Part shown: positions 1-64,000 of the stretch, piece after piece
Layout of the letters: each line of letters begins with the position of its first letter
Numbering within the stretch: the first letter of the stretch is position 1
DNA from: an uncultured Monoglobus sp.
Lineage (GTDB): Bacteria > Bacillota > Clostridia > Monoglobales > Monoglobaceae
Assembly (NCBI GenBank): GCA_947625055.1
Contig: CANQMT010000001.1
Location: 62,001 to 126,000 of the forward strand
Direction: 5' to 3'
Length of the DNA stretch: 64,000 bases
Notes under the pieces: generated by a model
The model's database searches: none
What the model saw: the letters and a program-made list of their open reading frames with translations, nothing else
What the model was told of the DNA's origin: nothing
Translations under genes and position numbers: made by a program

Positions 1-294
1 AACGATCAGAAATCCGAGCGACCACAAAAGCCGCAATTTGAGCGCGCGGAAGCCCGCGTCGGTTATATCCTCCGCCGCCTCTTTTTTTGTCTCCGCGCCC
101 TTGAGCGACGCGCCGTAACCCGCGGCCTTGACAGCCGCGATGACCGACTCCGGACTCGCGGTTCCATCAACGCCCATTGAGTTTGTCAGCAGGCTGACCG
201 AGCACGCCGTCACGCCCTCGACCTTTGAGACCGCCTTTTCAACTCTCGCGCTGCAGGCGGCGCAGCTCATACCCGTCACATTATATTGACGCAA
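1..294 (-). CDS. copA: Copper-translocating P-type ATPase, N-terminal part (cut by window edge)
   Basis: Only the first 98 codons are in the window; the gene runs off the left edge. I chose a TTG start at 294 because a GAGGTG ribosome site lies 6 bases before it and the frame stays open. Residues 1-70 form a heavy-metal-associated domain with the metal-binding motif GMSCAAC (Cys11, Cys14), and the last residues (LKLRLLWSLGFLIV) begin a first membrane helix, as expected where an HMA domain meets the transmembrane part of a P1B ATPase. Known family role: ATP-driven export of Cu(I). It follows the CsoR repressor by 11 bases, so copper-controlled co-transcription is the natural reading. The substrate (copper rather than silver) is inferred from this pairing. 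Confidence 0.85.
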   Translation of the reverse strand, partial: MRQYNVTGMSCAACSARVEKAVSKVEGVTACSVSLLTNSMGVDGTASPESVIAAVKAAGYGASLKGAETKKEAAEDITDAGFRALKLRLLWSLGFLIV

Positions 295-305
295 TTATAT
301 CACCT

Positions 306-599
306 CTATTTCATCAGTTTCTGCAATGTCGCAAGCAGCTCGTCGATAGTCTCGTTTTTGCCTTCTCTGACGTCGTTTACGACACAGCTTTTTATGTGGC
401 TCGAAAGCAGCTCACGGTTAAACGCGCTCAGCGCGGCGCTGACCGCAGATGCCTGAACCAGAATATCCGGACAGTACGCGTCGCGCTCAACCATGCCTTT
501 TAAACCGCGTACCTGTCCCTCAATGCGGCTCAGGCGGTTGATGAGGCTCTTGTACTCCTCTTCGCTCCGCTTTTTTGTCTTATGACAACACTTGCACAT
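306..599 (-). CDS. csoR: CsoR-family copper-sensing transcriptional repressor
   Basis: A 97-residue all-helical CsoR/RcnR (DUF156) protein. The Cys-His-Cys copper site of the family is visible as Cys43 (DAYCPDIL), His68 and Cys72 (SSHIKSC). The N-terminus carries an extra CKCCH motif that may bind metal. Family members release operator DNA when Cu(I) binds, derepressing copper efflux. The start is supported by an AGGGGTG ribosome site just upstream. The gene leads an operon with the copper ATPase, and two inverted operator-like palindromes sit in and after its own promoter, so it is almost certainly autoregulated. Copper rather than nickel or cobalt is inferred from the C-H-C pattern and the neighbour. 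Confidence 0.92.
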   Translation of the reverse strand: MCKCCHKTKKRSEEEYKSLINRLSRIEGQVRGLKGMVERDAYCPDILVQASAVSAALSAFNRELLSSHIKSCVVNDVREGKNETIDELLATLQKLMK

Positions 600-612
600 A
601 ATATCACCCCTT

Positions 613-631
613 TATACCCCTTGGGGGTATA
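613..631 (-). promoter_or_regulatory. CsoR operator, copy 1
   Basis: A 19-bp GC-core palindrome (TATACCCC, TT, GGGGGTATA) of the CsoR operator type. It lies just downstream of the csoR -10 box, near the expected transcription start. It is the reverse complement of copy 2 at 18 of 19 positions; the copies start 28 bases apart. Confidence 0.82.
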
Positions 632-636
632 TTGAT

Positions 637-665
637 ATTATATACCCCCAAGGGGTATTTGTCAA
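637..665 (-). promoter_or_regulatory. csoR-copA promoter (sigma-A type)
   Basis: On the minus strand TTGACA (665-660) is separated by exactly 17 bases from TATAAT (642-637). The second operator fills the spacer, so bound repressor would directly block RNA polymerase. Confidence 0.88.
641..659 (-). promoter_or_regulatory. CsoR operator, copy 2 (in promoter spacer)
   Basis: A palindrome (TATACCCCC, AAGGGGTATT) occupying the spacer between -35 and -10. It is an inverted copy of the operator at 613-631. Confidence 0.82.
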
Positions 666-1092
666 TAGCCGCATATATATTATTTGAAAATTTTTGAAAA
701 ATATTTCTATAGCAATATTTCAGTAAAATCTGGTATCATTAAGACGTTACTTTTGTGTACGAACTGACGTATCGGTTTGTTTCCGAATTAACATACTCGT
801 AAAAGTGCCGTAAAAACGTTAATTGTGGATAACTCTTAAAAAAGTGGATTTTTGACATATTTCGCACATAAAAATCGGTGGATAACGTGGATAACTCTGT
901 TGATAACTTATTTTACGGCGGTTTTGAGCGGTGGAAAATAATATAAGTTTAACGTAACTGTATTTGAATTTTAATATTTTTGAAATTAATACTTGACAAT
1001 TCTTAATTTTTGTGATTTGAAAAAATTTGAGTTTTAATACATTTTTAAGCACAAAATTACAGATATTTTGCAAATAATAAGCTGAACGATTA
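660..1092. other. AT-rich gene-free region with DnaA-box-like cluster at 824-906
   Basis: About 430 bases without a convincing gene. One perfect DnaA box (TGTGGATAA, 824-832) and three 8-of-9 matches (877-885, 886-894, 898-906) lie in the same orientation, the last three nearly touching. The following 120 bases are very AT-rich. This resembles part of a replication origin or a DnaA-binding regulatory cluster. There is no dnaA, dnaN, rpmH or gyr gene nearby, and genes to the right run mostly on the minus strand, which does not fit an active origin. Confidence 0.5.
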
Positions 1093-1686
1093 CTAACTCT
1101 CGTCCAGCTTTCTTTTTATGCGTTGAAGCGCATTGTCTATTGATTTGGTGGGCTTGTTTATTATTTCTGAGATCTCGTTGTACGACATGCCCTGAAGGTG
1201 AAGAATAAGCACACGCCGCTCAAGATCGGTCAGCTTTTCCTCAATCTCGGCCTCAACGGCGCGCAGATTTTCGTTTCTGATATAAAGCTTCTCAGGATCA
1301 GACAGAACCGGACCGGCAATAACGTCGGAGAGAGTTGTGTCGGGCTGCTCCTCGTCTATCGGCTTGCTGAGCGAGACATAATTGTTAAGAGGTATGTGCT
1401 TCTGTCTGCCCGCTGTTCTTATGGCGGTATATATATGCCTTCTCACGCACAGCTCCGCGAAGCTTGAAAATGACGCCTCTTTGTCGGGGTTATAGTCCCG
1501 AACCGCATTAAAGAGGCCGATCATTCCCTCCTGCACCAAATCATCACTGTCGCCTCCGGCGAGAAAATATGCTTTGGCGCGGGAGCGGACCAGGTTCTTA
1601 TATTTATTTAATAAATAATCGGCTGCCGCGCGGTCTGTTTTCGCAAGGGCAGCCAGCTCCTCGTCGGTGTAGTTTTGATAATTCAT
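1093..1686 (-). CDS. sigH: RNA polymerase sigma-H type sigma factor
   Basis: A 197-residue sigma-70-family protein with regions 2 and 4 only. Region 2 holds DDLVQEGMIGLFNAVRDY and FSSFAELCVRRHIYTAI; region 4 at the C-terminus has LTDLERRVLILHLQGMSYNEI followed by a recognition helix. Length and sequence match clostridial SigH (Spo0H), which directs early stationary-phase and sporulation genes. The start has a GGAGG site, though at a rather long spacing of about 13 bases. The gene stands alone; downstream lies the DnaA-box region. The sporulation role is inferred from the family, as no other sporulation gene is seen here. Confidence 0.85.
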   Translation of the reverse strand: MNYQNYTDEELAALAKTDRAAADYLLNKYKNLVRSRAKAYFLAGGDSDDLVQEGMIGLFNAVRDYNPDKEASFSSFAELCVRRHIYTAIRTAGRQKHIPLNNYVSLSKPIDEEQPDTTLSDVIAGPVLSDPEKLYIRNENLRAVEAEIEEKLTDLERRVLILHLQGMSYNEISEIINKPTKSIDNALQRIKRKLDES

Positions 1687-1720
1687 ACGAATAGAGTTCG
1701 CCTCCCTCTCCGTCGCCTTC

Positions 1721-1896
1721 GGCCATGTCCGCTCACGTTAATGATTTGTGGCCTCATTTATATGTGCAATCGAAATACGATAGTGCCTCGAACCCGCTGC
1801 GCGGCTCCGGCCATGTCCGCTCACGTTAATGATTTGTGGCCTCATTTGCATGTGCAATCGAAATACGATAGTGCCTCGAAGCCGCTGCGCGGCTCC
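1721..1896. repeat. Two tandem copies of an 88-bp unit
   Basis: Bases 1721-1808 are repeated at 1809-1896 with about three mismatches (TATATG against GCATG, and CCCGC against GCCGC). The unit contains GCCGCGCAGC-like GC-rich ends. It lies between sigH and the ackA terminator. No gene or RNA structure is recognised in it. Confidence 0.85.
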
Positions 1897-1932
1897 GGCC
1901 AAAGCCACCTCGCCATCCAGGGAAGGCGAGGC

Positions 1933-1957
1933 AAAAGGGCGGCCGTTTTGGCCGCCC
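1933..1957 (-). terminator. Terminator of pta-ackA
   Basis: An 8-bp GC stem (GGGCGGCC / GGCCGCCC) with a 5-base loop, followed on the minus strand by TTTT. It lies 14 bases after the ackA stop. Confidence 0.8.
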
Positions 1958-1970
1958 GATGAAAAACGTC

Positions 1971-3164
1971 TTATTTAACCAGCGCCAATGTCTCTCTCGC
2001 AATCGCGAGCTCCTCGTTGGTAGGAATAACCATTACCTTGACCTTGGAGTCGGGAGTTGAGATATACATTTCCTTGCCGCGCTTTGAGTTGTTCTCCGGG
2101 TCGATTTTAATACCCAGATAACCCAGATATTCGCAGATCTTGCCGCGCGTCGTGCAGTCGTTCTCACCGATACCGCCGGTGAACGCGATAGCGTCAACGC
2201 CGTTCATCGCCGCAACATACGAGCCGATGTACTTGGCAACTCTGTAAATAAACGCGTCAAGCGCGACCTGAGCTCTTTCGTTGCCTTCCTCGGCTGCCGC
2301 GCTGAGGTCGCGGAAGTCGCTGGAAACGCCCGATATACCCAAAACGCCGGACTCTTTGTTTAGGATATTCAAGACCTCGTCAACACTGAGGTTCTCGTTG
2401 TTGGCCAGGAACTGAACAACAGCCGCGTCGATATCGCCGCTTCTGGTGCCCATGATAAGTCCCTCAAGAGGCGTGAGGCCCATGCTTGTGTCAACGCACT
2501 TGCCTCCGATCGAAGCCGAAATGCTGGCGCCGTTTCCGAGGTGGCAAACGATAACCTTGCAGCTATTTTTATCAAGATCGGCAAACTCAATGGTCCTGCT
2601 TGATACGAATTTGTGGCTTGTGCCGTGGAAACCGTACTTGCGAATTCCGTACTTTTCATAGAACTTGTAGGGGATCGCGTACATATACGCCTTGGGCTGC
2701 ATGCTCTGGCCGAAAGCTGTGTCAAAAACCGCTACCTGTGGCTTGCCGGGCATAGCCTCCTCACAGGCCTCGATGCCGATAAGGTTCGCCGGATTGTGGA
2801 GCGGACCCAAGGGGAAGCAGTCCTTAACTACCTTTTTAACGTCGTCGTTTACGATAACCGAGTCGCTGTAAACCTGACCGGCGTGGAGAACTCTGTGGCC
2901 TACCGCCGAGATCTCGTCGATATGCTCGATCACGCCGTGCTCGGGATCAACCAGAGCCTCAAGCACGAGCTGAACAGCGGTCGTGTGAGTCGGCATCTCC
3001 TGCTCTTTGACATAATCGTCCTTATTTTCGGGCGAGTGAGTGAGCTTTGAGCCCTCAAGACCAATTCTCTCGCAAAGTCCCTTTGCCAGAACCTCCTCGG
3101 TGTCCGTCTCGATAAGCTGATATTTAAGCGACGAGCTGCCCGCGTTTATAACTAAAACTTTCAT
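1971..3164 (-). CDS. ackA: Acetate kinase
   Basis: A 397-residue ASKHA-fold kinase that converts acetyl phosphate and ADP to acetate and ATP, the substrate-level phosphorylation step of acetate fermentation. It starts MKVLVINAGSSSLKYQL, with the family's Asn7 and SSS signature, and has HLGNGAS and FTGGIGEND nucleotide-binding motifs. Full family length. It follows pta by 33 bases, and a strong terminator closes the pair. Cytoplasmic. Nothing unusual is visible. Confidence 0.97.
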   Translation of the reverse strand: MKVLVINAGSSSLKYQLIETDTEEVLAKGLCERIGLEGSKLTHSPENKDDYVKEQEMPTHTTAVQLVLEALVDPEHGVIEHIDEISAVGHRVLHAGQVYSDSVIVNDDVKKVVKDCFPLGPLHNPANLIGIEACEEAMPGKPQVAVFDTAFGQSMQPKAYMYAIPYKFYEKYGIRKYGFHGTSHKFVSSRTIEFADLDKNSCKVIVCHLGNGASISASIGGKCVDTSMGLTPLEGLIMGTRSGDIDAAVVQFLANNENLSVDEVLNILNKESGVLGISGVSSDFRDLSAAAEEGNERAQVALDAFIYRVAKYIGSYVAAMNGVDAIAFTGGIGENDCTTRGKICEYLGYLGIKIDPENNSKRGKEMYISTPDSKVKVMVIPTNEELAIARETLALVK

Positions 3165-3197
3165 ATGTATACCCTCCGTAAATTTAATTTGATATGA

Positions 3198-4193
3198 TTA
3201 CATGTTCTGCGCCTGAACGCATGTAATAGCGACAACGCCCGCTATATCCTCGGCGCTGCAGCCTCTTGACAGATCGTTGACCGGTCTTGCCATGCCCTGA
3301 GTCATGGGGCCGTATGCCTCGGCCTTTGCCAGTCTCTGAACGAGCTTGTAGCCTATATTGCCCGCGTCAAGATTGGGGAATATAAGAACGTTGGCCTTGC
3401 CCGCAACAGTGCTTTCGGGAGCTTTAAGCGCAGCAACGCTTGGAACCAGAGCCGCGTCAAGCTGAAGTTCGCCGTCAAGCTTAACGTCGGGAGCCTGCTT
3501 CTTCGCGATGTCGGCAGCGTTTCTCACAAGGTCTACCTGCTCGGACTTCGCGCTGCCGTAGGTGGAGTACGAAAGCATCGCAACTCTGGGCTCGTCGCCA
3601 ACCAAAGCCTTATACGACTTGGCGGATGAGAGCGCGATCTCGGCAAGCTTCTCGGAATCCGGATATTCGTTAAGTCCGCAGTCAGAGAACACGAACGTAC
3701 CGTTGTTGCCGTACTCGCAGTCGGGAACAAGCATCAGGAAGAACGCCGAAACGACTTTCGTGCCGGGCGCGGTCTTTATCGTCTGGAGCGACGAGCGCAT
3801 AACGTCAGCCGTCGCGTGAACCGCTCCGGCAACCATGCCGTCCGCTCTGCCGGTCTTTACCAGCATGCAGCCGAAATACAAAACGTCCTTGATTATCTCG
3901 CTTGCCTGCTCGGGCGTCATGCCCTTGTGCTTTCTCAGCTCATACAGACCGTTCGCCAGCTCGGGAGCCAGCTCGCTTGCCGCGGGGTCAATGATCTCCG
4001 CGCCCGAGATGTCAACGTTAGCCGCCTTTGACTTGATGACCTCGGGATCGCCGAGCAGAATAAGCTTCGCGTAGCCCTCTTTCAGAACCTGCGCCGCGGC
4101 GTCAATGGTTCTCTGCTCCTCGCCCTCGGCGAGAACGATCGTCTTAAGGTCGGCCTTGGCCTTAGCCTTAATTGTTTCCATGAAATTTGACAT
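3198..4193 (-). CDS. pta: Phosphate acetyltransferase
   Basis: A 331-residue short-form Pta with only the catalytic domain, which makes acetyl phosphate from acetyl-CoA and phosphate. It begins MSNFMETIKAKAKADLKTIVLAEGEE and holds the family blocks DGMVAGAVHATADVMR and VLIFPNLDAGNIGYK. It lacks the N-terminal regulatory domains of enterobacterial Pta, as is usual in clostridia. It is the first gene of a pta-ackA operon with its own promoter about 60 bases upstream of the start. Confidence 0.96.
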   Translation of the reverse strand: MSNFMETIKAKAKADLKTIVLAEGEEQRTIDAAAQVLKEGYAKLILLGDPEVIKSKAANVDISGAEIIDPAASELAPELANGLYELRKHKGMTPEQASEIIKDVLYFGCMLVKTGRADGMVAGAVHATADVMRSSLQTIKTAPGTKVVSAFFLMLVPDCEYGNNGTFVFSDCGLNEYPDSEKLAEIALSSAKSYKALVGDEPRVAMLSYSTYGSAKSEQVDLVRNAADIAKKQAPDVKLDGELQLDAALVPSVAALKAPESTVAGKANVLIFPNLDAGNIGYKLVQRLAKAEAYGPMTQGMARPVNDLSRGCSAEDIAGVVAITCVQAQNM

Positions 4194-4253
4194 AATTCTT
4201 ACCTCTTTCGTAATATATAGTGTGTTAATTTTTCAGCAAATACAGCTTAGTAT

Positions 4254-4282
4254 ATTATACACCTAAATCATATTGATTTCAA
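4254..4282 (-). promoter_or_regulatory. Promoter of pta-ackA
   Basis: Minus strand TTGAAA (4282-4277), 17-base spacer, TATAAT (4259-4254), about 60 bases upstream of the pta start. Confidence 0.8.
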
Positions 4283-4355
4283 GAGGTATTTTGGTTAAAT
4301 ATGCAAAAATTTTGTTCGTATTTATAAGGCTCCGATCCTCAAGCCGAAATTAATT

Positions 4356-6521
4356 TTACAGATCAAGCTTGTCGAAGGCTGCGGCGAAAGGATTGTTTGC
4401 CTCCTCGTTTTTGTTCTGGTTCTTCAAATAGTTCCGCACATCGCGTTTTGAGGCTCCGCCCTGATTTTTGCGTTCCTTAAACGCCGAGTATTTCTCGCGG
4501 TAGCCGCAAACACAGTAAAAGCTTTTTTTGTCACCCTCACCGCGCAGCTCCATTTTCTTGTGGCACTCGGGGCAGCGTGCGTTCGTCACAATGCTGACCG
4601 AGCGGCGGTAACCGCATTCACGGTCCTGACAAACAAGCATTTTGCCTTTCTTGCCGTTCACCTCAAGCAGGAACTTTCCGCACTCCGGGCAGATCTTTTT
4701 TGTAATATTGTCGTGGCGGTAGACCGCGCCGCTGTTCTTGACAGCCTTGACCAGATCGGACGCGTATCCCTCGATTTTTGAGATAAAAGCGTTCTTGTCC
4801 GCGCCGCCCTTCGCGATCCTGTCAAGCTCGCGCTCCCATTCGGCGGTGAGCAACGGCTCTTTAAGATCGGGCGGTACAAGGTCGATAAGCTGGATACCCT
4901 TCGACGTGGGAACCATGCTGTTTCCCTGTTTTTCAACATAAAACGCCGAATAGAGCTTCTCTATTATATCGGCTCTTGTGGCGGGCGTTCCGAGTCCGCC
5001 GCCCAGATATTCCTTCATATTTTTGTCGCTTAAAAACCTTGACGGATTTTCCATCGCGGAAAGCAGGGTAGCCTCGGTGTAGCGCGCGGGCGGCCTTGTC
5101 TTGCCGGTCTTTATAAACACGTTTTTGCAGACAAACTCGTCGCCCGACTTCATTTTAGGCAAAACCTGCCTGCGCTCCTCAACGCGTATTTCGGCGGTGT
5201 CCTCCTCTTCAAAATTATAGTCCGAGGTATAAACCGCCTTCCAGCCCTTGTCGATCTCCTCGCGGCCCCCGGCTCTGAATTTGTGGCCGCCGCACTCAAA
5301 CTCCGCCTTAATCTGTTTGTATCTGTATGGCGGCATGAAGCAGGCCAAGAACCGCTTGACGACCAGCGAATATATTCGCTTTTCCTCCTGCGACAGGCTT
5401 ATCATCGGCACCCGTTCCTCGGTCGGAATGATCGCGTGGTGATCCGAAACCTTGGCGTTATTTATACACGCTTTGTTTATCTTATAATTTTTCCGCAAAA
5501 TCTCATTCGCGGCGTCCTCATTCCTCATGACCGCTCTTAGGCGGTCGCCGAGGGTGGGCACAATATCGTCCGTCAGATAGCGCGAGTCGGTTCGCGGATA
5601 GGTCAGCGCCTTGTGCTGCTCATAGAGCTTCTGCATGATGTTAAGCGTCTGTTTCGGAGAATAGCCGTAGAGCTTGTTTGCGTCTCTCTGGAGTTCTGTC
5701 AGATCGTAAAGCATGGGAGCGCCCTGCTGCTTGTCGGTGCCTGCGAGATTTTTGAGTTTAAAAGTCTTTCCCTTCACATCCTTCGCGATCCGATCCGCTT
5801 TTTCGCGGCTGAACATCGAGGCTCCGCTGTCTCCAGACCACGAAACAAAAAGCTTGCCGAGATCAGCCTCGATCGTATAGTATTCCTTCGGCACAAACTT
5901 TCTTATTTCATCCTCGCGGCGAACCAGCAGCGCCAATGTGGGAGTCTGGACCCTGCCGGCGGAAAGCTGCGCGTTAAACTTGCAGGTCAGAGCTCGGGTG
6001 ACATTGAGGCCGACCAGCCAGTCCGCCTCGGCCCGCGCCTGAGCCGCCATGTAAAGGTTATTATATTCTCTGCCGTCTTTAAGATTCGCGAAGCCCTGAC
6101 GAATCGCCTTGTCGGTCTGGGACGAGATCCACAGCCGCTTTATCGGCTTTTTCACTCCGGCCTTCGCGATGATCCAACGCGCCACAAGCTCGCCCTCTCG
6201 GCCCGCGTCGGTGGCGATTATGATCGACGCGACCTCACTGCTGCGTAGCTGTTTTTTCACCGCGCTGAACTGTTTTGAGGTCTGGCGTATCACTTGAAGC
6301 TTCATAGGCTTCGGAAGCATGGGCAAAGTGTCCATGCTCCATGTCTTGTAGCGATCGTCATATGACTCTGGGTCACAAAGCTCGACCAGATGCCCGAGGG
6401 CCCATGTGACGATATATTTGTCGCCGATAAGACAGCCGTCGCCTTTTCTTTTGCAGCCCAAGACCCGCGCGAGCTCGCGGCCCACCGAGGGCTTTTCGGC
6501 CAAAACCAATATTTTAGACAT
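4356..6521 (-). CDS. topB: DNA topoisomerase III
   Basis: A 721-residue type IA topoisomerase that relaxes and decatenates DNA by single-strand passage. The N-terminal TOPRIM domain (about residues 3-140) has AEKPSVGRELA and the metal-binding ATDAGREGE. The active-site tyrosine is Tyr308 in TYPRTDSRYL. Two C-terminal zinc-ribbon-like modules are present (CPECGKF and CPECHKKM with their partner cysteines, about residues 615-685), an accessory tail that varies within TopB. The start follows a TTTGGAGG site. It lies 17 bases after the ABC exporter gene and may be co-transcribed. The gene has no plasmid or integrative-element neighbours, so a chromosomal housekeeping role is likely. Confidence 0.93.
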   Translation of the reverse strand: MSKILVLAEKPSVGRELARVLGCKRKGDGCLIGDKYIVTWALGHLVELCDPESYDDRYKTWSMDTLPMLPKPMKLQVIRQTSKQFSAVKKQLRSSEVASIIIATDAGREGELVARWIIAKAGVKKPIKRLWISSQTDKAIRQGFANLKDGREYNNLYMAAQARAEADWLVGLNVTRALTCKFNAQLSAGRVQTPTLALLVRREDEIRKFVPKEYYTIEADLGKLFVSWSGDSGASMFSREKADRIAKDVKGKTFKLKNLAGTDKQQGAPMLYDLTELQRDANKLYGYSPKQTLNIMQKLYEQHKALTYPRTDSRYLTDDIVPTLGDRLRAVMRNEDAANEILRKNYKINKACINNAKVSDHHAIIPTEERVPMISLSQEEKRIYSLVVKRFLACFMPPYRYKQIKAEFECGGHKFRAGGREEIDKGWKAVYTSDYNFEEEDTAEIRVEERRQVLPKMKSGDEFVCKNVFIKTGKTRPPARYTEATLLSAMENPSRFLSDKNMKEYLGGGLGTPATRADIIEKLYSAFYVEKQGNSMVPTSKGIQLIDLVPPDLKEPLLTAEWERELDRIAKGGADKNAFISKIEGYASDLVKAVKNSGAVYRHDNITKKICPECGKFLLEVNGKKGKMLVCQDRECGYRRSVSIVTNARCPECHKKMELRGEGDKKSFYCVCGYREKYSAFKERKNQGGASKRDVRNYLKNQNKNEEANNPFAAAFDKLDL

Positions 6522-6538
6522 AAATTTTCCTCCAAAAA

Positions 6539-8446
6539 TTAATCAAGTTCAAACGCGCCGGTATAGAGCTGATAGTATTTGCCGCGCTTCGCGATAAGCT
6601 CGTCGTGGCTGCCCTGCTCTATTATCTTTCCGTGCTCAAGCACGATTATCATGTCGGCGTTTCTGACGGTCGACAGACGGTGGGCGATAACAAACACCGT
6701 TCTTCCCTTCATCAGGCCGTCCATGCCCTTTTCGATAAGCTTCTCGGTTCTTGTGTCGATCGAGCTTGTCGCCTCGTCAAGAATAAGCGCGGGCGGGTCC
6801 TCGACCGCCGCTCTGGCGATCGCGAGGAGCTGGCGCTGACCTTGGCTCAGGTTCTCGCCGTCTGCCGTCAGCATGGTGTTATAGCCGTTTGGCAGATGCG
6901 TGATGAACCAGTGCGCGTTGGCGATCTTCGCCGCCTCAATGCAGTCCTCGTCGGTCGCGTCGAGCTTGCCGTAGCGGATATTGTCCATAACCGTACCGGT
7001 AAACAGATGCGTATCCTGAAGCACCATGCCGAGCGAGCGGCGCAGATCGTCTTTCTTTATATTGTTGATAGGTATCCCGTCATAAGTGATCTTACCGTCG
7101 GGCACATCATAAAAGCGGTTTATGAGGTTCGTGATAGTCGTCTTGCCCGCTCCGGTCGAGCCGACAAACGCGATCTTTTTACCGGGCTCTGCCACCAGAG
7201 AAATATCGCTGAGTATCGTCTTTTTGCCGTCATAACTGAATGTGACGTTTTTGAACTCGACCCTGCCCTTTACCTCGTTAAACACGGTCTCGCCGTTTTT
7301 GCCAAAGCGTTTCCACGCCCAGCGTCCCGTCCTGTGGTTGACCTCGATAATTCTGCCGTCGGGTTCGACGACCACGCGCGCGATCGTCGCCTTGCCGTCG
7401 TCAACCTCGGGCTTCTCGTCGATAACCTGAAAAATTCTCTCGGCGCCCGCCATCGCGTTAAGTATGGCGTTGATCTGCTGCGACATCTGGGTTATCGGCT
7501 GAGAGAACGATCGGGTGTACTGCAAGAACGCGGTCAGCGCTCCGATAGTCAGCGCGAAAAATCCCGCGTCCGAATTGCCGCTGTGTATGGTCAGAGCCGC
7601 TCCGACCATGGCGGTCAGCGCGTAGTGAAGGTATGACAGATTGCCCATTATCGGAAACAGAATGTTCGCGAAAGTATTGGCGTTTGACGAAGCGTGTCTC
7701 AGCGCGTTGTTTATATCCGTGAACTTCTCTTTTGACTTATCTTCATGGCAGAAGACTTTTACGACTTTCTGACCCTCGATCATTTCCTCAACATATCCGT
7801 TCACCGCGCCCAAAGCGTTCTGCTGGCGCTTAAAGTAAAGCGCCGAACGCTTGCCGACAAAGCTGATAACTCCGAAAATGATAAACAGCATGACGATAAC
7901 CAGGATCGTCAGCAGCGGGCTCAAAATAATCATCATAATGAACACTGAAACCACGGTAAGCAGCGATGACACGAGCTGCGGAACGCTCTGCGACATCATC
8001 ATTCTTATCGCGTCCGCGTCATTGGTATAGCGGCTCATAACATCGCCGTGGGTGTGAGTGTCAAAATATTTGATCGGTAGCTTCTGCATTTTGACAAAGA
8101 GCTGGTTGCGGATAGTGTACAGCACTCCGCTTGAGATCGTAACCATGATCCTGTTATACATCCATGATGAAAACGCGCCGATGATATAAGCGAAAAGAAG
8201 CAGCAGTATGCTCATCAGAAATCCCGAGATCGCGGGATTTTCCGCTCCGATAAGAGGAACGATATAATCGTCGATGATAGGCTTGAGCATATATGTGCCG
8301 TAAACATTGGCGCCGCTTGACAGAATAACGCAGATCACGACCGCGATAAGCTGAGCCTTGTATTCCGAAAAATAGCTCAGCAGGCGCAGAGCGGTCTTTT
8401 TGGTATCCTTTGGTTTTTTAAATCCTGTTTGTCTTGTGGGAGGCAT
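6539..8446 (-). CDS. ABC exporter half-transporter, catalytically competent subunit
   Basis: A 635-residue type IV ABC exporter half (six-helix membrane domain, then ATPase domain). I placed the start at the ATG at 8446 (MPPTRQTGFKK), two bases after the preceding stop with AAAGGAG before it; a longer frame from 8515 overlaps the upstream gene and lacks support. The ATPase has Walker A GSTGAGKTT, signature LSQGQ and Walker B LILDEATSS with the catalytic Glu. An extra stretch of about 40 residues sits between membrane and ATPase domains. It pairs with the upstream half, as in heterodimeric exporters of the BmrCD/TM287-288 type. The substrate (drug, lipid or peptide) cannot be told from sequence. 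Confidence 0.9.
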   Translation of the reverse strand: MPPTRQTGFKKPKDTKKTALRLLSYFSEYKAQLIAVVICVILSSGANVYGTYMLKPIIDDYIVPLIGAENPAISGFLMSILLLLFAYIIGAFSSWMYNRIMVTISSGVLYTIRNQLFVKMQKLPIKYFDTHTHGDVMSRYTNDADAIRMMMSQSVPQLVSSLLTVVSVFIMMIILSPLLTILVIVMLFIIFGVISFVGKRSALYFKRQQNALGAVNGYVEEMIEGQKVVKVFCHEDKSKEKFTDINNALRHASSNANTFANILFPIMGNLSYLHYALTAMVGAALTIHSGNSDAGFFALTIGALTAFLQYTRSFSQPITQMSQQINAILNAMAGAERIFQVIDEKPEVDDGKATIARVVVEPDGRIIEVNHRTGRWAWKRFGKNGETVFNEVKGRVEFKNVTFSYDGKKTILSDISLVAEPGKKIAFVGSTGAGKTTITNLINRFYDVPDGKITYDGIPINNIKKDDLRRSLGMVLQDTHLFTGTVMDNIRYGKLDATDEDCIEAAKIANAHWFITHLPNGYNTMLTADGENLSQGQRQLLAIARAAVEDPPALILDEATSSIDTRTEKLIEKGMDGLMKGRTVFVIAHRLSTVRNADMIIVLEHGKIIEQGSHDELIAKRGKYYQLYTGAFELD

Positions 8447-8447
8447 A

Positions 8448-10178
8448 TCACTCAGCTCCTTTCTGCTGGGAGTCATAGATCTCCCTGTATATATCGCAGC
8501 TTTCCATGAGCTCATAATGGGTTCCCTGAGCGCTTATCCGACCGTTGTCCATAACGATTATCTTGTCAGCATCCTCGATCGAGCTTATGCGCTGAGCAAT
8601 AATGATCGTGGTCGTGTCCTTGAGCTTGGTTCTGAAAGCGCCGCGGATCCTCGCGTCGGTCTCGGTATCGACAGCGCTTGTGCTGTCGTCAAGAATAATT
8701 ATCTTAGGCTTTTTAAGCAGAGCACGCGCGATACACAAACGCTGCTTCTGGCCGCCCGAGACGTTCACTCCGCCCTGGCCCAGATCTGTCATGTAACCGT
8801 CGGGGAAACTGCTGATAAATTCATCCGCGCAGGCGTCGCGGCAGGCATCCTTGATCTCGTCCATTGTGGCGTGTTCGTTGCCCCAGCGCAGATTGTCGGC
8901 TATCGTGCCGCTGAAAAGCACGTTCTTCTGGAGCACCATTGAGACGTCGTTTCTGAGCACGTCGAGCTTATATTCGCGCACGTCATGACCGCCCACGATA
9001 ACTCTGCCCGCGGTCACATCATAAAGCCTCGGTATGAGCTGAACAAGCGAGCTCTTTGAAGAGCCTGTGCCGCCGATGATTCCGACCGTCTCGCCCGACT
9101 TTATGTCAAGATCAATATGACGCACGGCGCAGTTCATTATGTCATGCTGATAGCTGAACGCGACGTCCTCAAACCTGATCGAGCCGTCATCAAGTTTAAG
9201 GCTCGGATTGGCATTTTCATCATTGATCTCAAGAGGCTCGTTAAGTATTTCAACAACTCTGTCGCCGCTTGCCTTTGAGTTGACGAGCTGAATAAATATC
9301 ATCGAGATCATCATCAGCGACATGAGAATTTGAGTAACGTATGTAATAAAGCTGATAAGCTGGCCCGTCTGCATGCCTCCGACGATGATCATGTTTCCGC
9401 CGAACCACAAAATAGCAACAATGCAGGCGTAAATAACCATCTGCATTACGGGCATGTTGATAATGATCAGGCGCTCGGCCGAAAGCTGCGCGTTCCTGAC
9501 CTCGGTCGTGGTCTCGTTGAACTTTTTGTCCTCATATGGCTCTCTGACGAACGCCTTGACCACGCGTATTCCCGCGAGGTTTTCCTGCACAACGCGGTTT
9601 AGATCGTCGATTTTGCGCAGCAGCATGCGGAACTTGGGCATTGCAAGCTTTGAGACTATCGCCACGACTATGACGATAACCGGCACGGCCACCAAAAATA
9701 CCGCGGCAAGGCGTGCGTTGATCGAAACGGCCATAAACAGCGCCATCGCGAACATGAACGGCGCGCGGACGCAGGTCCTTATGACCATCATCGTGGACAT
9801 CTGAATGTTGTTGATGTCGGTGGTCAGCCTCGTCAGCAGCGACGATGTGCTGAACTTGTCAATATTTCCGAACGAAAAGTCCTGGATCTTAAAGAAAACC
9901 GCCTGACGAATGCTCGCCGCAAAGCCGGTCGAGGCGACCGAAGCGGTCCTCGCGGCGCCCGCGCCAAAAAACAGCGACACAAGCGCCATAAGCATCATAA
10001 TAATACCGGAGCGGAACACATAGCCCATGTCCGAATTAGCGATGCCTACATCAACAATGCGCGCCATCATAAGCGGTATGGTTGTCTCCATAGCCACCTC
10101 GCCGACAATGAGCAGCGGCGTTGTCAGCGCGTATTTTCTGTCCGTCTTTGACATAAGACGGAGCAATGTTTTCAGCAT
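8448..10178 (-). CDS. ABC exporter half-transporter, degenerate-site subunit
   Basis: A 576-residue ABC exporter half with an N-terminal six-helix domain and a C-terminal ATPase: Walker A GGTGSSKSS, signature VSGGQ, Walker B IILDDSTSAVD. Asp replaces the catalytic Glu after Walker B, the hallmark of the inactive site in heterodimeric exporters. Its stop codon is two bases from the partner's start, so the two are translationally coupled. AGGAGG precedes the ATG at 10178 and a composite intergenic repeat ends exactly at that ribosome site. The substrate is unknown. Confidence 0.9.
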   Translation of the reverse strand: MLKTLLRLMSKTDRKYALTTPLLIVGEVAMETTIPLMMARIVDVGIANSDMGYVFRSGIIMMLMALVSLFFGAGAARTASVASTGFAASIRQAVFFKIQDFSFGNIDKFSTSSLLTRLTTDINNIQMSTMMVIRTCVRAPFMFAMALFMAVSINARLAAVFLVAVPVIVIVVAIVSKLAMPKFRMLLRKIDDLNRVVQENLAGIRVVKAFVREPYEDKKFNETTTEVRNAQLSAERLIIINMPVMQMVIYACIVAILWFGGNMIIVGGMQTGQLISFITYVTQILMSLMMISMIFIQLVNSKASGDRVVEILNEPLEINDENANPSLKLDDGSIRFEDVAFSYQHDIMNCAVRHIDLDIKSGETVGIIGGTGSSKSSLVQLIPRLYDVTAGRVIVGGHDVREYKLDVLRNDVSMVLQKNVLFSGTIADNLRWGNEHATMDEIKDACRDACADEFISSFPDGYMTDLGQGGVNVSGGQKQRLCIARALLKKPKIIILDDSTSAVDTETDARIRGAFRTKLKDTTTIIIAQRISSIEDADKIIVMDNGRISAQGTHYELMESCDIYREIYDSQQKGAE

Positions 10179-10190
10179 TTATCATTCCTC

Positions 10191-10388
10191 CTAACGTAGT
10201 GATTAGTTATTAGTGAATAGCGAATAGTAAGTCTGTCTCTCCCCCCCTTGGGGAACTAATATCAGGCTCTCCCTTTGGGGAGAGCTGTCAGGCGTAAGCC
10301 TGACTGAGAGGGGTCAACGTAGAGATTAGTTGAGTCCCGCCTCTCCCCTTGGGGAGAGGTGTCGCCGCAGGCGACGGAGAGGGGTCAA
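10191..10388. repeat. Composite intergenic repeat cluster A
   Basis: It begins with AACGTAGTGATTAGT next to the exporter's ribosome site. Two copies of a double-hairpin unit follow: a CTCTCCC/GGGGAGAG stem, a second stem (GTCAGGC-GCCTGAC at 10287-10304; GTCGCC-GGCGAC at 10361-10375), then GAGAGGGGTCAA. Between them AACGTAGAGATTAGT recurs (10316-10330). Related pieces occur near 25.6 and 62.4 kb. No gene is seen. Confidence 0.75.
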
Positions 10389-10395
10389 TTACCAA

Positions 10396-11772
10396 TTATT
10401 CCGCCAATGCCGCTTTCGCGTACAGGCTGCACTCAACGCGCTTCCTCATCATCTCGCAGCTCAGCTTGTGGGGCTTGTTGATGCTGCCGTTTATCAGGCA
10501 GGCGTTGGCAACGCAGCCGCCGCTGCAGAAAAACTTTGCGAAACAGTCGCGGCAGTCGGGCTTTGAGTATATATTGCAGGCCGCGAACTTATTTCGGAGA
10601 TCGCGGTCAAGCTCACACTCGTCGTAAATGCTGCCCATTTTATATTCCTCGCTGCCCACGAACTGGTGGCAGGGATAAACGTCCCCGTTGGGCGCGACTG
10701 CGATATACTCGCAGCCGCAGCCGCAGCCCGAAACTCTCTTGATAATGCACGGTCCCTCGTCAAGGTCGATCATAAAATGGAAAAAGTTAAAGCCCCTGCC
10801 CTCTTTTTTGCGGGCGACATATTCACGGACCAAGGTCTCATACTCGTCAAAGATCCTCGGCAGATCCTCCTCCCGCAAAGAATAATCGGTCTCCTCGCCG
10901 CTTACCACAGGCTCGACCGAGATCTGCTTAAATCCCAGATCGGCCAGATGCAGCACATCCTTTGAAAAGTCAAGATTATACCGCGTGAACGTGCCGCGAA
11001 CGTAATAATTGTCCTGACCGCGGCTCTGGGCCGTCTTTTGGAAGATCGGCACAATACTGTCATAGCTGCCCGTTCCGTCGGCGCGGCAGCGCACTCTGTC
11101 GTTTACCTCTTTTCTGCCGTCAATGCTCAACACGATATTTCCCATCTCGCGGTTTATAAACTCAAGCTTATCGTCGTCAAGCAATATACCATTGGTAGTT
11201 ATTGTAAAGCGGAATACCTTGTCATATTGCCTTTCGAGTTCTCGAGCATAGGAAACGATCTCCTTTACAGCCTCAAAATTCATAAGCGGCTCGCCGCCGA
11301 AAAAGTCGACCTCAAGATTGCGTCGGCTCCCGGAATTGCGCACGAGATAGTCCATCGCTCTCTTTCCGGTCTCGGCGCTCATAAGCTCGCGGCAGCCGCT
11401 GTGATACTGTCCTTCATCAGCGAAACAATACTTGCATCTTAAGTTGCAGTCGTGGCTTATGTGTAAACACATCGCCTTTACAGGTGCATTTTTCTTTAAG
11501 TCGTCATTATACTCAAAATCATCCTCCGCCCAGAGCATGTCGTTCCGTTTAAGCTCCGCCAGATCCTCGATGACCTCGGCGATATCCTCGGAATCATACT
11601 CTCTTTTAAACTCGCCAATAGTCTTAAACAGAGCCTCGTCATCCTCGGGGTCAAGACCCTTTACGTCAAGGAAATTCAGAACGTCATAGCTCAGCTTGTC
11701 CAACTCGTGGACGCAGCCGCTGTTGACGTCGAGCGCAATGTATTTGTCAAACATTTCAAACGTATGTATCAT
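10396..11772 (-). CDS. scfB: SCIFF radical SAM maturase (thioether-forming, SPASM type)
   Basis: A 458-residue radical SAM enzyme that installs a thioether crosslink in the SCIFF peptide encoded just upstream. Residues 1-95 resemble a RiPP recognition domain. The SAM-cluster motif is CNLRCKYC (Cys109, Cys113, Cys116). The FFGGEP motif follows. The C-terminal SPASM region is Cys-rich: GCGCGCEYIAVAPNGDVYPC, then CRDCFAKFFCSGGC, which bind auxiliary 4Fe-4S clusters. Length and gene order match the clostridial SCIFF system (CteB in Clostridium thermocellum makes a Cys-Thr thioether). A hairpin between peptide gene and maturase may lower its expression. The physiological role of SCIFF is not known. 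Confidence 0.93.
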   Translation of the reverse strand: MIHTFEMFDKYIALDVNSGCVHELDKLSYDVLNFLDVKGLDPEDDEALFKTIGEFKREYDSEDIAEVIEDLAELKRNDMLWAEDDFEYNDDLKKNAPVKAMCLHISHDCNLRCKYCFADEGQYHSGCRELMSAETGKRAMDYLVRNSGSRRNLEVDFFGGEPLMNFEAVKEIVSYARELERQYDKVFRFTITTNGILLDDDKLEFINREMGNIVLSIDGRKEVNDRVRCRADGTGSYDSIVPIFQKTAQSRGQDNYYVRGTFTRYNLDFSKDVLHLADLGFKQISVEPVVSGEETDYSLREEDLPRIFDEYETLVREYVARKKEGRGFNFFHFMIDLDEGPCIIKRVSGCGCGCEYIAVAPNGDVYPCHQFVGSEEYKMGSIYDECELDRDLRNKFAACNIYSKPDCRDCFAKFFCSGGCVANACLINGSINKPHKLSCEMMRKRVECSLYAKAALAE

Positions 11773-11814
11773 ATAAAAACTCCTGATTTTAAATTTGCTT
11801 TTAAATTAAACTAA

Positions 11815-11838
11815 GGGCGCCCCACTCGGTGGACGCCC
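11815..11838 (-). terminator. Attenuator-like hairpin between SCIFF peptide and maturase
   Basis: On the minus strand a GGGCGTCCAC / GTGGGGCGCCC stem with one bulge, followed by TTAGTTT. The weak T tract suggests partial read-through, which would give more peptide mRNA than maturase mRNA. Confidence 0.6.
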
Positions 11839-11856
11839 GGGCGTTTTAAGCCTTGT

Positions 11857-12003
11857 TTATCTATCCTCGTTCTCGCACTTCTGGTTTGCAACCGTGCACG
11901 AGGTCTTGCAGGCCGACTGACATGATGTCTGGCACTCGCCGCAGCCGCCCTTGCATGCGCTTTTTTTAAGCGACGCGCTGTTTAATGTCTTGATTCTTTT
12001 CAT
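11857..12003 (-). CDS. scfA: SCIFF ribosomally made Cys-rich peptide precursor
   Basis: A 48-residue peptide starting MKRIKTLNSASLKKS with a GECQTSCQSACKTSCTVANQ core, which is the SCIFF (six cysteines in forty-five) signature. ATG at 12003 follows an AAGGAGAG site. Cysteines are at 17, 21, 24, 28, 32, 36 and 43, so there are seven rather than six; Cys17 is the extra one. In the studied homologue the maturase links Cys32 to Thr37, and both residues occupy the same positions here. It lies between the TIGR04086-type membrane protein and the maturase, the conserved clostridial order. Too short for ordinary gene finders. Identification is confident; function is unknown. Confidence 0.95.
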   Translation of the reverse strand: MKRIKTLNSASLKKSACKGGCGECQTSCQSACKTSCTVANQKCENEDR

Positions 12004-12033
12004 TGGTAATCTCTCCTTATGTTGAATTTTGTT

Positions 12034-12462
12034 TTATTTGCGTTTTCTTTTTTTGCCCGCGGCCCTGTTAACCCCGGCGACTCCTCCGAGAGCGCCAACG
12101 GCTCCTCCGATAGCGAAGTCGGCTATCATTTCAGGCGAAAGCCCTTTGGCTCCGCAGACAAAGATACCCGCCGCGCATATTATCGCCGCGTATATAAGCC
12201 CCGCGGCCATTCCGATGATCATGCCGTTTTTTCCGTTGCGCCCGGCGGCCGTAAAGCCGGCGGTGAACATGGAAACCACGGAAATCAAAATTATCAGAAT
12301 GTTCATAACCTTGTCGGGAATTTCATAAAACACCGCAAGCGCCGATATTATCAAGAGCGCCAGCGCCGCCCCCGCAAGGCCGAAAATCAATCCGCGCAGC
12401 ACCGCCGCGGGAGTGTTTGCCGCTGCGGCGTTTTCCTTTTTTTGAATAACTCCGTTTGACAT
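12034..12462 (-). CDS. TIGR04086-type membrane protein of the SCIFF locus
   Basis: A 142-residue protein with about four hydrophobic, Gly/Ala-rich helices (for example GLIFGLAGAALALLIISAL, and GAVGALGGVAGV near the end) and a basic C-terminus RAAGKKRKRK. The start is ATG 12462 (MSNGVIQKK), with GAGGTG eight bases before; an upstream TTG would place the ribosome site inside the gene. Size, topology and position between yajC and the SCIFF peptide match the TIGR04086 family, conserved next to SCIFF genes in clostridia. Function is unknown; a link to peptide export or membrane insertion is only a guess from position. Confidence 0.78.
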   Translation of the reverse strand: MSNGVIQKKENAAAANTPAAVLRGLIFGLAGAALALLIISALAVFYEIPDKVMNILIILISVVSMFTAGFTAAGRNGKNGMIIGMAAGLIYAAIICAAGIFVCGAKGLSPEMIADFAIGGAVGALGGVAGVNRAAGKKRKRK

Positions 12463-12522
12463 AAAACGCTCACCTCGCAATAATTTATTGGTAAATTATA
12501 TGCGGGCGCAGCGGAATTATTC

Positions 12523-12861
12523 TTATTTATCGTCGGCCGCTGTTTCCTCGTCCGACTCATCCGCATCCTTTGCTTCTTTGGTTGTACCCTCGGAAATGAG
12601 GCGCGCGATCGCGCTCTTTTCGATAGAGATATAGGACTTTGTGGTTCCTATGCCTGTCTCAAGCACGAACAGATTATCCTTGACCTTCGCGATCTTACCG
12701 TGAATACCGCCGATCGAGGCAACCTCATCGCCAACCTTAAGCTTTGAGATCATGTCCTGCAGCGCCTTTTCCTTCTTCTTCTGAGGTCTTATCAGAATAA
12801 AGTAGAAAACAACCAGCAGCAGAACAAGCAAAATAAGCGGACTGAACTCCTGCATATTCAT
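12523..12861 (-). CDS. yajC: Preprotein translocase subunit YajC
   Basis: A 112-residue protein with one N-terminal membrane helix (PLILLVLLLVVFYFILIRPQ), the RPQKKKEKALQDMISKLKVG signature, and a small beta domain (GGIHGKIAKVKDN). The tail is acidic (about residues 93-112). YajC is an accessory of the SecYEG/SecDF protein export machine. AAGGAGG precedes the ATG by eight bases. It is the first gene of the SCIFF operon; secDF is not in the window. Confidence 0.93.
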   Translation of the reverse strand: MNMQEFSPLILLVLLLVVFYFILIRPQKKKEKALQDMISKLKVGDEVASIGGIHGKIAKVKDNLFVLETGIGTTKSYISIEKSAIARLISEGTTKEAKDADESDEETAADDK

Positions 12862-12895
12862 AAAATTTTACCTCCTTAAAAAGTATATCAATCTA

Positions 12896-12924
12896 ATTAT
12901 ACCCCTATATCTTCCATTTTGCAA
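12896..12924 (-). promoter_or_regulatory. Promoter of yajC-SCIFF operon
   Basis: Minus strand TTGCAA (12924-12919), 17-base spacer, TATAAT (12901-12896), about 35 bases before the yajC start. Confidence 0.78.
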
Positions 12925-13011
12925 GTGTTTTTTTAAAATTTGCGGTGGTTTTTAAAAAAATATTCGGCCGTTCTTTCAGAGACGCGGCGAAAAAATCGGA
13001 AAGGTGAACTA

Positions 13012-13040
13012 TTGATAATTTTGAGCATTTGTGATAAAAT
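13012..13040 (+). promoter_or_regulatory. Promoter of cinA
   Basis: TTGATA (13012-13017), 17 bases, TAAAAT (13035-13040), 34 bases before the start codon. Confidence 0.7.
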
Positions 13041-13074
13041 AAGTAACGGAATATTTTTACAGAGGAGAATAGAT

Positions 13075-14325
13075 ATGACTTTTGAACTTTTATCGGTTGG
13101 AACCGAGCTGCTGCTCGGCTCAATCGTGAACACAAACGCGCAGTATTTAAGCCGCAGGCTCAGCGAGCTCGGGTTCAACGTATATTACACGACGGTCGTG
13201 GGCGACAATCCCGAGCGCCTCAAGGCGGCGCTTGAGATCGCGGCGGGCAGAGCCGACGCGGTAATAACCACAGGCGGCCTCGGCCCAACCGGCGACGACC
13301 TTACCAAAGAGACGATCGCGGATTACTGCGGCCTAAAGTGCGTTATGGACGAGGAGAGCAAGCGTCGGATAATCGAGCGTTTCAGCCGCGGCCATATGTA
13401 TATGCCCGAGAGCAACTTCAAGCAGGCCGAAATGCCCGAGGGCTGCATTATCCTTCAAAACGACAACGGAACCGCGCCGGGCGCGATCGTCGAGAGCGAA
13501 AACTGCAAATTCATAATGCTGCCCGGCCCGCCGAGCGAGATGAAGCCGATGTTTGACGATATGGTTATCCCCTATCTTGAGCGGTTTTCCGACGGAGTGA
13601 TACGCTCAAAGTCGATCAGAGTATTCGGCCTCGGCGAATCGGCGGTCGACGAAATGCTCGGCGACCTTATAAACAATTCGACAAATCCGACGGTCGCGCC
13701 GTACGCGAAAACCGGTCAGGTGGAGCTGAGAATAACCGCTAAGGCCGATACGGTAGATGAAGCGAAGGCGATGCTTGAGCCCGTGCGTGAGAAAATCGAG
13801 TCGCTTTTCGGCGACAGAGTTTACGGAACCGGGATAGACAATTCAATGGAAAACGTCGTTGTCGGTATCCTGCGCGATAAAAAGCTCAAGGCGACCTGCG
13901 CTGAGAGCTGCACCGGCGGCCTTATCGCCGAAAAAATAACGCGGATCCCCGGCTCGTCAGACTGCTTCGATTGCGGATATGTGACTTATTCAAATGTTCA
14001 GAAGGCTGATATGCTCGGCGTCAGCACCGAAACGCTGAAAAAATACGGCGCTGTGTCCGAGCAGACCGCGCTTGAAATGTCGCGCGGAGCCCGCGGACGC
14101 TCGGGCGCGGACATCGCCGTGGCCGTCACGGGCATAGCGGGCCCGGGCGGCGGCACGCCCGATAAACCGGTCGGCCTCGTCTATATCTCAATATGCGCCA
14201 AGGGGCTCCACAAAGCGTTTAAGCTCAATTTAAACGGCAGCAGGGAAAACATTCGCGAGCGCGTCTCGCTCCACGCCCTCGACCTGATCCGCCGCTGCGC
14301 CCTCGGCATAGAAATTAAGATATAA
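13075..14325 (+). CDS. cinA: CinA: NMN amidohydrolase / damage-inducible protein
   Basis: A 416-residue two-domain protein. The N-terminal MoaB/MogA-like domain (residues 1-170) has FELLSVGTELLLGSIVNTNA and TTGGLGPTGDD. The C-terminal PncC-type domain (about 255-410) has CAESCTGGLIAEKITRIPGS and AVTGIAGPGGGTPDKPVGLVY. The family deamidates nicotinamide mononucleotide in NAD salvage, and in some bacteria is linked to competence. ATG 13075 follows AGAGGAG; an in-frame extension upstream to 12940 has no ribosome site and is discounted. It is a single plus-strand gene between minus-strand operons, with its own promoter and terminator. Confidence 0.95.
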   Translation: MTFELLSVGTELLLGSIVNTNAQYLSRRLSELGFNVYYTTVVGDNPERLKAALEIAAGRADAVITTGGLGPTGDDLTKETIADYCGLKCVMDEESKRRIIERFSRGHMYMPESNFKQAEMPEGCIILQNDNGTAPGAIVESENCKFIMLPGPPSEMKPMFDDMVIPYLERFSDGVIRSKSIRVFGLGESAVDEMLGDLINNSTNPTVAPYAKTGQVELRITAKADTVDEAKAMLEPVREKIESLFGDRVYGTGIDNSMENVVVGILRDKKLKATCAESCTGGLIAEKITRIPGSSDCFDCGYVTYSNVQKADMLGVSTETLKKYGAVSEQTALEMSRGARGRSGADIAVAVTGIAGPGGGTPDKPVGLVYISICAKGLHKAFKLNLNGSRENIRERVSLHALDLIRRCALGIEIKI

Positions 14326-14370
14326 AAAAACCGCCGTCGCGACGCGTTCCCATAAAACTGTAAAATTTTG

Positions 14371-14413
14371 GCAACGGTATAGTTTAGGCTATGCCGTTGC
14401 TTCGTCTTTTTGT
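14371..14413 (+). terminator. Terminator of cinA
   Basis: A 12-bp stem GCAACGGTATAG / CTATGCCGTTGC (one G-T pair) with a 6-base loop, followed by TTCGTCTTTTTG. Confidence 0.8.
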
Positions 14414-14531
14414 AATAATGACAGCGGAAACATACCTACTGTTACTGTCATTTTGAGAGAATAGCAAGCACAAGCAAATGTGCAAGCACAGCGTGGTGTC
14501 ACATCCATAGGTGGGTGACATCTTATTTTTT

Positions 14532-15044
14532 TCAGCAGGGGACTTTCCGCAAACATCTCTCTATATCGTCAATATGTTCCATTACGCTGTGTGCTGCTTT
14601 ACAAATAAATTTATCCGTTTTAATAAGCTCCAGATATTCTTCATAAGTCAGCCACATATAGTCAATTGTTTCGCCCTCCTGCAACAAAATTTTTTCATTG
14701 CCGTCAACAAGTACCACAAAGCATTTATATATACTCGGTTTTCGGATTTCTTTGTATGCAAAGTAAAGCTGCGATTCATCGACTGTAATACCGGTTTCTT
14801 CACGAAGTTCGCGAATTGCTGCCTGTACAGGCGTTTCACTCTTTAAGGCGGAGCCGCCTTGGTTTTCCCAAAGAAGAGCCCACGGTTTGTTTTTCGCGCG
14901 TTTTGTGACAAGAATCTTGCCCGTTTTTGAAAAAACATAATTCTCAACCACAAGATGATACACATTTTCGGGAATAGGCTCGCCACGGTAAAGGTCAAAG
15001 CCTAATTTATTTTCATTTTTGTCATATGCGTCCCAGACTTCCAT
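14532..15044 (-). CDS. NUDIX hydrolase
   Basis: A 170-residue NUDIX-fold pyrophosphohydrolase. The NUDIX box is intact: Gly, Glu six residues later, then RELREETGI. The N-terminus WDAYDKNENKLGFDLYRGEP resembles the IPP isomerase-like subgroup of NUDIX proteins (many annotated YfcD-like), but substrates differ widely and cannot be assigned. AAGGAG precedes the ATG. It runs parallel to the acetyltransferase gene at 15164 with a 120-base gap. Cytoplasmic. Confidence 0.85.
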   Translation of the reverse strand: MEVWDAYDKNENKLGFDLYRGEPIPENVYHLVVENYVFSKTGKILVTKRAKNKPWALLWENQGGSALKSETPVQAAIRELREETGITVDESQLYFAYKEIRKPSIYKCFVVLVDGNEKILLQEGETIDYMWLTYEEYLELIKTDKFICKAAHSVMEHIDDIERCLRKVPC

Positions 15045-15163
15045 AATGCTGCTCCTTCCGTTGACTCCGTGATTTTCTCTTTCTGTTACTTTCTTTCGGT
15101 CAATAATTTAAATTTCTTATCATTTTCATACATCTCCTTTTGTTGTTATATAATTATATTATA

Positions 15164-15634
15164 TCAAATTCGCTGTTCCATTTCATATTTCCACACCGTC
15201 ATACCGAGCGATTTATAAAAATCAATTGCCTCTTTGTTAAACTCGTTTACTCCAAGCTGGATTACCGTCGCACCGCGTTCTTTTGCGCGTTTTACGGCTT
15301 CATTATAAAGTGCCGTGCCGATTCCCTGTCTGCGGTAATTTTCGTCAACCGCAATATCAGCTATATGCGCGCATATGCGGGGCACAAGTCCGATATTTTT
15401 CCGAGAACGGATTAAAACAAAGCATATACCGACAATCTTGCCGTCCACGTCTGCGCCAAGAAATATAATGCTTCCTTCTTTTATAGCTTTCTCTGTAACA
15501 TATCCGATTGCATCGACAGGGTTTTCAATGTCCTTGTATATATCGGGTCGGTGCTCTGCATGCAGTTTGTTAAGCTGCTTGAAAATTTCGTTCACGTCGT
15601 TAAAATCCGTTTGTTTTAAATCTCTTATTTCCAT
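15164..15634 (-). CDS. GNAT-family N-acetyltransferase
   Basis: A 156-residue GNAT acetyltransferase. The acetyl-CoA-binding core is clear: IADIAVDENYRRQGIGTALY with the R/Q-x-x-G-x-G/A loop, followed by VIQLGVNEFNKEAIDFYKSLGM, the usual last strand-helix block. The substrate is not predictable; proteins, small amines or antibiotics are all possible in this family. GAGAGGAA precedes the ATG. It could share a transcript with the NUDIX gene downstream. Confidence 0.87.
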   Translation of the reverse strand: MEIRDLKQTDFNDVNEIFKQLNKLHAEHRPDIYKDIENPVDAIGYVTEKAIKEGSIIFLGADVDGKIVGICFVLIRSRKNIGLVPRICAHIADIAVDENYRRQGIGTALYNEAVKRAKERGATVIQLGVNEFNKEAIDFYKSLGMTVWKYEMEQRI

Positions 15635-15786
15635 TTTTATTTTTCCTCTCTTTTGTCGTTTTATAAATTATAGCATAAATTTCCGGTTAAATCAATAATT
15701 TCCCGTGAATGGCATCAATTCTGCTTATTTTATTTCACATTTCTCGGCTCTATGATTTCACTAAATAAACGCAATATGCAAACAGC

Positions 15787-15822
15787 AAAAGAGCGTATCC
15801 TTTTCGTGGATACGCTCTTTTA
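15787..15822 (-). terminator. Terminator of trpB2
   Basis: A perfect 14-bp inverted repeat (AAAAGAGCGTATCC / GGATACGCTCTTTT) with a 7-base loop; it can act in either direction. It lies about 70 bases after the trpB2 stop. Confidence 0.8.
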
Positions 15823-15891
15823 TGATCCCGTTCAGACGGCATGTCATTGTTTTATGTCATGCCAACGTATGGCGGTTTTATTTTTGGTGAA

Positions 15892-17259
15892 TTACTCGGT
15901 TTTGGGGAGCTTTTCGAGGTAGGCCCGGATTTCCTCGTCGGTGGGAACGTAGTCTGTCATTTCGCCGTCGTGGAACTTTTCGTAAGCCACCATGTCGAAG
16001 TAGCCCGTTCCGGTGAGGCCGAACACGATCGTCTTTTCCTCACCGCTTTCCTTGCACTTGAGAGCCTCGTCGATAGCGCCCTTGATAGCGTGGCTGCTCT
16101 CGGGAGCGGGCAGGATGCCCTCCGAACGCGCGAACAGCTCAGCCGCCTCGAATACCTCTGTCTGCTTGTAGGACCTTGCCTCCATAAGGCCGTCATGATA
16201 AAGTTGTGATAAGATCGAGCTCATGCCGTGATAGCGCAGGCCGCCAGCGTGGTTGGGAGCCGGGATAAAGCCGCTGCCCAGCGTGTACATCTTCGCGAGC
16301 GGGCAAACCATGCCTGTGTCGCAGAAGTCATAGGCGAACTTGCCTCTCGTAAAGCTGGGGCAGGACGAGGGCTCGATTGCGATTATGCGGTAGTCGCTCT
16401 CGCCGCGGAGCTTTTCGCCCATGAAAGGCGACACAAGTCCGCCGAGGTTAGAGCCGCCGCCCGCGCAGCCGATGATAATGTCGGGCTTCTCGCCGATCTT
16501 GTCAAGCGCGGTCTTGGTCTCGAGTCCGATTATCGACTGGTGCAGCAATACCTGATTTAAAACGCTGCCCAGAACATATCTGTAACCCTCGGTCGAAACG
16601 GCCTTCTCAACCGCTTCGGAGATCGCGCAGCCGAGGCTGCCCGTGGTTCCGGGGTGCTCCGCAAGTATCTTCTTGCCGACCTCTGTTTCCATAGAGGGCG
16701 ATGGTGTTACCGAAGCGCCGTAGGTGCGCATTACCTCGCGGCGGAAGGGCTTTTGCTCATATGAAACCTTAACCATGTATACCTTGCAGTCGAGGTCAAA
16801 GTATGCGCATGCCATCGAGAGAGCCGTGCCCCACTGGCCCGCTCCGGTCTCGGTGGTAACCCCCTTGAGACCCTGCTTCTTGGCATAATACGCCTGAGCG
16901 ATCGCCGAGTTCAGCTTGTGGCTGCCGCTTGTGTTGTTGCCCTCGAACTTATAATATATCTTCGCGGACGTGCCGAGCTTCTTCTCAAGGCAGTAGGCTC
17001 GAACCAGCGGCGACGGACGGTACATTTTATAGAAGTCTAAGATCTCCTGGGGAATGTCGATATAGGGTGTGTCGTTGTCAAGCTCCTGAGCGACCAGATC
17101 GGCGCAGAAAACGCCCTCAAGCTCCTCTGCCGTCATCGGCTGAAGAGTGCCGGGGTTAAGCAACGGCGCGGGCTTGTTTTTCATGTCGGCCCTCACGTTG
17201 TACCATTGCGTGGGGATCTCGTTTTCTTCCAGATAGATTTTGTATGGGATTTTTGACAT
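15892..17259 (-). CDS. trpB2: TrpB2-type tryptophan synthase beta chain
   Basis: A 455-residue PLP enzyme of the TrpB2 branch, longer than the roughly 400-residue TrpB1. The PLP lysine lies in NNTSGSHKLNSA, the phosphate loop is GCAGGGSNLGG, and the N-terminus has the TrpB2 block PTQWYNVRADM. It can make tryptophan from indole and serine. No trpA or other trp gene is nearby, which fits indole salvage by a stand-alone TrpB2. ATG 17259 has AAAGGAG nine bases before. A tryptophan-type T-box leader upstream shows that expression rises when tRNA-Trp is uncharged. Confidence 0.93.
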   Translation of the reverse strand: MSKIPYKIYLEENEIPTQWYNVRADMKNKPAPLLNPGTLQPMTAEELEGVFCADLVAQELDNDTPYIDIPQEILDFYKMYRPSPLVRAYCLEKKLGTSAKIYYKFEGNNTSGSHKLNSAIAQAYYAKKQGLKGVTTETGAGQWGTALSMACAYFDLDCKVYMVKVSYEQKPFRREVMRTYGASVTPSPSMETEVGKKILAEHPGTTGSLGCAISEAVEKAVSTEGYRYVLGSVLNQVLLHQSIIGLETKTALDKIGEKPDIIIGCAGGGSNLGGLVSPFMGEKLRGESDYRIIAIEPSSCPSFTRGKFAYDFCDTGMVCPLAKMYTLGSGFIPAPNHAGGLRYHGMSSILSQLYHDGLMEARSYKQTEVFEAAELFARSEGILPAPESSHAIKGAIDEALKCKESGEEKTIVFGLTGTGYFDMVAYEKFHDGEMTDYVPTDEEIRAYLEKLPKTE

Positions 17260-17284
17260 TTTCCATGTCTCCTTTCATATATAT

Positions 17285-17560
17285 TAATTTTATTATTTTT
17301 CAAAATAAAAAGCCCTTGATCCGCATAAAACATGCAAATCAAGGGCGAAATTTCAAAAACTCCGCGGTGCCACCTTGCTTCAAGCCAAAGGCTCCTCTGC
17401 GGGATACGCGCATATCCCCGGCTTCTGACGCGAGCCTGACGTCGGCGCATTTGACGCCGCCCTCGGCAGTCCATATTATTCGCCCGGCAATACGGAACTC
17501 ACACCGTAATCCGCTCGCTCAAATTGCCCGCAGCGATTTTTTTCTGCCTCATCGGTTTAT
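17285..17560 (-). promoter_or_regulatory. T-box riboswitch, tryptophan specifier, controlling trpB2
   Basis: The minus-strand leader carries the T-box core AAGGTGGCACCGCGG (17376-17362), which pairs with the CCA end of uncharged tRNA. It is followed by a terminator stem GCCCTTGAT / ATCAAGGGC (17346-17312) and TTTTTATTTT. In stem I the sequence ATATGGACTG places UGG (17473-17471) in the expected specifier context, giving tRNA-Trp. Stem I boundaries are approximate. The reading fits the trpB2 gene downstream. Confidence 0.92.
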
Positions 17561-17573
17561 TATTACGATATTT

Positions 17574-17602
17574 ATAATATCACAAATGTTAACCTTTGTC
17601 AA
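17574..17602 (-). promoter_or_regulatory. Promoter of T-box/trpB2
   Basis: Minus strand TTGACA (17602-17597), 17-base spacer, TATTAT (17579-17574). Confidence 0.85.
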
Positions 17603-17620
17603 CACCGAATTTTAATAAGT

Positions 17621-18193
17621 TTATTTTTTCATAAGTTCTGTTCCGGCGTTCCAAGCTTGGCCAACTTTTCTGCCGGTGGCGTAGTATCCGTTTTGGAACT
17701 GATCGAACATTAAGGCATTGAGCTTTTCGGGATCGACCTTCCCATTTTCCGAAAGAACTTCTTCCTCCGCTTTGACGTTCACTATCTTTCCGACAATACC
17801 GTCAACATGGTCGGTGTGCAGGAACTCAAGCAGCTCGCACTCCATCACGACGGGAAATTCCTCGATGATTGGGGCGTTGACCTTATCGCTCTTAACGGCG
17901 TGATAGCCGGTGCGCTCGAATTTATCGCTGATCTTGTTTCCCGAGGCGATGCCGAAGAAATCCGCGGCATCCATGTGCGCCTCGTCTGCGATCGCGACGG
18001 TAAACGCCTTGCTTTCCTTAATATTCAGCCATGTTTTCTTGCCCTCGCCGATAAACAGGATGATCTTATCCTCGGCGCAGATCTGGCCCCACGCGACATT
18101 CATAACGTTGACTTTCCCGTCCGCGTCATATGCGGCCACCATAAGAACAGGCATCGGATATACGGCTTGAACCAATCCTAAATCCTTTTTCAT
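17621..18193 (-). CDS. Flavoredoxin / flavin reductase-like FMN-binding protein
   Basis: A 190-residue split-barrel flavoprotein. The N-terminal block PMPVLMVAAYDADGKVNVMNVAWG is typical of the flavin reductase-like domain (flavoredoxin), where TPKPVVLVTT-like starts and an N-x-x-W/T loop bind FMN. Family members shuttle electrons between NAD(P)H or ferredoxin and acceptors. It lies 15 bases after the hydrogenase large subunit on the same strand, so it may be the last gene of the hyd operon, but a specific partner is not shown. AAGGAAGTG precedes the ATG. Confidence 0.82.
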   Translation of the reverse strand: MKKDLGLVQAVYPMPVLMVAAYDADGKVNVMNVAWGQICAEDKIILFIGEGKKTWLNIKESKAFTVAIADEAHMDAADFFGIASGNKISDKFERTGYHAVKSDKVNAPIIEEFPVVMECELLEFLHTDHVDGIVGKIVNVKAEEEVLSENGKVDPEKLNALMFDQFQNGYYATGRKVGQAWNAGTELMKK

Positions 18194-18208
18194 TATGTCA
18201 CTTCCTTT

Positions 18209-19951
18209 TTAAAACAATCCTCTGTCGGTATAGGTTGTGTGGAGCAGCTCGTGAGCCTTGTGGGAGCCGGGTTTTTCGAGGTAGTCGTTATAAAGCATGA
18301 TCATATCCGGGTTCTCGTGGCTCTTTCTTATCTTGCTGGCCTTGTCCTCGGAATATATGGCCTTGGCGCGCTCTACGCGAACGTCCTTATCCATTTTGTC
18401 CTTTGCGCTTACAATGGGCTGACCGCCGCCGTTTACGCAGCCGCCGGGACATGCCATGATCTCAATGAAGTGGTAGTCGGCCTTGCCGTCTCTTATGCTC
18501 TCAAGCAGCTTTCTCGCGTTGCCGAGGCCGTGAGCAACCGCCACCTTTACGTCCATGCCGCCCATGTTGACTGTGGCTTCCTTAATGCCGTCAACGCCGC
18601 GAACGCCGTGATACTCGATCTCCTCGACCGACTTGCCGCCGAGAGTGTCGGCTGCAGTTCTGAGCGCGGCTTCCATAACGCCGCCCGTCGCGCCGAAAAT
18701 GACGCCCGCGCCGCTCGCGCGCTCGAAGGGCTGATCGAATTCCTCGTCGGGAAGCTTGTTGAACATAATTCCCGCTTCTCTGATCATGTTGGCGAGCTCT
18801 CTGGTCGAGATAACCGCGTCAACGTCTCTCAAGCCCTCGCACTCCATTTCGGGTCTGCCGGCCTCGAATTTCTTCGCGACGCAGGGCATTACCGAAACGT
18901 TGAATATGCTCTTCGGGTCAATGCCGTGCTTCTCGGCATAGTAGCTCTTGATTATCGCGCCGAACATCTCGTGCGGAGACTTGCAGCTTGAAAGATTGTC
19001 AAGGAAGTCGGGAAAGTTGTGCTCGCAGAACTTTACCCAGCCGGGGCTGCACGACGTGATCATCGGCAGCTTGCCGCCGTTTTGGATGCGCTCAACAAGC
19101 TCGTTCGCCTCCTCCATTATCGTGAGGTCGGCTCCCGTGTCGGTGTCAAACACCTTGTCAAAGCCCAGTCTGCGCAGCGCCGCCGCCATTTTTCCGGTAA
19201 CGGCTGTGCCCATGGGATAGCCGAACTCCTCGCCGAGGGCCGCTCTTACTGCCGGCGCGGTCTGGACGATAACCACCTTATTCTCGTCGGCAAGCGCGTC
19301 CCAAACCTCTTTGGTGTTGTCCTTCTCTCTAAGCGCGCCTGTGGGACATGAGATGATGCACTGTCCGCAGTTAACGCAGGCGGTGTCGGCCAAATTCATG
19401 TCAAAGGCCGAGCCGACCTTTGTCTTAAATCCGCGCTCCATTGTGTCGATAACCGACACGGTCTGAACGTTTTTACACATATTTACGCAGCGGCGGCAGA
19501 GCACGCACTTGTTGTTGTCGCGAACGATCGACGGCGACACGTCGTCAATGTCATACTCGTTCATCTCGCCCTCAAAGGGAATGTCGGTGACTCCGAGTTC
19601 ATCCGCCAGCGTCTGGAGCTCGCACTTTTGGTTGCGCGGGCAGCTCAGGCACTTTCTGTCGTGGTCGGACAGCAAAAGCTCAAGCGTGACTCTTCTCTGA
19701 TCCCTTACTTTCTTAGTATTGGTGTAGACCTCAAGTCCCTCCGAAACGGGGTAAACACATGAGGCCTGGAGCGCTCTCGCGCCCTTGATCTCAACGATAC
19801 ACATTCTGCATGCACCGGTCTTGCTCACGTCTTTTAAATAGCACAGGGTCGGAATGTCGATCCCGTTTTCCCTTGCCGCCTCAAGAATGGTATAGTCAGC
19901 GGGAACAGATATTTCTATTCCGTTTATTTTCATATTAACTTTATCAGACAT
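18209..19951 (-). CDS. hydA: NADH-linked [FeFe] hydrogenase catalytic subunit
   Basis: A 580-residue HydA/HndD-type subunit that makes or uses hydrogen. Order: an N-terminal 2Fe-2S ferredoxin domain (Cys motifs around residues 37-66), a His-Cys3 4Fe-4S site (HDRKCLSCPRNQKC), two 4Fe-4S sites (CVLCRRCVNMC, CVNCGQCIISCPTGA), then the H-cluster domain with MPCVAKKFE (L2) and EIMACPGGCVNGGGQP (L3). The L1 motif reads TSCSPGW, with Ser where the classical TSCCPxW motif has its second Cys. With HydB and HydC it forms a complex that can bifurcate electrons between NADH and ferredoxin. Ribosome site AAGGAGG. Confidence 0.95.
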   Translation of the reverse strand: MSDKVNMKINGIEISVPADYTILEAARENGIDIPTLCYLKDVSKTGACRMCIVEIKGARALQASCVYPVSEGLEVYTNTKKVRDQRRVTLELLLSDHDRKCLSCPRNQKCELQTLADELGVTDIPFEGEMNEYDIDDVSPSIVRDNNKCVLCRRCVNMCKNVQTVSVIDTMERGFKTKVGSAFDMNLADTACVNCGQCIISCPTGALREKDNTKEVWDALADENKVVIVQTAPAVRAALGEEFGYPMGTAVTGKMAAALRRLGFDKVFDTDTGADLTIMEEANELVERIQNGGKLPMITSCSPGWVKFCEHNFPDFLDNLSSCKSPHEMFGAIIKSYYAEKHGIDPKSIFNVSVMPCVAKKFEAGRPEMECEGLRDVDAVISTRELANMIREAGIMFNKLPDEEFDQPFERASGAGVIFGATGGVMEAALRTAADTLGGKSVEEIEYHGVRGVDGIKEATVNMGGMDVKVAVAHGLGNARKLLESIRDGKADYHFIEIMACPGGCVNGGGQPIVSAKDKMDKDVRVERAKAIYSEDKASKIRKSHENPDMIMLYNDYLEKPGSHKAHELLHTTYTDRGLF

Positions 19952-19964
19952 CTCTATTCCCTCC

Positions 19965-21851
19965 TTATTGCTTGCTGATAGCCTTAAAGGGGCACTTCTC
20001 CATGCAAGCGCCGCACTTTATGCACTTATCTGTGTCAATGGTGAACGGACTCTTGACCTGACCCGAAATCGCGCCGACCGGACACTGTTTGGCGCACAGG
20101 CTGCAGCCGCGGCACTTCTCGGGATCAATCGTGAACTTAGCGAGGCCTTTGCAGACATGCGCGGGGCAGATCTTGTCCTTGATGTGGGCCTCGTACTCGT
20201 GTCTGAAATATTTCAGCGTGGACAGAACGGGGTTCGGAGCAGTCTGACCGAGGCCGCAGAGCGAGCCCGCTTTGATAGCGTTGGCCAGCTCCTCGAGGCG
20301 GTCAAGGTCCTCCATTGTTCCGTTGCCGTCGGTGATCTTTGTCAGTATCTCAAGCAGGCGCTTGGTTCCGATGCGGCAGGGCGTGCACTTTCCGCAGGAC
20401 TCGTCAACCGTGAACTCAAGGAAGAATTTGGCGATATCGACCATGCAGTTGTCCTCATCCATAACGATGAGTCCGCCCGAGCCCATCATAGATCCGATAG
20501 CTGTCAGCGAGTCGTAGTCGATAGGCGTGTCGATAAGCTCGGCCGGGATACAGCCGCCCGAGGGGCCGCCGGTCTGAGCCGCCTTGAACTTCTTGCCGTT
20601 CGGGATGCCTCCGCCGATGTCCTCGATGATCTCGCGCATGGTCGTGCCCATGGGAACCTCAACAAGGCCCGTGTTGTGGATCTTGCCGCCGAGCGCGAAC
20701 ACCTTGGTGCCCTTGCTCTTTTCGGTTCCGGTCGAGGCGAACCACTCCGCGCCGTTCAGGATAATTCTGGGCACGTTCGCGTAGGTCTCAACGTTATTGA
20801 GTATCGTGGGAACGCCGAACAGACCCTTAACGGCCGGGAACGGCGGACGGGGTCTCGGCTCGCCTCTGTGACCCTCTATCGAGGTCATGAGCGCGGTTTC
20901 CTCACCGCACACGAAGGCGCCCGCGCCGAGTCTGATGTCAATGTCAAAATCAAAGCCGGAATTAAAGATGTTCTTTCCGAGCATTCCGTATTCTCTGGCC
21001 TGCTTTATCGCGATCTTGAGCCTTTCAACCGCGATCGGGTACTCGGCTCTGATATAAATATATCCCTGACACGCGCCGATAGCGTAGCCCGCGATCGTCA
21101 TGGCCTCGAGCACCGCGTGGGGGTCGCCCTCTAAGATGCTTCTGTCCATGAACGCGCCGGGGTCGCCCTCGTCGGCGTTACAGCAGACATATTTTATGTC
21201 GCCCTTTGAGTTGGCGGCGAACTGCCACTTTGTTCCGGTGGGGAAGCCCGCGCCGCCGCGGCCCCTGAGGCCCGACGCGCTGATCGTGTCGATGACCTGC
21301 TGAGGCGTCATTTCGCCGAGCACCTTGCCGAGCGCGGCGTAGCCGTCTCTCGCTATGTATTCCTCGATGTTCTCGGGGTTTATAACGCCGCAGTTCCTGA
21401 GTGCGACTCTGTGCTGCTTCTTATAAAAGTCGATCTCGTTAAGCGACTTGATCTCATCTGTTCCCGCGTGAACTGACTCCTCATAGAGCAGTCTTGTAAC
21501 GACCTTGCCGCCCTTTAAGTGCTGCTCGACGATCTCGTGCACATCCTCGGCCTTTACCATGCTGTAAAACGCGCCCTCGGGATATACGATAACGACCGGG
21601 CCGAGCGCGCACAGGCCGAAGCAGCCGGTCTTTACCAGCTTAACGTCGTCATGCAGGCCGTTCGCGTCGATCTGCTTTTCAAACTCCTCGATCAGCGTCA
21701 TGCTGCCCGACGAGGTGCATCCGGTACCGCCGCAGACGAGCACCTGATACTTATATTCGCTGTTATTGGTTTTTTCGCTGTCATCATTTCTCATGTCGAC
21801 CGTGTCGAACATCTTATCGCGAATTGATTTAAGCTCTTCCAAACTATTCAT
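19965..21851 (-). CDS. hydB: NADH-linked hydrogenase flavin subunit (NuoF-like)
   Basis: A 628-residue HydB: an N-terminal thioredoxin-like 2Fe-2S domain (VCGGTGCTSSGS with later KTGCFGLC), the NuoF core with NAD- and FMN-binding glycine loops (SGLRGRGGAGFPTGTKW, and CNADEGDPGAFMDR), a 4Fe-4S motif SCGKCTPCRIGTKR, and a C-terminal pair of ferredoxin clusters (CRGCSLCAKQCPVGA, CIKCGACMEKCP). It oxidises or reduces NAD(H) at FMN and passes electrons to HydA. It sits 13 bases before hydA and 30 after hydC, in one operon. Cytoplasmic. Confidence 0.96.
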   Translation of the reverse strand: MNSLEELKSIRDKMFDTVDMRNDDSEKTNNSEYKYQVLVCGGTGCTSSGSMTLIEEFEKQIDANGLHDDVKLVKTGCFGLCALGPVVIVYPEGAFYSMVKAEDVHEIVEQHLKGGKVVTRLLYEESVHAGTDEIKSLNEIDFYKKQHRVALRNCGVINPENIEEYIARDGYAALGKVLGEMTPQQVIDTISASGLRGRGGAGFPTGTKWQFAANSKGDIKYVCCNADEGDPGAFMDRSILEGDPHAVLEAMTIAGYAIGACQGYIYIRAEYPIAVERLKIAIKQAREYGMLGKNIFNSGFDFDIDIRLGAGAFVCGEETALMTSIEGHRGEPRPRPPFPAVKGLFGVPTILNNVETYANVPRIILNGAEWFASTGTEKSKGTKVFALGGKIHNTGLVEVPMGTTMREIIEDIGGGIPNGKKFKAAQTGGPSGGCIPAELIDTPIDYDSLTAIGSMMGSGGLIVMDEDNCMVDIAKFFLEFTVDESCGKCTPCRIGTKRLLEILTKITDGNGTMEDLDRLEELANAIKAGSLCGLGQTAPNPVLSTLKYFRHEYEAHIKDKICPAHVCKGLAKFTIDPEKCRGCSLCAKQCPVGAISGQVKSPFTIDTDKCIKCGACMEKCPFKAISKQ

Positions 21852-21881
21852 ATTTAACCTCCAAACTGTATGCTGATTTAA

Positions 21882-22361
21882 TTAACTGTACTGCTTAACA
21901 ATTCCGTCAACCTGATCAACGGTAAGTCTGCCGTGAACATCGTCGCCGATAGTCATGACAGGCGCGAGACCGCAGGCGCCTATGCAGCGCGTCGCGTCGA
22001 GCGAAAACTTTCCGTCGTCGGTACACTCGCCGACGTCGATCTTGAGAATGCTCTTGAGCTTTTCGAGTATGTCGCCGCTGCCCTTAACATAGCAAGCGGT
22101 TCCGAGACAGACGCCGATAGGATGCTCGCCCTTGGGGTTGAGCGAGAACTGCGTGTAAAACGTCACAATTCCGTACACCTCGGCAAGAGATACGCCGAGC
22201 CCCTCGGCAATCATTTTTTGAACCTCAATGGGAAGATAACCGTAAATATCCTGCGCCTCGTGCAGAACCGGAATGGTGGCTCCCTTCTCGCCTTTGTGGG
22301 CAGCGATAACCGCTTTAAGCTGCTCCTCCTGCTCCTTTGTGCCCTTAAATGGGATTGCCAT
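21882..22361 (-). CDS. hydC: NADH-linked hydrogenase small subunit (NuoE-like)
   Basis: A 159-residue NuoE-like thioredoxin-fold protein with one 2Fe-2S cluster: cysteines in CLGTACYVKG and, about 35 residues on, CIGACGLAPV. The helix before it (YGYLPIEVQKMIAEGL) is typical. It is first in the hydC-hydB-hydA operon, has a strong ACAGGAGG ribosome site, and has its own promoter about 80 bases upstream. Known role: electron wire in the bifurcating complex. Confidence 0.95.
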   Translation of the reverse strand: MAIPFKGTKEQEEQLKAVIAAHKGEKGATIPVLHEAQDIYGYLPIEVQKMIAEGLGVSLAEVYGIVTFYTQFSLNPKGEHPIGVCLGTACYVKGSGDILEKLKSILKIDVGECTDDGKFSLDATRCIGACGLAPVMTIGDDVHGRLTVDQVDGIVKQYS

Positions 22362-22442
22362 TTACAAAACCTCCTGTTAATACAAATTCGATAATTTATG
22401 ATAATGTTAATTAAATTTCGGGTTTATACTCAAAACCAACTT

Positions 22443-22471
22443 ATTATATCACAAAAAAAATAAAACTGCAA
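22443..22471 (-). promoter_or_regulatory. Promoter of hydCBA
   Basis: Minus strand TTGCAG (22471-22466), 17-base AT-rich spacer, TATAAT (22448-22443). The 22472-22650 part of this gap shows no further feature. Confidence 0.75.
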
Positions 22472-22652
22472 GCATTACTTTAAAAAAATTGTTAAAAAAA
22501 ATACACAATTTTTTTAAACCGTTCCAAATCAACGCGCTCACGCCGGTTTCGCAGCTCCGCAATTTAAAAATCCGATAATTTGCTCCGTTTTGACGCCAAA
22601 TGAAAGCATGGTAATATTTTTTTCAGCAGATTTATATTTGTGAATATATATT

Positions 22653-22681
22653 TTATGTACGTTATTGACATAATGTACATA
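22653..22681 (+). promoter_or_regulatory. Inverted-repeat operator of the toxin-antitoxin pair
   Basis: TATGTAC (22653-22659), 15 bases, GTACATA (22675-22681). It brackets the -35 box, as expected for antitoxin autorepression. Confidence 0.65.
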
Positions 22682-22693
22682 GTATGCTATAAT
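22665..22693 (+). promoter_or_regulatory. Promoter of toxin-antitoxin pair
   Basis: Consensus TTGACA (22665-22670), 17 bases, TATAAT (22688-22693). Confidence 0.9.
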
Positions 22694-22716
22694 AAATTAT
22701 AAAGGAGATGAATGAT

Positions 22717-23142
22717 ATGTACACAGTCAACGCAACCGACGCCAGAAAGCATTGGAGCGAAATTATAGACGGCGTGGTCAGAGTGAAGCCGACTTTTATT
22801 AAACGCACCCGCGATTGTGTGGTTCTGGCAAATGAAGAACTGTTTGTCGAGGTGCTTTCCGCTTATACATTTTCCGCGATAAGACATGATGAGGATGACG
22901 GCAGCGTCACGCTTTCGCTGCGCGAAATTGACCTTGTGGATAACGCGCCTACTGAGAGCGAGGCGAAGCTTATGCTCGCGAAGGACATTTTGGATTACGC
23001 GACCGATTATTATAATGATTTTGCGTATTGGTCGAGCGCTCCGAACAGAAAATCACATATTCCTTATGTTTTAAGAGCAATTATGCTTGGTGATATTGAT
23101 AAGATTGGAGAGTGTATATCATGCCAAGCTGGAAAGAATTGA
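22717..23142 (+). CDS. Phd/YefM-like antitoxin
   Basis: A 141-residue protein whose N-terminus (YTVNATDARKHWSEIIDGVV) matches the DNA-binding part of Phd/YefM antitoxins. The remaining 90 residues are helical and acidic, longer than typical antitoxins of 80-90 residues. I chose ATG 22717 because AAAGGAG is nine bases before it; the ATG at 22708 touches the ribosome site. The operator overlapping the promoter fits autoregulation. Its last 22 bases overlap the toxin-like gene. The antitoxin role is inferred from the N-terminus and the partner. Confidence 0.75.
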   Translation: MYTVNATDARKHWSEIIDGVVRVKPTFIKRTRDCVVLANEELFVEVLSAYTFSAIRHDEDDGSVTLSLREIDLVDNAPTESEAKLMLAKDILDYATDYYNDFAYWSSAPNRKSHIPYVLRAIMLGDIDKIGECISCQAGKN

Positions 23143-23339
23143 GAAGGTTTTGCGAACGTGACGGCTGGGAACTTTATAAAAATACCGATCATTATTTTTA
23201 TCGCAAAACAGATGATCGCGGCAATATAAAACGAACTAAAGTTTCGCGCGGCAACGGCGAGATCAAGGGTCATTTATGGAAGGAAATTTTAAATAAGCAA
23301 TTACAGGTTACGGAAGAATATTTTAATAAGATGATATAA
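23121..23339 (+). CDS. HicA-like mRNA interferase toxin
   Basis: A 72-residue basic protein. KELRRFCERDGWELYKNTDHYFYRK resembles the dsRBD-like HicA fold, with the His of DHYFY at the position of the catalytic His. The C-terminus GHLWKEILNKQLQVTEEYF matches the last HicA helix. HicA proteins cleave mRNA. ATG 23121 has GGAG before it; a GTG nine bases earlier is possible but poorly spaced. It overlaps the antitoxin gene, the usual toxin-antitoxin layout. HicA normally pairs with HicB, here with a Phd-like protein. Confidence 0.7.
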   Translation: MPSWKELRRFCERDGWELYKNTDHYFYRKTDDRGNIKRTKVSRGNGEIKGHLWKEILNKQLQVTEEYFNKMI

Positions 23340-23387
23340 AAAACAGTTCCGTCTCCCGGTTATGGGAGGCGGATAATTTTTATGAAT

Positions 23388-24512
23388 TTATGAAAACTTT
23401 TCAATGATCGCTTTTACTATGCGCCCGGAGGCGTGACCGTCGCCGTAGGGGTTCACGGCTCTCGCCATTTTGGAGTATTCCTCACTGTCGGTCAGAAGCT
23501 CTTTGGTCATTTTATAAATATTTTCCTCGTCAACGCCCGCGATCTTGACCGTGCCGGCCTCGACCGCTTCGGGGCGCTCGGTCTCGTTACGCAGAACAAG
23601 TACCGGCTTTCCGAGCGACGGGGCCTCCTCCTGAAGGCCGCCGGAGTCAGTCAATACGAGGTAGCCGCGCTTGATCGAGTTGTGAAGCTCGTCGGCGTTT
23701 ACCGGGTCGATAAGCTTGATCCTATCATGGCCGCCGAGAATTTCAAAAACCGTCTCGCGCACCGCGGGATTGAGGTGGACGGGATAGACGACCTGAACGT
23801 CCTCAAACTCGTTCACTATCCGAAGGACGGCGCGGCAGATATTGCGCAGCGGCTCGCCGAGATTTTCGCGGCGGTGTGCCGTCATTACAATAACCCGCTT
23901 ATTCTCCCAATCGAGGGATTTTAAACCATCGTCGGCGAAAACATAATCGTCTCTGACGGTGGTCTTCAGCGCGTCGATCACCGTGTTTCCGGTAATGTAA
24001 ATTTTGGTGGAGTCTGTGTTCTCGCTCACCAGATTATTGTAGTTACGCTGCGTGGGCGCGAAGTGCATGTCGGCGATAACGCCGGTTATGCGGCGGTTGA
24101 TCTCCTCGGGGAACGGGAAATATTTGTCGTATGTGCGGAGGCCCGCCTCAACATGGCCGACCGCCGTCTGGTTATAATATGCGGCGAGGCTTCCCGCGAA
24201 TGTCGTCGAGGTGTCGCCGTGAACCAATACAATGTCGGGCTCAACCTTTTTGATCACCCCGTCAAGACCCTCAAGGGCGCGGGTGGCGATCCCCACAAGC
24301 GTCTGGCGGTCGTGCATGATGTTCAGGTCATAGTCGGGCGTGATGTCGAAAATTTTCAGCACCTGGTCAAGCATTTCCCTGTGCTGCGCGGTGACGCAGA
24401 CTATCGATTCTATCCTGTCGCTGTTTTTTTCAAGCTCCTTGACAAGCGGAGCCATTTTGATTGCCTCCGGACGCGTGCCGAAGATCGTCATAACTCTAAT
24501 TTTTTTGCTCAT
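23388..24512 (-). CDS. wecB: UDP-N-acetylglucosamine 2-epimerase (non-hydrolysing)
   Basis: A 374-residue GT-B-fold epimerase interconverting UDP-GlcNAc and UDP-ManNAc for cell-wall or capsule polymers. Family blocks: FGTRPEAIKMAPLV, VHGDTSTTFAGSLAAYY, GHVEAGLRT and LTDSGGLQEEAP. ATG 24512 (MSKKIRVM) has GGAGG eight bases before; an extension to 24542 lacks one. It overlaps the end of the WecA/TagO-like gene by 17 bases, so the two are coupled and likely start a teichoic-acid-like or other undecaprenyl-linked glycan. Confidence 0.96.
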   Translation of the reverse strand: MSKKIRVMTIFGTRPEAIKMAPLVKELEKNSDRIESIVCVTAQHREMLDQVLKIFDITPDYDLNIMHDRQTLVGIATRALEGLDGVIKKVEPDIVLVHGDTSTTFAGSLAAYYNQTAVGHVEAGLRTYDKYFPFPEEINRRITGVIADMHFAPTQRNYNNLVSENTDSTKIYITGNTVIDALKTTVRDDYVFADDGLKSLDWENKRVIVMTAHRRENLGEPLRNICRAVLRIVNEFEDVQVVYPVHLNPAVRETVFEILGGHDRIKLIDPVNADELHNSIKRGYLVLTDSGGLQEEAPSLGKPVLVLRNETERPEAVEAGTVKIAGVDEENIYKMTKELLTDSEEYSKMARAVNPYGDGHASGRIVKAIIEKFS

Positions 24513-25605
24513 CGTTTTCCTCCGTAAGCTGCTCGTCGGCATTGTAGTTTATATATTCGCCCGGGTCCTTGAGCTCGCTCATGACCTTGACCGAAACAAG
24601 GATTATGACAAGCACCGAGCATATCAGTATCAGTCCGCGGGTGTAGCCCTTGATCGCGATGACAACGGCGGTCATGCAGAGCACCGCGGTCAGCGTGTAA
24701 AGAATAGCGACAACGCGCCTCTGCGAAAAGCCCATGTCAAGCAGTCTGTGGTGCAGATGACCCCTGTCGGGCTGCATGGGCGAATGGCCCGTGAGAACGC
24801 GTCTTAAAATCGCGAAGATCGTGTCAAAGATCGGCAGGCCGAGAATGAGTATCGGCGCGGCGAACGTGATAACGGCGGACATTTTAAGCATGCCCTGGAC
24901 CGATATGCAGGCCAGGATAAAACCCAGGAACAGCGCACCCGTGTCGCCCATGAAGATCTTGGCCGGGTTAAAGTTGTACGGCAGAAAGCCGAAGCCCGCG
25001 CCCGCGACAGCCGCGGTAATTATCGCGACGTTGAGGTTCTCGCTGATAAGCGTCAGGGTCAGGAGCGCGATCGAAGCGATGGACGAGACGCCGACCGCCA
25101 GACCGTCAAGGCCGTCGATCAGGTTGACCGCGTTGCATATGCCCACGATCCAGATAATGGTGACAGCGCACGACATCCAGTTGTCAAGAACGATATAGGG
25201 GGCTCCGATCCACGCCGAGAAAGGATTGCCGAAATGCTCGATCCTCACTCCGCTTGCGACGACGACAACTGCCGCCAATATCTGGCAGAACAGCTTTACG
25301 ATCGCCTTCATGTCGGTTATGTCGTCGATAATGCCGGTGGTGACAACGATCACGCAGCCTATAAGTATGCCCATGACCTCGGTGTCGATCGTGGCGAAGC
25401 ATATCACGCTGACGACAAATCCGTAGAATATCGCGAGCCCGCCCATAAGAGGCGTCGGTTTTTTATGTACGCGCCGCGCTTCCTTCGGCACGTCGATAGC
25501 GTTAACCTTATGCGCCAGAGAGATGACCATAGGCGTTGCCGAAAAAGAAATCAGGAACGCGACGGCCAGAGCCAGCAGCACATAAATCTCATTACTGAAA
25601 ATCAT
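24496..25605 (-). CDS. tagO: Undecaprenyl-phosphate GlcNAc-1-phosphate transferase (WecA/TagO type)
   Basis: A 369-residue polytopic membrane protein (about 10-11 helices) of the MraY/WecA family, which puts a sugar-1-phosphate on undecaprenyl phosphate. Motifs in order: DVPKEARRVHKKPTPLMGG, the catalytic DD of IDDITDM, NAVNLIDGLDGLA, GDTGALFLGF, and the HLHHRLLDMG loop typical of WecA/TagO. The C-terminus is charged. The start has GGGAG before ATG, directly at the edge of an intergenic repeat. Coupling with wecB supports wall-glycan priming. The sugar is probably GlcNAc but is inferred. Confidence 0.9.
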   Translation of the reverse strand: MIFSNEIYVLLALAVAFLISFSATPMVISLAHKVNAIDVPKEARRVHKKPTPLMGGLAIFYGFVVSVICFATIDTEVMGILIGCVIVVTTGIIDDITDMKAIVKLFCQILAAVVVVASGVRIEHFGNPFSAWIGAPYIVLDNWMSCAVTIIWIVGICNAVNLIDGLDGLAVGVSSIASIALLTLTLISENLNVAIITAAVAGAGFGFLPYNFNPAKIFMGDTGALFLGFILACISVQGMLKMSAVITFAAPILILGLPIFDTIFAILRRVLTGHSPMQPDRGHLHHRLLDMGFSQRRVVAILYTLTAVLCMTAVVIAIKGYTRGLILICSVLVIILVSVKVMSELKDPGEYINYNADEQLTEENDEQKN

Positions 25606-25616
25606 TAGAATGTTCT

Positions 25617-25741
25617 CCCAACGTAGTGATTAGTGATTAGTAAATAGCGATTAGTCCCCAAAGGGGTCGGTGATGTACCAAATCGCAGCAGACCTTGTAA
25701 ATTGCGTCAAACCCGTAGGGGCGGATATTATCCGCCCGCGC
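25617..25741. repeat. Composite intergenic repeat B
   Basis: Begins AACGTAGTGATTAGTGATTAGT next to the tagO ribosome site, passes CCCCAAAGGGG, and ends with the palindrome GGGCGGATATTATCCGCCC (25719-25738), an exact reverse complement of the element at 62.4 kb including flanking GTAG. It lies between trpS and tagO; no gene in it. Confidence 0.75.
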
Positions 25742-25754
25742 AGCGATCAGTATA

Positions 25755-26759
25755 TTACGGTTCTATAAAGCCTACTTTGCGGTACACCTTTGCGAGGGTC
25801 TTGTTCGCGACGCGGGTCGCCCGCTCGGCGCCGCTCTTGTAAACCTGTTTTAAATAATCCTTGTTTTTCATAAGATCGGCGTATTTTTCCTGAATGGGGC
25901 GCAGTGTCTCAACGACCGCCTCGGCCACCGCTTTCTTAAAGTCGCCGTAGCCTTTGCCCTCAAACTCTGTCTCGATCTCGTCAAACGATTTGCCCGTGCA
26001 GGCGCCGTAGATCGACATAAGGTTCTCGATACCCGCCTTGCCCTCGCCGCGTTTTACCTCACTGCCCGAGTCGGTGACGGCGCGTTTTATCTTATTCGCG
26101 GCTCTGTCGAGCGGATCAAGCAGCAGAATGTATCCGTTCTCGTTGGTGTCTGATTTTGACATCTTCTGGGCCGGGTCCTGAAGGCTCATTATCCTCGCGC
26201 CGACCTTCGGATTATAGGCCGAGGGAACCTTGAAGGTCTCGCTGTACGCGTTGTTAAACCGGTTAGCCAGATCGCGCGTCAGCTCAAGGTGCTGGTTCTG
26301 GTCGTTGCCGACCGGAACAAGGTCGGCCTGATACAGCAGAATATCCGCCGCCATCAGCGACGGGTATGTGAACAGGCCCGCGTTAAGATTGGACGCGTGT
26401 TTTTTTGCCTTGTCCTTATATTGAGTCATGCGCGAAAGCTCGCCCATGTAGGTGTTGCAGATAAGTACCCATGCCAGCATCGAGTGAGCGGGCACATGGG
26501 ACTGGAAAAATATCGGGCTCTTTTCGGGGTCAAGTCCGCACGCGATAAACAGCGCGAGCAGATCCATGGCGTTTTTGCGGAAGTCCTTCGGGGTCTGGCG
26601 CACGGTTATCGTGTGCATGTCGGCAAGCATGAAGAATGCTTCATACTCGTCGCCGCGCGAAAGCTCGACCCAGTTGCGCAGCGCGCCGAGATAGTTGCCG
26701 AGAGTCAGCGCTCCCGACGGCTGGATTCCGCTCAAAATACGCTTTTTGGTGTCGCTCAT
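25755..26759 (-). CDS. trpS: Tryptophanyl-tRNA synthetase
   Basis: A 334-residue class I synthetase that charges tRNA-Trp. The HIGH-like motif lies in SGIQPSGALTLGNYLGA and the KMSKS loop is QKMSKSDTNEN. Full length. Its ATG overlaps the last base of the aminotransferase stop codon, so it is translationally coupled; the GAGGAGG site lies inside the upstream gene. No T-box precedes it, unlike trpB2. Confidence 0.97.
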   Translation of the reverse strand: MSDTKKRILSGIQPSGALTLGNYLGALRNWVELSRGDEYEAFFMLADMHTITVRQTPKDFRKNAMDLLALFIACGLDPEKSPIFFQSHVPAHSMLAWVLICNTYMGELSRMTQYKDKAKKHASNLNAGLFTYPSLMAADILLYQADLVPVGNDQNQHLELTRDLANRFNNAYSETFKVPSAYNPKVGARIMSLQDPAQKMSKSDTNENGYILLLDPLDRAANKIKRAVTDSGSEVKRGEGKAGIENLMSIYGACTGKSFDEIETEFEGKGYGDFKKAVAEAVVETLRPIQEKYADLMKNKDYLKQVYKSGAERATRVANKTLAKVYRKVGFIEP

Positions 26760-27961
26760 TACTCGCCAACCTCCTCTTTTAAGAGGTCTCCCAATATTTT
26801 AATTCCCTTTTCTATCTGCTCAAACGAGGCGGTCGAATAATTCATTCTGAATGTGCTGTAGACCGCCTTGTCGTCGATCATGGTCGTGGAGCCCGGCACG
26901 AACGCCACTCCGCGCTCGACCGCCTTCGCCATGACCTCTTTGCTGTCATGACCCTCGGGCATCTCACAGAACAGGAAAATTCCGCCCTGCGGCGTGGTGT
27001 GAGTTACTGAGGCGGGGAAGTACTTGTCCATGCACTCGCACATGAAGCGGCACTTCTCGCCGTACACCATGCGCAGGCGGGCGATATGCTCGTCGATCGA
27101 GTTGTTCTTTATGTACTCATACGCGGTCATCTGAGCGAACACGTTGGTGTGAACGTCCTGCACCTGCTTGCATATTATCATGCGCTCCATAAGGTCCTTA
27201 TGGCATGACGTGAAGCCGAGTCTGAGACCGGGCGAGAGGATTTTTGAAAACGAGCCGAGATAAACCACTCTTCCGTTTGTGTCCATTGATTTCATGGTCC
27301 TTACGTCCTCGCCGTCAAAGCGCAGCTCGCCGTAGGGATTGTCCTCAAATATAATGAAGTCATATTTTTCGGCAAGTTCAAGCAGCTTTTTGCGGTTTTC
27401 AAGCGACATGGTGATTCCCGACGGGTTCTGGAACGTCGAGATAGTGTATATCACCTTGATGTTCGGGTGGGCCTTGCAGAGCTCCTCAAGCTCATTCATG
27501 TCTATGCCGTCACTTTTAACGGTAACGCCGTAAATTTCCGCATTGTATGAGCGGAAGCAGTTGAGACCGCCGATAAAGCTGGGAAGCTCGCACACTACGC
27601 CGTCGCCGGGATTGAGCAGCGACTTGGCCGCGAGGTCGATACCCTGCTGGCCGCCGCTGACTATTATCGTCTCGTTGAAGTCGCCGTCTTTGATTATGCC
27701 CTGGGAAATAAGGCGCTCCTTTACCCAGTTTCTGAGGGGAGTATAACCCTCGGTCACGCCGTACTGAAGCGCGACTTTGCCCTGCTTTAACAGCACGTCG
27801 CTCGCCGCCTTCGCAAGCTGCTCGCAGGGGAACAGCTCGGGATCGGGCGCGCCGCCCGCGAATGAAATTATGCCCGGCTTGTCAAGAAGTTTAAATATCT
27901 CGCGGATAGCCGAGGCCTCCAGATCTTTTACTTTGTCAGAAAATTTTGTTTGAATATTCAT
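26759..27961 (-). CDS. PLP-dependent aminotransferase (2-aminoadipate/aromatic type)
   Basis: A 400-residue fold-type I aminotransferase like LysN/ARO8 and the catalytic half of MocR regulators, without a DNA-binding domain. FAGGAPDPELFP is the substrate-arm block, YGVTEGYTPLR follows, the PLP lysine is in GSFSKILSPGLRLGF, and FRMNYS holds the carboxylate-binding Arg. Broad specificity (aromatic, branched-chain or aminoadipate) is usual; coupling to trpS hints at aromatic amino acids but does not prove it. AAGAGGT precedes the ATG. Confidence 0.9.
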   Translation of the reverse strand: MNIQTKFSDKVKDLEASAIREIFKLLDKPGIISFAGGAPDPELFPCEQLAKAASDVLLKQGKVALQYGVTEGYTPLRNWVKERLISQGIIKDGDFNETIIVSGGQQGIDLAAKSLLNPGDGVVCELPSFIGGLNCFRSYNAEIYGVTVKSDGIDMNELEELCKAHPNIKVIYTISTFQNPSGITMSLENRKKLLELAEKYDFIIFEDNPYGELRFDGEDVRTMKSMDTNGRVVYLGSFSKILSPGLRLGFTSCHKDLMERMIICKQVQDVHTNVFAQMTAYEYIKNNSIDEHIARLRMVYGEKCRFMCECMDKYFPASVTHTTPQGGIFLFCEMPEGHDSKEVMAKAVERGVAFVPGSTTMIDDKAVYSTFRMNYSTASFEQIEKGIKILGDLLKEEVGE

Positions 27962-27976
27962 AATGTTGTGTACCTC

Positions 27977-28441
27977 TTATAAAACAATATAACCTTTCTC
28001 TTTTTTTATCTCATCGGATGCTTCGTCGGGCTCGGATACGTATTCATCCTCGGGCTCGCCGTCTTCCGCGTCGTCCTCGGCGACGAACTGAACGGCATCT
28101 TTTTCCGCCGCTTTCTGTTCCTCAGCCGCTGAGCTGTCATAAGACACGATTTTGTGATTGCTGCAATACAGCTTTTTAATAACCGCGCGGGCTATAACTA
28201 TTCCCGCCGCGATCGCGCTGATCAGGCCGATGATCGCCAAGATCAGGCGCATGCTGCCGTTGACCGCGTCGCAAAGCCTGTCCCAGAGCGAAGGATTGTG
28301 CCTGCGCTCATAGGCGCGCTTTTTTTCATTGTACCATTCTCTCGCGCTGTCGCCCGCGTCGGAAAAAAACTCACCCGTTCTTTTGATGTAAGGTGACGCG
28401 AATCTTGCAGCTTCGTCGGCATACTCTCCGAAACGTTTCAT
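27977..28441 (-). CDS. Unknown single-pass membrane protein with acidic tail
   Basis: A 154-residue protein I do not recognise. Residues 1-60 are charged and helical (EYADEAARFASPYIKRTGEF, YNEKKRAYERRHN); residues 65-95 form one membrane helix (LILAIIGLISAIAAGIVIARAVI); the last 60 residues are very acidic (EDDAEDGEPEDEY) and end KKEKGYIVL. GGAGG precedes the ATG. It sits between hpt and the aminotransferase on the same strand. No catalytic motif is seen. A membrane scaffold or division-associated role would be speculation. Confidence 0.7.
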   Translation of the reverse strand: MKRFGEYADEAARFASPYIKRTGEFFSDAGDSAREWYNEKKRAYERRHNPSLWDRLCDAVNGSMRLILAIIGLISAIAAGIVIARAVIKKLYCSNHKIVSYDSSAAEEQKAAEKDAVQFVAEDDAEDGEPEDEYVSEPDEASDEIKKEKGYIVL

Positions 28442-28515
28442 AATTATTCCTCCAAATCTATAAAATAATCTTAAAATAATTAACTGTTTTTAAACAAGTG
28501 ATCGTTTACGTTTAA

Positions 28516-29055
28516 TCATTGCCCGTTTAACTCGATCACGGCGACATACGGCAAATGCCGCCAACATTCGGCATAGTCAAGGCCGTAGCCCACTATGAAT
28601 TCATCGGGGATCACCGCTCCGACGTAGTCAGCTTTAAAATCGACGATCCTTCTTGACGGCTTGTCAAACAGTCCGCAGAACCGCAGGCTTTTCGGGCCCA
28701 TATTAAGGAGCCTCTCTTTAAGAAGACTCAAGGTGCGGCCCGTGTCGATTATATCCTCGACAACCAGCACGTCTCTGCCGCTGATGTCTCCGGTCGCGTC
28801 CCCGACCGATACCTCGCCCGAGCTCACATCGCTTTTGCCGTAGCTTGACGCGCGGATGAACTCGATCTTTATATCGGGAACATCCAGGCGGCGGACAAGG
28901 TCGGCGGTGAACATAACGGCGCCTTTCAGCACGCACAGCACGGTGAGGCTTTCGACGCCGCACAGGTCACTGTTTATTTTGTCCGCCAATTCCGAAACTA
29001 TGCCGCGGATCTGATCCTCGGTGAACATAATTCTTTTAATTGTCATGCCCTTCAT
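28516..29055 (-). CDS. hpt: Hypoxanthine phosphoribosyltransferase
   Basis: A 179-residue type I phosphoribosyltransferase for purine salvage (hypoxanthine or guanine to IMP or GMP). The PRPP loop is VLVVEDIIDTGRTL, preceded by VLCVLKGAVMFTADL, and the purine-side loop VPDEF is represented by VIPDEFIVGYGLDYAE. Its start overlaps the tilS end by 20 bases. The tilS-hpt pair is conserved in Firmicutes, usually followed by ftsH, which is absent here. Confidence 0.96.
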   Translation of the reverse strand: MKGMTIKRIMFTEDQIRGIVSELADKINSDLCGVESLTVLCVLKGAVMFTADLVRRLDVPDIKIEFIRASSYGKSDVSSGEVSVGDATGDISGRDVLVVEDIIDTGRTLSLLKERLLNMGPKSLRFCGLFDKPSRRIVDFKADYVGAVIPDEFIVGYGLDYAECWRHLPYVAVIELNGQ

Positions 29056-30502
29056 AACGCACCACCAAGTAATTTTTTGTATGTTTATCCGGTTTGTATA
29101 TCTCGCTGACCCTGACTCCGGGAACTGCGATTATCTCGCCGCCGTAACAGAGAACGGGGATCCTGTCTCGGTTTTCGCGGCGTATCTTGCGGTCGATAAA
29201 CAGATTTTTGAGCTTTTTGGTCTTTCCGTTTTTATAAACAGCTATTCTGTCGCCAGCAATTCTGCTGCGCAGGGTAAAGCGCGGATCATCCTCGTCGGTT
29301 ACGCCGAGTTTGTCGGCGTCGAGCAGAATGTCGTCTTTCACAACGTCAAGAGCGTTTCCGTCAATTATAGTCAGTGATATTTCGGCGCCCGTTTTTTCTA
29401 TATTATATAACTTATCTGTGCCGACTTCAACACAAAATTCAATATTGTTACAAGAATGTAAAGTTCGGGAAACTTTTTCGGCCTCCTTGGGAGCCAAAAA
29501 CTCAAGCCAGCCGTATCGCCTGTCTACCCTCAGTCCGGCGGGAAGCTCGGCCGCGGAGCTTTCGCCGCGGATCACATCAAAAACGAGATCAATGTGCTTC
29601 TTTTCAAGATTATAATCCCCGCCCATCGCGTCTTTCGCACACAGAATAATAAGCCGCGTTATTATGCTCTTTTGCGAGATCGTTTCAAGCGTCTCAAGAT
29701 GCAGAGCTTTGTATTTTATATTCGGAAGCGGAACGCGGAGCCTCGCGTAGAGCCTCTCGGCGTAGCCTTCCATAAAATCCGCGTCCTCGCCCGCCGAATC
29801 CGTCAGGTTCACGAGCGCGGAGATAATATTCGGATTAAACTCTTTTTGGATATACGGAATGAGTCCGAGCCTCACGCTGTTGCGGGTATAGCGCGTATCG
29901 GAATTTGTGCTGTCCGTACGGAATTCAAGCTGCGCAGCGGCGCAGTATTCCTCGATCTCGGCGCGGCTCACGTCGAGCAGGGGGCGGATGATCCCGTCAT
30001 CCCTCTTATACCTTATCCCCCTAAGCCCCGAAAGTCCGGTGCCCCGGATGATCCGCATGAGGACCGTCTCTGCCCGGTCGTTCATGTTGTGCGCGGTGGC
30101 GACCGCGCATGACATGCCGCTGTCTGATATTATTTTTGAAAAAAATTCATATCTTGCCCGTCGGCCCGCTTCTTCCTCGGATATTCCTTTTGTTTTTGAA
30201 AGCGCGGGAACATCGGCGCTTTCCGCGACAAGCTCAATGCCCATATCGGCGCAGAGCCTCTCGCAGAATTTTTGATCATCCTCCGCCTCCGCGCCCCTTA
30301 TCATGTGGTTGAGATGTGCGGCGCGAAGCTCAAACTTTTTCTCTTTTTTTATGCGGTCCAAAACGTGAAGAAGGCACACCGAATCAGCGCCCCCCGAGAG
30401 GGCGGCAGTAACCGACGCTGTATTTTCAAGAAGATCATGCTCCTCTATCGCGCCAATAACCTTTTGTGTGACTGTTTCGATAATATCGGGATTATTACTC
30501 AC
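29036..30502 (-). CDS. tilS: tRNA(Ile)-lysidine synthase
   Basis: A 488-residue PP-loop ATPase that converts C34 of tRNA-Ile(CAU) to lysidine. Motifs: AALSGGADSVCLLHVLD near residue 40, AHLNHMIRGAEAEDD, and VATAHNMNDRAETVLMRIIRGTGLSGL. The C-terminal TilS domain ends about residue 488. I prefer GTG 30502, with GGAG eight bases before it and overlap with the dnaB stop; a TTG at 30523 is the alternative. It is an essential decoding enzyme, and the order dnaB-tilS-hpt suggests one transcript. Confidence 0.93.
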   Translation of the reverse strand: MSNNPDIIETVTQKVIGAIEEHDLLENTASVTAALSGGADSVCLLHVLDRIKKEKKFELRAAHLNHMIRGAEAEDDQKFCERLCADMGIELVAESADVPALSKTKGISEEEAGRRARYEFFSKIISDSGMSCAVATAHNMNDRAETVLMRIIRGTGLSGLRGIRYKRDDGIIRPLLDVSRAEIEEYCAAAQLEFRTDSTNSDTRYTRNSVRLGLIPYIQKEFNPNIISALVNLTDSAGEDADFMEGYAERLYARLRVPLPNIKYKALHLETLETISQKSIITRLIILCAKDAMGGDYNLEKKHIDLVFDVIRGESSAAELPAGLRVDRRYGWLEFLAPKEAEKVSRTLHSCNNIEFCVEVGTDKLYNIEKTGAEISLTIIDGNALDVVKDDILLDADKLGVTDEDDPRFTLRSRIAGDRIAVYKNGKTKKLKNLFIDRKIRRENRDRIPVLCYGGEIIAVPGVRVSEIYKPDKHTKNYLVVRYEGHDN

Positions 30503-31877
30503 GCATACCGCTCCAATTTGCAAATTTTACGTACTCGCCGAGCCATGACAGATACTCATAGCCCACCTCGCCGTTTCTGTGTTTTTCAAATTTTATCTTT
30601 GTCTTGTTGGGCTCCTCGCAATTCTCGTCATAATAGCCCTCTCTGTAGAGGAATATAACTATGTCTGCGTCCTGCTCGATCGAGCCTGATTCTCTGAGAT
30701 CGCTGAGCACCGGCTCTTTTGTCTCGCGCTTTTCAACCGAGCGGTTGAGCTGAGACAATGCGATGACCGGGATCTCAAGATCATTCGCGAGGACCTTGAG
30801 CGTCCTTGAAATGTTTGAAACCTCTTCCTGACGGTTTCCGCTTCTCGCACCCGACGTCATAAGCTGGAGATAGTCAATGACCACCAAATCAAGACCTTTT
30901 TCCATCTTGAGCTTGCGGCATTTCGCGGCGATCTCGCCGACTGTGATCGCGGAATTGTCATCAATATATATCTTGGTGTCAACAAGCGCCGAGAGCGCTT
31001 CGCCCAGCTTCGGCCAATCCTCGTCCTTAAGGTCGCCGCGCTTTATGCGCTCGTTGCTCACTTTGGCCTGACCCGAGAGCATGCGGTTCGCGATCTGAAT
31101 GCCGGGCATCTCAAGGCTGAATATCGCGACGGATGCGTTATCTTTGAGCGCGGCGTTTTGGGCTATGTTCAGACCGAGCGCGGACTTTCCCATGCCGGGA
31201 CGTCCCGCAATAAGTATCAGCTCCGCAGGGTGCAGTCCCGCGGTCCTGCGGTCCAGATCTACAAAACCGGTAGTCAAACCGGTGACTGTCTCGTTGGCGT
31301 CGGCCAGCATTTCGATTTTTTCTATGCTTTCGTTGAGAAACGCCGAAATGTGTGTGAGACCCGTGATATTTTTGCCGCGGGTGATGTTCAGTATTCCCTG
31401 CTCTGCGGCCGCGATCATATCCTCAAAGTCACCCTCGCCGCCATAGCAGCGCGCGGCAGTGTTCTCGCACAGCGATATAAGGCGGCGTAAGCCCGCCTTT
31501 TCACTCACTATCTTTGCGTAGTGTCGGACGCTGGCCGCGTCGGCTGACGGAACAAAATCAAGCATGCGGAAAATATAGTTCATTCCACCTACCGAGTCGA
31601 GTATTCCTTTTTTTCCGAGCTCGTCCTTTAAGGTGACAACATTTATCACGCTGCCCAAATTGAACATTTCGATGACAGTTTCAAAGATCTGTCTGTTGCG
31701 CTCGTTGTAAAAATCCTCGCTGTTTACCGCGGACATTACCTCCGGGATAAGATCCCTGTCGTAAAGCATTCCCGCGATGACCGACTGCTCGGCGTCATCG
31801 GCGTACGGCATAACGCGCAGATTATTTATTTCGCCGTCGGTTTCTGAGCCGCGGGCGTCATTGGTATATTCTTCCAT
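30495..31877 (-). CDS. dnaB: Replicative DNA helicase DnaB
   Basis: A 460-residue hexameric replicative helicase. The N-terminal domain (about 25-125) has DAEQSVIAGMLYDRD. The RecA-like domain has TGFVDLDRRTAGLHPAELILIAG, Walker A AGRPGMGKSALGLNIA, Walker B VVIDYLQLM and FEKHRNG. It is homologous to Bacillus DnaC. CGGAGA precedes the ATG. It lies 32 bases after rplI in the conserved yybS-gdpP-rplI-dnaB order, which in Bacillus lies near the origin. Confidence 0.97.
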   Translation of the reverse strand: MEEYTNDARGSETDGEINNLRVMPYADDAEQSVIAGMLYDRDLIPEVMSAVNSEDFYNERNRQIFETVIEMFNLGSVINVVTLKDELGKKGILDSVGGMNYIFRMLDFVPSADAASVRHYAKIVSEKAGLRRLISLCENTAARCYGGEGDFEDMIAAAEQGILNITRGKNITGLTHISAFLNESIEKIEMLADANETVTGLTTGFVDLDRRTAGLHPAELILIAGRPGMGKSALGLNIAQNAALKDNASVAIFSLEMPGIQIANRMLSGQAKVSNERIKRGDLKDEDWPKLGEALSALVDTKIYIDDNSAITVGEIAAKCRKLKMEKGLDLVVIDYLQLMTSGARSGNRQEEVSNISRTLKVLANDLEIPVIALSQLNRSVEKRETKEPVLSDLRESGSIEQDADIVIFLYREGYYDENCEEPNKTKIKFEKHRNGEVGYEYLSWLGEYVKFANWSGMRE

Positions 31878-31908
31878 TTCTTAACTTTCTCCGGATTAAT
31901 TTAATTTG

Positions 31909-32358
31909 TTATTCCTGACCTGTTACCTCGACCTTAAATGTGCCCGTGATCCCTGCGTAGAGTGAAACCTTAACATCGCGCACGCCGCAGGACTTGATCC
32001 CGTCAGGCAGATCGATCTTTCGCTTGTCAATCTCTATGTTGTACTGTTCCTTGAGCGCCGCCGCCACATCCTTTGATGTAATCGATCCAAAGAGCTTGCC
32101 GCCCACGCCCGCCTTCGCGGTGAGCTTGACCGTCATATCCTTCATGCGCTCCGCAATGTTGGATGCCTTGAGTTCTTCCTGATTGCGGCGGAACTGCTCC
32201 GCGCCCTTCTTTCCCTCAAGCTCATTCAGCGCCTGCTTGGTCGCAAGTTTTGCCAGTCCTCTTTTAAGCAGATAGTTGTTGGCATAACCGTCGCTGACGT
32301 TGATAAGATCGCCCTTTTTGCCCTGTGATTTTACATCCTGTGTCAAAATTACTTTCAT
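31909..32358 (-). CDS. rplI: 50S ribosomal protein L9
   Basis: A 149-residue L9 of standard length. MKVILTQDVKSQGKKGDLINVSDGYANNYL is the 23S-binding N-terminal domain, joined by a long helix to the C-terminal domain (FGSITSKDVAAAL). I chose ATG 32358 (MKVILTQ) because AAGGAGG lies ten bases before it and homologues begin here; a TTG six bases upstream is too close to the site. Confidence 0.96.
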   Translation of the reverse strand: MKVILTQDVKSQGKKGDLINVSDGYANNYLLKRGLAKLATKQALNELEGKKGAEQFRRNQEELKASNIAERMKDMTVKLTAKAGVGGKLFGSITSKDVAAALKEQYNIEIDKRKIDLPDGIKSCGVRDVKVSLYAGITGTFKVEVTGQE

Positions 32359-32378
32359 ATTCAAAATCCTCCTTATGA

Positions 32379-34427
32379 TTACGAATTATCCAAAATATCA
32401 TCTATCGCGGTTTTGAGCCGCTCCTCGGCGTCACCAATATCGGTTGTCCCGAGCTGAGCGCCGGCGATCGTTATATGTCCGCCGCCGCCGAGTTTTTCCA
32501 TTATCACCTGAACGTTTATCGACTCAAGCGAACGGGCGCTGACCGAGATCTTATGCCCCACTCTCGCCAAGACAAAAGAGGCTTCGATCCCCTCGATGTT
32601 CAGCAGCTCGTCCGCAGCCTTTGCCGCGATCACCTGCGCATCCTTTCCGCTCTCGCCGCACGAAGCGATGGCAATGTTTTCGCGGTAAACCGTGACTCCG
32701 CTTATGGTCTTTGACAGTCTGATCGACTCTTTTATATCGCTCTTAAACAGTCTCCGCACACTGACGGGATCGACTCCGAGCCTTCTCAGGTACGCGGCGG
32801 CCTCAAAGGTCCTGACGCCGGTCTTGAATGTAAATCCCTTGGTGTCAAGGTAAATTCCCGCGTAGAGCGCCTCGGCCTCCTTTAAACCTATTTTCGGATT
32901 GTCCTGAATATACTGAAGTATCTCAGTCACCATTTCACACGCCGAGGAAGCGTAAGGCTCATGGTAAGTCAGGACCGCGCTGTCGATAAAGTCCTCGGAG
33001 CGTCTGTGGTGGTCGATAAGCACTATCGACTTCACGCTGTCAAGCAATTCCTCAAACTCGACCCTGCTTCGCCTGTGAGTGTCAACGACTATCAGCAAAG
33101 TCTGTTTGTCGGCGATCGACGCGGCTTTGTCGCCCGTTATTATATTGCTTGAATACTCCGGATCCTCGGCAAAAACATTGAGCAGCATCTTGGCGTTGCT
33201 TGACGAGCGTCGGACCGCGATATACGCGTCGACGCCGCGGCTGCGTATCGCCTGATACAGGCCGATCGAAGCTCCGAAGCAATCCATATCGCTGTCCCTG
33301 TGGCCCATGATGATGACCTTGGATGACTGGTCAATGAGCTGCCGCATGGCGTGGGCAACGACACGCGCTTTGACTTTGGTACTTTTTTCGACCTCGCGGC
33401 TCTTTGCGCCGTAGAATTTATATGATGACGGCGATTTGACAACTACCTGGTCCCCGCCTCTGCCGAGAGCCATTTCAAGCGCGAGCAGCGCCATTTTGTC
33501 ATTGTCCTCAAGGGTTTCACCGCCGAGGCCGGTTCCGATACTGAGCGTGACCGGGATCTTGTTTTCAAGATTGATAGACCTGACTTCGCTCAAGACCTTA
33601 TATTTTTCATTTTCGATAATTTCGCTGTATTCCTTATTCTTAAAAAACACTATGAACTTCTCGCGCTCGTACTTGCGTATGGTTCCTTTGCCGCGGGCGG
33701 CCCAGGCGTTTATACAGCGCTCGATCTCGCCCATCAGCGCGCCGTGATTTGAGTTTGGAGTCTCTTTTATCACCTCGTCGTAATTATCAACGACAGCAAT
33801 ACATTCCACCGTTTTATTGTCCTCAACGGTTTGGCGTAAAACCACGTTTTCGGTTACGTCGACAAAATACAGGCCCACAAGGCTTATTGATTCCGATTTA
33901 TTCTCTATCGCGCGGCCGCGTATGATATAACTGCGGTCTTTATATTCAAAGTCATCCTGCACCTCTGTTGTGCTTTCTATATATTTACCAACGGGCAGAT
34001 TCGGGAAAACGTCCTGAATATATTCGCCGTAATGCGACTCTCGGCCGATCATTTTAAGGAAATGATTGTTGCTCCAGATTATTTCACCCTTGTCGTTGAT
34101 GACCGCCATTGGGTGAACGAAGTTCTCGAGCGCGGTCCTTGTCACCGTGTCCATGCAGAACGAGTATTCCTGCATATACATGAAAAGCCGCTTGCTGCGC
34201 AAATGCATCGTGAATATTCCGTAGATCAGGATAAGGGCGCCCGCGGCGATCCCGACGAAACCCAGAAGCTGAACGTCAGCTCCGGACTGTCCGCCGAAAA
34301 ATACCATAGCCACGCCGAACAGCATGATAATAACGCAGCATGCGGTGCTGCTGATAAATCCAGACTTAACGTCTTTTGCCGCAAACTTACGCGCGTTGTT
34401 GGTCCTGTTATTTTTCATTGCTGCCAC
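32379..34427 (-). CDS. gdpP: Cyclic-di-AMP phosphodiesterase, DHH family (GdpP)
   Basis: A 682-residue membrane enzyme that hydrolyses c-di-AMP. Two N-terminal helices (about residues 25-75), a degenerate PAS domain (about 80-165), a degenerate GGDEF domain (about 170-300) and the DHH/DHHA1 unit (about 335-675) occur in GdpP order. Catalytic motifs: MGHRDSDMDCFGA, VDTHRRSRVE and LIDHHRRSEDF, with GGGGHITIAGA near the end. The start is GTG 34427, five bases after AAGGAG; ATG 34418 is possible. It overlaps the YybS-like gene and precedes rplI. Confidence 0.95.
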   Translation of the reverse strand: MAAMKNNRTNNARKFAAKDVKSGFISSTACCVIIMLFGVAMVFFGGQSGADVQLLGFVGIAAGALILIYGIFTMHLRSKRLFMYMQEYSFCMDTVTRTALENFVHPMAVINDKGEIIWSNNHFLKMIGRESHYGEYIQDVFPNLPVGKYIESTTEVQDDFEYKDRSYIIRGRAIENKSESISLVGLYFVDVTENVVLRQTVEDNKTVECIAVVDNYDEVIKETPNSNHGALMGEIERCINAWAARGKGTIRKYEREKFIVFFKNKEYSEIIENEKYKVLSEVRSINLENKIPVTLSIGTGLGGETLEDNDKMALLALEMALGRGGDQVVVKSPSSYKFYGAKSREVEKSTKVKARVVAHAMRQLIDQSSKVIIMGHRDSDMDCFGASIGLYQAIRSRGVDAYIAVRRSSSNAKMLLNVFAEDPEYSSNIITGDKAASIADKQTLLIVVDTHRRSRVEFEELLDSVKSIVLIDHHRRSEDFIDSAVLTYHEPYASSACEMVTEILQYIQDNPKIGLKEAEALYAGIYLDTKGFTFKTGVRTFEAAAYLRRLGVDPVSVRRLFKSDIKESIRLSKTISGVTVYRENIAIASCGESGKDAQVIAAKAADELLNIEGIEASFVLARVGHKISVSARSLESINVQVIMEKLGGGGHITIAGAQLGTTDIGDAEERLKTAIDDILDNS

Positions 34428-35391
34428 CGGCTCTCCTTATCAAGCGCAGATTAAGGTTAGAATCAAGCATACCCACAAGCATCAGCGCATAGAATATAAG
34501 TGATATGAATAAGTAGCCCAAAACGGCGACAAGCAAATAAACAAGAAAACGCTTATAGCCGCTCGGGATTTTATTTTTAAGCTTAAAGTCCGCGTAAGAG
34601 AGTCCCCCGACCGCAAAGGCGAAAGAGATCAGCGCGGTAATATTTCGAAGCGCAAGAGTGTAAACCGTGTTATCGTTCGAGAAGAACGTAATGAGCATCA
34701 GGACGATCGCGATGATCACAGTGGTTTTCGGAAGGCGGATCATGCAGAACTTCACATAGTCGTATTTCTTTATCCTGAGCCGCGCCGCGAAGAAAATACC
34801 GAGCGACAGCAGCAGATAGCCCAAAACGACCGAAGCGATAATCATGATAGTTGGGAAGTAGCTCAGGACAGCCTGCTTGGTATTTTCGAGCGCTTCCGAA
34901 AATACGCTCATAAGCTGGCCGGTCGAATCGGCCGCTGCTGCATATTGGCCGACGGTTGTTCTCATTGTCTCCGAAGCGCCGTCGAGGATCTGTGCAACGG
35001 CATTGCCGCCGCTCATCGAGTTCAGCAGCATTATGTCGATCAGATTTCCGAACAGAACGGCGACGGTCACGGCGCAAAGCGTGGGATAATATTTCACATC
35101 CCTGCCTATGCAGTAACCCGCGGTCATATAAGGAAGCAGCAATATAAACGCGCTGAGCGGGCCCGAAATTATATCGCCTGTCAGAGCGAAAATCAAAGCG
35201 AGCGACGCAATGAGCGCGGCAACCGAAACGCCGACGTTTCGTCTGATTATCAGCCACAAAAGCGGAATTCCCGACACAAGGCCGCAGAAGGAGCCAAGGA
35301 CAGGAACATACATTCCCATAGTAAGCAGCAGGACCGTCAAGGCGGTCACGATCGCGCCCTCGCACACGGGCGCGGCGTTATTTTTTTTCAT
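34408..35391 (-). CDS. yybS: YybS-like DUF2232 membrane protein
   Basis: A 327-residue protein with about eight membrane helices and the MYVPVLGSFCGLVSGIPLLW region typical of DUF2232. Position directly before gdpP-rplI-dnaB matches yybS of Firmicutes. The molecular function is unknown; some relatives resemble S-components of ECF transporters. It overlaps the gdpP start, so translation is coupled. AAGGTAG precedes the ATG. Confidence 0.85.
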   Translation of the reverse strand: MKKNNAAPVCEGAIVTALTVLLLTMGMYVPVLGSFCGLVSGIPLLWLIIRRNVGVSVAALIASLALIFALTGDIISGPLSAFILLLPYMTAGYCIGRDVKYYPTLCAVTVAVLFGNLIDIMLLNSMSGGNAVAQILDGASETMRTTVGQYAAAADSTGQLMSVFSEALENTKQAVLSYFPTIMIIASVVLGYLLLSLGIFFAARLRIKKYDYVKFCMIRLPKTTVIIAIVLMLITFFSNDNTVYTLALRNITALISFAFAVGGLSYADFKLKNKIPSGYKRFLVYLLVAVLGYLFISLIFYALMLVGMLDSNLNLRLIRRAGGSNEK

Positions 35392-35454
35392 AATATACTA
35401 CCTTCTTTATTCACTGCCTTATTTGCAAACTTTATAATCAATATAAAAATCACG

Positions 35455-35754
35455 CTAAAAGCTGTTATAAAGCCTCGAAAGGTCCCCGTAACGCCTCTCG
35501 ATGAGATGTCCGGCGTCGATCTCGCGCCTCAGTTCCGCTTTCATGCAGTCAGCCACACTTTCATAATCGACACCGAGCCTCGCAGCGAGCAGACACGCCA
35601 CATTGATCAGGGCGGCTGTGTCACCCGTAAGGCGGGTCAGGGTCTCGCTGTCCGTCTCGGCGCTTATGTCGCCGAAAAGATCGGTAACTTTCTGCAAAAG
35701 CTCCACCTTCAGCAGCTCAACGGTTTTTATGTTATTCGCAATATTTATCTCCAA
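35455..35754 (-). CDS. MazG-like small protein
   Basis: A 99-residue helical protein matching the short clostridial MazG-like family (PF12643-like): KTVELLKVELLQKVTDLFGDI, then LTGDTAALINVACLLAARLG and CMKAELRREIDAG. A metal-binding E-x-x-E/D pattern of true MazG is only partly visible, so enzymatic activity is doubtful. A promoter (35817-35845) serves it alone or with yybS. Cytoplasmic; role unknown. Confidence 0.65.
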   Translation of the reverse strand: MEINIANNIKTVELLKVELLQKVTDLFGDISAETDSETLTRLTGDTAALINVACLLAARLGVDYESVADCMKAELRREIDAGHLIERRYGDLSRLYNSF

Positions 35755-35816
35755 AACACATCACCTTACTAAATGCATATGCCCTCAAACATACGGGCAC
35801 ACCACGCGATGCTATT

Positions 35817-35845
35817 ATTTTACCAAACTTTCACAATGATTTCAA
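35817..35845 (-). promoter_or_regulatory. Promoter of the MazG-like gene
   Basis: Minus strand TTGAAA (35845-35840), 17-base spacer, TAAAAT (35822-35817). The feoA promoter must lie in the rest of this 160-base divergent gap; I see no clear iron box. Confidence 0.7.
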
Positions 35846-35917
35846 GCCCCTTTTGAAAATTATTCGGTGACAATTTTAATTTATAAGGCATAGTATGTAT
35901 AAGAAATGGGGGATTTT

Positions 35918-36196
35918 ATGGGCGCAGAGCGTAAAAAAGGCGTGATACCGCTGAACAGACTGCCGATCGATTCGTCGGCGCTGATCAGCGGAATATCAGA
36001 AAAAGCCGCCGAAAAGACCGAGCTGCTTGTTAACACCGGCTTTGTTCCGGGAGAGCGCGTGACGCCTCTCTTTACCTCTCCCGCGGGGGATCCGACGGCG
36101 TATCTTTTGGGCGGCTGCTTCACTGTGGCGCTGAGGCATGCCGAAGCAGAAAATATTTTAGTCACGGAGGAGAGTTATGAGGATCGAACTATTTAA
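35918..36196 (+). CDS. feoA: FeoA-domain protein
   Basis: A 92-residue small SH3-like FeoA protein, an accessory of ferrous iron uptake. TGFVPGERVTPLFTSPAGDPTAYLLGG is the typical block, and GGCFTVALRHAEAENILV the end strand. ATG 35918 follows GGGGGA; an ATG four codons upstream overlaps the ribosome site. It overlaps feoB by 20 bases, indicating coupled translation. Cytoplasmic partner of FeoB. Confidence 0.85.
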   Translation: MGAERKKGVIPLNRLPIDSSALISGISEKAAEKTELLVNTGFVPGERVTPLFTSPAGDPTAYLLGGCFTVALRHAEAENILVTEESYEDRTI

Positions 36197-38060
36197 AACA
36201 AAAACAGAGAACCGGCGCGTTCGCCGCCTCTATCTTTTGGGCAACCCGAACGTTGGTAAAAGCACTGTTTTTAACGGCATGACGGGGCTTAAACAGCATA
36301 CCGGGAATTGGTCGGGTAAGACGGTGGACGCCGCCGGCGGAAAATATACATACAACGGAATTGAATACTGCCTGACCGACCTTCCCGGAACGCACTCGGT
36401 CGACTCGGATCTTTCCGAGGAAAGAGTGGCCGGCGGCGAAATGCGAAGCGCGGCAAGCGGCGCGGTAACTCTGATCATCGCTGACGCGTCCGCCCTAAAA
36501 AGAGGCGTGGCGCTGGCGCTGGAGTTTATTGAGGAAACTCGCGGCGGCGCGATCCTCTGTGTCAATTTCTGCGACATTGCCGCCGAAAAGGGAATAAATA
36601 TCGACTTCGGTCGTCTCAGCTCACTTTTGGGGATCCCGGTAACGGGAATAACCGCAAAACACGGCGCTGACATAAAGCGTCTCAAAGCGCTGATCGACAA
36701 CGAATTTGATAAGATCATTTCAAGCGTCCCGCAGCGCGGCGAAAAAAGACAGCCCGCGGAGCGGCTCAAAGCCGCGGAGAAAATCGTCTCGGAATGTGTG
36801 AGCGCGCCGAGACTTGAAGGCGGGCTCACGCTCAAGATCGATCGCTTATTGACATCAGGCGCGGTTGGAATTCCGGTCATGATCGCCTTTCTCGGCATGA
36901 TACTCTGGCTGACGATACGCGGAGCCAATTACCCCTCTGAGCTGCTGTCGCGGTTTTTCGGCTTTCTAAAGCCATACATCGCAGCGCCTTTGCAGCATCC
37001 TGCGGTCCCGAGCTTTATCCGCGGCATGATCATGGACGGTGTGTATGACACTGTCACGTGGATAGTTGCGGTCATGCTGCCGCCCATGGCGATATTTTTC
37101 CCGCTCTTTACACTGCTTGAGGACGCCGGCTTTCTGCCGAGGATAGCGTTTAATCTCGACAAATGCTATGCCCGCTGCGGCATGAGCGGAAAACAGTGCC
37201 TGACACAGTGCATGGGTCTTGGCTGCAACGCTGTCGGCGTTTGCGGATGCAGGATAATGCCGGGCGAAAAACAACGCGCCGTTGCGGTCATAACCAACAG
37301 CTTTATCCCGTGCAACGGCCGCTTCGCAATACTGATCTCGCTTTCCGCGATATTTGTGGGCGGCGTCGCGCCCGGAGCGCCGCAAGGTCTCGTGCCGATG
37401 CTGTGCGTGCTGGGCCTTATCTGCCTCGCGGCTGCCGCGACCTGGGGAGTGTCGCGCGTTTTGACAAAAACTCTGTTTAAGGATAACTCGCAGACCTTTG
37501 CGCTTGAACTTCCGGAATACCGCAGGCCCGAGATAATAAAGACGCTCGGCGTCTCACTTGTAAGCAGAACGCTCAGAATAGTCGGCCGCGCCCTTTTGGT
37601 TTCCGCGCCGACCGGCGCGGCGGTGTGGCTCCTGGCGAACATAACGATCGGAGGGCTGCCGCTTCTTACTCATATTTCGCGTTTCTTTGATCCGTTCGGA
37701 AGGTTTATCGGTGTAGACGGATTCATTATCCTCGCTTTTATACTTTCGCTCCCCGCGAACGAGATCACTCTGCCGATCCTGGTGATGGGCTACACCGCTG
37801 CGGGAACAATGACGGACGCCGGAAATCTTGAAACTCTGAGGCAGGTATTTGAGGCGAACGGATGGACGATAGTTACCGCCGTCAATATGATGCTGCTGAC
37901 GCTCTTTCACTGGCCGTGCGCCACGACGCTTATGACGATCTATCATGAGACCAAAAGCCGAAATGTGCTCGCGCTCTCGTTTCTGACTCCGTGTTTTGTC
38001 GGAATAATCTTGTGCCTTTTTGTCAAATGGTCGTCGGTTTTGTTAAAGCTCATAATATAA
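36177..38060 (+). CDS. feoB: Ferrous iron transporter FeoB
   Basis: A 627-residue Fe(II) transporter: an N-terminal G domain (G1 GNPNVGKST, G2 region TGNWSGKTVD, G3 DLPGTHS) followed by about 8-10 membrane helices with the Gate motifs (FIPCNGRFAI and GLGCNAVGVCG). The canonical G4 NxxD is seen only as CVNFCDIA, suggesting relaxed guanine recognition. Shorter than the E. coli FeoB of 773 residues but usual in clostridia. Strong GGAGGAG site. It transports iron across the plasma membrane. Confidence 0.95.
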   Translation: MRIELFKTKTENRRVRRLYLLGNPNVGKSTVFNGMTGLKQHTGNWSGKTVDAAGGKYTYNGIEYCLTDLPGTHSVDSDLSEERVAGGEMRSAASGAVTLIIADASALKRGVALALEFIEETRGGAILCVNFCDIAAEKGINIDFGRLSSLLGIPVTGITAKHGADIKRLKALIDNEFDKIISSVPQRGEKRQPAERLKAAEKIVSECVSAPRLEGGLTLKIDRLLTSGAVGIPVMIAFLGMILWLTIRGANYPSELLSRFFGFLKPYIAAPLQHPAVPSFIRGMIMDGVYDTVTWIVAVMLPPMAIFFPLFTLLEDAGFLPRIAFNLDKCYARCGMSGKQCLTQCMGLGCNAVGVCGCRIMPGEKQRAVAVITNSFIPCNGRFAILISLSAIFVGGVAPGAPQGLVPMLCVLGLICLAAAATWGVSRVLTKTLFKDNSQTFALELPEYRRPEIIKTLGVSLVSRTLRIVGRALLVSAPTGAAVWLLANITIGGLPLLTHISRFFDPFGRFIGVDGFIILAFILSLPANEITLPILVMGYTAAGTMTDAGNLETLRQVFEANGWTIVTAVNMMLLTLFHWPCATTLMTIYHETKSRNVLALSFLTPCFVGIILCLFVKWSSVLLKLII

Positions 38061-38147
38061 ATTTTAACTTATAGTGTAAAAATTGAACATAAACGTCAAA
38101 TTTAAAATATTATTTTAGTTAAATCTGCAAAAAAATTGGCAAAAATA

Positions 38148-38176
38148 TTGACATATGAAATGTGTTGGGGTATACT
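38148..38176 (+). promoter_or_regulatory. Promoter of the SCP2-like gene
   Basis: TTGACA (38148-38153), 17 bases, TATACT (38171-38176), with AAAGGTG ribosome site shortly before the start. Confidence 0.85.
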
Positions 38177-38222
38177 TGTTTTAAAAATAAAACAAAATCT
38201 TGAAAAAGAAAGGTGATTTTTA

Positions 38223-38735
38223 ATGACTTTTGAACAGGCCGTTGGCAGAGTACAGGCGATCATGGAAAACGCCAGCGTAGAGAAAATCGGTAACGTTGCG
38301 GTTCAGATCCAGTTCACAAACAGCGACTGCAAGGGTATTATGTATATCTCGACCAAGACGGGCGTACTTGACGTTCAGGGATATGATTACTATGATTGCG
38401 ACGCGGCTGTGGAACTGATCTACGGCGACCTCAGCAAGGTCCTGACAGGAAAGCTCAGCGCCGCCAACGCAATCGCAAGAGGCGATATCGTTGTTTCCGG
38501 CAACCCCGACGCTTTCTTGGCTCTCGCCGGCTGCGCTAAGAAAGCGCCCGCGAAAAAGCCCGCTCCCAAGAAGGCTCCCGTTAAGAAGGAAGCCGCGAAG
38601 CCCGCTCCCAAAAAGGCTTGCGCAAAAAAGGAATGTGAACCCAAAGCCGAGGCTAAATCCGCCGCGAAGCCCGCTCCCAAATCTGCGGCAAAACCCGCTG
38701 CGAAAAAGACCTCAGCTAAAAAGTCCGTCAAGTAG
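38223..38735 (+). CDS. SCP2-like lipid-binding-fold protein with Lys/Ala/Pro-rich tail
   Basis: A 170-residue two-part protein. Residues 1-98 resemble an SCP2 sterol-carrier domain (TFEQAVGRVQAIMENA, KGIMYISTKTGVLDVQGYDY, LTGKLSAANAIARGDIVVSG). Residues 105-170 are a low-complexity KKAPAKKPAPKKA tail of Lys, Ala and Pro, like the C-terminal tails of histone H1-like bacterial proteins, with two extra cysteines. The tail should be strongly basic and could bind DNA, RNA or polyanions. It has its own strong promoter and terminator. No neighbour links it to a pathway. Confidence 0.8.
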   Translation: MTFEQAVGRVQAIMENASVEKIGNVAVQIQFTNSDCKGIMYISTKTGVLDVQGYDYYDCDAAVELIYGDLSKVLTGKLSAANAIARGDIVVSGNPDAFLALAGCAKKAPAKKPAPKKAPVKKEAAKPAPKKACAKKECEPKAEAKSAAKPAPKSAAKPAAKKTSAKKSVK

Positions 38736-38786
38736 TTTTTGACGCCCGGTAATTGCAGATTTTGATTAATATATGACATTATAACA

Positions 38787-38816
38787 AAAACCCGCGGAGA
38801 GATCCGCGGGTAATTT
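38787..38816 (+). terminator. Bidirectional terminator
   Basis: Stem CCCGCGGA / TCCGCGGG with a GAGA loop (38791-38810), A-rich before and TAATTTTG after. It serves the SCP2-like gene and the convergent gene at 38828. Confidence 0.8.
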
Positions 38817-38827
38817 TGTTCGGTGAA

Positions 38828-39100
38828 TTAGCTGTTTTTAAGCTTTATGATCCGCACACTGTTGGATAAAGGTTCAAATTCGTCGCTCGTGACCTTCGCC
38901 TCGTTGGGATGTATTGTCAGTTCGCGCTCCTCCTCCGTATTCTCATTAAACTCGTTAATGAGCAGGGAGATCTCTCGCTTCATCTCAGCTATACGGCTCA
39001 ATGTGCCGCTTCTCAGTGCGTCGGGATCGCGGCGCAGATCTTCGCGGACCGCCCTTCCGCTTCTTCGCTCTGAAAATACATTAACTGCTGCAGCTCTCAT
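38828..39100 (-). CDS. Unknown small charged protein
   Basis: A 90-residue protein I do not recognise: RSGRAVREDLRRDPDALRSG, a helix RIAEMKREISLLINEFNEN, and an acidic, polar C-terminus. I chose ATG 39100 (MRAAAVNVFSE), with AGGAG eight bases before it; an in-frame ATG upstream at 39256 has no ribosome site and gives an atypical basic extension. It has no signal peptide or membrane helix. Confidence 0.6.
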   Translation of the reverse strand: MRAAAVNVFSERRSGRAVREDLRRDPDALRSGTLSRIAEMKREISLLINEFNENTEEERELTIHPNEAKVTSDEFEPLSNSVRIIKLKNS

Positions 39101-39369
39101 GCTAACACTCCTAAATTCGGTTTTTAACCAATTTGCCTTAAATATTAATTTTACGTTGTGCAGCAATGAATTTGAAACATCATTGTAACACTTTTGTAAC
39201 ATTATAGCACGGTTACATAAATTTGTCAAGCCTTTTTTACAAACTTTTTTCGGCAAAAACCGCGTTTTTTCGGGCTGTTTGGTTTATGATATGATTATAT
39301 CACACATCCAATACAAAAAATTGCACACAAAAATAAAAAATTTATTTTCCGAAAAAATCAAAAAAACTC

Positions 39370-39398
39370 TTGACAAACAAATCCTGCTGTTGTATAAT
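39370..39398 (+). promoter_or_regulatory. Promoter of tRNA-Leu
   Basis: TTGACA (39370-39375), 17 bases, TATAAT (39393-39398), 25 bases before the tRNA. Confidence 0.9.
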
Positions 39399-39423
39399 TT
39401 AAAAGTCGTGTTAAGCGGCATAC

Positions 39424-39510
39424 GCGGATATGGCGGAATTGGCAGACGCGCATGGTTCAGGTCCATGTGAGAGCAATCTCATGGAGGTTCAAGTCCTCTT
39501 ATCCGCACCA
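39424..39510 (+). tRNA. tRNA-Leu (anticodon CAG)
   Basis: An 87-base type II tRNA with the acceptor stem GCGGATA / TATCCGC, anticodon stem CATGG / CCATG, loop TTCAGGT, hence anticodon CAG. A long variable arm (TGAGAGCAATCTCA) is typical of leucine. The T arm has GAGG-TTCAAGT-CCTC, discriminator A, and the CCA end is encoded. A prophage fragment begins directly downstream. Confidence 0.97.
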
Positions 39511-39518
39511 AATTCAGC

Positions 39519-39546
39519 AAAACCCACGCTATGACGTGGGTTTTAT
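39519..39546 (+). terminator. Terminator after tRNA-Leu
   Basis: Perfect stem AAAACCCACG / CGTGGGTTTT with a 6-base loop, then TTATTTG. Confidence 0.85.
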
Positions 39547-39645
39547 TTGTATTACACGATTTTTACGCGATTTTATATCGAGAAATGCTTAGAAAATGGA
39601 AAAGTGGAGCCGTTTGTGCGGATCCGCTTTTTTGCCCGCTCGGGG

Positions 39646-39978
39646 CTATGTCTTATATCTTATCCGCTTCGAACTGTTATTGAGCTTTTCCGCGCTCATC
39701 TGCTTGTCAAACTCCGCCTGCTGTCTCTTGTTCTCGTTCTGAAGGTCCGTGATCTTCTTATTAAGCCCCTCAACGTCAACGTCTTTAAGACCATCGAGCT
39801 GGCCGCTGAGCGTCGCGTTCATCTTTTTCTGCTGCTTGAGGCTGTTGTTCACCTCATCAAACCGCTCCTTCGGGATATACGCGCCGCTTATGTGAGACTG
39901 CACCCTCTCAACGATCTTGTCGACCGTCTCCTCGGCAATCCCAAACTCCGTTAAATTCAAACTGCTTTTTAAACTCAT
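39646..39978 (-). pseudogene. Phage GP20-like scaffold protein, truncated
   Basis: A 110-residue coding stretch starting MSLKSSLNLTEFGIAEETVD, then VERVQSHISGAYIPKERFDEVN and a coiled coil (LNKKITDLQNENKRQQAEFDK). This is the N-terminal half of phage minor structural or scaffold protein GP20, normally about 180-200 residues. After residue 100 the sequence becomes unlike the family and stops about 100 bases from the tRNA terminator, so the 3' part was lost. CAAACAT and AAAGGAG precede the ATG. Probably not functional. Confidence 0.8.
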
Positions 39979-40201
39979 GTTTGTTTGCTCCTTTCAAAAC
40001 TACATTTTTTAACGCGGTATTGTCCGCGCCTGTCCGTCTTGCGTTTAACGCCCGCAATACCAAACGGCGATATATTTAATTAATTTTTTGCATAATAAAA
40101 TCCCCGAAAATCGAGGCATGTATTCAGTTGTTCGGTTATTCCGAATTACTCGACATAAAATAAACACCCATTTTCATAGGTGCTTATCAAATTATTTTTA
40201 A

Positions 40202-40462
40202 TCAGCTATAGTCGGTTATTATTATTTTATCGCACAAATCAGATAACGGTACATTCCCAATTTTATATCCACTTATCACTTCGTATGCTGTTGGATAATA
40301 AGTTAATGGGTCTTTCGATGTATCGTGAGTAGCCTCGCCAATTCCAATTCCCTGTTTACACCAAGTGAAAATACCATAATGCCGTCCATTAACGTCAAAC
40401 AAAATATCTCTTCCGTTTTCAATTTTCTTAATTAAATCATTCTTCGTCATGGTAATTTTCAC
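40202..40462 (-). CDS. Small phage-associated protein, possibly immunity-like
   Basis: An 86-residue protein: MTKNDLIKKIENGRDILFDV at the start, a beta-rich middle (YGIFTWCKQGIGIGEATHD), and LSDLCDKIIITDYS at the end. It has the look of small proteins that follow phage minor head genes with a nuclease- or toxin-like C-terminus, where they may act as immunity partners; this is inference from position. Its start overlaps the end of the decayed head gene by 25 bases. It is still open, unlike its neighbours. Confidence 0.6.
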   Translation of the reverse strand: MKITMTKNDLIKKIENGRDILFDVNGRHYGIFTWCKQGIGIGEATHDTSKDPLTYYPTAYEVISGYKIGNVPLSDLCDKIIITDYS

Positions 40463-40985
40463 CTCGCTTAATTATATCGCTATTTTCAGCTAATTCTTCT
40501 TTTGTCAATGGAAGTGGCTTGCTATGCGGATTTTTCTTTGAATGGTCGAATATGTGCTAGTGCGCTCCCGTGGGATGTGTGTGGGGAAATCCGTGATCAT
40601 TTACATCAAAGTCCACGGTTGCCTTCCCGTCCGATCCGTATTTGCGTCGTTGTAAAACTTTTCCGTCATCGTCTGTTTTATCAACTGTCGTATTCGATTT
40701 TCCTTTTATGAGCAAACCATTAGGCAATTCACTGTTCTTTATCTTTATTATACCACTTTTGACAGATTTTGCAAAAGGTTTTTCGGTTTTTACAAGGGGT
40801 TTTTCGGCACATTTTCCTTGCCCAGAACCTTTTTATACCGCTCGTACTGTTCTTTATCGGTCTTGCGGTTCTTATCCATCTTGCTTTGCCTTACAAATGC
40901 CGCGCGTTCCTCGCTGTCGAGGCTCTCGTGCCATACCGCGAGATATGATACCTCGCGCTCATGTTTTCAAGCTCCTTATTTTGTA
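40438..40985 (-). pseudogene. Phage minor head protein, C-terminal remnant
   Basis: Reading all minus-strand frames gives continuous phage-like protein interrupted by lesions. One frame has LAVWHESLDSEERAAFVRQS and ERYKKVLGKENVPK (40969-40790, ending in TAA). Another has SELPNGLLIKGK, KVLQRRKYGSDGKATVDFDV, then an in-frame TAG where a Lys codon is expected (before HIFDHSKKNP), and ends SDIIKRGENYHDEE. A further frameshift separates KELENM from EREVSY at the 5' end. The sequence resembles SPP1 gp7-type minor head proteins with a toxin-like C-terminal domain. At least two frameshifts and one stop show that it is dead. Confidence 0.78.
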
Positions 40986-41023
40986 AAAGACGGGTTTTAC
41001 ATTGCAAATGACCATTCACACAC

Positions 41024-41052
41024 TTGACAATATGACAAAATTCAAGTATAAT
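41024..41052 (+). promoter_or_regulatory. Promoter of the acyltransferase gene
   Basis: TTGACA (41024-41029), 17 bases, TATAAT (41047-41052). Confidence 0.88.
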
Positions 41053-41120
41053 TATCGTGTTTTGTTAGATTTTTCCGCAAATGAATTAAAACAAAAAGGA
41101 TATCAAAGGGGCGTGTTTAT

Positions 41121-42200
41121 GTGAAAAAGAGGTTAGTATCGCTCGACATGGCAAAAGGGATCGGAATAATCCTCGTTATGCTGATGCATTGTTTATCCTC
41201 GCCGATTCTGAGAACAGTTACAATATATGTTTTTGGCTCGCTTATGTTTATATTCTTTTTTATCACGGGTTATAATTACAAGCCGGGTAAAAGAAGTATA
41301 AGACAAAGCATAAAACAAAGAGCAAAGCAGATTGTGATACCGTTTTATTTGTATTCGGCCGTCATAATAGCAATCAGCGCTTTAATATTCATTGCAACGG
41401 GCGAACAGGCGCCGCAGGATATTCTATACGACACAATTAAGTATTACTGTGGAATAACCACTCATAACATGGAAATATTGCTCGGTCCGTTATGGTTCCT
41501 TCCCACAATGTTTCTGTCGAGTGTTGTGTTTTTCTTTATTGTAGACTTTTCGCTCGGATCAATAAAGCGAATGGTTCCGATAATTTTAGCGCTTACTTCC
41601 ATTTCCGCGCTTACCATAGGATATACCACGGCGGTTCCGTGGAGGCTTCCTCTGGTGCCGGTGTGTACGGCGGTTATGTTAACCGGCGCTTATGCGGGAC
41701 AGAAACAATTTTTCGCAAACCCGCCCTTTAAGGGTACGAAGCTTGTGCTTTCCGTTTTGGGATCTGCGGCGTTATATATTGTTTTGACGGTTATATTCGG
41801 AAACACAAGACTTATATCTACGGGTATATTGGGCAAATACGGCGGATGGAGTGTATTTACGGCGTTTGTTATCGCTCTGGTGCAGATTTACGCACTCGTA
41901 TTCGGCTGCGAGCTGATGTCAAGGTCAAAGACGCTCGCAAAGATTTTCGGCTGGTTTGGAGTACATTCTTTGCAGATCCTTGTGACGCATCTTGCTTTCG
42001 CATATTATATTTCGAAGATCACGGGATGGCCGTACGGCACAAAAAATTTTCCGGGCGGAATGGGAAGCGTGAAAATGGATTTGCAAAATTTCGCGCTATG
42101 TCTTGTAATGATAGGGCTGATTGTTTGCTGGCTCCTCGCGTGGGATAAGGTAAAAGAAAAATTTAAAGCAAAGCGTAATCACGATACTATAACAAGCTGA
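41121..42200 (+). CDS. Membrane acyltransferase (acyltransferase 3 family)
   Basis: A 359-residue protein with about ten membrane helices of the OafA/WcaK-like acyltransferase 3 family, which O-acetylates surface sugars or lipids. The N-terminal block RLVSLDMAKGIGIILVMLMHC carries the family's D-x-x-K/R-G-I and conserved His; a second charged patch is RQSIKQRAKQIVIPFYLYS. It starts with GTG after AAAGGGG. It is a single gene with its own promoter and terminator. The acceptor is unknown. Confidence 0.82.
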   Translation: MKKRLVSLDMAKGIGIILVMLMHCLSSPILRTVTIYVFGSLMFIFFFITGYNYKPGKRSIRQSIKQRAKQIVIPFYLYSAVIIAISALIFIATGEQAPQDILYDTIKYYCGITTHNMEILLGPLWFLPTMFLSSVVFFFIVDFSLGSIKRMVPIILALTSISALTIGYTTAVPWRLPLVPVCTAVMLTGAYAGQKQFFANPPFKGTKLVLSVLGSAALYIVLTVIFGNTRLISTGILGKYGGWSVFTAFVIALVQIYALVFGCELMSRSKTLAKIFGWFGVHSLQILVTHLAFAYYISKITGWPYGTKNFPGGMGSVKMDLQNFALCLVMIGLIVCWLLAWDKVKEKFKAKRNHDTITS

Positions 42201-42216
42201 CGGTGTCGGCGCCAAT

Positions 42217-42247
42217 TAAAAACGGTCGGGACTCCCGACCGTTTTTA
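42217..42247 (+). terminator. Bidirectional terminator
   Basis: Perfect stem ACGGTCGGG / CCCGACCGT with a 3-base loop flanked by AAAA and TTTT; serves the acyltransferase and the convergent MATE fusion gene. Confidence 0.85.
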
Positions 42248-42304
42248 TCTTATTTGTACGATTTCACCGATATTATATCAACCCATGTATTGACGCCGCA
42301 GTAT

Positions 42305-44077
42305 TTATTTATCAAATTTATTTTTGTCAATGACAATTATGGTATTATTTAATCCAAGCGCCCTGCGGTATTCTATTTTACTCGCAAGGTGGGATATAAG
42401 ATATATACCCAGTTTTTCATCATTTTCAGCCGGATTTTCATGAATATAGCGCACAGGATCAAACTCTCTGCCGTTATCACGCATACGCACTATTATTGAA
42501 TTATCCTTGTTTAAAATCATAATATCAAACCACTTTTTCTCACCCGGTGAAAAAGCGTGGCGGACGATATTTCCCGCCATTTCTTCTATGGAAAGTCCAA
42601 GCAAATTAAGCGTGTGGGTATCTATATCCGTTATCTGTGCGGTGTTCGTTATTTTTTCGGAAAGCTTTAAAACTTCATCCAAATCGTTGCCTATGGAAAC
42701 ATCCCAACGCTGCTTTCCCTGCGCTCCAAAATCTTTTCCGAGCATCATAAAATCGGAAAGCTCGGGCAGCACTTTTTTGCTTCGGCACAGCACGAATATG
42801 TAAAGAGTAATCGCGGTCAAAACCTCTCCGATCAAGAACGCGAACCACACGCCGTTGCTTCCGAACGGGCGAACCAGCGCAAGAGCCGCCAGCACTGCAT
42901 AGACAAACGACTCCAAGATACAAATCATGGTTGCCGTACTGCTTTTTCTTGTGCTTTGATAAAAGTTCATCCAAACCAGGTTAAATAGCTGAACGGGCAT
43001 ACTGACAGCAAACACGCGAACAGCGACTATCGCCATGCCAAGTGTTTCCTGGTCTGTTACTCCCAGCAGCTTTGCGAACAGCGGCGCTATTATCAGCAAC
43101 ACCACGGCTGCGATGCCGCTAAGCAGCATTCCTATTTTCAACGTCGTCCGTACAGTACTTTTAAGGGCAACCGGATCCTCTTCACCGAAAAACATTCCGG
43201 CGACCGGCAGCAGCGCCTGACCCACTCCCATAGTAACCGCTCCGATGATATTATATGCCTGAGTTCTGACATTAAGCGCGGCCACGGCTCCGACTCCCAC
43301 GACTGCGACTAACAGGTTATTAAATATTGCTGTTTCAAACGTTACGCAGACGCGGCTGATTGCAGTTGGCGCTCCCGAGGCGGTTATTGCTTTTAATTCG
43401 GTTATGAGCCTCTTCGGTACGGTAAAGCGCAGGGCGCGCTTTTTTTTCATAAAATGAGTCAGCGCTACCGCTACAGCCAGAAAATAGCTGATCGTTGTGG
43501 CAAGGGCCATGCCGAACATTCCTTGGTGAAAAACCAATACCATCATCAGATCCAGGATAATATCCATCGCGGACATAACTCCCATGGAGATCAGCGGCAT
43601 TTTTGCCGAACCGTCTATTTTTACAAATCCGGTCAGCGTCGGCAGCATGATTGTCGGAACAGCGCCAAGAAAATAACCGCGCAAATAATCGACCGTCGGT
43701 TTGACAAGCTCGTCTCGCGCTCCGAGCGCAACAGCGATCTGCGGTGCGAACGTCACACCGATGACCGTTAGTATTCCACCCACAATTATCGTATATGTTA
43801 TTCCTACGGAAAAAACACGGTTCAGTCGATCCGTATCGCCGCATCCGACAGCCTGAGCCGCCTGAGCGGTTCCTCCGGAAGAGGATATGTTTCCGACCAT
43901 TGAAAATATCAAGCTTATCGGTCCGACTATTCCCATCGCGCCAAGAGCGTTTGTTCCGAGGAAATGACCGACAACAATATTATCGATGAGCATACCTGCC
44001 GTGACAGCCAGCGCTGTCAGGATTGATACAAATAAAAATGATTGATATACCTTTTTTACCACATAATCGTTATTCAT
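42305..44077 (-). CDS. MATE transporter fused to a C-terminal HATPase (anti-sigma kinase-like) domain
   Basis: A 590-residue fusion. Residues 1-445 are a 12-helix MATE efflux transporter (ALAVTAGMLIDNIVVGHFLG, IISAMDIILDLMMVL-like repeats). Residues 455-590 are a GHKL ATPase of the SpoIIAB/RsbW type: N box SIEEMAGNIVRHAF, G1 MRDNGREFDP, and the glycine lid KLGIYLIS. The Glu of the N box and the DxG are intact, so ATP binding is likely. The fusion suggests that transport and a phospho-switch are physically linked. It is coupled to the upstream APH-like kinase (stop and start nearly touch). The substrate is unknown. Confidence 0.87.
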   Translation of the reverse strand: MNNDYVVKKVYQSFLFVSILTALAVTAGMLIDNIVVGHFLGTNALGAMGIVGPISLIFSMVGNISSSGGTAQAAQAVGCGDTDRLNRVFSVGITYTIIVGGILTVIGVTFAPQIAVALGARDELVKPTVDYLRGYFLGAVPTIMLPTLTGFVKIDGSAKMPLISMGVMSAMDIILDLMMVLVFHQGMFGMALATTISYFLAVAVALTHFMKKKRALRFTVPKRLITELKAITASGAPTAISRVCVTFETAIFNNLLVAVVGVGAVAALNVRTQAYNIIGAVTMGVGQALLPVAGMFFGEEDPVALKSTVRTTLKIGMLLSGIAAVVLLIIAPLFAKLLGVTDQETLGMAIVAVRVFAVSMPVQLFNLVWMNFYQSTRKSSTATMICILESFVYAVLAALALVRPFGSNGVWFAFLIGEVLTAITLYIFVLCRSKKVLPELSDFMMLGKDFGAQGKQRWDVSIGNDLDEVLKLSEKITNTAQITDIDTHTLNLLGLSIEEMAGNIVRHAFSPGEKKWFDIMILNKDNSIIVRMRDNGREFDPVRYIHENPAENDEKLGIYLISHLASKIEYRRALGLNNTIIVIDKNKFDK

Positions 44078-44078
44078 A

Positions 44079-45062
44079 TCAATTTGTTCCTTTACTCATC
44101 TCCGACATCGCATCAAGGATGTTGTCCGCTTTTAAAACCTGATTGTAATACGCCCGTATGCTTTCCATATCATTAATAATTCCGCAGTCTTCAATTTCCT
44201 GTAACGCAATCACGCTCAACGCGACGCGGTAATTTATAAACAGCTCCAGCTTATCCCAATAATTTTCGCCGCACTCTTTATTAAGGGAATATCCGATTTT
44301 AAGGTATGGCAGGATGTCCTCGGAAATCACCTTCCGGAAGTTTTCTCCGTGCATATACCCTCTTTGCAGAATATCAACAATAAAAACAGCAACATCAAGC
44401 AAATAATGTGCATATATGCAGCTATCAAAGTCAAACAGCCATATATTGTTTGTTTCCACAAAGAAATTGGCAAGATGAAAATCACCATGGCACAGACCAT
44501 ACACGCCGACATCTTTCGGCAACGCCTCGATTTCATTAACAATTCCCTCGATTTTATCCTGAATATCCTTGTCAAAACGATCACGCAAACGATTCCAGCG
44601 CCAGTCGAAATCCTCTTTCAAGGTTTTCCTTTTATAATGCATACCAAGTCTCTGCTCATCCTCGCTGGCCTTATGAATCATTCCGAGCAGTTCGCCAACG
44701 CATATAAAGAACATGGGTTTTACCTCGGTCACTGTCTGCACATTGCCGCGCGCTGTGCGGAACATACTCGCGCGGTATGTAATACCGTCAATCATAAATT
44801 CCTCAATTATTTTGTTTCTTAATGAGGTCGACGGCTCGCAGATGGTTTGTTTGAATTGCTTCAAATCGTCTACCCACATAAGCTCGCTTAAAAGTTCCTT
44901 CCGGCTCTTTTTCGGTGTCATGCTCACTCGTATCATATACGGTTTGCCGGGAAAAATAAACGCATAATTCTGTGTGGAAAATTTACATTCAGCTTCTTTA
45001 ATATCCATCCCGTAGTAATCCAGGAGAATCTCGCGCATTTGCTGCATTAACTTCTCATTCAT
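44079..45062 (-). CDS. Aminoglycoside phosphotransferase/choline kinase-like protein
   Basis: A 327-residue APH-fold kinase. The Brenner motif is LCHGDFHLANFF (catalytic Asp) and the metal-binding motif IWLFDFDSC. The N-terminal lobe is FIFPGKPYMIRVSMT with a Lys/Arg-rich stretch; the classic nucleotide Lys is replaced by R in MIRV. Substrates include sugars, choline, homoserine and drugs, so resistance cannot be assumed. Its stop is coupled to the MATE fusion gene, suggesting that the pair acts on one compound. AAAAAGGAG precedes the ATG; a 180-base leader precedes that. Confidence 0.8.
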   Translation of the reverse strand: MNEKLMQQMREILLDYYGMDIKEAECKFSTQNYAFIFPGKPYMIRVSMTPKKSRKELLSELMWVDDLKQFKQTICEPSTSLRNKIIEEFMIDGITYRASMFRTARGNVQTVTEVKPMFFICVGELLGMIHKASEDEQRLGMHYKRKTLKEDFDWRWNRLRDRFDKDIQDKIEGIVNEIEALPKDVGVYGLCHGDFHLANFFVETNNIWLFDFDSCIYAHYLLDVAVFIVDILQRGYMHGENFRKVISEDILPYLKIGYSLNKECGENYWDKLELFINYRVALSVIALQEIEDCGIINDMESIRAYYNQVLKADNILDAMSEMSKGTN

Positions 45063-45245
45063 TTTATTCTTTCACTCCTTTTTCAGCGTCAGCGTATCGC
45101 TACGCTGCTGTTTTCAACTGTAACCTCTGAATTTTGTTATAACAACCTATATAGCTTCACCTCCCGAACTATAACTTTTTGCAATAACAGCATAACTGAA
45201 ATTATATTATTTAGAATATGCAGTTTTGTCTGCATAGATATAAAA
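45063..45245 (-). promoter_or_regulatory. Long leader of the APH-MATE operon
   Basis: About 180 bases between the promoter and the start codon. It contains hairpins TGCAG-ACAAAA-CTGCA and CAGCGTA-GCGA-TACGCTG and a ribosome-like GGGAGGTGAAG with no clear reading frame after it. It could be an attenuation leader, but no known riboswitch is recognised. Confidence 0.4.
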
Positions 45246-45275
45246 ATTATAACGCAAAAACATTATGTTTGTCAA
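45246..45275 (-). promoter_or_regulatory. Promoter of the APH-MATE operon
   Basis: Minus strand TTGACA (45275-45270), 18-base spacer, TATAAT (45251-45246). Confidence 0.82.
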
Positions 45276-45386
45276 TGATCCCCGCTGATTTTTCCGGCTT
45301 TAGATTAAATATTTTGAAAAATACTTTTTATGGATTTTTGTAATTATTTTCTGTGAAAAAATAAGAAAATATCACGCATTTTGGTC

Positions 45387-46220
45387 TTATTCAAGGAATT
45401 TATCGCGAAGCGTTTCTATCTTCTCGTCTGTGAGGCCGAGTCCGTCTTTCAGATAATTCCGGACCGAGCCGTACTCGCCCTCAACGCTTTCGATCGCCTT
45501 GTTCAGGAAGTCCTCGCTGACCGAGGCCGCGGAACCGACAAATTCTTTCGATTCTTCCTCGTTAAGTCCGAGTTCCTCGGCTCTCGCACTGCTCTTCTCT
45601 ATAAGCTCGGAGTATGCGTCGTTGGTCATAAGATAGTCCTGCTTTATCGTTTCATCGTCCGCGCCAAGCGCATAAAGCAGCAGCACAGCGGCCATTCCGG
45701 CTCTGTCCTTGCCCTGCGTGCAGTGCCACAGCGCCGCGCGTCCGTCCTCAAGCGCCAGCAGCTTGTCAAAGAATTGCGTGTACGCATTCTTGCCCTCGTC
45801 GGTCAAAAGCATTTTTTTATAGATCGTCGAGAGTCCGTAATGCCTCGCGAGCGTGACATAAATCTCTTCGGGGTCTCCGGAGGCGGTTGCAGCTCCCAAT
45901 GCCGCCCTGGTATCATCGTCGTAAAGCGCCGAGTTGAAAACCGGAAGCGACAAATTTTCGGCACCCTCCACCTCTTTGTCGGGCTGCGAGACGCGCTCCG
46001 ACTCGGTTCGAAAATCAAATATGTACTCAACATGATATTTATCGGAAAGCGTTTTCGCACCCTCGTCGGTGAGCGTGTTCAGCGACGCGCTTCTGAGCAG
46101 CACTCCGTCCTTTATTTTCCGTCCGTCCGCGCAGACATATCCGCCGAGCTGCCTTGCGTTTGCGGCGCTTGAAAGTCCGATTGAGTGATTTGAGCGCAAA
46201 GTATCGTTATCCATGCTCAT
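45387..46220 (-). CDS. Tyrosine-protein phosphatase (Y_phosphatase3 type)
   Basis: A 277-residue dual-specificity or lipid-type tyrosine phosphatase. The N-terminal family block is NARQLGGYVCADGRKIKDGV, then FDFRTESER; the catalytic P-loop HCTQGKDRAG holds the nucleophilic Cys and Arg. Such proteins (MptpB/LipA type) act on phosphotyrosine, phosphoserine or phosphoinositides. No signal peptide or membrane helix, so cytoplasmic unless exported otherwise. AGGAG precedes the ATG. It stands alone; its partner is unknown. Confidence 0.88.
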   Translation of the reverse strand: MSMDNDTLRSNHSIGLSSAANARQLGGYVCADGRKIKDGVLLRSASLNTLTDEGAKTLSDKYHVEYIFDFRTESERVSQPDKEVEGAENLSLPVFNSALYDDDTRAALGAATASGDPEEIYVTLARHYGLSTIYKKMLLTDEGKNAYTQFFDKLLALEDGRAALWHCTQGKDRAGMAAVLLLYALGADDETIKQDYLMTNDAYSELIEKSSARAEELGLNEEESKEFVGSAASVSEDFLNKAIESVEGEYGSVRNYLKDGLGLTDEKIETLRDKFLE

Positions 46221-46570
46221 AAAAATATTTCTCCTGTTCGTTAATCATGTTACTTTTATTTTATTATATCATATTTTAAATATTATTGAAAGTCCGTTTA
46301 TGTCAAAAAACAAGTCTTTTACGCCAAAACCATTGACTAATCCTCTAAAATAAAATATTATATAATAAATATATTATGTTCAAATTTAAGATTTAAGATT
46401 AATGTTGAAATTCACGATTGCTTCAGCCGTTAACATAAATCATGAAGATGATTTTGTCCGGATGCTTGTCGGCTTGAGCAGAGAAAGATTTTTCCCGATT
46501 GCGAAAAATCTTATCGGCGCGGTAAAATTTTGATATATCCGGCCGTGAAATTATTTTTTGGCAAATGTTA
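46221..46570. other. Gene-free AT-rich stretch
   Basis: About 350 bases. I see no RNA or repeat. A 43-codon open frame at 46402-46533 lacks a ribosome site and was not called. The YbjQ promoter ends the stretch. Confidence 0.5.
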
Positions 46571-46599
46571 TTGAAATAATAAAAAAAATATTATATAAT
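46571..46599 (+). promoter_or_regulatory. Promoter of the YbjQ/NlpC operon
   Basis: TTGAAA (46571-46576), 17 A/T-rich bases, TATAAT (46594-46599). Confidence 0.8.
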
Positions 46600-46664
46600 G
46601 GTAACGGTAACACGAAAAGAAATTTGAGAAAATTTAATTAATTTATATACATGGAGGTAATTTT

Positions 46665-46982
46665 ATGCTATTGGTCAACACGGATAATATCGCCGGAAAA
46701 GAGCTTGAGATGCTCGGCCTCGTAAAAGGCAGCACGATCCAGACAAAGAATATCGGCAAGGACATCACACAAAGCTTTAAAAACCTTGTCGGCGGCGAGC
46801 TTAAATCTTACACAAAAATGATGAACGAGGCGAGAGACATCGCAACCACAAGAATGATCGAGGCAGCCGAGTCGCTCGGCGCCGACGCAATCGTCAACAT
46901 CCGCTACGCAACTTCGGGAATTATGCAGGGAGCCGCAGAGGTAATGGCATACGGAACCGCGGTTAAATATATTAACAAATAA
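46665..46982 (+). CDS. YbjQ family protein (UPF0145)
   Basis: A 105-residue homopentamer-fold protein of the YbjQ/UPF0145 family. Typical blocks: GLVKGSTIQTKNIGKDITQS, LKSYTKMMNEARDIATTRM and LGADAIVNIRYATSGIMQGAAE. A heavy-metal-binding role was proposed from structure in the family but is not proven. GGAGG precedes the ATG. It ends two bases before an exported NlpC/P60 protein, on the same transcript. Confidence 0.9.
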   Translation: MLLVNTDNIAGKELEMLGLVKGSTIQTKNIGKDITQSFKNLVGGELKSYTKMMNEARDIATTRMIEAAESLGADAIVNIRYATSGIMQGAAEVMAYGTAVKYINK

Positions 46983-46984
46983 TT

Positions 46985-48574
46985 ATGAGAATTAAAAGAT
47001 TAATTGCCGCGATTGCCGCAGCCGCAATAATAGTCCCGCTTCCGGTACACGCGGAAGCAGATTTGTTTTACATATGCGCCTATTACGGCGAGGACGGAAA
47101 TCTTATTGACGCCGTGGGGATAAGCGACGCCGCAAGCGATGATGAGATGAAAAACCGCCTTGACGCGTACGCTCCCGTCGGGACCTCGGAAGCCAGACTC
47201 TTCCGCTGGGACACAGATCTTGCCCCGGTCGAGGTACCGCTTGAATCGAACTATTTGAGCGGAGCCGACAGCGTCGGCGACATAAGCGACGGCACAATAA
47301 AGGCCCCGAACGTTATCGCCGAAATGTGCGTTTCGTCGTTCTGGACCGCAAAGCGCAGCGATCCCGACAGTATAATAATGAACGGGAACGAGATCGCAGC
47401 TCTCAACAGAAAAATACTTGACACGCCGGCCACGAACACAAACGACCTTTCGGCCATCGATGAGACATATAACGGTCGGAGCATGGCCGATTCGGCTGCG
47501 GCATTTGAGTCGCCGCCCGGACTTTACCTGAACGGAAATCCGGTTCCCGAGAGCTATTATCAGGCTGTCAGAGATAACATCAAAAACGCTCCGGTCACTG
47601 CAAACATGCGCCTCAAATACGGATTCGCGGTAAACCGCACGGAAATGAAGGCGTATCCATACCCTGATTATCTCTCCGACGATCCGAACGATCCCGAATG
47701 GGACGACCTTGTGTCGAGCGCGATTTTGGTGAACGAGCCACTGGTTATATATTTTACAACCGCCGACGGCAAATTCAGCTTTGTCAAAAGTGCGTGCTGC
47801 TCGGGCTGGGCACCCACAGAGGATATCGCGTTCTGCGCTGATAAAACCGAGTGGGAAAAAGCGCGTTCCCCCGAGCAATTCCTCGTTGTCACAGATCAAA
47901 AGGTCTATCTTGAGCCGAGCAGCGACGCCGACTTGAACGAAAAGCTGCTGACGATGGGAACATCTCTCGAACTTGTCACGGACCACAATGACAAGGTGGC
48001 GAACCGTCTGCCCTGGAACAACTACATCGTGAAGATCCCCGCGCGCCGCGAGGACGGCAGCTTTTATCAAAAGCTCGCCATGATCCCGCTTAACCGCGGA
48101 GTGAACGTGGGCTATCTGCCGTACAGCGAAAGCAACATAACAGATCTGGCGTTCAAATCGCTCGGCAACCGCTACGGCTGGGGAGGCATGATGAATTCAC
48201 AGGACTGCTCCTCCTTTGTGCGCGAGATCTACAAATGCTTCGGCTTTGAACTGCCAAGGAACACCACATGGCAGTCCGAAATACCCGCGGACGTTACCGA
48301 TATGAGCGCGATGACAAACGATCAGAAAAAGGCCTTGCTTGACACCCTTCCTCCGGGAGCGATCCTGATATTTCCCGGTCATGAGATGCTTTATATAGGC
48401 GAGGACAACGGTTTTTATTACACGGTGAACGACGTCAGCTCGCTTGTCAGCCCCGCGGATCCCGCGGGAGGCGTCATAAGGCCGCGCTCGGTCGTGCTCA
48501 ACGACCTTTCGACTCTCCGCGCGAACGGCACCACCTGGCTTGACAATCTGACAACGGCTGTTGTCATAAAATAA
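46985..48574 (+). CDS. Exported NlpC/P60 peptidoglycan hydrolase
   Basis: A 529-residue exported protein. Signal peptide: residues 1-23 ending VHA. Residues 25-90 form a small domain that is also present in the 5'-nucleotidase at 52829 (FYICAYYGEDGNLIDAVGIS, then ARLFRWDTDLAPVE). Two SH3-like modules lie around 210-390. The C-terminal NlpC/P60 domain (about 385-529) has the nucleophile Cys408 (SQDCSSFV) and His466 (FPGHEMLYIG). Such enzymes cut between D-Glu and the next residue in wall peptides. No ribosome site is visible before the ATG; it is probably coupled to ybjQ. Confidence 0.87.
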   Translation: MRIKRLIAAIAAAAIIVPLPVHAEADLFYICAYYGEDGNLIDAVGISDAASDDEMKNRLDAYAPVGTSEARLFRWDTDLAPVEVPLESNYLSGADSVGDISDGTIKAPNVIAEMCVSSFWTAKRSDPDSIIMNGNEIAALNRKILDTPATNTNDLSAIDETYNGRSMADSAAAFESPPGLYLNGNPVPESYYQAVRDNIKNAPVTANMRLKYGFAVNRTEMKAYPYPDYLSDDPNDPEWDDLVSSAILVNEPLVIYFTTADGKFSFVKSACCSGWAPTEDIAFCADKTEWEKARSPEQFLVVTDQKVYLEPSSDADLNEKLLTMGTSLELVTDHNDKVANRLPWNNYIVKIPARREDGSFYQKLAMIPLNRGVNVGYLPYSESNITDLAFKSLGNRYGWGGMMNSQDCSSFVREIYKCFGFELPRNTTWQSEIPADVTDMSAMTNDQKKALLDTLPPGAILIFPGHEMLYIGEDNGFYYTVNDVSSLVSPADPAGGVIRPRSVVLNDLSTLRANGTTWLDNLTTAVVIK

Positions 48575-48623
48575 AGAATTATTAATATAATTTTAATCGC
48601 AATTAACCAAGAGAAATTTATTC

Positions 48624-48652
48624 TTGATTTTTTCGACCGAATATGTTATACT
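48624..48652 (+). promoter_or_regulatory. Promoter of the STAS gene
   Basis: TTGATT (48624-48629), 17 bases, TATACT (48647-48652). Confidence 0.75.
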
Positions 48653-48689
48653 TATTAAAATATAAAATATCACGAAGGAGTATTAGAAT

Positions 48690-48992
48690 ATGAAGATCAA
48701 TCTTAAACAAAACGATTCGAGCGTGACGATCGCGCTTGAAGGAAGACTTGATACGAACACCGCTCCCGAGCTTGAAAACAAACTCGGAGAGCTTGACGGC
48801 ATTAATGAGCTTTGCTTTGACTTCTCAGACCTTGTTTATATTTCCAGCGCAGGACTCAGGGTTCTGCTGGCCGCTCAGAAAAAGATGAACGCTTCGGACG
48901 GGAGCATGACGGTATTAAACCCGAACGAGCTTATAACCGAGGTTTTTGAGGCCACAGGCTTTGATGAGATCCTGGATATCAAAAACGCGTAA
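48690..48992 (+). CDS. STAS anti-sigma factor antagonist (RsbV/SpoIIAA type)
   Basis: A 100-residue STAS protein. GRLDTNTAPELENKL is the opening block, and FSDLVYISSAGLRVLL holds the phosphorylatable Ser-Ser pair typical of RsbV/SpoIIAA. Unphosphorylated antagonists bind an RsbW-type kinase and free its sigma factor or other target. It is convergent with the SpoIIE/RsbW hybrid, whose phosphatase would be expected to dephosphorylate it. GAAGGAG precedes the ATG. Cytoplasmic. Confidence 0.92.
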   Translation: MKINLKQNDSSVTIALEGRLDTNTAPELENKLGELDGINELCFDFSDLVYISSAGLRVLLAAQKKMNASDGSMTVLNPNELITEVFEATGFDEILDIKNA

Positions 48993-49009
48993 ATACTTAT
49001 TATGCCAAC

Positions 49010-49042
49010 AAAACCGCCGGCTTTGAAAGCCGGCGGTTTTTG
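49010..49042 (+). terminator. Bidirectional terminator
   Basis: Perfect stem AAAACCGCCGGCTTT / AAAGCCGGCGGTTTT, sharing bases in the loop, followed by TTTTT; serves STAS and the convergent hybrid. Confidence 0.85.
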
Positions 49043-49064
49043 ACTGCGCATATTTTGCGGCGCT

Positions 49065-51914
49065 TTAAAGCAGAGCGACGGTCAGGAGCAGCACGTTTTT
49101 GTCGCCCTCGCGAGTATACTCCATAGACTCGGTCATTTTGCGTACGAGCAGTATGCCCAGGCCTCCGATCTGACGCTCATCGGCCGACAGAGTGATGTCG
49201 GGCTCCGGAGCCTCGAGAGGATTATACGCCACTCCGTTGTCCTCAAATCTCAGATAAAGCTTTCCGTTCTTTATCGACCAGGATATCGAGGAGGAATTTG
49301 CGCGGCTGTGGTTCAGTATATTCGCGTAGATCTCGTCGATCGCTATGCTCACGCGGTTTCCGATCCTCGGTACCACGTCGAGCTTGGACTTGATCCTGTC
49401 GGTGAAGTCCATTACGGCCTCGGTGGATTTTTCTCCGGGAATAAAGGTTATCGAATTGTCGCCGCACACATAGTTGAGCGTGAAGCTAAGCATCGTTATG
49501 TCGTCGAACTGCGGCGTATCTGCTGCGAAGATATCCAAATCGGATTTTACCGCGCGGCAGATTCCCTCTGATCCGATCACGGCGTTCGAAGTGACAACTT
49601 TAAGCAGGCGCTCATCGCCGTAGAATTCCTCGTTTTTGTTGTTGGACTCCGTAACGCCGTCCGTATAGGCGAAGATCCGATCGCCCGGCATGAGCTGCAG
49701 CTCGTATCTGCGGTATTTGAGACCGTCCATGCCGCCCAGAACAAAACCCGCTTTCTGATTCATATACTCGCATGTGCCGTTGGCGCGGCAGATTATCGGC
49801 GGATTGTGGCCGGCGTTGGCGCAGGAGAGAAGACCGGTCTTTAAGTCAAGCACTCCGATCCACGCCGTAACGAACATGCCCGCGTCGTTGTTTTCACAGA
49901 GCTTCTCGTTCGCGTTTGTGAAGATATCCTCAACGCTCAGTCCGCTTTCGGCCAGATCCTTAATAACCGATTTCGCGCGCATCATGAACATCGCGGCAGG
50001 TATGCCCTTGCCTGAAACGTCAGCGATAACAAAGGCTATTGATGAATTGCTTAACATATAGAAGTCGTAAAAGTCTCCTCCTACTTCCTTCGCCGTGAAC
50101 ATCTGAGCGTAAACGTCAAATTCCTTTCTGCCGGGGAACGGCGGGAACACGGTAGGGATCGACGAATACTGTATCTGCTTGGCAAATTCGAGCTCTTTGT
50201 CGATCCTCGCCTCGGCTTCGGAAATATAGCGCTTCAGCGTGGTTACGGTCGAGTTGATGTCATCAGAGAGCGAGGCGAACTCACGGTTCGTGCGCACGTT
50301 AACGGTCACGTCAAGGTCGCCGCCGGTTATCTTTGAAAGCGAGCGGTTAATTTCATCTATATTGCTGATTATAACCTTTTTGAGCAGGAAGTATATCAAT
50401 ATGAACAGCATTGCGAATATGAGTATTTCCGTAAAGAGGCTCAGATATATCGAAACGTTGCTCATAAATTCGGCTTCGGATTTCGGGATCGCGCCGAATA
50501 TGTAATATCCCTCGACAAAGGCGTATTCACCAAAATACGTAGTGCCGTATATATTTGTTTCAAACACAGACCGCTCCGGGTTTGATTCGGTATCGACCCA
50601 GATCCCAAGCGCGCGGAGGTTCTTTCCCGAATACTCGCTGCCGATCGCGGCGATGTTCCAGTCTTTGTCGCAGATCACGATAAATCCGCTGTTGCCGATA
50701 TGACGGTTCCTGGCGATCTTGCCGACGAATGTGTCAATATCAGCCTTGAACTGGCTGTTGTCATATCCCACCTGAATGAACCCTCCGTCGGGAAGTGCAA
50801 CTGCGGCGTATTTTCTGTACTCGCCGCCGCTATAGGTTTGCGGCATGTAACGCTGAACGTAATAGTCAGCCTCTCCTCTGTTGATCACCAGGAATTCTGC
50901 CGCCTGTTCACCGGAGCTCATGTCAAATCCGATATAATCGGGGTTGCTTCCCGCGGTGATTATACCGTTTTTATCAATAATATTTATCTCTTTGGTGTTA
51001 TATTGCTCGGCTAACCTAATGAAATATTCGGTATCGCCTCCGCCCGAGGCAATGTACGAATTCGCGATGACGCGGGTCTTATCCAAAAGATTTTCGTCCG
51101 AGACGTCGCTTATGTCCTCGATGACGTCGCCGATGCTGGTGGTTATCACCGATTCGCTCTCCATGCTTGACATTCTGCTCTGGAGAACAAATGTGAATAC
51201 ACTTGTCAGTGTGTAGGCTATCACAACGCAGATAAACAGCCACTTCTGAAAAGTTTTTGAAATGCGTTTCTCATTCTTATCCGATAACTTAAACGGAAGC
51301 AGTGGCCTCTCGCGGCTTACAAGCGTCACGGATATGATAGAAAATCCGACCGCGAGAAGATTGTACAAAATCATCGGCAGAGTCGCGCCGCGCACAAACG
51401 AAAATGCCGTCAAAGCGTCATTCATGTTCGTAAAGAAGATCATCAGCATGTGGAATACCTCGCAGATGACCGCGGCTCCCACGCCGTATACCCATGTCGC
51501 CTTTTTGTCGTCAAACATCACCTTTCTCAGCCATGCGGCAAATATGCTGGCAACAACGGTCGAGATCGAACAGGCGATCTGCGTGTATGTTCCCGCGAGG
51601 CCGAAAAACGGCGCAACAAAGCGGTACACGCCTCCGACAATACCCGCTGTTATACCCGCAGTGCCGCCGAAAATAAGAGCGGCGCATATCGGCGAGGCGT
51701 CGCGCACGTTAATTATAACGCCGGAGCCGATATTAACGCCGATATAGTCGGTGCTCGAGATGATAGCGAGCGCGCCGAACAGGACGCCGATAATAAGCTG
51801 GCGTGCGCGTTTGTTGATCTTTCCGAAAGAAGTTTTAGTCTCCGCAAGATACAAAATGACCGACATTGCGGCGTTGTACAGCACGGGCAGAACAAGCGTG
51901 AAACTCATAAGCAA
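49065..51914 (-). CDS. Membrane sensor hybrid: LytS-like 5TM, Cache-like sensor, HAMP, SpoIIE phosphatase, RsbW-type ATPase
   Basis: A 949-residue multidomain protein. Residues 1-210: 5TM LYT-like membrane unit (TDYIGVNIGSGVIINVRDASP). About 228-500: membrane-bound extracytoplasmic sensor of Cache type. About 505-560: HAMP-like region. About 585-790: SpoIIE PP2C phosphatase (AKEVGGDFYDFY, ADVSGKGIPAAMFM, YTDGVTES, FDDITML). About 815-949: RsbW-like ATPase (SIAIDEIYANILNHS, FEDNGVAYNP, GGLGILLVRKM). It thus carries both the phosphatase and the kinase of a partner-switch. The obvious substrate is the STAS protein at 48690. Start: ATG 51914 after GGAGTGATT. Confidence 0.9.
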   Translation of the reverse strand: MLMSFTLVLPVLYNAAMSVILYLAETKTSFGKINKRARQLIIGVLFGALAIISSTDYIGVNIGSGVIINVRDASPICAALIFGGTAGITAGIVGGVYRFVAPFFGLAGTYTQIACSISTVVASIFAAWLRKVMFDDKKATWVYGVGAAVICEVFHMLMIFFTNMNDALTAFSFVRGATLPMILYNLLAVGFSIISVTLVSRERPLLPFKLSDKNEKRISKTFQKWLFICVVIAYTLTSVFTFVLQSRMSSMESESVITTSIGDVIEDISDVSDENLLDKTRVIANSYIASGGGDTEYFIRLAEQYNTKEINIIDKNGIITAGSNPDYIGFDMSSGEQAAEFLVINRGEADYYVQRYMPQTYSGGEYRKYAAVALPDGGFIQVGYDNSQFKADIDTFVGKIARNRHIGNSGFIVICDKDWNIAAIGSEYSGKNLRALGIWVDTESNPERSVFETNIYGTTYFGEYAFVEGYYIFGAIPKSEAEFMSNVSIYLSLFTEILIFAMLFILIYFLLKKVIISNIDEINRSLSKITGGDLDVTVNVRTNREFASLSDDINSTVTTLKRYISEAEARIDKELEFAKQIQYSSIPTVFPPFPGRKEFDVYAQMFTAKEVGGDFYDFYMLSNSSIAFVIADVSGKGIPAAMFMMRAKSVIKDLAESGLSVEDIFTNANEKLCENNDAGMFVTAWIGVLDLKTGLLSCANAGHNPPIICRANGTCEYMNQKAGFVLGGMDGLKYRRYELQLMPGDRIFAYTDGVTESNNKNEEFYGDERLLKVVTSNAVIGSEGICRAVKSDLDIFAADTPQFDDITMLSFTLNYVCGDNSITFIPGEKSTEAVMDFTDRIKSKLDVVPRIGNRVSIAIDEIYANILNHSRANSSSISWSIKNGKLYLRFEDNGVAYNPLEAPEPDITLSADERQIGGLGILLVRKMTESMEYTREGDKNVLLLTVALL

Positions 51915-52042
51915 TCACTCCAAATCACATTATTATTTTTCATTATATCACAAAATAACGCGCGTGCGCAATACGTTTTTTGTCTGTGTGGCGTCATTTC
52001 ACGCCTTAAAACAAACTTTTCACGCAAAATCTCAACTTATTA

Positions 52043-52071
52043 TTGCAATTTCCGAAAAAATAATATATAAT
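52043..52071 (+). promoter_or_regulatory. Promoter of the 52171 gene
   Basis: TTGCAA (52043-52048), 17 bases, TATAAT (52066-52071). Confidence 0.78.
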
Positions 52072-52170
52072 AGTAAAATAATAAAAAATTTCCGTCCGGA
52101 TCAACATTAAACGCGATAAAGAATTTAACAGCTCCGTGACGAATGTATCAGTTATGAAAGAGGTGCCGAA

Positions 52171-52782
52171 ATGAAAACAGACGTATGTAAATTAACAAAT
52201 GACAAGTCCACCTTGGACAGTATTCTTGCAGAGGCCGAAAAATCCGCCGAATACAATAATCTTACTCCGAAACAGTCGCTTCAACTGCGGCTGCTGGCCG
52301 AGGAGATGGTCGGAATGATGCCCGAACTGCTCGAGATAGGCAGCGGCGAGTTTTGGGTAGAAAACGACGGACCCGAATTTGAGCTTCACGCGGCGATCAA
52401 AACAAAGCGTATGAGTATGGACAAAAAAGAGGAGATCATGTCGTTTTCCAAATCGGGCATAAATGCGTCGGCTAAGGGAATCATCAACAAGATCAAAATC
52501 GTGGTCGAGAGCATGGCCGACGGATATGCCGAGGCTTCGAAATACTCGGGCGACTCTAACCTTGAGTTTTACGATATGGGCTCGGCTTCAAGCGGACTGT
52601 ATAACGATCTTTGGTCAGGCGCCTGGTCGCTCAGCAGCTACAGATCAAACGCTGAAAAAAGCGATGACAAGAAATCGTGGGACGAGCTCGAAAAGTCGGT
52701 CATCGCCAATATCGCAGACGATGTTATCGTCGGCTACGTCGGACGCAAGGTCGATATAATCATTAAAAAGAAATTTGACTGA
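52171..52782 (+). CDS. Degenerate HATPase-like protein, possible anti-sigma partner
   Basis: A 203-residue protein. LTPKQSLQLRLLAEEMVGMM resembles the N box of RsbW-type ATPases but lacks the Asn that binds Mg-ATP. FWVENDGPEFELHAAIKT matches the next strand, and the end (WDELEKSVIANIADDVIVGY, then IIIKKKFD) is like the last part of that family. No DxGxG or glycine lid is seen. It may be a pseudoenzyme that binds the STAS or sigma partner without phosphorylating. It is divergent from the SpoIIE hybrid. Family membership is inference from weak similarity. Confidence 0.6.
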   Translation: MKTDVCKLTNDKSTLDSILAEAEKSAEYNNLTPKQSLQLRLLAEEMVGMMPELLEIGSGEFWVENDGPEFELHAAIKTKRMSMDKKEEIMSFSKSGINASAKGIINKIKIVVESMADGYAEASKYSGDSNLEFYDMGSASSGLYNDLWSGAWSLSSYRSNAEKSDDKKSWDELEKSVIANIADDVIVGYVGRKVDIIIKKKFD

Positions 52783-52796
52783 TTTTACAGTCAAAA

Positions 52797-52822
52797 CAGG
52801 ACGGCCGTGCGGCCGTCCTGTT
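52797..52822 (+). terminator. Bidirectional terminator
   Basis: Stem CAGGACGGCC / GGCCGTCCTG with a 4-base loop; TTTA after it and AAAA before. Serves the gene at 52171 and the convergent nucleotidase. Confidence 0.85.
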
Positions 52823-52828
52823 TATTTG

Positions 52829-54979
52829 TTATTTCCGGTACTCAAGGCGGGGATAGCCGAGGTTCAGGCTGCCGTAAACATCAAGAACTCCGTTGCCGCT
52901 GTAGTTGTTGACAAACACCTCGTTTTGGTCCGGGTAAAGCTTGACAGAGTGCGCGCCGTCGGGAACGGTGATGTCGATCAATCCGTCTTTTACGACACCC
53001 GGCACGGGCGAGAGCTTGCCGTCTATATAGAAATCCACGGTGTCGCCGTCTTTAAGATCATCGCCGCTCAGCGGTGTTATGTGAGCCGTGTAATCCTTCG
53101 GCTTATAAGCTCCGTCGGTGGTTATCCTGCCCGAAGTCGTGGGAACCGCCAGAGGCTTCTCTCCGTTGTTTGTCAAAGTGTTTATGTGAGCAATTACAGC
53201 CTCCGCAAGGCCGCTTCCCTCCGCGATCAACGGAATGTTCTTAAACTCGCCCTGCTCGATGACATAATCGTTAGAGGCAAGGATAATCTTTGTGTCAGCG
53301 TCGTTTTTGTCAAGCTCGGTACCGTCCGCGAGCGTGATGCCGCCGATCTTTTCGCCGACCTCCTTGTTGGGGTCATAACGCACACTCATTCCGCCTATCT
53401 GCGGGAAGCTTCCCGAATAACCGGCGGTGAGAAATCCCGTCTCGGGATCCTGAGCGGTCACAGACGACAAATATCCCTCAAGCGCCGTGAAAAGTATCGC
53501 CGGCGTGATCTCCTTGATACGAACCGTGTTGGAATAAGGCAGGGCGTTGATTATGCTTCCGATAGTGAACTCGCCGTTGGGGACCGACGCGCGGAAACCT
53601 CCGCCGTTCTCTATAGCCACGATCGGCTCGTTTATTTTTCCGCTGTTGTCACGATATTTGTCGGGGGCTATGTTTTCAGCTTCGGTGATCATAGCATCGC
53701 ATATCAGACTGCCGAAGTTTGTCTCGCCCACGCGGCTTTCGGCGATCGATGTTCCGCCGGGTATGTTGACAAGGCCGCCGCCCCAAAGCGTGATCTCGTT
53801 GTCGCCGAGCTTCTGCGCCAGCGTCTTGTTGAGTTCATCACTGACGTCTTTTATCACTTTCGTGACCGCGGGATCGGGGGTAATGTTGTCAAAGAACGCG
53901 CGGGAGAGCATCGTCTCAGTGATAGTAAGATTATTGTTTTCATCAAAATCGATCTCCATTCTGCCGAGATTTGCGCCGCCCGTACCCGTCTGAGCTATCG
54001 TTATGCCGCCTATATTATCGTTCATGACAGTATGGCTGTGTCCGTCGATTATCGCGTCAAGCTCGGTGCCCTCCATAGCTGCCGCAAGCTTGTCGCTTGT
54101 GCAGTAGCCCTGATCGGTCACGCCCATGTGTGCGAGAGCGATGATCACATCAGCGCCCTGCTTGTCGAGGTACTCCGTCTGAGCCTTCGCGGTCTCGACT
54201 TCATCCTTGAACTCAATGCCCTCAAGGTTCTCGGGCTTGGTGGAAACCTCGGTGTCGCGGGTGGTCAGAGCGAATATGCCGATTTTTATGCCGTTCTTTT
54301 CAACAATATAATTCTCGCCGTTCGTCTTTCCGTCTATCGCGCAGAGCGGAGCCCCGTTTTGATATGTATTGGCAGAGATCATCGGAAAATCCGACATGTT
54401 TCTCAGCGCCGCGAGCTGCTCAAGGCCGAAATCAAATTCATGATTGCCGAGGGCCATAACATCGTAGCCCGCGGCATTCATGATCTTTATTACGTCTTCG
54501 CCTTTTGACTGCGAGCCGAGAGCCAGACCCTGGGTCGCGTCGCCGCTGTCGGCGAGGATCGCGCCGTCCAGCTTTTTCAGCGCCGCCACGCTGTCTGCGC
54601 CGATCACAGATGACGAGCCGACCAGCGCGCCGTGCATATCGTTGCTGTGCAGGATCACCGCGCTCCTCTCGGCGTCGGTGATGTCGATTTCCTTTGCTAC
54701 GCCGAGCGGCTCAAGATCGGCGGTCCATTCAAAGACCCTTGCCGTCTCCGCCGCGTCGGGCTCATAGATATTGACAAGCGCCTCAAGCTCACCGTCGCTC
54801 AGCGTTCCGCTTATGCACTTCGCGTCGAGCAGCGCGCCCGAGCCGTCGTAATACGCCGCAAAATGAATGTAGCTTTCCTGCTCCGCGTCCTCCGCAAACA
54901 CGGGCGACAGGGTCAAAATCATTGCCGCCGTAAGAACAAGCGCAGAAATTTTTTGTGTAAATGGTCTTTTCATCATCAT
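52829..54979 (-). CDS. Exported 5'-nucleotidase/metallophosphatase
   Basis: A 716-residue exported enzyme of the UshA/5'-nucleotidase family. Signal peptide 1-29. Residues 35-95 hold a domain also seen in the NlpC/P60 protein at 46985 (FAAYYDGSGALLDAKCIS, ARVFEWTADLEPLG). The metallophosphatase core has SNDMHGAL, DSGDATQGL, ALGNHEFDFG, AHMG and DGHSHTVM; the C-terminal nucleotide-binding domain follows. Residues 625-716 add a small beta domain. There is no LPXTG anchor. It likely releases phosphate from extracellular nucleotides. AGGAGG precedes the ATG cluster at 54979. Confidence 0.9.
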   Translation of the reverse strand: MMMKRPFTQKISALVLTAAMILTLSPVFAEDAEQESYIHFAAYYDGSGALLDAKCISGTLSDGELEALVNIYEPDAAETARVFEWTADLEPLGVAKEIDITDAERSAVILHSNDMHGALVGSSSVIGADSVAALKKLDGAILADSGDATQGLALGSQSKGEDVIKIMNAAGYDVMALGNHEFDFGLEQLAALRNMSDFPMISANTYQNGAPLCAIDGKTNGENYIVEKNGIKIGIFALTTRDTEVSTKPENLEGIEFKDEVETAKAQTEYLDKQGADVIIALAHMGVTDQGYCTSDKLAAAMEGTELDAIIDGHSHTVMNDNIGGITIAQTGTGGANLGRMEIDFDENNNLTITETMLSRAFFDNITPDPAVTKVIKDVSDELNKTLAQKLGDNEITLWGGGLVNIPGGTSIAESRVGETNFGSLICDAMITEAENIAPDKYRDNSGKINEPIVAIENGGGFRASVPNGEFTIGSIINALPYSNTVRIKEITPAILFTALEGYLSSVTAQDPETGFLTAGYSGSFPQIGGMSVRYDPNKEVGEKIGGITLADGTELDKNDADTKIILASNDYVIEQGEFKNIPLIAEGSGLAEAVIAHINTLTNNGEKPLAVPTTSGRITTDGAYKPKDYTAHITPLSGDDLKDGDTVDFYIDGKLSPVPGVVKDGLIDITVPDGAHSVKLYPDQNEVFVNNYSGNGVLDVYGSLNLGYPRLEYRK

Positions 54980-55136
54980 TTTCCTCCTACCGTAAGTTAT
55001 GTTTATAAATTATCATAAATATATTCTATCACAATACCCGCGCATTGTCCATACCGTTTTACGCCGTGAAAACGTTCTTTCACGCAGACCGATCATTATT
55101 TTTGCGTAAAAAGCGCGGAATACGACATGAATGTAA

Positions 55137-55165
55137 TGGACATCGGTAAAAATTTATAGTATAAT
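55137..55165 (+). promoter_or_regulatory. Promoter of the PAP2 gene
   Basis: TGGACA (55137-55142), 17 bases, TATAAT (55160-55165). Confidence 0.75.
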
Positions 55166-55264
55166 TTTACATGACAATAAAAAACGGCAAAAAATAAACT
55201 TACTCATTAACAGAGACAAAAATTAAAGTAAAAATAATAAAACAAAAAAGAAAGGAATGAATTT

Positions 55265-56251
55265 ATGGATATCAGTTATTTGCTTTTGCTCCAGAATTTC
55301 CGAGAGGCGACCGGCGGAGTTTTAAACACGTTTTTCGAGTACATAACAAAACTCGGCGAAACGTCGGTGCTGCTTTTCGTGATCGGCATGATCTATTGTG
55401 GAATTGACAAGAGAGAAGGCATATTTATTATGCTTACGCTGTTTACCAACAGAATAATAAACGGGTTTATAAAAATAACCGTCTGCGCCTACCGCCCGTG
55501 GATACGCGACGCGAGGATCACGCCTGTGCCCGAGGCCAAGGCGGACGCCACCGGATACTCGTTCCCGAGCGGGCACACGACCAACGCGGTCAGCTTTTGG
55601 GGCGGCCTCGCGGTGAACAAAACCGATAAGGTCCGCTGCCCGAGAATTTTGCAGATAATTCTGTGGGCTATCGTGCTGCTCATCGGTTTCTCAAGGAACT
55701 ATCTGGGAGTTCACACGCCGCAGGACGTTGTCGTGGCTCTGGTAATTAGCGTGGCGGTGCTGTTTTTGATATCAAAGCTCATGCCGCTGATCGACAGCAA
55801 ACCCAACGCGGATATTTATACGGCGATCGGCGGAACGGCTCTGTGCCTGCTGCTCATACTCTACGCGGCGCTAAAGTCTTATCCCGTTGACTATGCCGCA
55901 GACGGTTCGGTTATAGTCGAGGGCTCCAAAATGGCCGTTGATTCCTACAAAAACGCGGGAATGGGTATCGGATTTTTTATCGGCTGGATCATTGAGCGCC
56001 GCCTGATAAAGTTTTCGACCGACAAAAACTTCGGCCTGAATATCCTAAGAGCAGTGTTCTGCGTGTTCACATATACGGCGCTTGACCACTTCTCAGGAAA
56101 CGCCTCGAGCATGCTGACGGGTCTCGGCCTCGGTTCCGGACTTTCAAAAGCGCTCGTGCAGTTTGTGCTGATCTTCTATTTCGTCGCTATCGGTCCGGCC
56201 ATAATCAAGCCTTTTGAGAAATTTTTCAAAAAGAGCCAAAAAGCTCAATAA
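55265..56251 (+). CDS. PAP2-family membrane phosphatase
   Basis: A 328-residue protein with about seven or eight membrane helices. The three PAP2 motifs are present: KITVCAYRPW, PSGHTT, and RNYLGVHTPQDV with the catalytic His and Asp. Members remove phosphate from lipid phosphates such as undecaprenyl pyrophosphate or phosphatidate. This one has an extra C-terminal group of helices. GAAAGGAAT precedes the ATG. It may serve wall-lipid recycling; not proven. Confidence 0.9.
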   Translation: MDISYLLLLQNFREATGGVLNTFFEYITKLGETSVLLFVIGMIYCGIDKREGIFIMLTLFTNRIINGFIKITVCAYRPWIRDARITPVPEAKADATGYSFPSGHTTNAVSFWGGLAVNKTDKVRCPRILQIILWAIVLLIGFSRNYLGVHTPQDVVVALVISVAVLFLISKLMPLIDSKPNADIYTAIGGTALCLLLILYAALKSYPVDYAADGSVIVEGSKMAVDSYKNAGMGIGFFIGWIIERRLIKFSTDKNFGLNILRAVFCVFTYTALDHFSGNASSMLTGLGLGSGLSKALVQFVLIFYFVAIGPAIIKPFEKFFKKSQKAQ

Positions 56252-56269
56252 ATAAGCATTGCCGCGTTG

Positions 56270-57670
56270 TTACGCACTTAGTCTGCGTTTGCTTATGCCG
56301 AGGGTGTCTTTTTCCCAAATGCGACTGAGGTAAAGTATAAAGAGTATCAGAGCCGACAGGCCGTTGCTGACAACGACCGAGTACCAGATGCTCTCAACGC
56401 CCATATGCAGAACGTTTTGGCAAAAGTAGATCGTCGCGAAGCGGAACACCCACAGACGGGCCGCTTCAACAAGCATGGTTATTTTTGTCCTGCCCGAGGC
56501 ATTCAGCAGTCCCATTGTGCAATTATACACATTGTTGGTAAAGCACCAGAACGCCATTATCGAGAGAAAGTCGACCGCCATTGAAAGGACCTCGTCGTCC
56601 GTGGTCAACACGCCCGCGATCGCCGTGCCTATGGGACGGTAGGAGAGAAACCGACCCAAAACGAACAGCATGACGACTCCGGTCAGGGTTGCGATCCGGT
56701 AGCCGCGCTCCGCGCGTTTGATCTGACCCGCGCCGAGGTTCTGGCCGACAATGGTCGATGTAGCCGAACCTATAGCGGTCGACGGCAGGGTAATTATGCC
56801 GTTAATTCTGTTTCCGATGCCGTAGGCCGCCATGGCTGACGAGCCGAAAACGTAAACATTCTTTGACATCAGAACAAAGCCGAATTGCATCGCGCTGCTG
56901 CCTATCGCCGTGGGCAGACCCACGGAGATGATCTGTTTTATCATTTTTCTCTGCGGTTTAAGCATCGGGAGCTCAAGATATATGTCGTTTTTGCGGTTTA
57001 AGAGGTACTTCATTCCCACCGCCGCGCACGGGACCTTTGACAGCAGTGTGGCCAGAGCCACGCCGCCGATGCCCAGATCAAGCGTCATAAGAAACAGCGG
57101 GTCGAGAACCATGTTGATCAGGATTCCCAAAAGATTCAGCAGCATCGGGAACACGGTGTTGCCCTGCGACTGATTGACCGCCGAGAACAGATTTATTATA
57201 AACAAAAGCGGCGTGTCAAGCATGACGATCCGAAGGTATATGTTGCCGAGATCGAATATCTCGCCCTCGGCGCCGATCCAGCGCGTGATGAGCGGTGTGC
57301 ACAGCACAAGCGCCGCGGTGCAGGCAAACGAAAACACCATAGCGCACAAGAAGATCTGGTTCGCCATGTGCTTTGCCTTGACCGGGTTATCCGCGCCGAT
57401 ATACTGCGACATCAGAATAGATCCCGCCATTGTTATTCCCTGACCGAACGCTATGACGGTGTTCTGCACCGGCGAGACCATTGAGATCGCAGCCTGCGGG
57501 CCGGTGCCTATCTTCCCGAGCCAATAGGTGTCGGTGAGGTTGTACATATGCTGCAAAAGGTTGGTCACGATTATCGGCGCTGCGATCAGGATCAGCGCTT
57601 TGAATATGCTTCCGCGAATTATAAGCTCGCTGTTGTTTTTAACAAAAAATATGTTTTTAAGCTTATTCAA
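56270..57670 (-). CDS. MATE-family efflux transporter
   Basis: A 466-residue 12-helix MATE transporter with the first block FKALILIAAPIIVTNLLQHM and a clear internal repeat (ISVGLPTAIGSSAMQF). It lacks the ATPase domain of the MATE fusion at 42305. I placed the start at TTG 57670, eight bases after AAGGAG; the frame is open to another TTG at 57688, which lies inside the ribosome site. It sits next to a frameshifted aldo-keto reductase. The substrate is unknown. Confidence 0.88.
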   Translation of the reverse strand: MNKLKNIFFVKNNSELIIRGSIFKALILIAAPIIVTNLLQHMYNLTDTYWLGKIGTGPQAAISMVSPVQNTVIAFGQGITMAGSILMSQYIGADNPVKAKHMANQIFLCAMVFSFACTAALVLCTPLITRWIGAEGEIFDLGNIYLRIVMLDTPLLFIINLFSAVNQSQGNTVFPMLLNLLGILINMVLDPLFLMTLDLGIGGVALATLLSKVPCAAVGMKYLLNRKNDIYLELPMLKPQRKMIKQIISVGLPTAIGSSAMQFGFVLMSKNVYVFGSSAMAAYGIGNRINGIITLPSTAIGSATSTIVGQNLGAGQIKRAERGYRIATLTGVVMLFVLGRFLSYRPIGTAIAGVLTTDDEVLSMAVDFLSIMAFWCFTNNVYNCTMGLLNASGRTKITMLVEAARLWVFRFATIYFCQNVLHMGVESIWYSVVVSNGLSALILFILYLSRIWEKDTLGISKRRLSA

Positions 57671-57684
57671 ATCAACGTCTCCTT

Positions 57685-58826
57685 TCAAGCGTTCCCGTCC
57701 GTGTCGCTTTCGTAAAGCTCCGCGAATTTTTCAAGCTCCCCGCGGATATGTATGTGCTGCGGACAGGCCTTCTCACATTTTCCACATTTCACGCAGTCGA
57801 GCGCTCTGCCGCGGTCAAGCGAGGCGCGGCGATAGTACATGCCCGACTTTTTGCCGGTCGATGTGAACATATTTAAAAGTCCGAGATACGAGGGAATGTT
57901 GATGTTTTTCGGGCACTCCTCCACACAGTATTTGCAGTTCGTGCATGGCGTTATCTTATCGTTTATGACCTCGGTAACGCGGCTCAGCATTTCGCGCTCC
58001 GCTCCGCTCAAGGGGTTGAAATCGGCCATGTATGATGTGTTGTCGAGCATTTGATCCATGTCGCTCATTCCGCTTAAAACCATCGCGCAGTTATCAAGCG
58101 ACGCGGCAAAACGTATCGCGTATGACGCCGGCGAGCCGCCTGCGCCGTATTCTTTCATCAGCTTTTCCGCGTCGGACGGAAGCGACGCGAGCGAGCCGCC
58201 CTTGACGGGCTCCATGGCGATCACGGGCTTTCCGTGCCACAGGGCCGTCTCATAGCAGAGGCGCCCGACTGTATCGCCGAGCTGTTCCAGTCGAGGTAAT
58301 TGAGCTGGAGCTGAACTATATCCACCTCGGGGTGCGCGGTCAGTATCTCATCCAAAAGTTCGGCGTCGTCGTGGAATGAGAAGCCGATGTATTTCGCAAG
58401 GCCGCGTTCTTTGAGACTGCTCAAAAACTCGAAGCCTCCGAATTTTTGCGTGTTTATATACCGCTCTCTGCACATGTTGTGAAGCAGATAAATGTCAAAA
58501 TGATCGACTCCGCAGCGGCGGAGCTGCTCGTCAAAATAGGCGGGATACTCGTCTCCGCTTTTCACGCGTATTATCGGCATTTTGTCGCAGAGTATGTACT
58601 TATCCCGCGGATAGCGGTCGGTCAGACAGCGTCTGACAGCCGTCTCCGAAAGCTCGCCGTGATAGCCGTAGGCGGTGTCAAAATACGAAAATCCCCGCTC
58701 GATGAAGCGGTCGACCATTTCGCTTACCAGATCGAAGTTTATGCTTTTCGGGTCCTCCTTGTCAAGCAGCGGCAGCCGCATGGTACCGAACCCTAATTTC
58801 TTCGCCGAACTTAATATATCAATCAT
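57685..58826 (-). pseudogene. Aldo-keto reductase with C-terminal ferredoxin domain, frameshifted
   Basis: The first part (start ATG 58826, MIDILSSAKKLGFGTMRLPL) matches an aldo-keto reductase up to QLQLNYLDWNSSAIQS, then reads SGASAMRRPCGTESP and stops. The sequence continues in the next frame as RLCYETALWHGKPVIAMEPV and ends with 4Fe-4S motifs CTNCKYCVEECPKNI and CVKCGKCEKACP. One base appears lost near 58261-58268, at a run of G/C. Corrected, it would be about 380 residues. It may be a real mutation or a sequencing error. Family role: NAD(P)H-dependent carbonyl reduction with electrons from ferredoxin-like clusters. Confidence 0.85.
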
Positions 58827-58846
58827 TAGCATGTCTCCTTTTCTAT

Positions 58847-61018
58847 TCATATGATCCCCGCCCGAACGCAGGCGCTTCGGAATGACGCAAACGGCACGAA
58901 CATCTGCGCGAAGCTCTTTGTGCTCGCCGTTCCGCAAAGCACCGCGTCGCCGACAGCGGTCTTTTTGCCGCCCTGAAAGCCGGATGGCTTAAACGACATA
59001 ACGTATTTAAACGTCGGCACGCCGGCCTCGAGGTATTTTCTGTCGCCCGTGAGCTCATACGCGGCCGCGAGCGCCTCGAGAATAAGCGGGTTGTTGCCGT
59101 TCCGCTTGAGGCTCGGCAGTTCTTTATAATAAAACAGGCCGCTATCTAGCCTCGCGTTTTCTATCAGGTCGTCAACGGCCGAGATTATCATTTCCTTGAT
59201 CTCCGGATCGGGCTTCACGCGGTAATAGCGCATCAGACTGCATGCCGCGACCGAGATCATAAACACGACTCTTATCGCGGTGTTTTCAAGATATGGCGAG
59301 AGCCAAAGCCCGTATTCGTCCTTCCAGTCCCTGAAATGCCCGACTATCCAATCGCATTTTCGGAGCCACTTCTTGTCGCCGGTCTCATTATAAAGCGCGG
59401 TCAGCGTTCTGAGCGCCCAGCCCGTTTCGCGAGCGCTCGACCGCCCGCTCTTTTCGAACACGGGCTGCTCAAGCAGACGCAGCACATTTTCACCTATACC
59501 CACGGCTGCGTTGTACGCGTCGGCGTCGCCTGTAAAGTGATAGAGGTCAAGCAGTCCCTCGACCCATTGGTGACTGCACGCGATCTTGCCGTTTTTGCAA
59601 TGGCCGTTGGTGTGCTCCCACTGACCGTGAAGGCGCAGCGGATCATCGCTGAAGTGGCATATGTCCACGTCAATCTGGTGTTTCGCGGAAACGAGCAGAT
59701 AATCCATGAACCGCCTGATCCCGGTCCGCGCGTACATCAGCGCGCAGGCGTGGGGAAAGTCGTATTCGTTGTTTGTCCAAACAAGCTCACCGCCGCCGCG
59801 GCCCTGATTGGTATAGCCCATGTTCGGCGAGTCGCCCCAGTTGAGCATCCCGTAACATCTCGAATGTTCGTCAGCCTTGTTAATCAGAAATATCTCGGTC
59901 TCGCTGTCGTATTTGTCACAGAACACATCTTCAAACACGCCCGAGTCAGCAAACACCCGCGGATTTATCACGGGTCTGTCGGGCATTTGATAAATGATGC
60001 TCCTGTTGTTTATCTCCTTGAGGTCCGCGCCGCGGTGGAAGTGAAACATCAGCTTCTGCTCCCTCGCCATTCCGCTCTGCATAACTATACACTCCGAACT
60101 CTCGGGCACAAGCTCCGCGCAAAAGCCGTTCCCGTCGGCTGCGAAAGCCTTGGGAAAGTTCTGGTGCGGCTGGAATATCGTGGCGCTGAGCCCGAAGTCA
60201 TCATCCGAACAATCGGCAAAAAAAGTGCCGTAAAAAACCTCAGCAATATGCTCGTTCGGCTCATAGAGCAGCCTATCGGCGTCAATGACGACGCGCGGAT
60301 CGCTGCCGGTAAAATATTCCGTTTCGTGGTTTGTTAGTGAAACGACCGCCCTTGACGCCGCTTCCGCGCGGCTGTGGCTTATCGTAAGCGATTTGATCCG
60401 CAGCGGCTCTGTTTCGGTATTTGTGAGCGTATATCCCAGCTCGAACCAATTCTTTTCCGCATAAAAAGTCAGATCTATCCGCGCGGCGTACGTCTTGCCG
60501 CCGCCCGTGTGTCTGCCGTTAAGAGTCAGAGCAGCGCACATCCGTCCGCCCTCCTTGACGCTTATATCGTCGGTTTGAAAGTCATATTCAGTTCCGTCCG
60601 TGTCAACGAGCCGCGGGCAGGATATGCAGCTCCCGAAATTCTTGTTTCCAAACTTTATGCACTCGAAAATTTGGTTTTTCTTCCTCGATAATTCAAGCGT
60701 AAGATCTCCGCATTTTACAGTCCGTCCGTTCAGTTTTATCGGTTGAAACTCGCCCGAGCCGCCGCGCTCAGGGTCAAAAAAGTAATCTACTTCGGCGTTT
60801 CCGGGCAGATCGGCCATGCACCGCACAAAAAGCCATTTCACGCTGCCGTCGCTTCGGCGCGCCGTTGCTCTGATTTCCGACGGACAGACGTTACCTTCCC
60901 GGTCGACGACCGCGCCTTTCGGCTCCGGCATAACACCGGGCTTAAACGGTAAACCGAAAAAAACGTGCTCTCTCGTCCTTTCGCCGGCGTAGGTCTTTTC
61001 AAAATGCAGCTTAATCAT
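58847..61018 (-). CDS. Exo-rhamnogalacturonan lyase-like protein (PL26/YetA type)
   Basis: A 723-residue protein without signal peptide. The N-terminal half is beta-rich (FGLPFKPGVMPEPKG, VKWLFVRCMADLPG); the C-terminal half is an alpha-barrel (WVEGLLDLYHFTGDADAYNA, RETGWALRTLTALYNETGDK). Layout and length resemble PL26 exo-rhamnogalacturonan lyases and YetA of Bacillus; I cannot identify the catalytic residues. If right, it degrades imported pectin fragments. ATG 61018 follows GGAGG; GTG 61021 is less likely. An inverted repeat upstream suggests substrate control. Confidence 0.65.
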   Translation of the reverse strand: MIKLHFEKTYAGERTREHVFFGLPFKPGVMPEPKGAVVDREGNVCPSEIRATARRSDGSVKWLFVRCMADLPGNAEVDYFFDPERGGSGEFQPIKLNGRTVKCGDLTLELSRKKNQIFECIKFGNKNFGSCISCPRLVDTDGTEYDFQTDDISVKEGGRMCAALTLNGRHTGGGKTYAARIDLTFYAEKNWFELGYTLTNTETEPLRIKSLTISHSRAEAASRAVVSLTNHETEYFTGSDPRVVIDADRLLYEPNEHIAEVFYGTFFADCSDDDFGLSATIFQPHQNFPKAFAADGNGFCAELVPESSECIVMQSGMAREQKLMFHFHRGADLKEINNRSIIYQMPDRPVINPRVFADSGVFEDVFCDKYDSETEIFLINKADEHSRCYGMLNWGDSPNMGYTNQGRGGGELVWTNNEYDFPHACALMYARTGIRRFMDYLLVSAKHQIDVDICHFSDDPLRLHGQWEHTNGHCKNGKIACSHQWVEGLLDLYHFTGDADAYNAAVGIGENVLRLLEQPVFEKSGRSSARETGWALRTLTALYNETGDKKWLRKCDWIVGHFRDWKDEYGLWLSPYLENTAIRVVFMISVAACSLMRYYRVKPDPEIKEMIISAVDDLIENARLDSGLFYYKELPSLKRNGNNPLILEALAAAYELTGDRKYLEAGVPTFKYVMSFKPSGFQGGKKTAVGDAVLCGTASTKSFAQMFVPFASFRSACVRAGII

Positions 61019-61047
61019 CACGAGGCCTCCGTTTTATGTTAATTAAG

Positions 61048-61111
61048 TTGTTGTATGTTATCATAGTAACTTTATGATTTATATTATACAACAAAAAATA
61101 TATGTTTTCTA
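61048..61111 (-). promoter_or_regulatory. Promoter and inverted-repeat operator of the lyase-like gene
   Basis: Minus strand TAGAAA (61111-61106), 17 bases, TATAAT (61088-61083). An inverted repeat TTGTTGTAT (61048-61056) / ATACAACAA (61086-61094) flanks the transcription start and may bind a local regulator not seen in the window. Confidence 0.55.
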
Positions 61112-61180
61112 TTTAAAACTTGACATATTTTAAAAAAATCTTTGATTTTTTGCGTTCTTTATAAATCCTTCCTCATAAAG

Positions 61181-61215
61181 AAAAGACATATCGCAATTCA
61201 AACGATATGCCTTTT
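61181..61215 (-). terminator. Terminator of the SPFH gene
   Basis: Stem AAAAGGCATATCG / CGATATGTCTTTT on the minus strand (one G-T pair) with a 9-base loop. Confidence 0.7.
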
Positions 61216-61279
61216 ATTATACACTGTCCGACAGATTTTAATAAATTATTGTTTATGTCCGTCCTATGGCATTTTACGG

Positions 61280-62284
61280 TTAAACCGTTTCGGTTCCGCA
61301 TTCGGAGCAATATTTGCCCGTCACCATTTTGCGGCATTTGGGGCAGAACCGATCGCCCGCGGGCGCGGCCTGCTGAGACGCGGACTGTTGAGCCGCCACG
61401 TTCTGTTGATTCATCTGGTTCATTTGCTGTGTCATCTGCTGTGCCATAGCGAGGCCCATTCCCATTTGCGCGCCTGCCGCCGCGACGTTGCCGCCTGCGT
61501 TCGGGTTGTTCATGCTGTTCGCCATCTGAACGGCCGCGTAGTTTGAGATATTGTTGCCGACGAACGAGGTCGCCGCGACCTGCTCGGCCACCTTCATGAC
61601 ATCCTCGGGATAGTTCACGTCTGCGATCGTAAGGTCGACCGTGTCCATGCCGAACGTTCTCGTAATTCCGTTGAGCTGCGAGCAGATCTCGTTGCCTATC
61701 ACAAGGCTGTTCGCCTGAATGTTGATCAGCGCGTTTGTGGTGATGTTGCTCTGGCCTTTCAGGATCGACTCCGCGATCACCGCGTTGAGCTTGCCCATGA
61801 TACGCTCCGAGATGTCGTCGATCGTGAACTCGTCCTTAACGCCCGCAATCGACGCGATGAAGGTTTTGATCGCCTCGGCGTCGTCCGAGAACTTGACCAC
61901 TACATTTCCGTTCATTCCGACCGGTATGCCCGAGGGGACCTCAGCCGTGGGGATCATGATCCTCTGGCGGGTGCCCCAGTTGACGAGGACCTGCTTTGTG
62001 TTGATGAAGTAAACCTCGGCCCTCATGCCGGTGTCGCCAAATAAGTGGATCCAGCCCTTGAGGGTGCTGAGAAACGGCGTTATATCGCTGTCGATATCGA
62101 AGTTTCCTTCTTTTTCAAACACGCCTGTCTCCACGCCGTCAGCGTAGAAAATTGCCTTCTGTCCTGGACGCACGATCAGGTGCGAACCCTTTTTGATCTC
62201 TTTAGCGGGCCACTTATGGCAAAGGACGTCGGATCGCGACTCATCCCATTCTATAGTGTCTCTGCCCTGTCCAAACCAAGCCAT
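61280..62284 (-). CDS. SPFH-domain protein with C-terminal zinc ribbon (YdjI-like)
   Basis: A 334-residue protein. SPFH core about residues 25-240 (LIVRPGQKAIFYADGVETGVF; ALINIQANSLVIGNEI). Then a Met/Gln-rich linker (AQQMTQQMNQMNQQNVAAQQ), and a zinc ribbon at the end (FCPKCRKM, KYCSECGTE). This layout matches the YdjI/virion-core-protein group. In Bacillus, YdjGHI bind a PspA-like protein and protect membranes under stress. With the zinc-ribbon gene upstream it forms the same pair; no PspA or YdjH gene is seen. GAGAGGAA precedes the ATG. Confidence 0.85.
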   Translation of the reverse strand: MAWFGQGRDTIEWDESRSDVLCHKWPAKEIKKGSHLIVRPGQKAIFYADGVETGVFEKEGNFDIDSDITPFLSTLKGWIHLFGDTGMRAEVYFINTKQVLVNWGTRQRIMIPTAEVPSGIPVGMNGNVVVKFSDDAEAIKTFIASIAGVKDEFTIDDISERIMGKLNAVIAESILKGQSNITTNALINIQANSLVIGNEICSQLNGITRTFGMDTVDLTIADVNYPEDVMKVAEQVAATSFVGNNISNYAAVQMANSMNNPNAGGNVAAAGAQMGMGLAMAQQMTQQMNQMNQQNVAAQQSASQQAAPAGDRFCPKCRKMVTGKYCSECGTETV

Positions 62285-62329
62285 AATTAATTCCTCTCTT
62301 TCTATGTTTATTTTATTTGATTTCGTGTG

Positions 62330-62597
62330 TGGTTGACCCCTCTCCCCAAGGGGCGAGGCTGACGGGCGGATAATATCCGCCCCTACAATGTGGTGTATCT
62401 ATTCGCTAATCGCTACGTTCGTAGGGCGGGCTTGCCCACAAGCCGCCGCGGACGGATGTGGGCATCCGGCCCTACGGATATGGCGAGGCTGACGGGCGGA
62501 TAATATCCGCCCCTACAATATTGGTTGCAAATGATGCCGTCACGTCTGTAGGGGACGGCGCCCTCGACGTCCCGTGTCCTAGTTCCTAGTATCTACG
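62330..62597. repeat. Composite intergenic repeat C
   Basis: A 38-bp unit beginning GGCGAGGCTGACGGGCGG with the palindrome GGGCGGATAATATCCGCCC is present twice exactly (62352-62389 and 62482-62519). Between them is a GTAGGG...CCCTAC hairpin with nested stems (62420-62475). Other pieces: CCTCTCCCCAAGGGG (62338-62353), reversed CTATTCGCTAATCGCTACGT (62399-62419), and CTAGTATCTACGTTAG touching the next gene's stop. It splits the SPFH/zinc-ribbon pair; no gene is seen. Confidence 0.8.
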
Positions 62598-63914
62598 TTA
62601 GTAAACATAATATGTTCCGGTATTTCCGCCGCCGTAATTATTGTAATCGCCGTAGCCGTCATAATTATCATAATTGTCATAATCGCCGTAATCGTCATAA
62701 TAGTCGTAAGCGTCATAGTATCCGCCGTTGTTATAATCCGATTCGGGCGCGCTGTCGTCTTTCAGCGTTGACATATCCCACGCGAAGAAGAGGGCGACAA
62801 ACAGCGCGGCGATAAGCGCTGCTATGCCGATCTTGACCGGGCTGTAGGGCCGCTCGCCGCTGACGTTTCCGGTGTCGCCGTTTATGGCGTAGGTGTAGTT
62901 CTTTTTGTTGTATGTGAAGTTTGAGGTCCAGACCGGCACTAAGATCTGCTTATATCCCGGGTTCCCGTAATCGGCGCTGATCCTCGTCACGTTGGCGGTG
63001 CTGAAGCCCTGCGCGATGATCGAGTTCTGCGCCCTCGCCCTGAGCTCCGCCTCAACCGAGCTTTTGACCCTCGAAAATCCCTCGACAGCAGAGAACGCAT
63101 AATGCTCGGAGCTGACGCCCGAAAGAAAGGCGGGAGAATACGGATAGCTTCCGCTCTGTGTGTTAAACGGCATAACGCCGCTCAGTGCCTTTAAATTCGA
63201 GTCGCTGCCCGCGAACACGGGCACGTCGTCAAGGCGCTCGCTGACGGTGCCGCTGACCGGGAACCACTCGGTCCTCGTGCGGACGCCGTTCTTGCCGCCG
63301 CCGACCGTAACGATCCTGCCGCCCATTCCCGAATATGTCGCGGTGACGTCAAGGTCATATGTCCATATCGGGACGTAGATCGGCGTAAGCTTGCCCGACT
63401 GATAGGCGAGCTTGAGCTTGCTCGGCGCGAACCAGCGGTGGCCGATCCACTGCTTAAAGCGCGCCTTCGCGTCATCCTCGTCAATCGCGAACGGCACCAC
63501 GCCGTCTGGCGGAATTCCGAAAGCCTGCCTCTTCGCGTCAACCTGTGAAGAGCCGCACATCGGGCACACGGCAGCGGTCTGGTTGTTTTCAAACTCAATG
63601 ACGCTGCCGCAGGTCTTGCAGTAGATTACCCGCCGCGCGTTTGTCGGCGCGTTCATGTCGTCAAGATTATCGCTCGTGCTTGTGACCGAGGCGCCCGTCA
63701 GCTCATCCTCGCGCTTTTGATATTCCGAAAGCGGATGCTCGAGCACCTTGCTGTTGTCGGTGTCAAGCTCGCCGGGTGTGCCGCATGACGAGCACATGAA
63801 CTGCCTTTTTCTTATGTTCCATTTCATAACGCCGCCACAGTTTTTGCATTTAAAATTTTGAATTTCGGGCTCTCTGTCAGCCCTCTGCGCGGCCGTATTT
63901 GAGGTTTCGCTCAT
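62598..63914 (-). CDS. Zinc-ribbon membrane protein with Tyr/Asp-rich tail (YdjG-like)
   Basis: A 438-residue protein. Two zinc ribbons in the first 130 residues (FKCKNCGG with MCSSCGTPG; YCKTCGS with VCPMCGSS). A middle domain (about 150-360) holds YVPIWTYDLDVTATYSG and ILVPVWTSNFTYNKK. A membrane helix (IGIAALIAALFVALFFAWDM) lies near 365-385. The tail is a Tyr-Asp-Asn-Gly repeat (YDDYGDYDNYDNYDGY) facing outside or inside, unknown. It resembles Bacillus YdjG, often misnamed as a helicase. ATG 63914 follows GGGGTG; an ATG at 63929 overlaps that site. Confidence 0.82.
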   Translation of the reverse strand: MSETSNTAAQRADREPEIQNFKCKNCGGVMKWNIRKRQFMCSSCGTPGELDTDNSKVLEHPLSEYQKREDELTGASVTSTSDNLDDMNAPTNARRVIYCKTCGSVIEFENNQTAAVCPMCGSSQVDAKRQAFGIPPDGVVPFAIDEDDAKARFKQWIGHRWFAPSKLKLAYQSGKLTPIYVPIWTYDLDVTATYSGMGGRIVTVGGGKNGVRTRTEWFPVSGTVSERLDDVPVFAGSDSNLKALSGVMPFNTQSGSYPYSPAFLSGVSSEHYAFSAVEGFSRVKSSVEAELRARAQNSIIAQGFSTANVTRISADYGNPGYKQILVPVWTSNFTYNKKNYTYAINGDTGNVSGERPYSPVKIGIAALIAALFVALFFAWDMSTLKDDSAPESDYNNGGYYDAYDYYDDYGDYDNYDNYDGYGDYNNYGGGNTGTYYVY

Positions 63915-63936
63915 AAAATCACCCCTCATTAAATAT

Positions 63937-63965
63937 ATTCTACTATAATATTAAATTAATGTCAA
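63937..63965 (-). promoter_or_regulatory. Promoter of the zinc-ribbon/SPFH pair
   Basis: Minus strand TTGACA (63965-63960), 17 bases, TAGAAT (63942-63937). Confidence 0.85.
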
Positions 63966-64000
63966 CAAATTTAAAAAAAGGCTTGCATTATGTCGAATTT

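Follow-up and report, generated by a model that had tools for sequence, protein, structure and literature searches.

Several bacterial proteins are known in which a lysine-rich, histone-like tail is attached to a part with a different task. PhaF, PhaM and AlgP show that such a tail enables a single protein to keep a cargo on the nucleoid (PMC13052382). Peptides built of KPAA repeats have DNA-binding activity, and a role in tethering granules to the nucleoid has been ascribed to PhaF (PMC9239181). HupB and Ku need their Lys-rich tails for DNA interaction (PMC7398561). Hydrophobic intermediates of ubiquinone are bound by the SCP2 domain of UbiJ, and phosphatidic acid is the reported ligand of a UbiT homologue (PMC6747719). 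A model places UbiJ at the membrane together with its partner UbiK (PMC9499169).

The window examined here, a stretch of 64,000 nucleotides from an uncultured Monoglobus sp., encodes a protein that joins both kinds of part. Its open reading frame (38223-38735, plus strand) runs exactly as listed from ATG to TAG and specifies 170 aa, comprising an acidic SCP2 domain (aa 1-103, 38223..38531, net charge -5) and a disordered, histone H1-like Lys/Ala/Pro tail (aa 104-170, 38532..38732, net charge about +19). To our knowledge this pairing is undescribed; each part is of a known kind. We found no description of an SCP2-plus-basic-tail protein in the literature searched, a search whose scope excluded preprints and most subscription papers. 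The first-pass annotation had seen no obvious role among bacteria for a protein of this sort, a claim that is too strong, since PhaF, PhaM and AlgP pair a cargo head with a histone-like DNA-binding tail.

The SCP2 family (UbiJ, UbiT, insect and mammalian SCP2, and the alkylsulfatase C-terminal domain) has its fold and sequence family in common with the window protein, which differs in the long Lys/Ala/Pro tail added to it. The window subfamily also keeps a Y-D-Y-x-D motif, whereas aligned mammalian SCP2 sequences lack all of it save the last Asp. PhaF of Pseudomonas putida resembles the window protein in combining a head for hydrophobic cargo with a disordered histone-like DNA-binding tail (PMC3574117, PMC13052382). 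However, in place of an SCP2 domain the PhaF head consists of an amphipathic helix and a leucine zipper, and the host of PhaF makes polyhydroxyalkanoate (PHA), whereas PHA synthase was absent from the 25 tailed genomes examined. No phasin family appeared among the Pfam matches of the window protein up to E 1. AlgP of Pseudomonas aeruginosa has a KPAA-rich disordered tail with DNA binding (PMC9239181), but its head is helical, in contrast to the mixed alpha/beta head found here, and it is linked to polyphosphate granules, whereas half of the tailed genomes seem unable to make polyphosphate by PPK1/PPK2. In HupB, Ku and actinobacterial TopA, too, a folded domain bears an extension of H1-like Lys repeats (PMC7398561). 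The folded domains of these three act on DNA, whereas that of the window protein is SCP2. The window protein is classed as SCP2 by membership and PhaF-like in its proposed working, and it lies outside the phasin and AlgP families. We know of no SCP2 domain that acts on DNA.

Pfam SCP2 (PF02036) matched the window protein with 23.4 bits, above the gathering score of 21.3, and matched four relatives with 24.0, 34.1, 48.7 and 63.1 bits, the highest of these being a tail-less relative. The alkylsulfatase C-terminal family (PF14864), which is SCP2-like, scored 26.1 bits, just below its cut-off of 27; the metallo-beta-lactamase partner domain was absent, with no second folded domain in the open reading frame according to Pfam and the AlphaFold model. 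Mammalian SCP2 structures were reached by sequence with a profile of relatives (1c44, E 5.4e-6). AlphaFold, supplied with the window protein and 75 relatives, modelled the core (aa 1-100) as a mixed alpha/beta head with pLDDT blocks of 74-88, and a Foldseek comparison of this core model with SCP2 folds gave a best E of 1.9e-6. The best structure match by VIA was the SCP2 domain of the alkylsulfatase Pisa1 (Z 13.8, rmsd 2.1 over 102 residues), and UbiJ (Z 12.3) and fatty-acid-bound mosquito SCP2 (Z 10.9) were also matched. Alignment columns that were invariant or nearly so across the family correspond to A26, Q28, G38, Y41, Y54-D55-Y56-x-D58 and G93. The SCP2-like fold proposed in the first-pass annotation is borne out by the Pfam score and by the agreement of the model with the Foldseek and VIA matches; the domain ends at about aa 103 rather than after 98 residues. 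The fold, together with UbiJ and UbiT, suggests a lipid or acyl compound as the ligand of the head. However, acetyltransferase C-terminal domains (e.g. Eis) have a similar fold and matched the core with VIA Z values of 8.6 to 11, so function is not fixed by fold alone.

The remainder of the protein (aa 103-170, 68 residues) contains 23 K, 20 A, 10 P, 4 E, 4 S, 3 C, 2 V, 1 G and 1 T. It had been described as about 66 residues of nearly pure Lys/Ala/Pro; the type of tail stands, but "nearly pure" is slightly generous for a Lys/Ala/Pro share of 78%. Its histone H1-like character is supported by the Lys/Ala/Pro-rich, Arg-poor composition and by predicted disorder, with pLDDT under 50 at residues 109-152 and 154-166. 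The histone H1-like family Hc2 (PF07382) matched the tail alone with 17.5 bits, below its cut-off of 40. A search for tandem repeats in the tail DNA found none, and Lys and Ala codons are mixed, which rules out DNA repeat slippage as the source of the tail. All Pro codons are CCC (10/10), and G+C is nearly equal in tail (56%) and core (53%).

We also ruled out the tail as a habit of the whole genome, since a query with the tail returned only its own locus (a second match was another reading frame there) and other stretches with the KKxxxKK pattern are single and short. Nine matches to this codon pattern were found in the genome. Two overlap in the tail of the SCP2 protein, and the other seven are single short stretches in other proteins, among them what we take, from the sequences, to be a membrane protein and signal-peptidase-like, ferredoxin-type and FHA-like proteins. 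A reversed KKxxxKK control also gave seven matches, so the single matches elsewhere are at chance level. Other proteins of the same genome (G000, contigs C2 and C3) have Thr/Pro/Ala/Glu linkers, several of them long, which are a separate low-complexity type; a broader tail pattern returned mainly such linkers among the matches listed and was left out of the counts.

We propose, with a probability of about 0.4, that the SCP2 head and the polycationic tail form a tether that keeps a lipid- or acyl-binding pocket on nucleic acid, most likely nucleoid DNA. The protein would be a stand-alone cytosolic one whose acidic, pocket-forming lipid- or acyl-binding head continues into a disordered polycationic tail. 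Like the tails of PhaF, AlgP and HupB, this tail would bind nucleic acid irrespective of sequence, with nucleoid DNA as the most likely target, and would thereby keep the head and its hydrophobic ligand or partner enzyme spread over the nucleoid rather than on the membrane or free. Direct support exists for the fold, for the tail and the constraint on its composition across deep divergence, for the lack of a tail in one clade of relatives, and for a gene that stands alone behind its own promoter. Composition and disorder akin to the tails of AlgP, PhaF, HupB, Ku and TopA suggest that DNA is most likely what the tail binds, and we infer that head and tail together tether a cargo. The recurrence of the head-tail pairing in many related bacteria also suggests that the tail holds the pocket on DNA or another anionic surface. 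However, composition alone leaves DNA, RNA, membrane and polyphosphate indistinguishable as the polyanion to which the tail would bind. If the tail does bind DNA, these proteins would constitute a common class of gut-bacterial nucleoid proteins with a lipid-binding folded part, and two-headed proteins would extend beyond the granule-forming bacteria in which such proteins are known. The SCP2 domains of anaerobes without PHA granules would then gain a place of action. In a further, improbable reading, these proteins would form a Clostridia family that sets a lipid- or acyl-binding pocket on the chromosome. Each would act on the nucleoid as a carrier or sensor of lipids, and its coating of DNA would change with ligand state, so that nucleoid organisation would respond to the status of the membrane or of fatty acids.

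Across relatives, tail composition was conserved but tail length was not, so that only one of the two properties named for comparison in the first-pass annotation proved stable: lengths ranged from 32 to 225 aa in relatives and from 59 to 77 aa in close Monoglobus proteins. The 79 distinct tails, a set that leaves out L073, L192 and L147, had a median length of 71 residues (32-225) and consisted of 31.6% Lys, 28.0% Ala, 9.3% Thr, 8.8% Glu, 8.7% Pro and 0.9% Arg; 62 ended in Lys, and net charge was at least +8 in 74. Substitution rates place both core and tail under purifying selection among close relatives, with dN far below dS in each part. Between the window protein and relative L030, dN and dS were 0.012 and 0.65 for the core and 0.11 and 1.85 for the tail, the latter dS being near saturation (tail dS gave no value in two of eight within-genus pairs). 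Core differences within the genus were almost all synonymous. Tail replacements occurred mostly among A, P, S, T, E, V and K, together with indels, and residue order was not kept. This free variation in length and order, and the existence of tail-less relatives, would suit a passive tail that has no particular partner and acts in solubility or crowding. We consider such an appendage rather unlikely, since the tails keep a Lys to Arg ratio of 34:1 and, with few exceptions, a positive charge, and a general solubility device would not predict a tail confined to one protein of the genome.

The nearest rival to a tether on the nucleoid is that the polybasic tail binds an anionic membrane, where the SCP2 head would collect lipids or hand them over. 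Lipids are what SCP2 proteins act on; UbiJ-UbiK has been placed at the membrane by modelling (PMC9499169), binding of phosphatidic acid by a UbiT homologue is reported (PMC6747719), and a tail with a net charge of +19 would be sufficient for electrostatic binding. Residues that could insert into bilayers are scarce in the tails, with aromatic residues at 21 of 5482 positions (compared with 10% of core residues) and Ile/Leu/Met at 85 of 5482, and Arg is avoided, which argues mildly against membrane binding. Tail composition is also closer to that of known DNA-binding tails, and we regard a membrane role as possible but doubtful.

The same tail could instead bind RNA or ribosomes and so place the head near translation. 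Polycations of this kind can bind any nucleic acid. However, Arg is nearly absent from the tails of this family (51 R and 1735 K, a K:R of 34 compared with 4.75 in their own cores), unlike in Arg-rich RNA-binding tails, and no ribosomal gene was recognised among the recurrent neighbours listed. We regard an RNA or ribosome partner as improbable.

Genome content was relevant to a further alternative, in which the tail would hold the protein on a polyphosphate or storage granule, as with AlgP or PhaF. These two proteins have the same kind of tail, and the genome of the window encodes both PPK1 and PPK2. However, PPK1 was detected in only 12 of 24 tailed genomes compared with 23 of 26 tail-less genomes, and PPK2, sought in the 12 tailed genomes without PPK1, was found in none (0/12). 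Polyphosphate as an obligatory partner was rejected because half of the tailed genomes (12/24) lacked both kinases. PhaC_N was absent from all 25 tailed genomes, including that of the window (0/25), and the positive control was found in Caulobacter; class III PhaC above cut-off was likewise absent (0/25), although its control was also found only below cut-off. With no PHA synthase in 25 tailed genomes, PHA granules were rejected as a general cargo. Many of these genomes were assembled from metagenomes, and any one missing kinase or synthase is weak evidence because the assembly may be incomplete. An anchor on granules appears very improbable. HU was present in 24 of 25 tailed genomes, and the protein as a replacement for HU was rejected on these grounds.

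The combination of SCP2 domain and basic tail, which the first-pass annotation had suggested seeking in relatives, recurs widely. The core was present in 10 of 11 other genomes searched in the genus (the sole miss being 74% complete), in 18 of 51 genomes in an order-wide search, and in 60 of 392 genomes in an evenly drawn sample of the class, with 62 matches. Proteins were labelled as tailed when 30 aa or more followed the core and K+R made up 17% or more of the first 60, and as tail-less when 15 aa or fewer followed. We read all 62 matches. Forty-four were tailed, 16 were tail-less, one was intermediate and one was cut at a contig end. Tailed forms occurred in nine family groups (f1, f10, f13, f16, f30, f31, f32, f52 and f61), and two groups of the class sample, f43 (6/6) and f57 (1/1), were tail-less throughout. 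Two of the 44 tails fit poorly, that of G053 having a net charge of -10 overall, with an acidic stretch after the basic one, and that of G192 a net charge of +2. One set of relatives, of which 80 of 94 were kept, was gathered with a profile (A1) made from tailed proteins, which biases its share of tailed forms; the class sample is less affected. Individual relatives carry caveats, with masked residues in L147, a protein running off the contig end in L192 and a partial core in L208. Many tails of group f52 (L154, L184, L191, L193, L194, L197, L199) depart from the H1-like type, being largely a Lys/Ala/Glu repeat and probably helical, and several tails of this group finish in an H1-like Lys/Ala/Pro stretch.

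On a tree of 84 cores, built from 103 columns (few for so many sequences) and with L073 left unlabelled as a probable frameshift, the tailed label was strongly clustered, with at least four changes on well-supported branches and six on the best tree. Twenty-five of the 26 tail-less proteins fell in one large clade with 10 tailed ones, and the remaining one (L092) lay among tailed proteins. This clustering and these label changes show the tail to be an old, mostly kept, separable module, and since 16 of the 62 relatives are tail-less, the head must also be of use by itself. The existence of both forms in nature allows a direct test of the role of the tail, including a pair within genome G281 (L147 and L186), which has one copy of each kind. 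The tailed G281 copy has a tail of over 190 aa with KPAA-type repeats, partly masked.

Tailed cores in the tree set were all net negative (52/52, -2 to -11), and with acidic cores and basic tails, charge is sharply split between head and tail. Median core charge was -5 in tailed and -4 in tail-less proteins (p 0.0025), although the tail-less proteins belong mostly to one clade, which deprives the comparison of independence. At positions equivalent to 88, 90 and 97 of the window protein, the tail-less clade keeps core lysines that are mostly missing in tailed proteins. It looks as if a putative basic patch on the head replaced the basic tail, in what is a single clade and not an independent test.

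Signals around the gene support a putatively well-expressed single gene. A sigma-70-type promoter, TTGACA-17-TATACT (38148..38176, plus strand), lies 46 bases 5' of the ATG and matches the consensus at 11 of 12 positions, and TTGACA-17-TATA[AC]T is kept in 10 of 11 aligned relatives (all but L031) amid diverged flanking DNA, in agreement with the strong promoter proposed earlier. A ribosome-binding site, AAGGTGA (38210..38216, plus strand), stands 6 bases 5' of the ATG, and AGGTGA occurs in all 12 upstream regions aligned. A hairpin terminator of nine pairs (38790..38811), read on both strands, lies between the SCP2-tail gene and a facing minus-strand open reading frame.

The genomic neighbourhood was rejected as a functional clue, since no neighbour recurs beyond sets of closely related genomes. 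A feoA-feoB ferrous iron pair lies upstream (35906-38060, plus strand); its FeoB scored 285 bits, short of the 315.65 set as equivalog cut-off in NCBIfam, and may be a divergent FeoB. This pair and a GdpP-like gene are found upstream in close relatives only, at no more than 10 of 80 loci (12 of the 80 were dropped from the table of neighbour spacing because a simple gene finder did not call them). Other clades have unrelated neighbours, including a PPIase-domain protein in one clade, a methyltransferase in one tail-less clade and GH94 in another. The facing small open reading frame (38828-39256, minus strand) had no confident match in Pfam or NCBIfam. It is 142 aa as listed, with a true start probably nearer 39100, and has a TTGACA-17-TATAAT promoter at 39229-39201 that matches the consensus at 12 of 12 positions.

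Follow-up and report, generated by a model that had tools for sequence, protein, structure and literature searches.

In the usual partner switch, a single active kinase doubles as the target-binding protein. The Bacillus subtilis switches SpoIIE/SpoIIAA/SpoIIAB and RsbU/V/W have the same three domain types as the locus described here and presumably use the same phospho-serine chemistry, but in them one active kinase both phosphorylates the STAS protein and binds the sigma factor. Closer in domain order are HsbR-HsbA (PA3346/PA3347) of Pseudomonas aeruginosa and CrsR-CrsA of Shewanella oneidensis, in which a PP2C phosphatase and a GHKL kinase domain share one chain and act on one STAS protein (PMC6482189, PMC8256260). 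In Rv1364c of Mycobacterium tuberculosis (PDB 3ke6), too, one polypeptide combines RsbU- and RsbW-type domains. The roles of kinase and target binder are split among RsbW1, RsbW2 and RsbW3 of M. smegmatis, some homologues being devoid of kinase activity (PMC7693655). Finally, the partner switch SiaABC(D) of P. aeruginosa, composed of a membrane PP2C phosphatase, the RsbW-fold protein SiaB and a STAS-like protein, has an output other than a sigma factor (PMC7647112).

We analyzed a 64,000-nucleotide stretch (the window) from the genome of an uncultured gut Monoglobus in which a sequence-only reading had placed three open reading frames of a partner-switch module at 48690-48992, 49065-51914 and 52171-52782. 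All three were present: a STAS antagonist, a membrane-bound phosphatase-kinase hybrid and a 203-residue protein, here called D203. The reading had treated the fusion of phosphatase and kinase as unusual, and here it does not hold: such fusions are already known from HsbR and CrsR (PMC6482189), PA3346 (PMC8256260) and Rv1364c (3ke6), and the first two of these papers suffice to rule out any claim that the fusion is new. The locus differs from its precedents in other respects. HsbR and CrsR take their input through a receiver domain and their kinase domain also binds RpoS, whereas here the sensor is in the membrane and a separate, kinase-dead D203 accompanies the STAS protein. Rv1364c has a PAS sensor, and a separate D203-like partner is not described for it in the literature that we compared. 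In contrast to the M. smegmatis RsbWs, which are recognized homologues, D203 belongs to a separate family that has no Pfam match, has its lid region extended by an insertion and also occurs in a tandem-fused form. In SiaABC(D), unlike here, the phosphatase stands apart from the kinase SiaB, which is active, and there is no dead partner. What appears to be new, judging from sequence comparisons and a predicted fold, is D203 itself, a family of its own that has no name, shows the RsbW fold, lacks an ATP site and is coupled to STAS proteins across two phyla.

The hybrid sensor and the STAS antagonist

The hybrid sensor is encoded on the minus strand (49065..51908) and comprises 947 residues, with seven predicted transmembrane helices, a SpoIIE domain and a HATPase_c_2 domain. 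The frame at 49065-51914 gives 949 residues if counted from the TTG at 51914; the ATG at 51908 is the more likely start, since it is preceded by a GGAGT ribosome site and relatives of the protein start there, at residue 3 of the 949-residue frame. Its N-terminal part matched the 5TM-5TMR_LYT model (residues 35-192, 51339..51812, minus strand; PF07694, E value = 9e-22). Hydropathy placed about 250 residues between the sixth and seventh (the last two) predicted helices, and this putative extracytoplasmic sensor segment (approximately residues 245-492, 50439..51182, minus strand) had no Pfam match. Of the proposed 5TM/Cache sensor, the 5TM part was matched; no Cache model matched the window's hybrid in the Pfam search. 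A dCache_1 domain is present in some phosphatases related to the hybrid. A HAMP-like linker follows (residues 514-561, 50232..50375, minus strand), scoring 21.3 bits against PF00672, under the cut-off of 25. Response_reg gave no Pfam match at the N terminus of the hybrid, where the 5TM and HAMP-like regions are found instead of a receiver domain.

Both enzymatic domains retain the motifs needed for catalysis. The SpoIIE-type PP2C phosphatase domain (residues 624-811, 49482..50045, minus strand; PF07228, E value = 1e-50) comes with intact metal-binding motifs GGDFYD, DVSGKG, TDGVTE and DDIT, located at residues 612-807. The RsbW-type HATPase_c_2 kinase domain (residues 843-945, 49080..49388, minus strand; PF13581, E value = 5e-13) retains the N box (EIYAN), the G1 box (DNG) and the G2 box (GGLG). 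With Pfam matches to both domains and catalytic motifs kept, the assignment of a SpoIIE phosphatase and an RsbW-type ATPase to one 949-residue protein was borne out.

The STAS antagonist, a protein of 100 residues (48690..48992, plus strand), was also correctly recognized from the sequence: it matched PF01740 (E value = 1.9e-14) and the anti-sigma factor antagonist model TIGR00377 (E value = 2e-19, 69.5 bits versus a cut-off of 53.45). It fell under the cut-off of the SpoIIAA equivalog TIGR02886 (51.6 bits versus 114.75). The phospho-serine motif YISSAGL is intact, and its Ser53 (codon 48846-48848), which we aligned by eye with Ser58 of SpoIIAA, is the probable phospho-acceptor. A motif of this type is kept across the D203-linked STAS proteins with a readable motif region. 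In a weakly resolved tree of 96 columns, the D203-paired STAS proteins clustered away from SpoIIAA and from STAS-APH fusions. The same genome encodes a separate SpoIIAA/SpoIIAB-type STAS/HATPase pair on contig C9 and SpoIIE on contig C19.

Other STAS-containing proteins were seen in passing. STAS-APH fusions recur next to the trio (L035:7809-8984; L050:3590-4765 and 10355-11539), and a STAS-APH-HATPase triple fusion is found at L129:12451-14040 and L130:5343-6914. Elsewhere in the window's own genome (locus L023; G000 contig C6, at about 91.3 kb), a protein roughly 416 residues long has a C-terminal STAS domain preceded by a region that, by eye, looks methyltransferase-like.

D203 as a sequence family and its predicted fold

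D203 (203 residues; 52171..52782, plus strand) is assigned as an RsbW-fold protein without ATP-binding motifs on the basis of an AlphaFold2 model, fold matches and a residue table. Searches of Pfam, NCBIfam and PDB sequences gave no match, a profile search of PDB sequences was likewise empty, nothing better than an E value of 0.05 was obtained with PHROGs, and a HATPase match was found in none of 41 family members. Its homologues are 76 to 87% identical within the genus and 24 to 65% identical beyond it. That the frame is spurious or a decaying pseudogene was ruled out by 52 homologous domain sequences and their high conservation; at one homologous locus (L086), the gene is split between frames.

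The AlphaFold2 model, built from an alignment of 52 diverse sequences, had a pLDDT of 77.8 and a pTM of 0.77, and it superseded an earlier run from 11 close sequences that reached a pLDDT of only 52. Residues 80-150, which constitute the insertion in the former lid region, were poorly modelled. When compared with solved structures, the model was closest to RsbW (Z = 11.7), UsfX (Z = 10.9), the RsbW domain of Rv1364c (Z = 10.6), SpoIIAB (Z = 10.4) and SiaB (Z = 10.1), all of them STAS-binding RsbW-type proteins, followed by LvrC (Z = 8.4) and histidine-kinase domains (Z of about 5). In Foldseek, SpoIIAB came first, at an E value of only 1.8e-3. At the sequence level, the resemblance was weak: D203 scored 29.7 against a profile of the HATPase domains from these loci, versus a decoy maximum of 22.1, with a probability of 32% and over the N-terminal half only.

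Across the 52 sequences, the N-box and G1 motifs of the ATP site have been lost. The position of the N-box Asn (E-x-x-x-N), as taken from the profile alignment, is occupied by M, L, I or F in 52 of 52 sequences, and the G1 box DxGxG is missing from the stretch that follows the hairpin's second strand, again in all 52. At the presumed G2 site, which was aligned by eye, the sequence of D203 is ELEKS, in which E174 and S176 do not vary; L41, E44, E45 and N98 are the other residues invariant in the 52 sequences. The sequence-only reading, in which the 203-residue protein resembled RsbW/SpoIIAB without the ATP-binding residues, agrees with the absent motifs and with a predicted fold at Z values of 10 to 12; an unrelated fold, which would have spoken against it, was not what the model gave. 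D203 looks like an RsbW fold that was stripped of its ATP motifs and then kept under new constraints. Loss of the motifs would not by itself establish that nucleotide binding is lost. In role D203 may resemble part of RsbW, yet it appears to fail the features that define the kinase, and for this reason we did not class it as an RsbW. Butyrivibrio-type genomes encode tandem D203 fusions of 399 to 415 residues, which suggest that D203 probably works as a dimer.

Co-occurrence of the trio and conservation of the STAS-D203 pair

Next, we looked into how the three genes are distributed. Of 38 genomes of the bacterial family, 11 encode D203, 13 the full hybrid, which in one case is cut by a contig end, and 12 the STAS orthologue. 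The three differ in occurrence only where a contig ends: in G033 and G036 the contig stops 49 and 24 nt, respectively, beyond the hybrid's final matched base, and in G008 it ends within the hybrid. The STAS gene of G007 and G012 is on a different contig and is still the closest orthologue (86 to 87% identity). One congener (G005, 99% complete) has none of the three genes. In a sister genus, STAS, hybrid and D203 stand in one operon-like row. This arrangement, together with the co-occurrence, indicates that the trio is a functional set that has been rearranged in the window's genus, and the expectation that the same trio would be met in relatives was upheld within the family. Two upstream stretches contained no repeats. 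The trio is flanked by genes for an NlpC/P60 protein (46985-48574) and a 5'-nucleotidase (52829-54979), which share an N-terminal stretch about 80 residues long, with about 35% identity between orthologues.

What is conserved at the core, a point absent from the sequence-only reading, is the pair of STAS and D203. We collected 69 D203 loci, near relatives among them. At 56 of them a STAS gene is no more than 3.5 kb away from D203, and at 28 the two genes are direct neighbors on one strand, in either order and at a spacing of -26 to 101 nt, the negative values depending on the choice of start codon. A PP2C gene was found within 5 kb in 39 of the 69 loci and a HATPase gene within 5 kb in 42. The sensors near D203 vary, from 5TM hybrids to PP2C and HATPase encoded as separate genes to none nearby; an obligate trio is ruled out by the many loci at which phosphatase and kinase come from separate genes or are missing from the vicinity. 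The remaining 13 loci show no STAS gene within 3.5 kb, several of them being truncated by a contig end or belonging to genomes that encode STAS at another place. STAS was not seen near D203 at L084 or on plasmid pNP243 of the culturable strain Butyrivibrio fibrisolvens D1 (L167:9341-10540), where a tandem D203 (WP_073389494.1) that carries the annotation "hypothetical protein" lies next to genes for an EAL-domain protein and a response regulator.

Scanning species genomes yielded 45 further D203 loci. D203 was present in 30 of 391 genomes in a class-wide sample and in 4 of 398 in a phylum-wide sample, which added two genomes outside the class. Its distribution is patchy, and its hosts include Monoglobus, other Clostridia, Ruminococcus, Eubacteriaceae, Butyrivibrio and Treponema. 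STAS stands next to D203 in Treponema and in another Bacillota class as well. Such linkage of genes need not mean that the two proteins bind each other. At two loci, a condensation-domain protein with a weak cyclic-nucleotide-binding match is encoded upstream of the STAS-D203 pair (L168:6282-8186 and L169:6106-7974).

A proposed mechanism and candidate targets of D203

The simplest reading of these data is that the role of RsbW has been divided, with the kinase now in the sensor and the read-out in D203. The 5TM and extracytoplasmic parts of the membrane hybrid would sense a signal; the GHKL domain of the hybrid would phosphorylate, and its PP2C domain dephosphorylate, Ser53 of the STAS protein, so that the balance of the two activities would determine the phosphorylation state of STAS. 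Unphosphorylated STAS would then bind D203, probably a dimer, which, its nucleotide site lost, would be unable to phosphorylate STAS, leaving binding to depend only on the action of the sensor. Upon binding, D203 would release or seize a target of its own. We infer this sequence of steps, STAS-D203 binding included; what the analysis shows is the gene anatomy, the motifs intact in the hybrid and in STAS but lost in D203, the predicted fold of D203, and the co-occurrence and linkage of the genes. To the core of this proposal, namely, that a STAS state set by the sensor is read by a non-kinase RsbW-fold partner, we give a probability of roughly 0.6. That D203 is the output of the module is plausible. 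Since the genome codes for further HATPase and STAS proteins, a switch set by the sensor alone is unproven. A wider proposal, which we hold at less than even odds, is that D203 represents an undescribed class of STAS effectors, RsbW-fold proteins devoid of kinase activity that provide a general read-out of STAS phosphorylation to various sensors in Bacillota and Spirochaetota and whose targets extend to non-sigma outputs, peptide export for instance.

The hints as to the target diverge: ECF neighbors suggest an anti-sigma factor, while NHLP/NHLM clusters suggest export. If D203 were a kinase-less anti-sigma factor that sequesters an ECF-type sigma factor and is made to release it by unphosphorylated STAS, this would specify the last step of the mechanism. 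ECF sigma genes next to D203 in two lineages make this our leading guess, albeit a tentative one that we hold at less than even odds. At L119, an ECF sigma gene, a tandem D203 and a STAS gene are consecutive, with gaps of 62 and 21 nt; homologous ECF genes lie about 0.5 to 0.8 kb from D203 at L081 and L082; and the predicted fold of D203 is that of anti-sigma factors. However, ECF genes stand beside D203 in only 3 of the 69 loci and none is next to the window's trio. The sequence-only reading had noted that no sigma factor lies alongside, and indeed the nearest Sigma70_r2 match is at about 1405-1614 of the window, some 47 kb off; none of the nine Sigma70_r2 proteins in the genome could be assigned to D203. 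Rather than acting on transcription, the STAS-D203 pair might act directly on a membrane transporter such as the NHLP/NHLM peptide exporters. STAS-D203 pairs are found inside NHLM export clusters in several lineages, NHLM is enriched in D203 genomes (7 of 30 versus 16 of 361; Fisher test, P value = 8e-4, uncorrected for kinship), MATE-HATPase fusions recur around D203, and MlaB sets a precedent as a STAS protein within an ABC transporter complex (PMC7367683). We consider direct action on a transporter doubtful, since 23 of the 30 D203 genomes, the window's included, have no NHLM match at the strict threshold; the same count rules out NHLM export as a universal partner of D203, and no NHLP/NHLM cluster is next to the window's trio.

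Two further explanations concern what D203 does rather than what it targets. As a pseudokinase, it could pair with the HATPase domain of the hybrid and tune or block STAS phosphorylation, the output of the switch lying elsewhere. RsbW-type proteins do dimerize, RsbW3 of M. smegmatis acts by pairing with RsbW1 (PMC7693655), and the hybrid adjoins D203 in the window's family. Nevertheless, tandem D203 fusions indicate self-pairing, STAS-D203 pairs of Treponema have no HATPase within 8 kb, and a HATPase gene accompanies D203 less often than a STAS gene does, which together make a pseudokinase unlikely, though somewhat less so than direct action on a transporter. We regard it as quite improbable that the former ATP pocket holds another ligand, making D203 an additional sensor through which a metabolite signal would be combined with the state of STAS. 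Six residues are invariant, several of them in regions of the former nucleotide motifs according to the sequence alignment, and the conservation of D203 exceeds what a plain loss of function would keep; yet the N-box Asn and the DxGxG loop are missing in every sequence, the invariant residues may make protein contacts, and nothing points to a particular ligand.

Under the divided-role reading, the functions of RsbW appear to be split, and the binding role would fall to a degenerate paralogue family that is unnamed in the libraries we searched. If this is true, many STAS proteins of gut and rumen bacteria that have no obvious anti-sigma partner would gain one, and "hypothetical proteins" adjoining STAS genes would become readable. 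The trio would also separate the setting of the STAS phosphate from its reading, two steps that are hard to disentangle in RsbW.

A literature search for NHLP together with STAS and SpoIIE found no paper. Partner-switch genes were present in NHLP/NHLM clusters at nine loci (L074, L075, L077, L079, L083, L087, L119, L158 and L177), several with STAS-D203; those at L158 and L177 contain STAS and PP2C without D203. Within the window, a MATE transporter with a C-terminal RsbW-type HATPase domain is encoded at 42305-45062 (minus strand) and adjoins a gene for an APH-family kinase. A second MATE-HATPase fusion is encoded elsewhere in the same genome (L003), and others lie near D203 at L084, L127 and L129.
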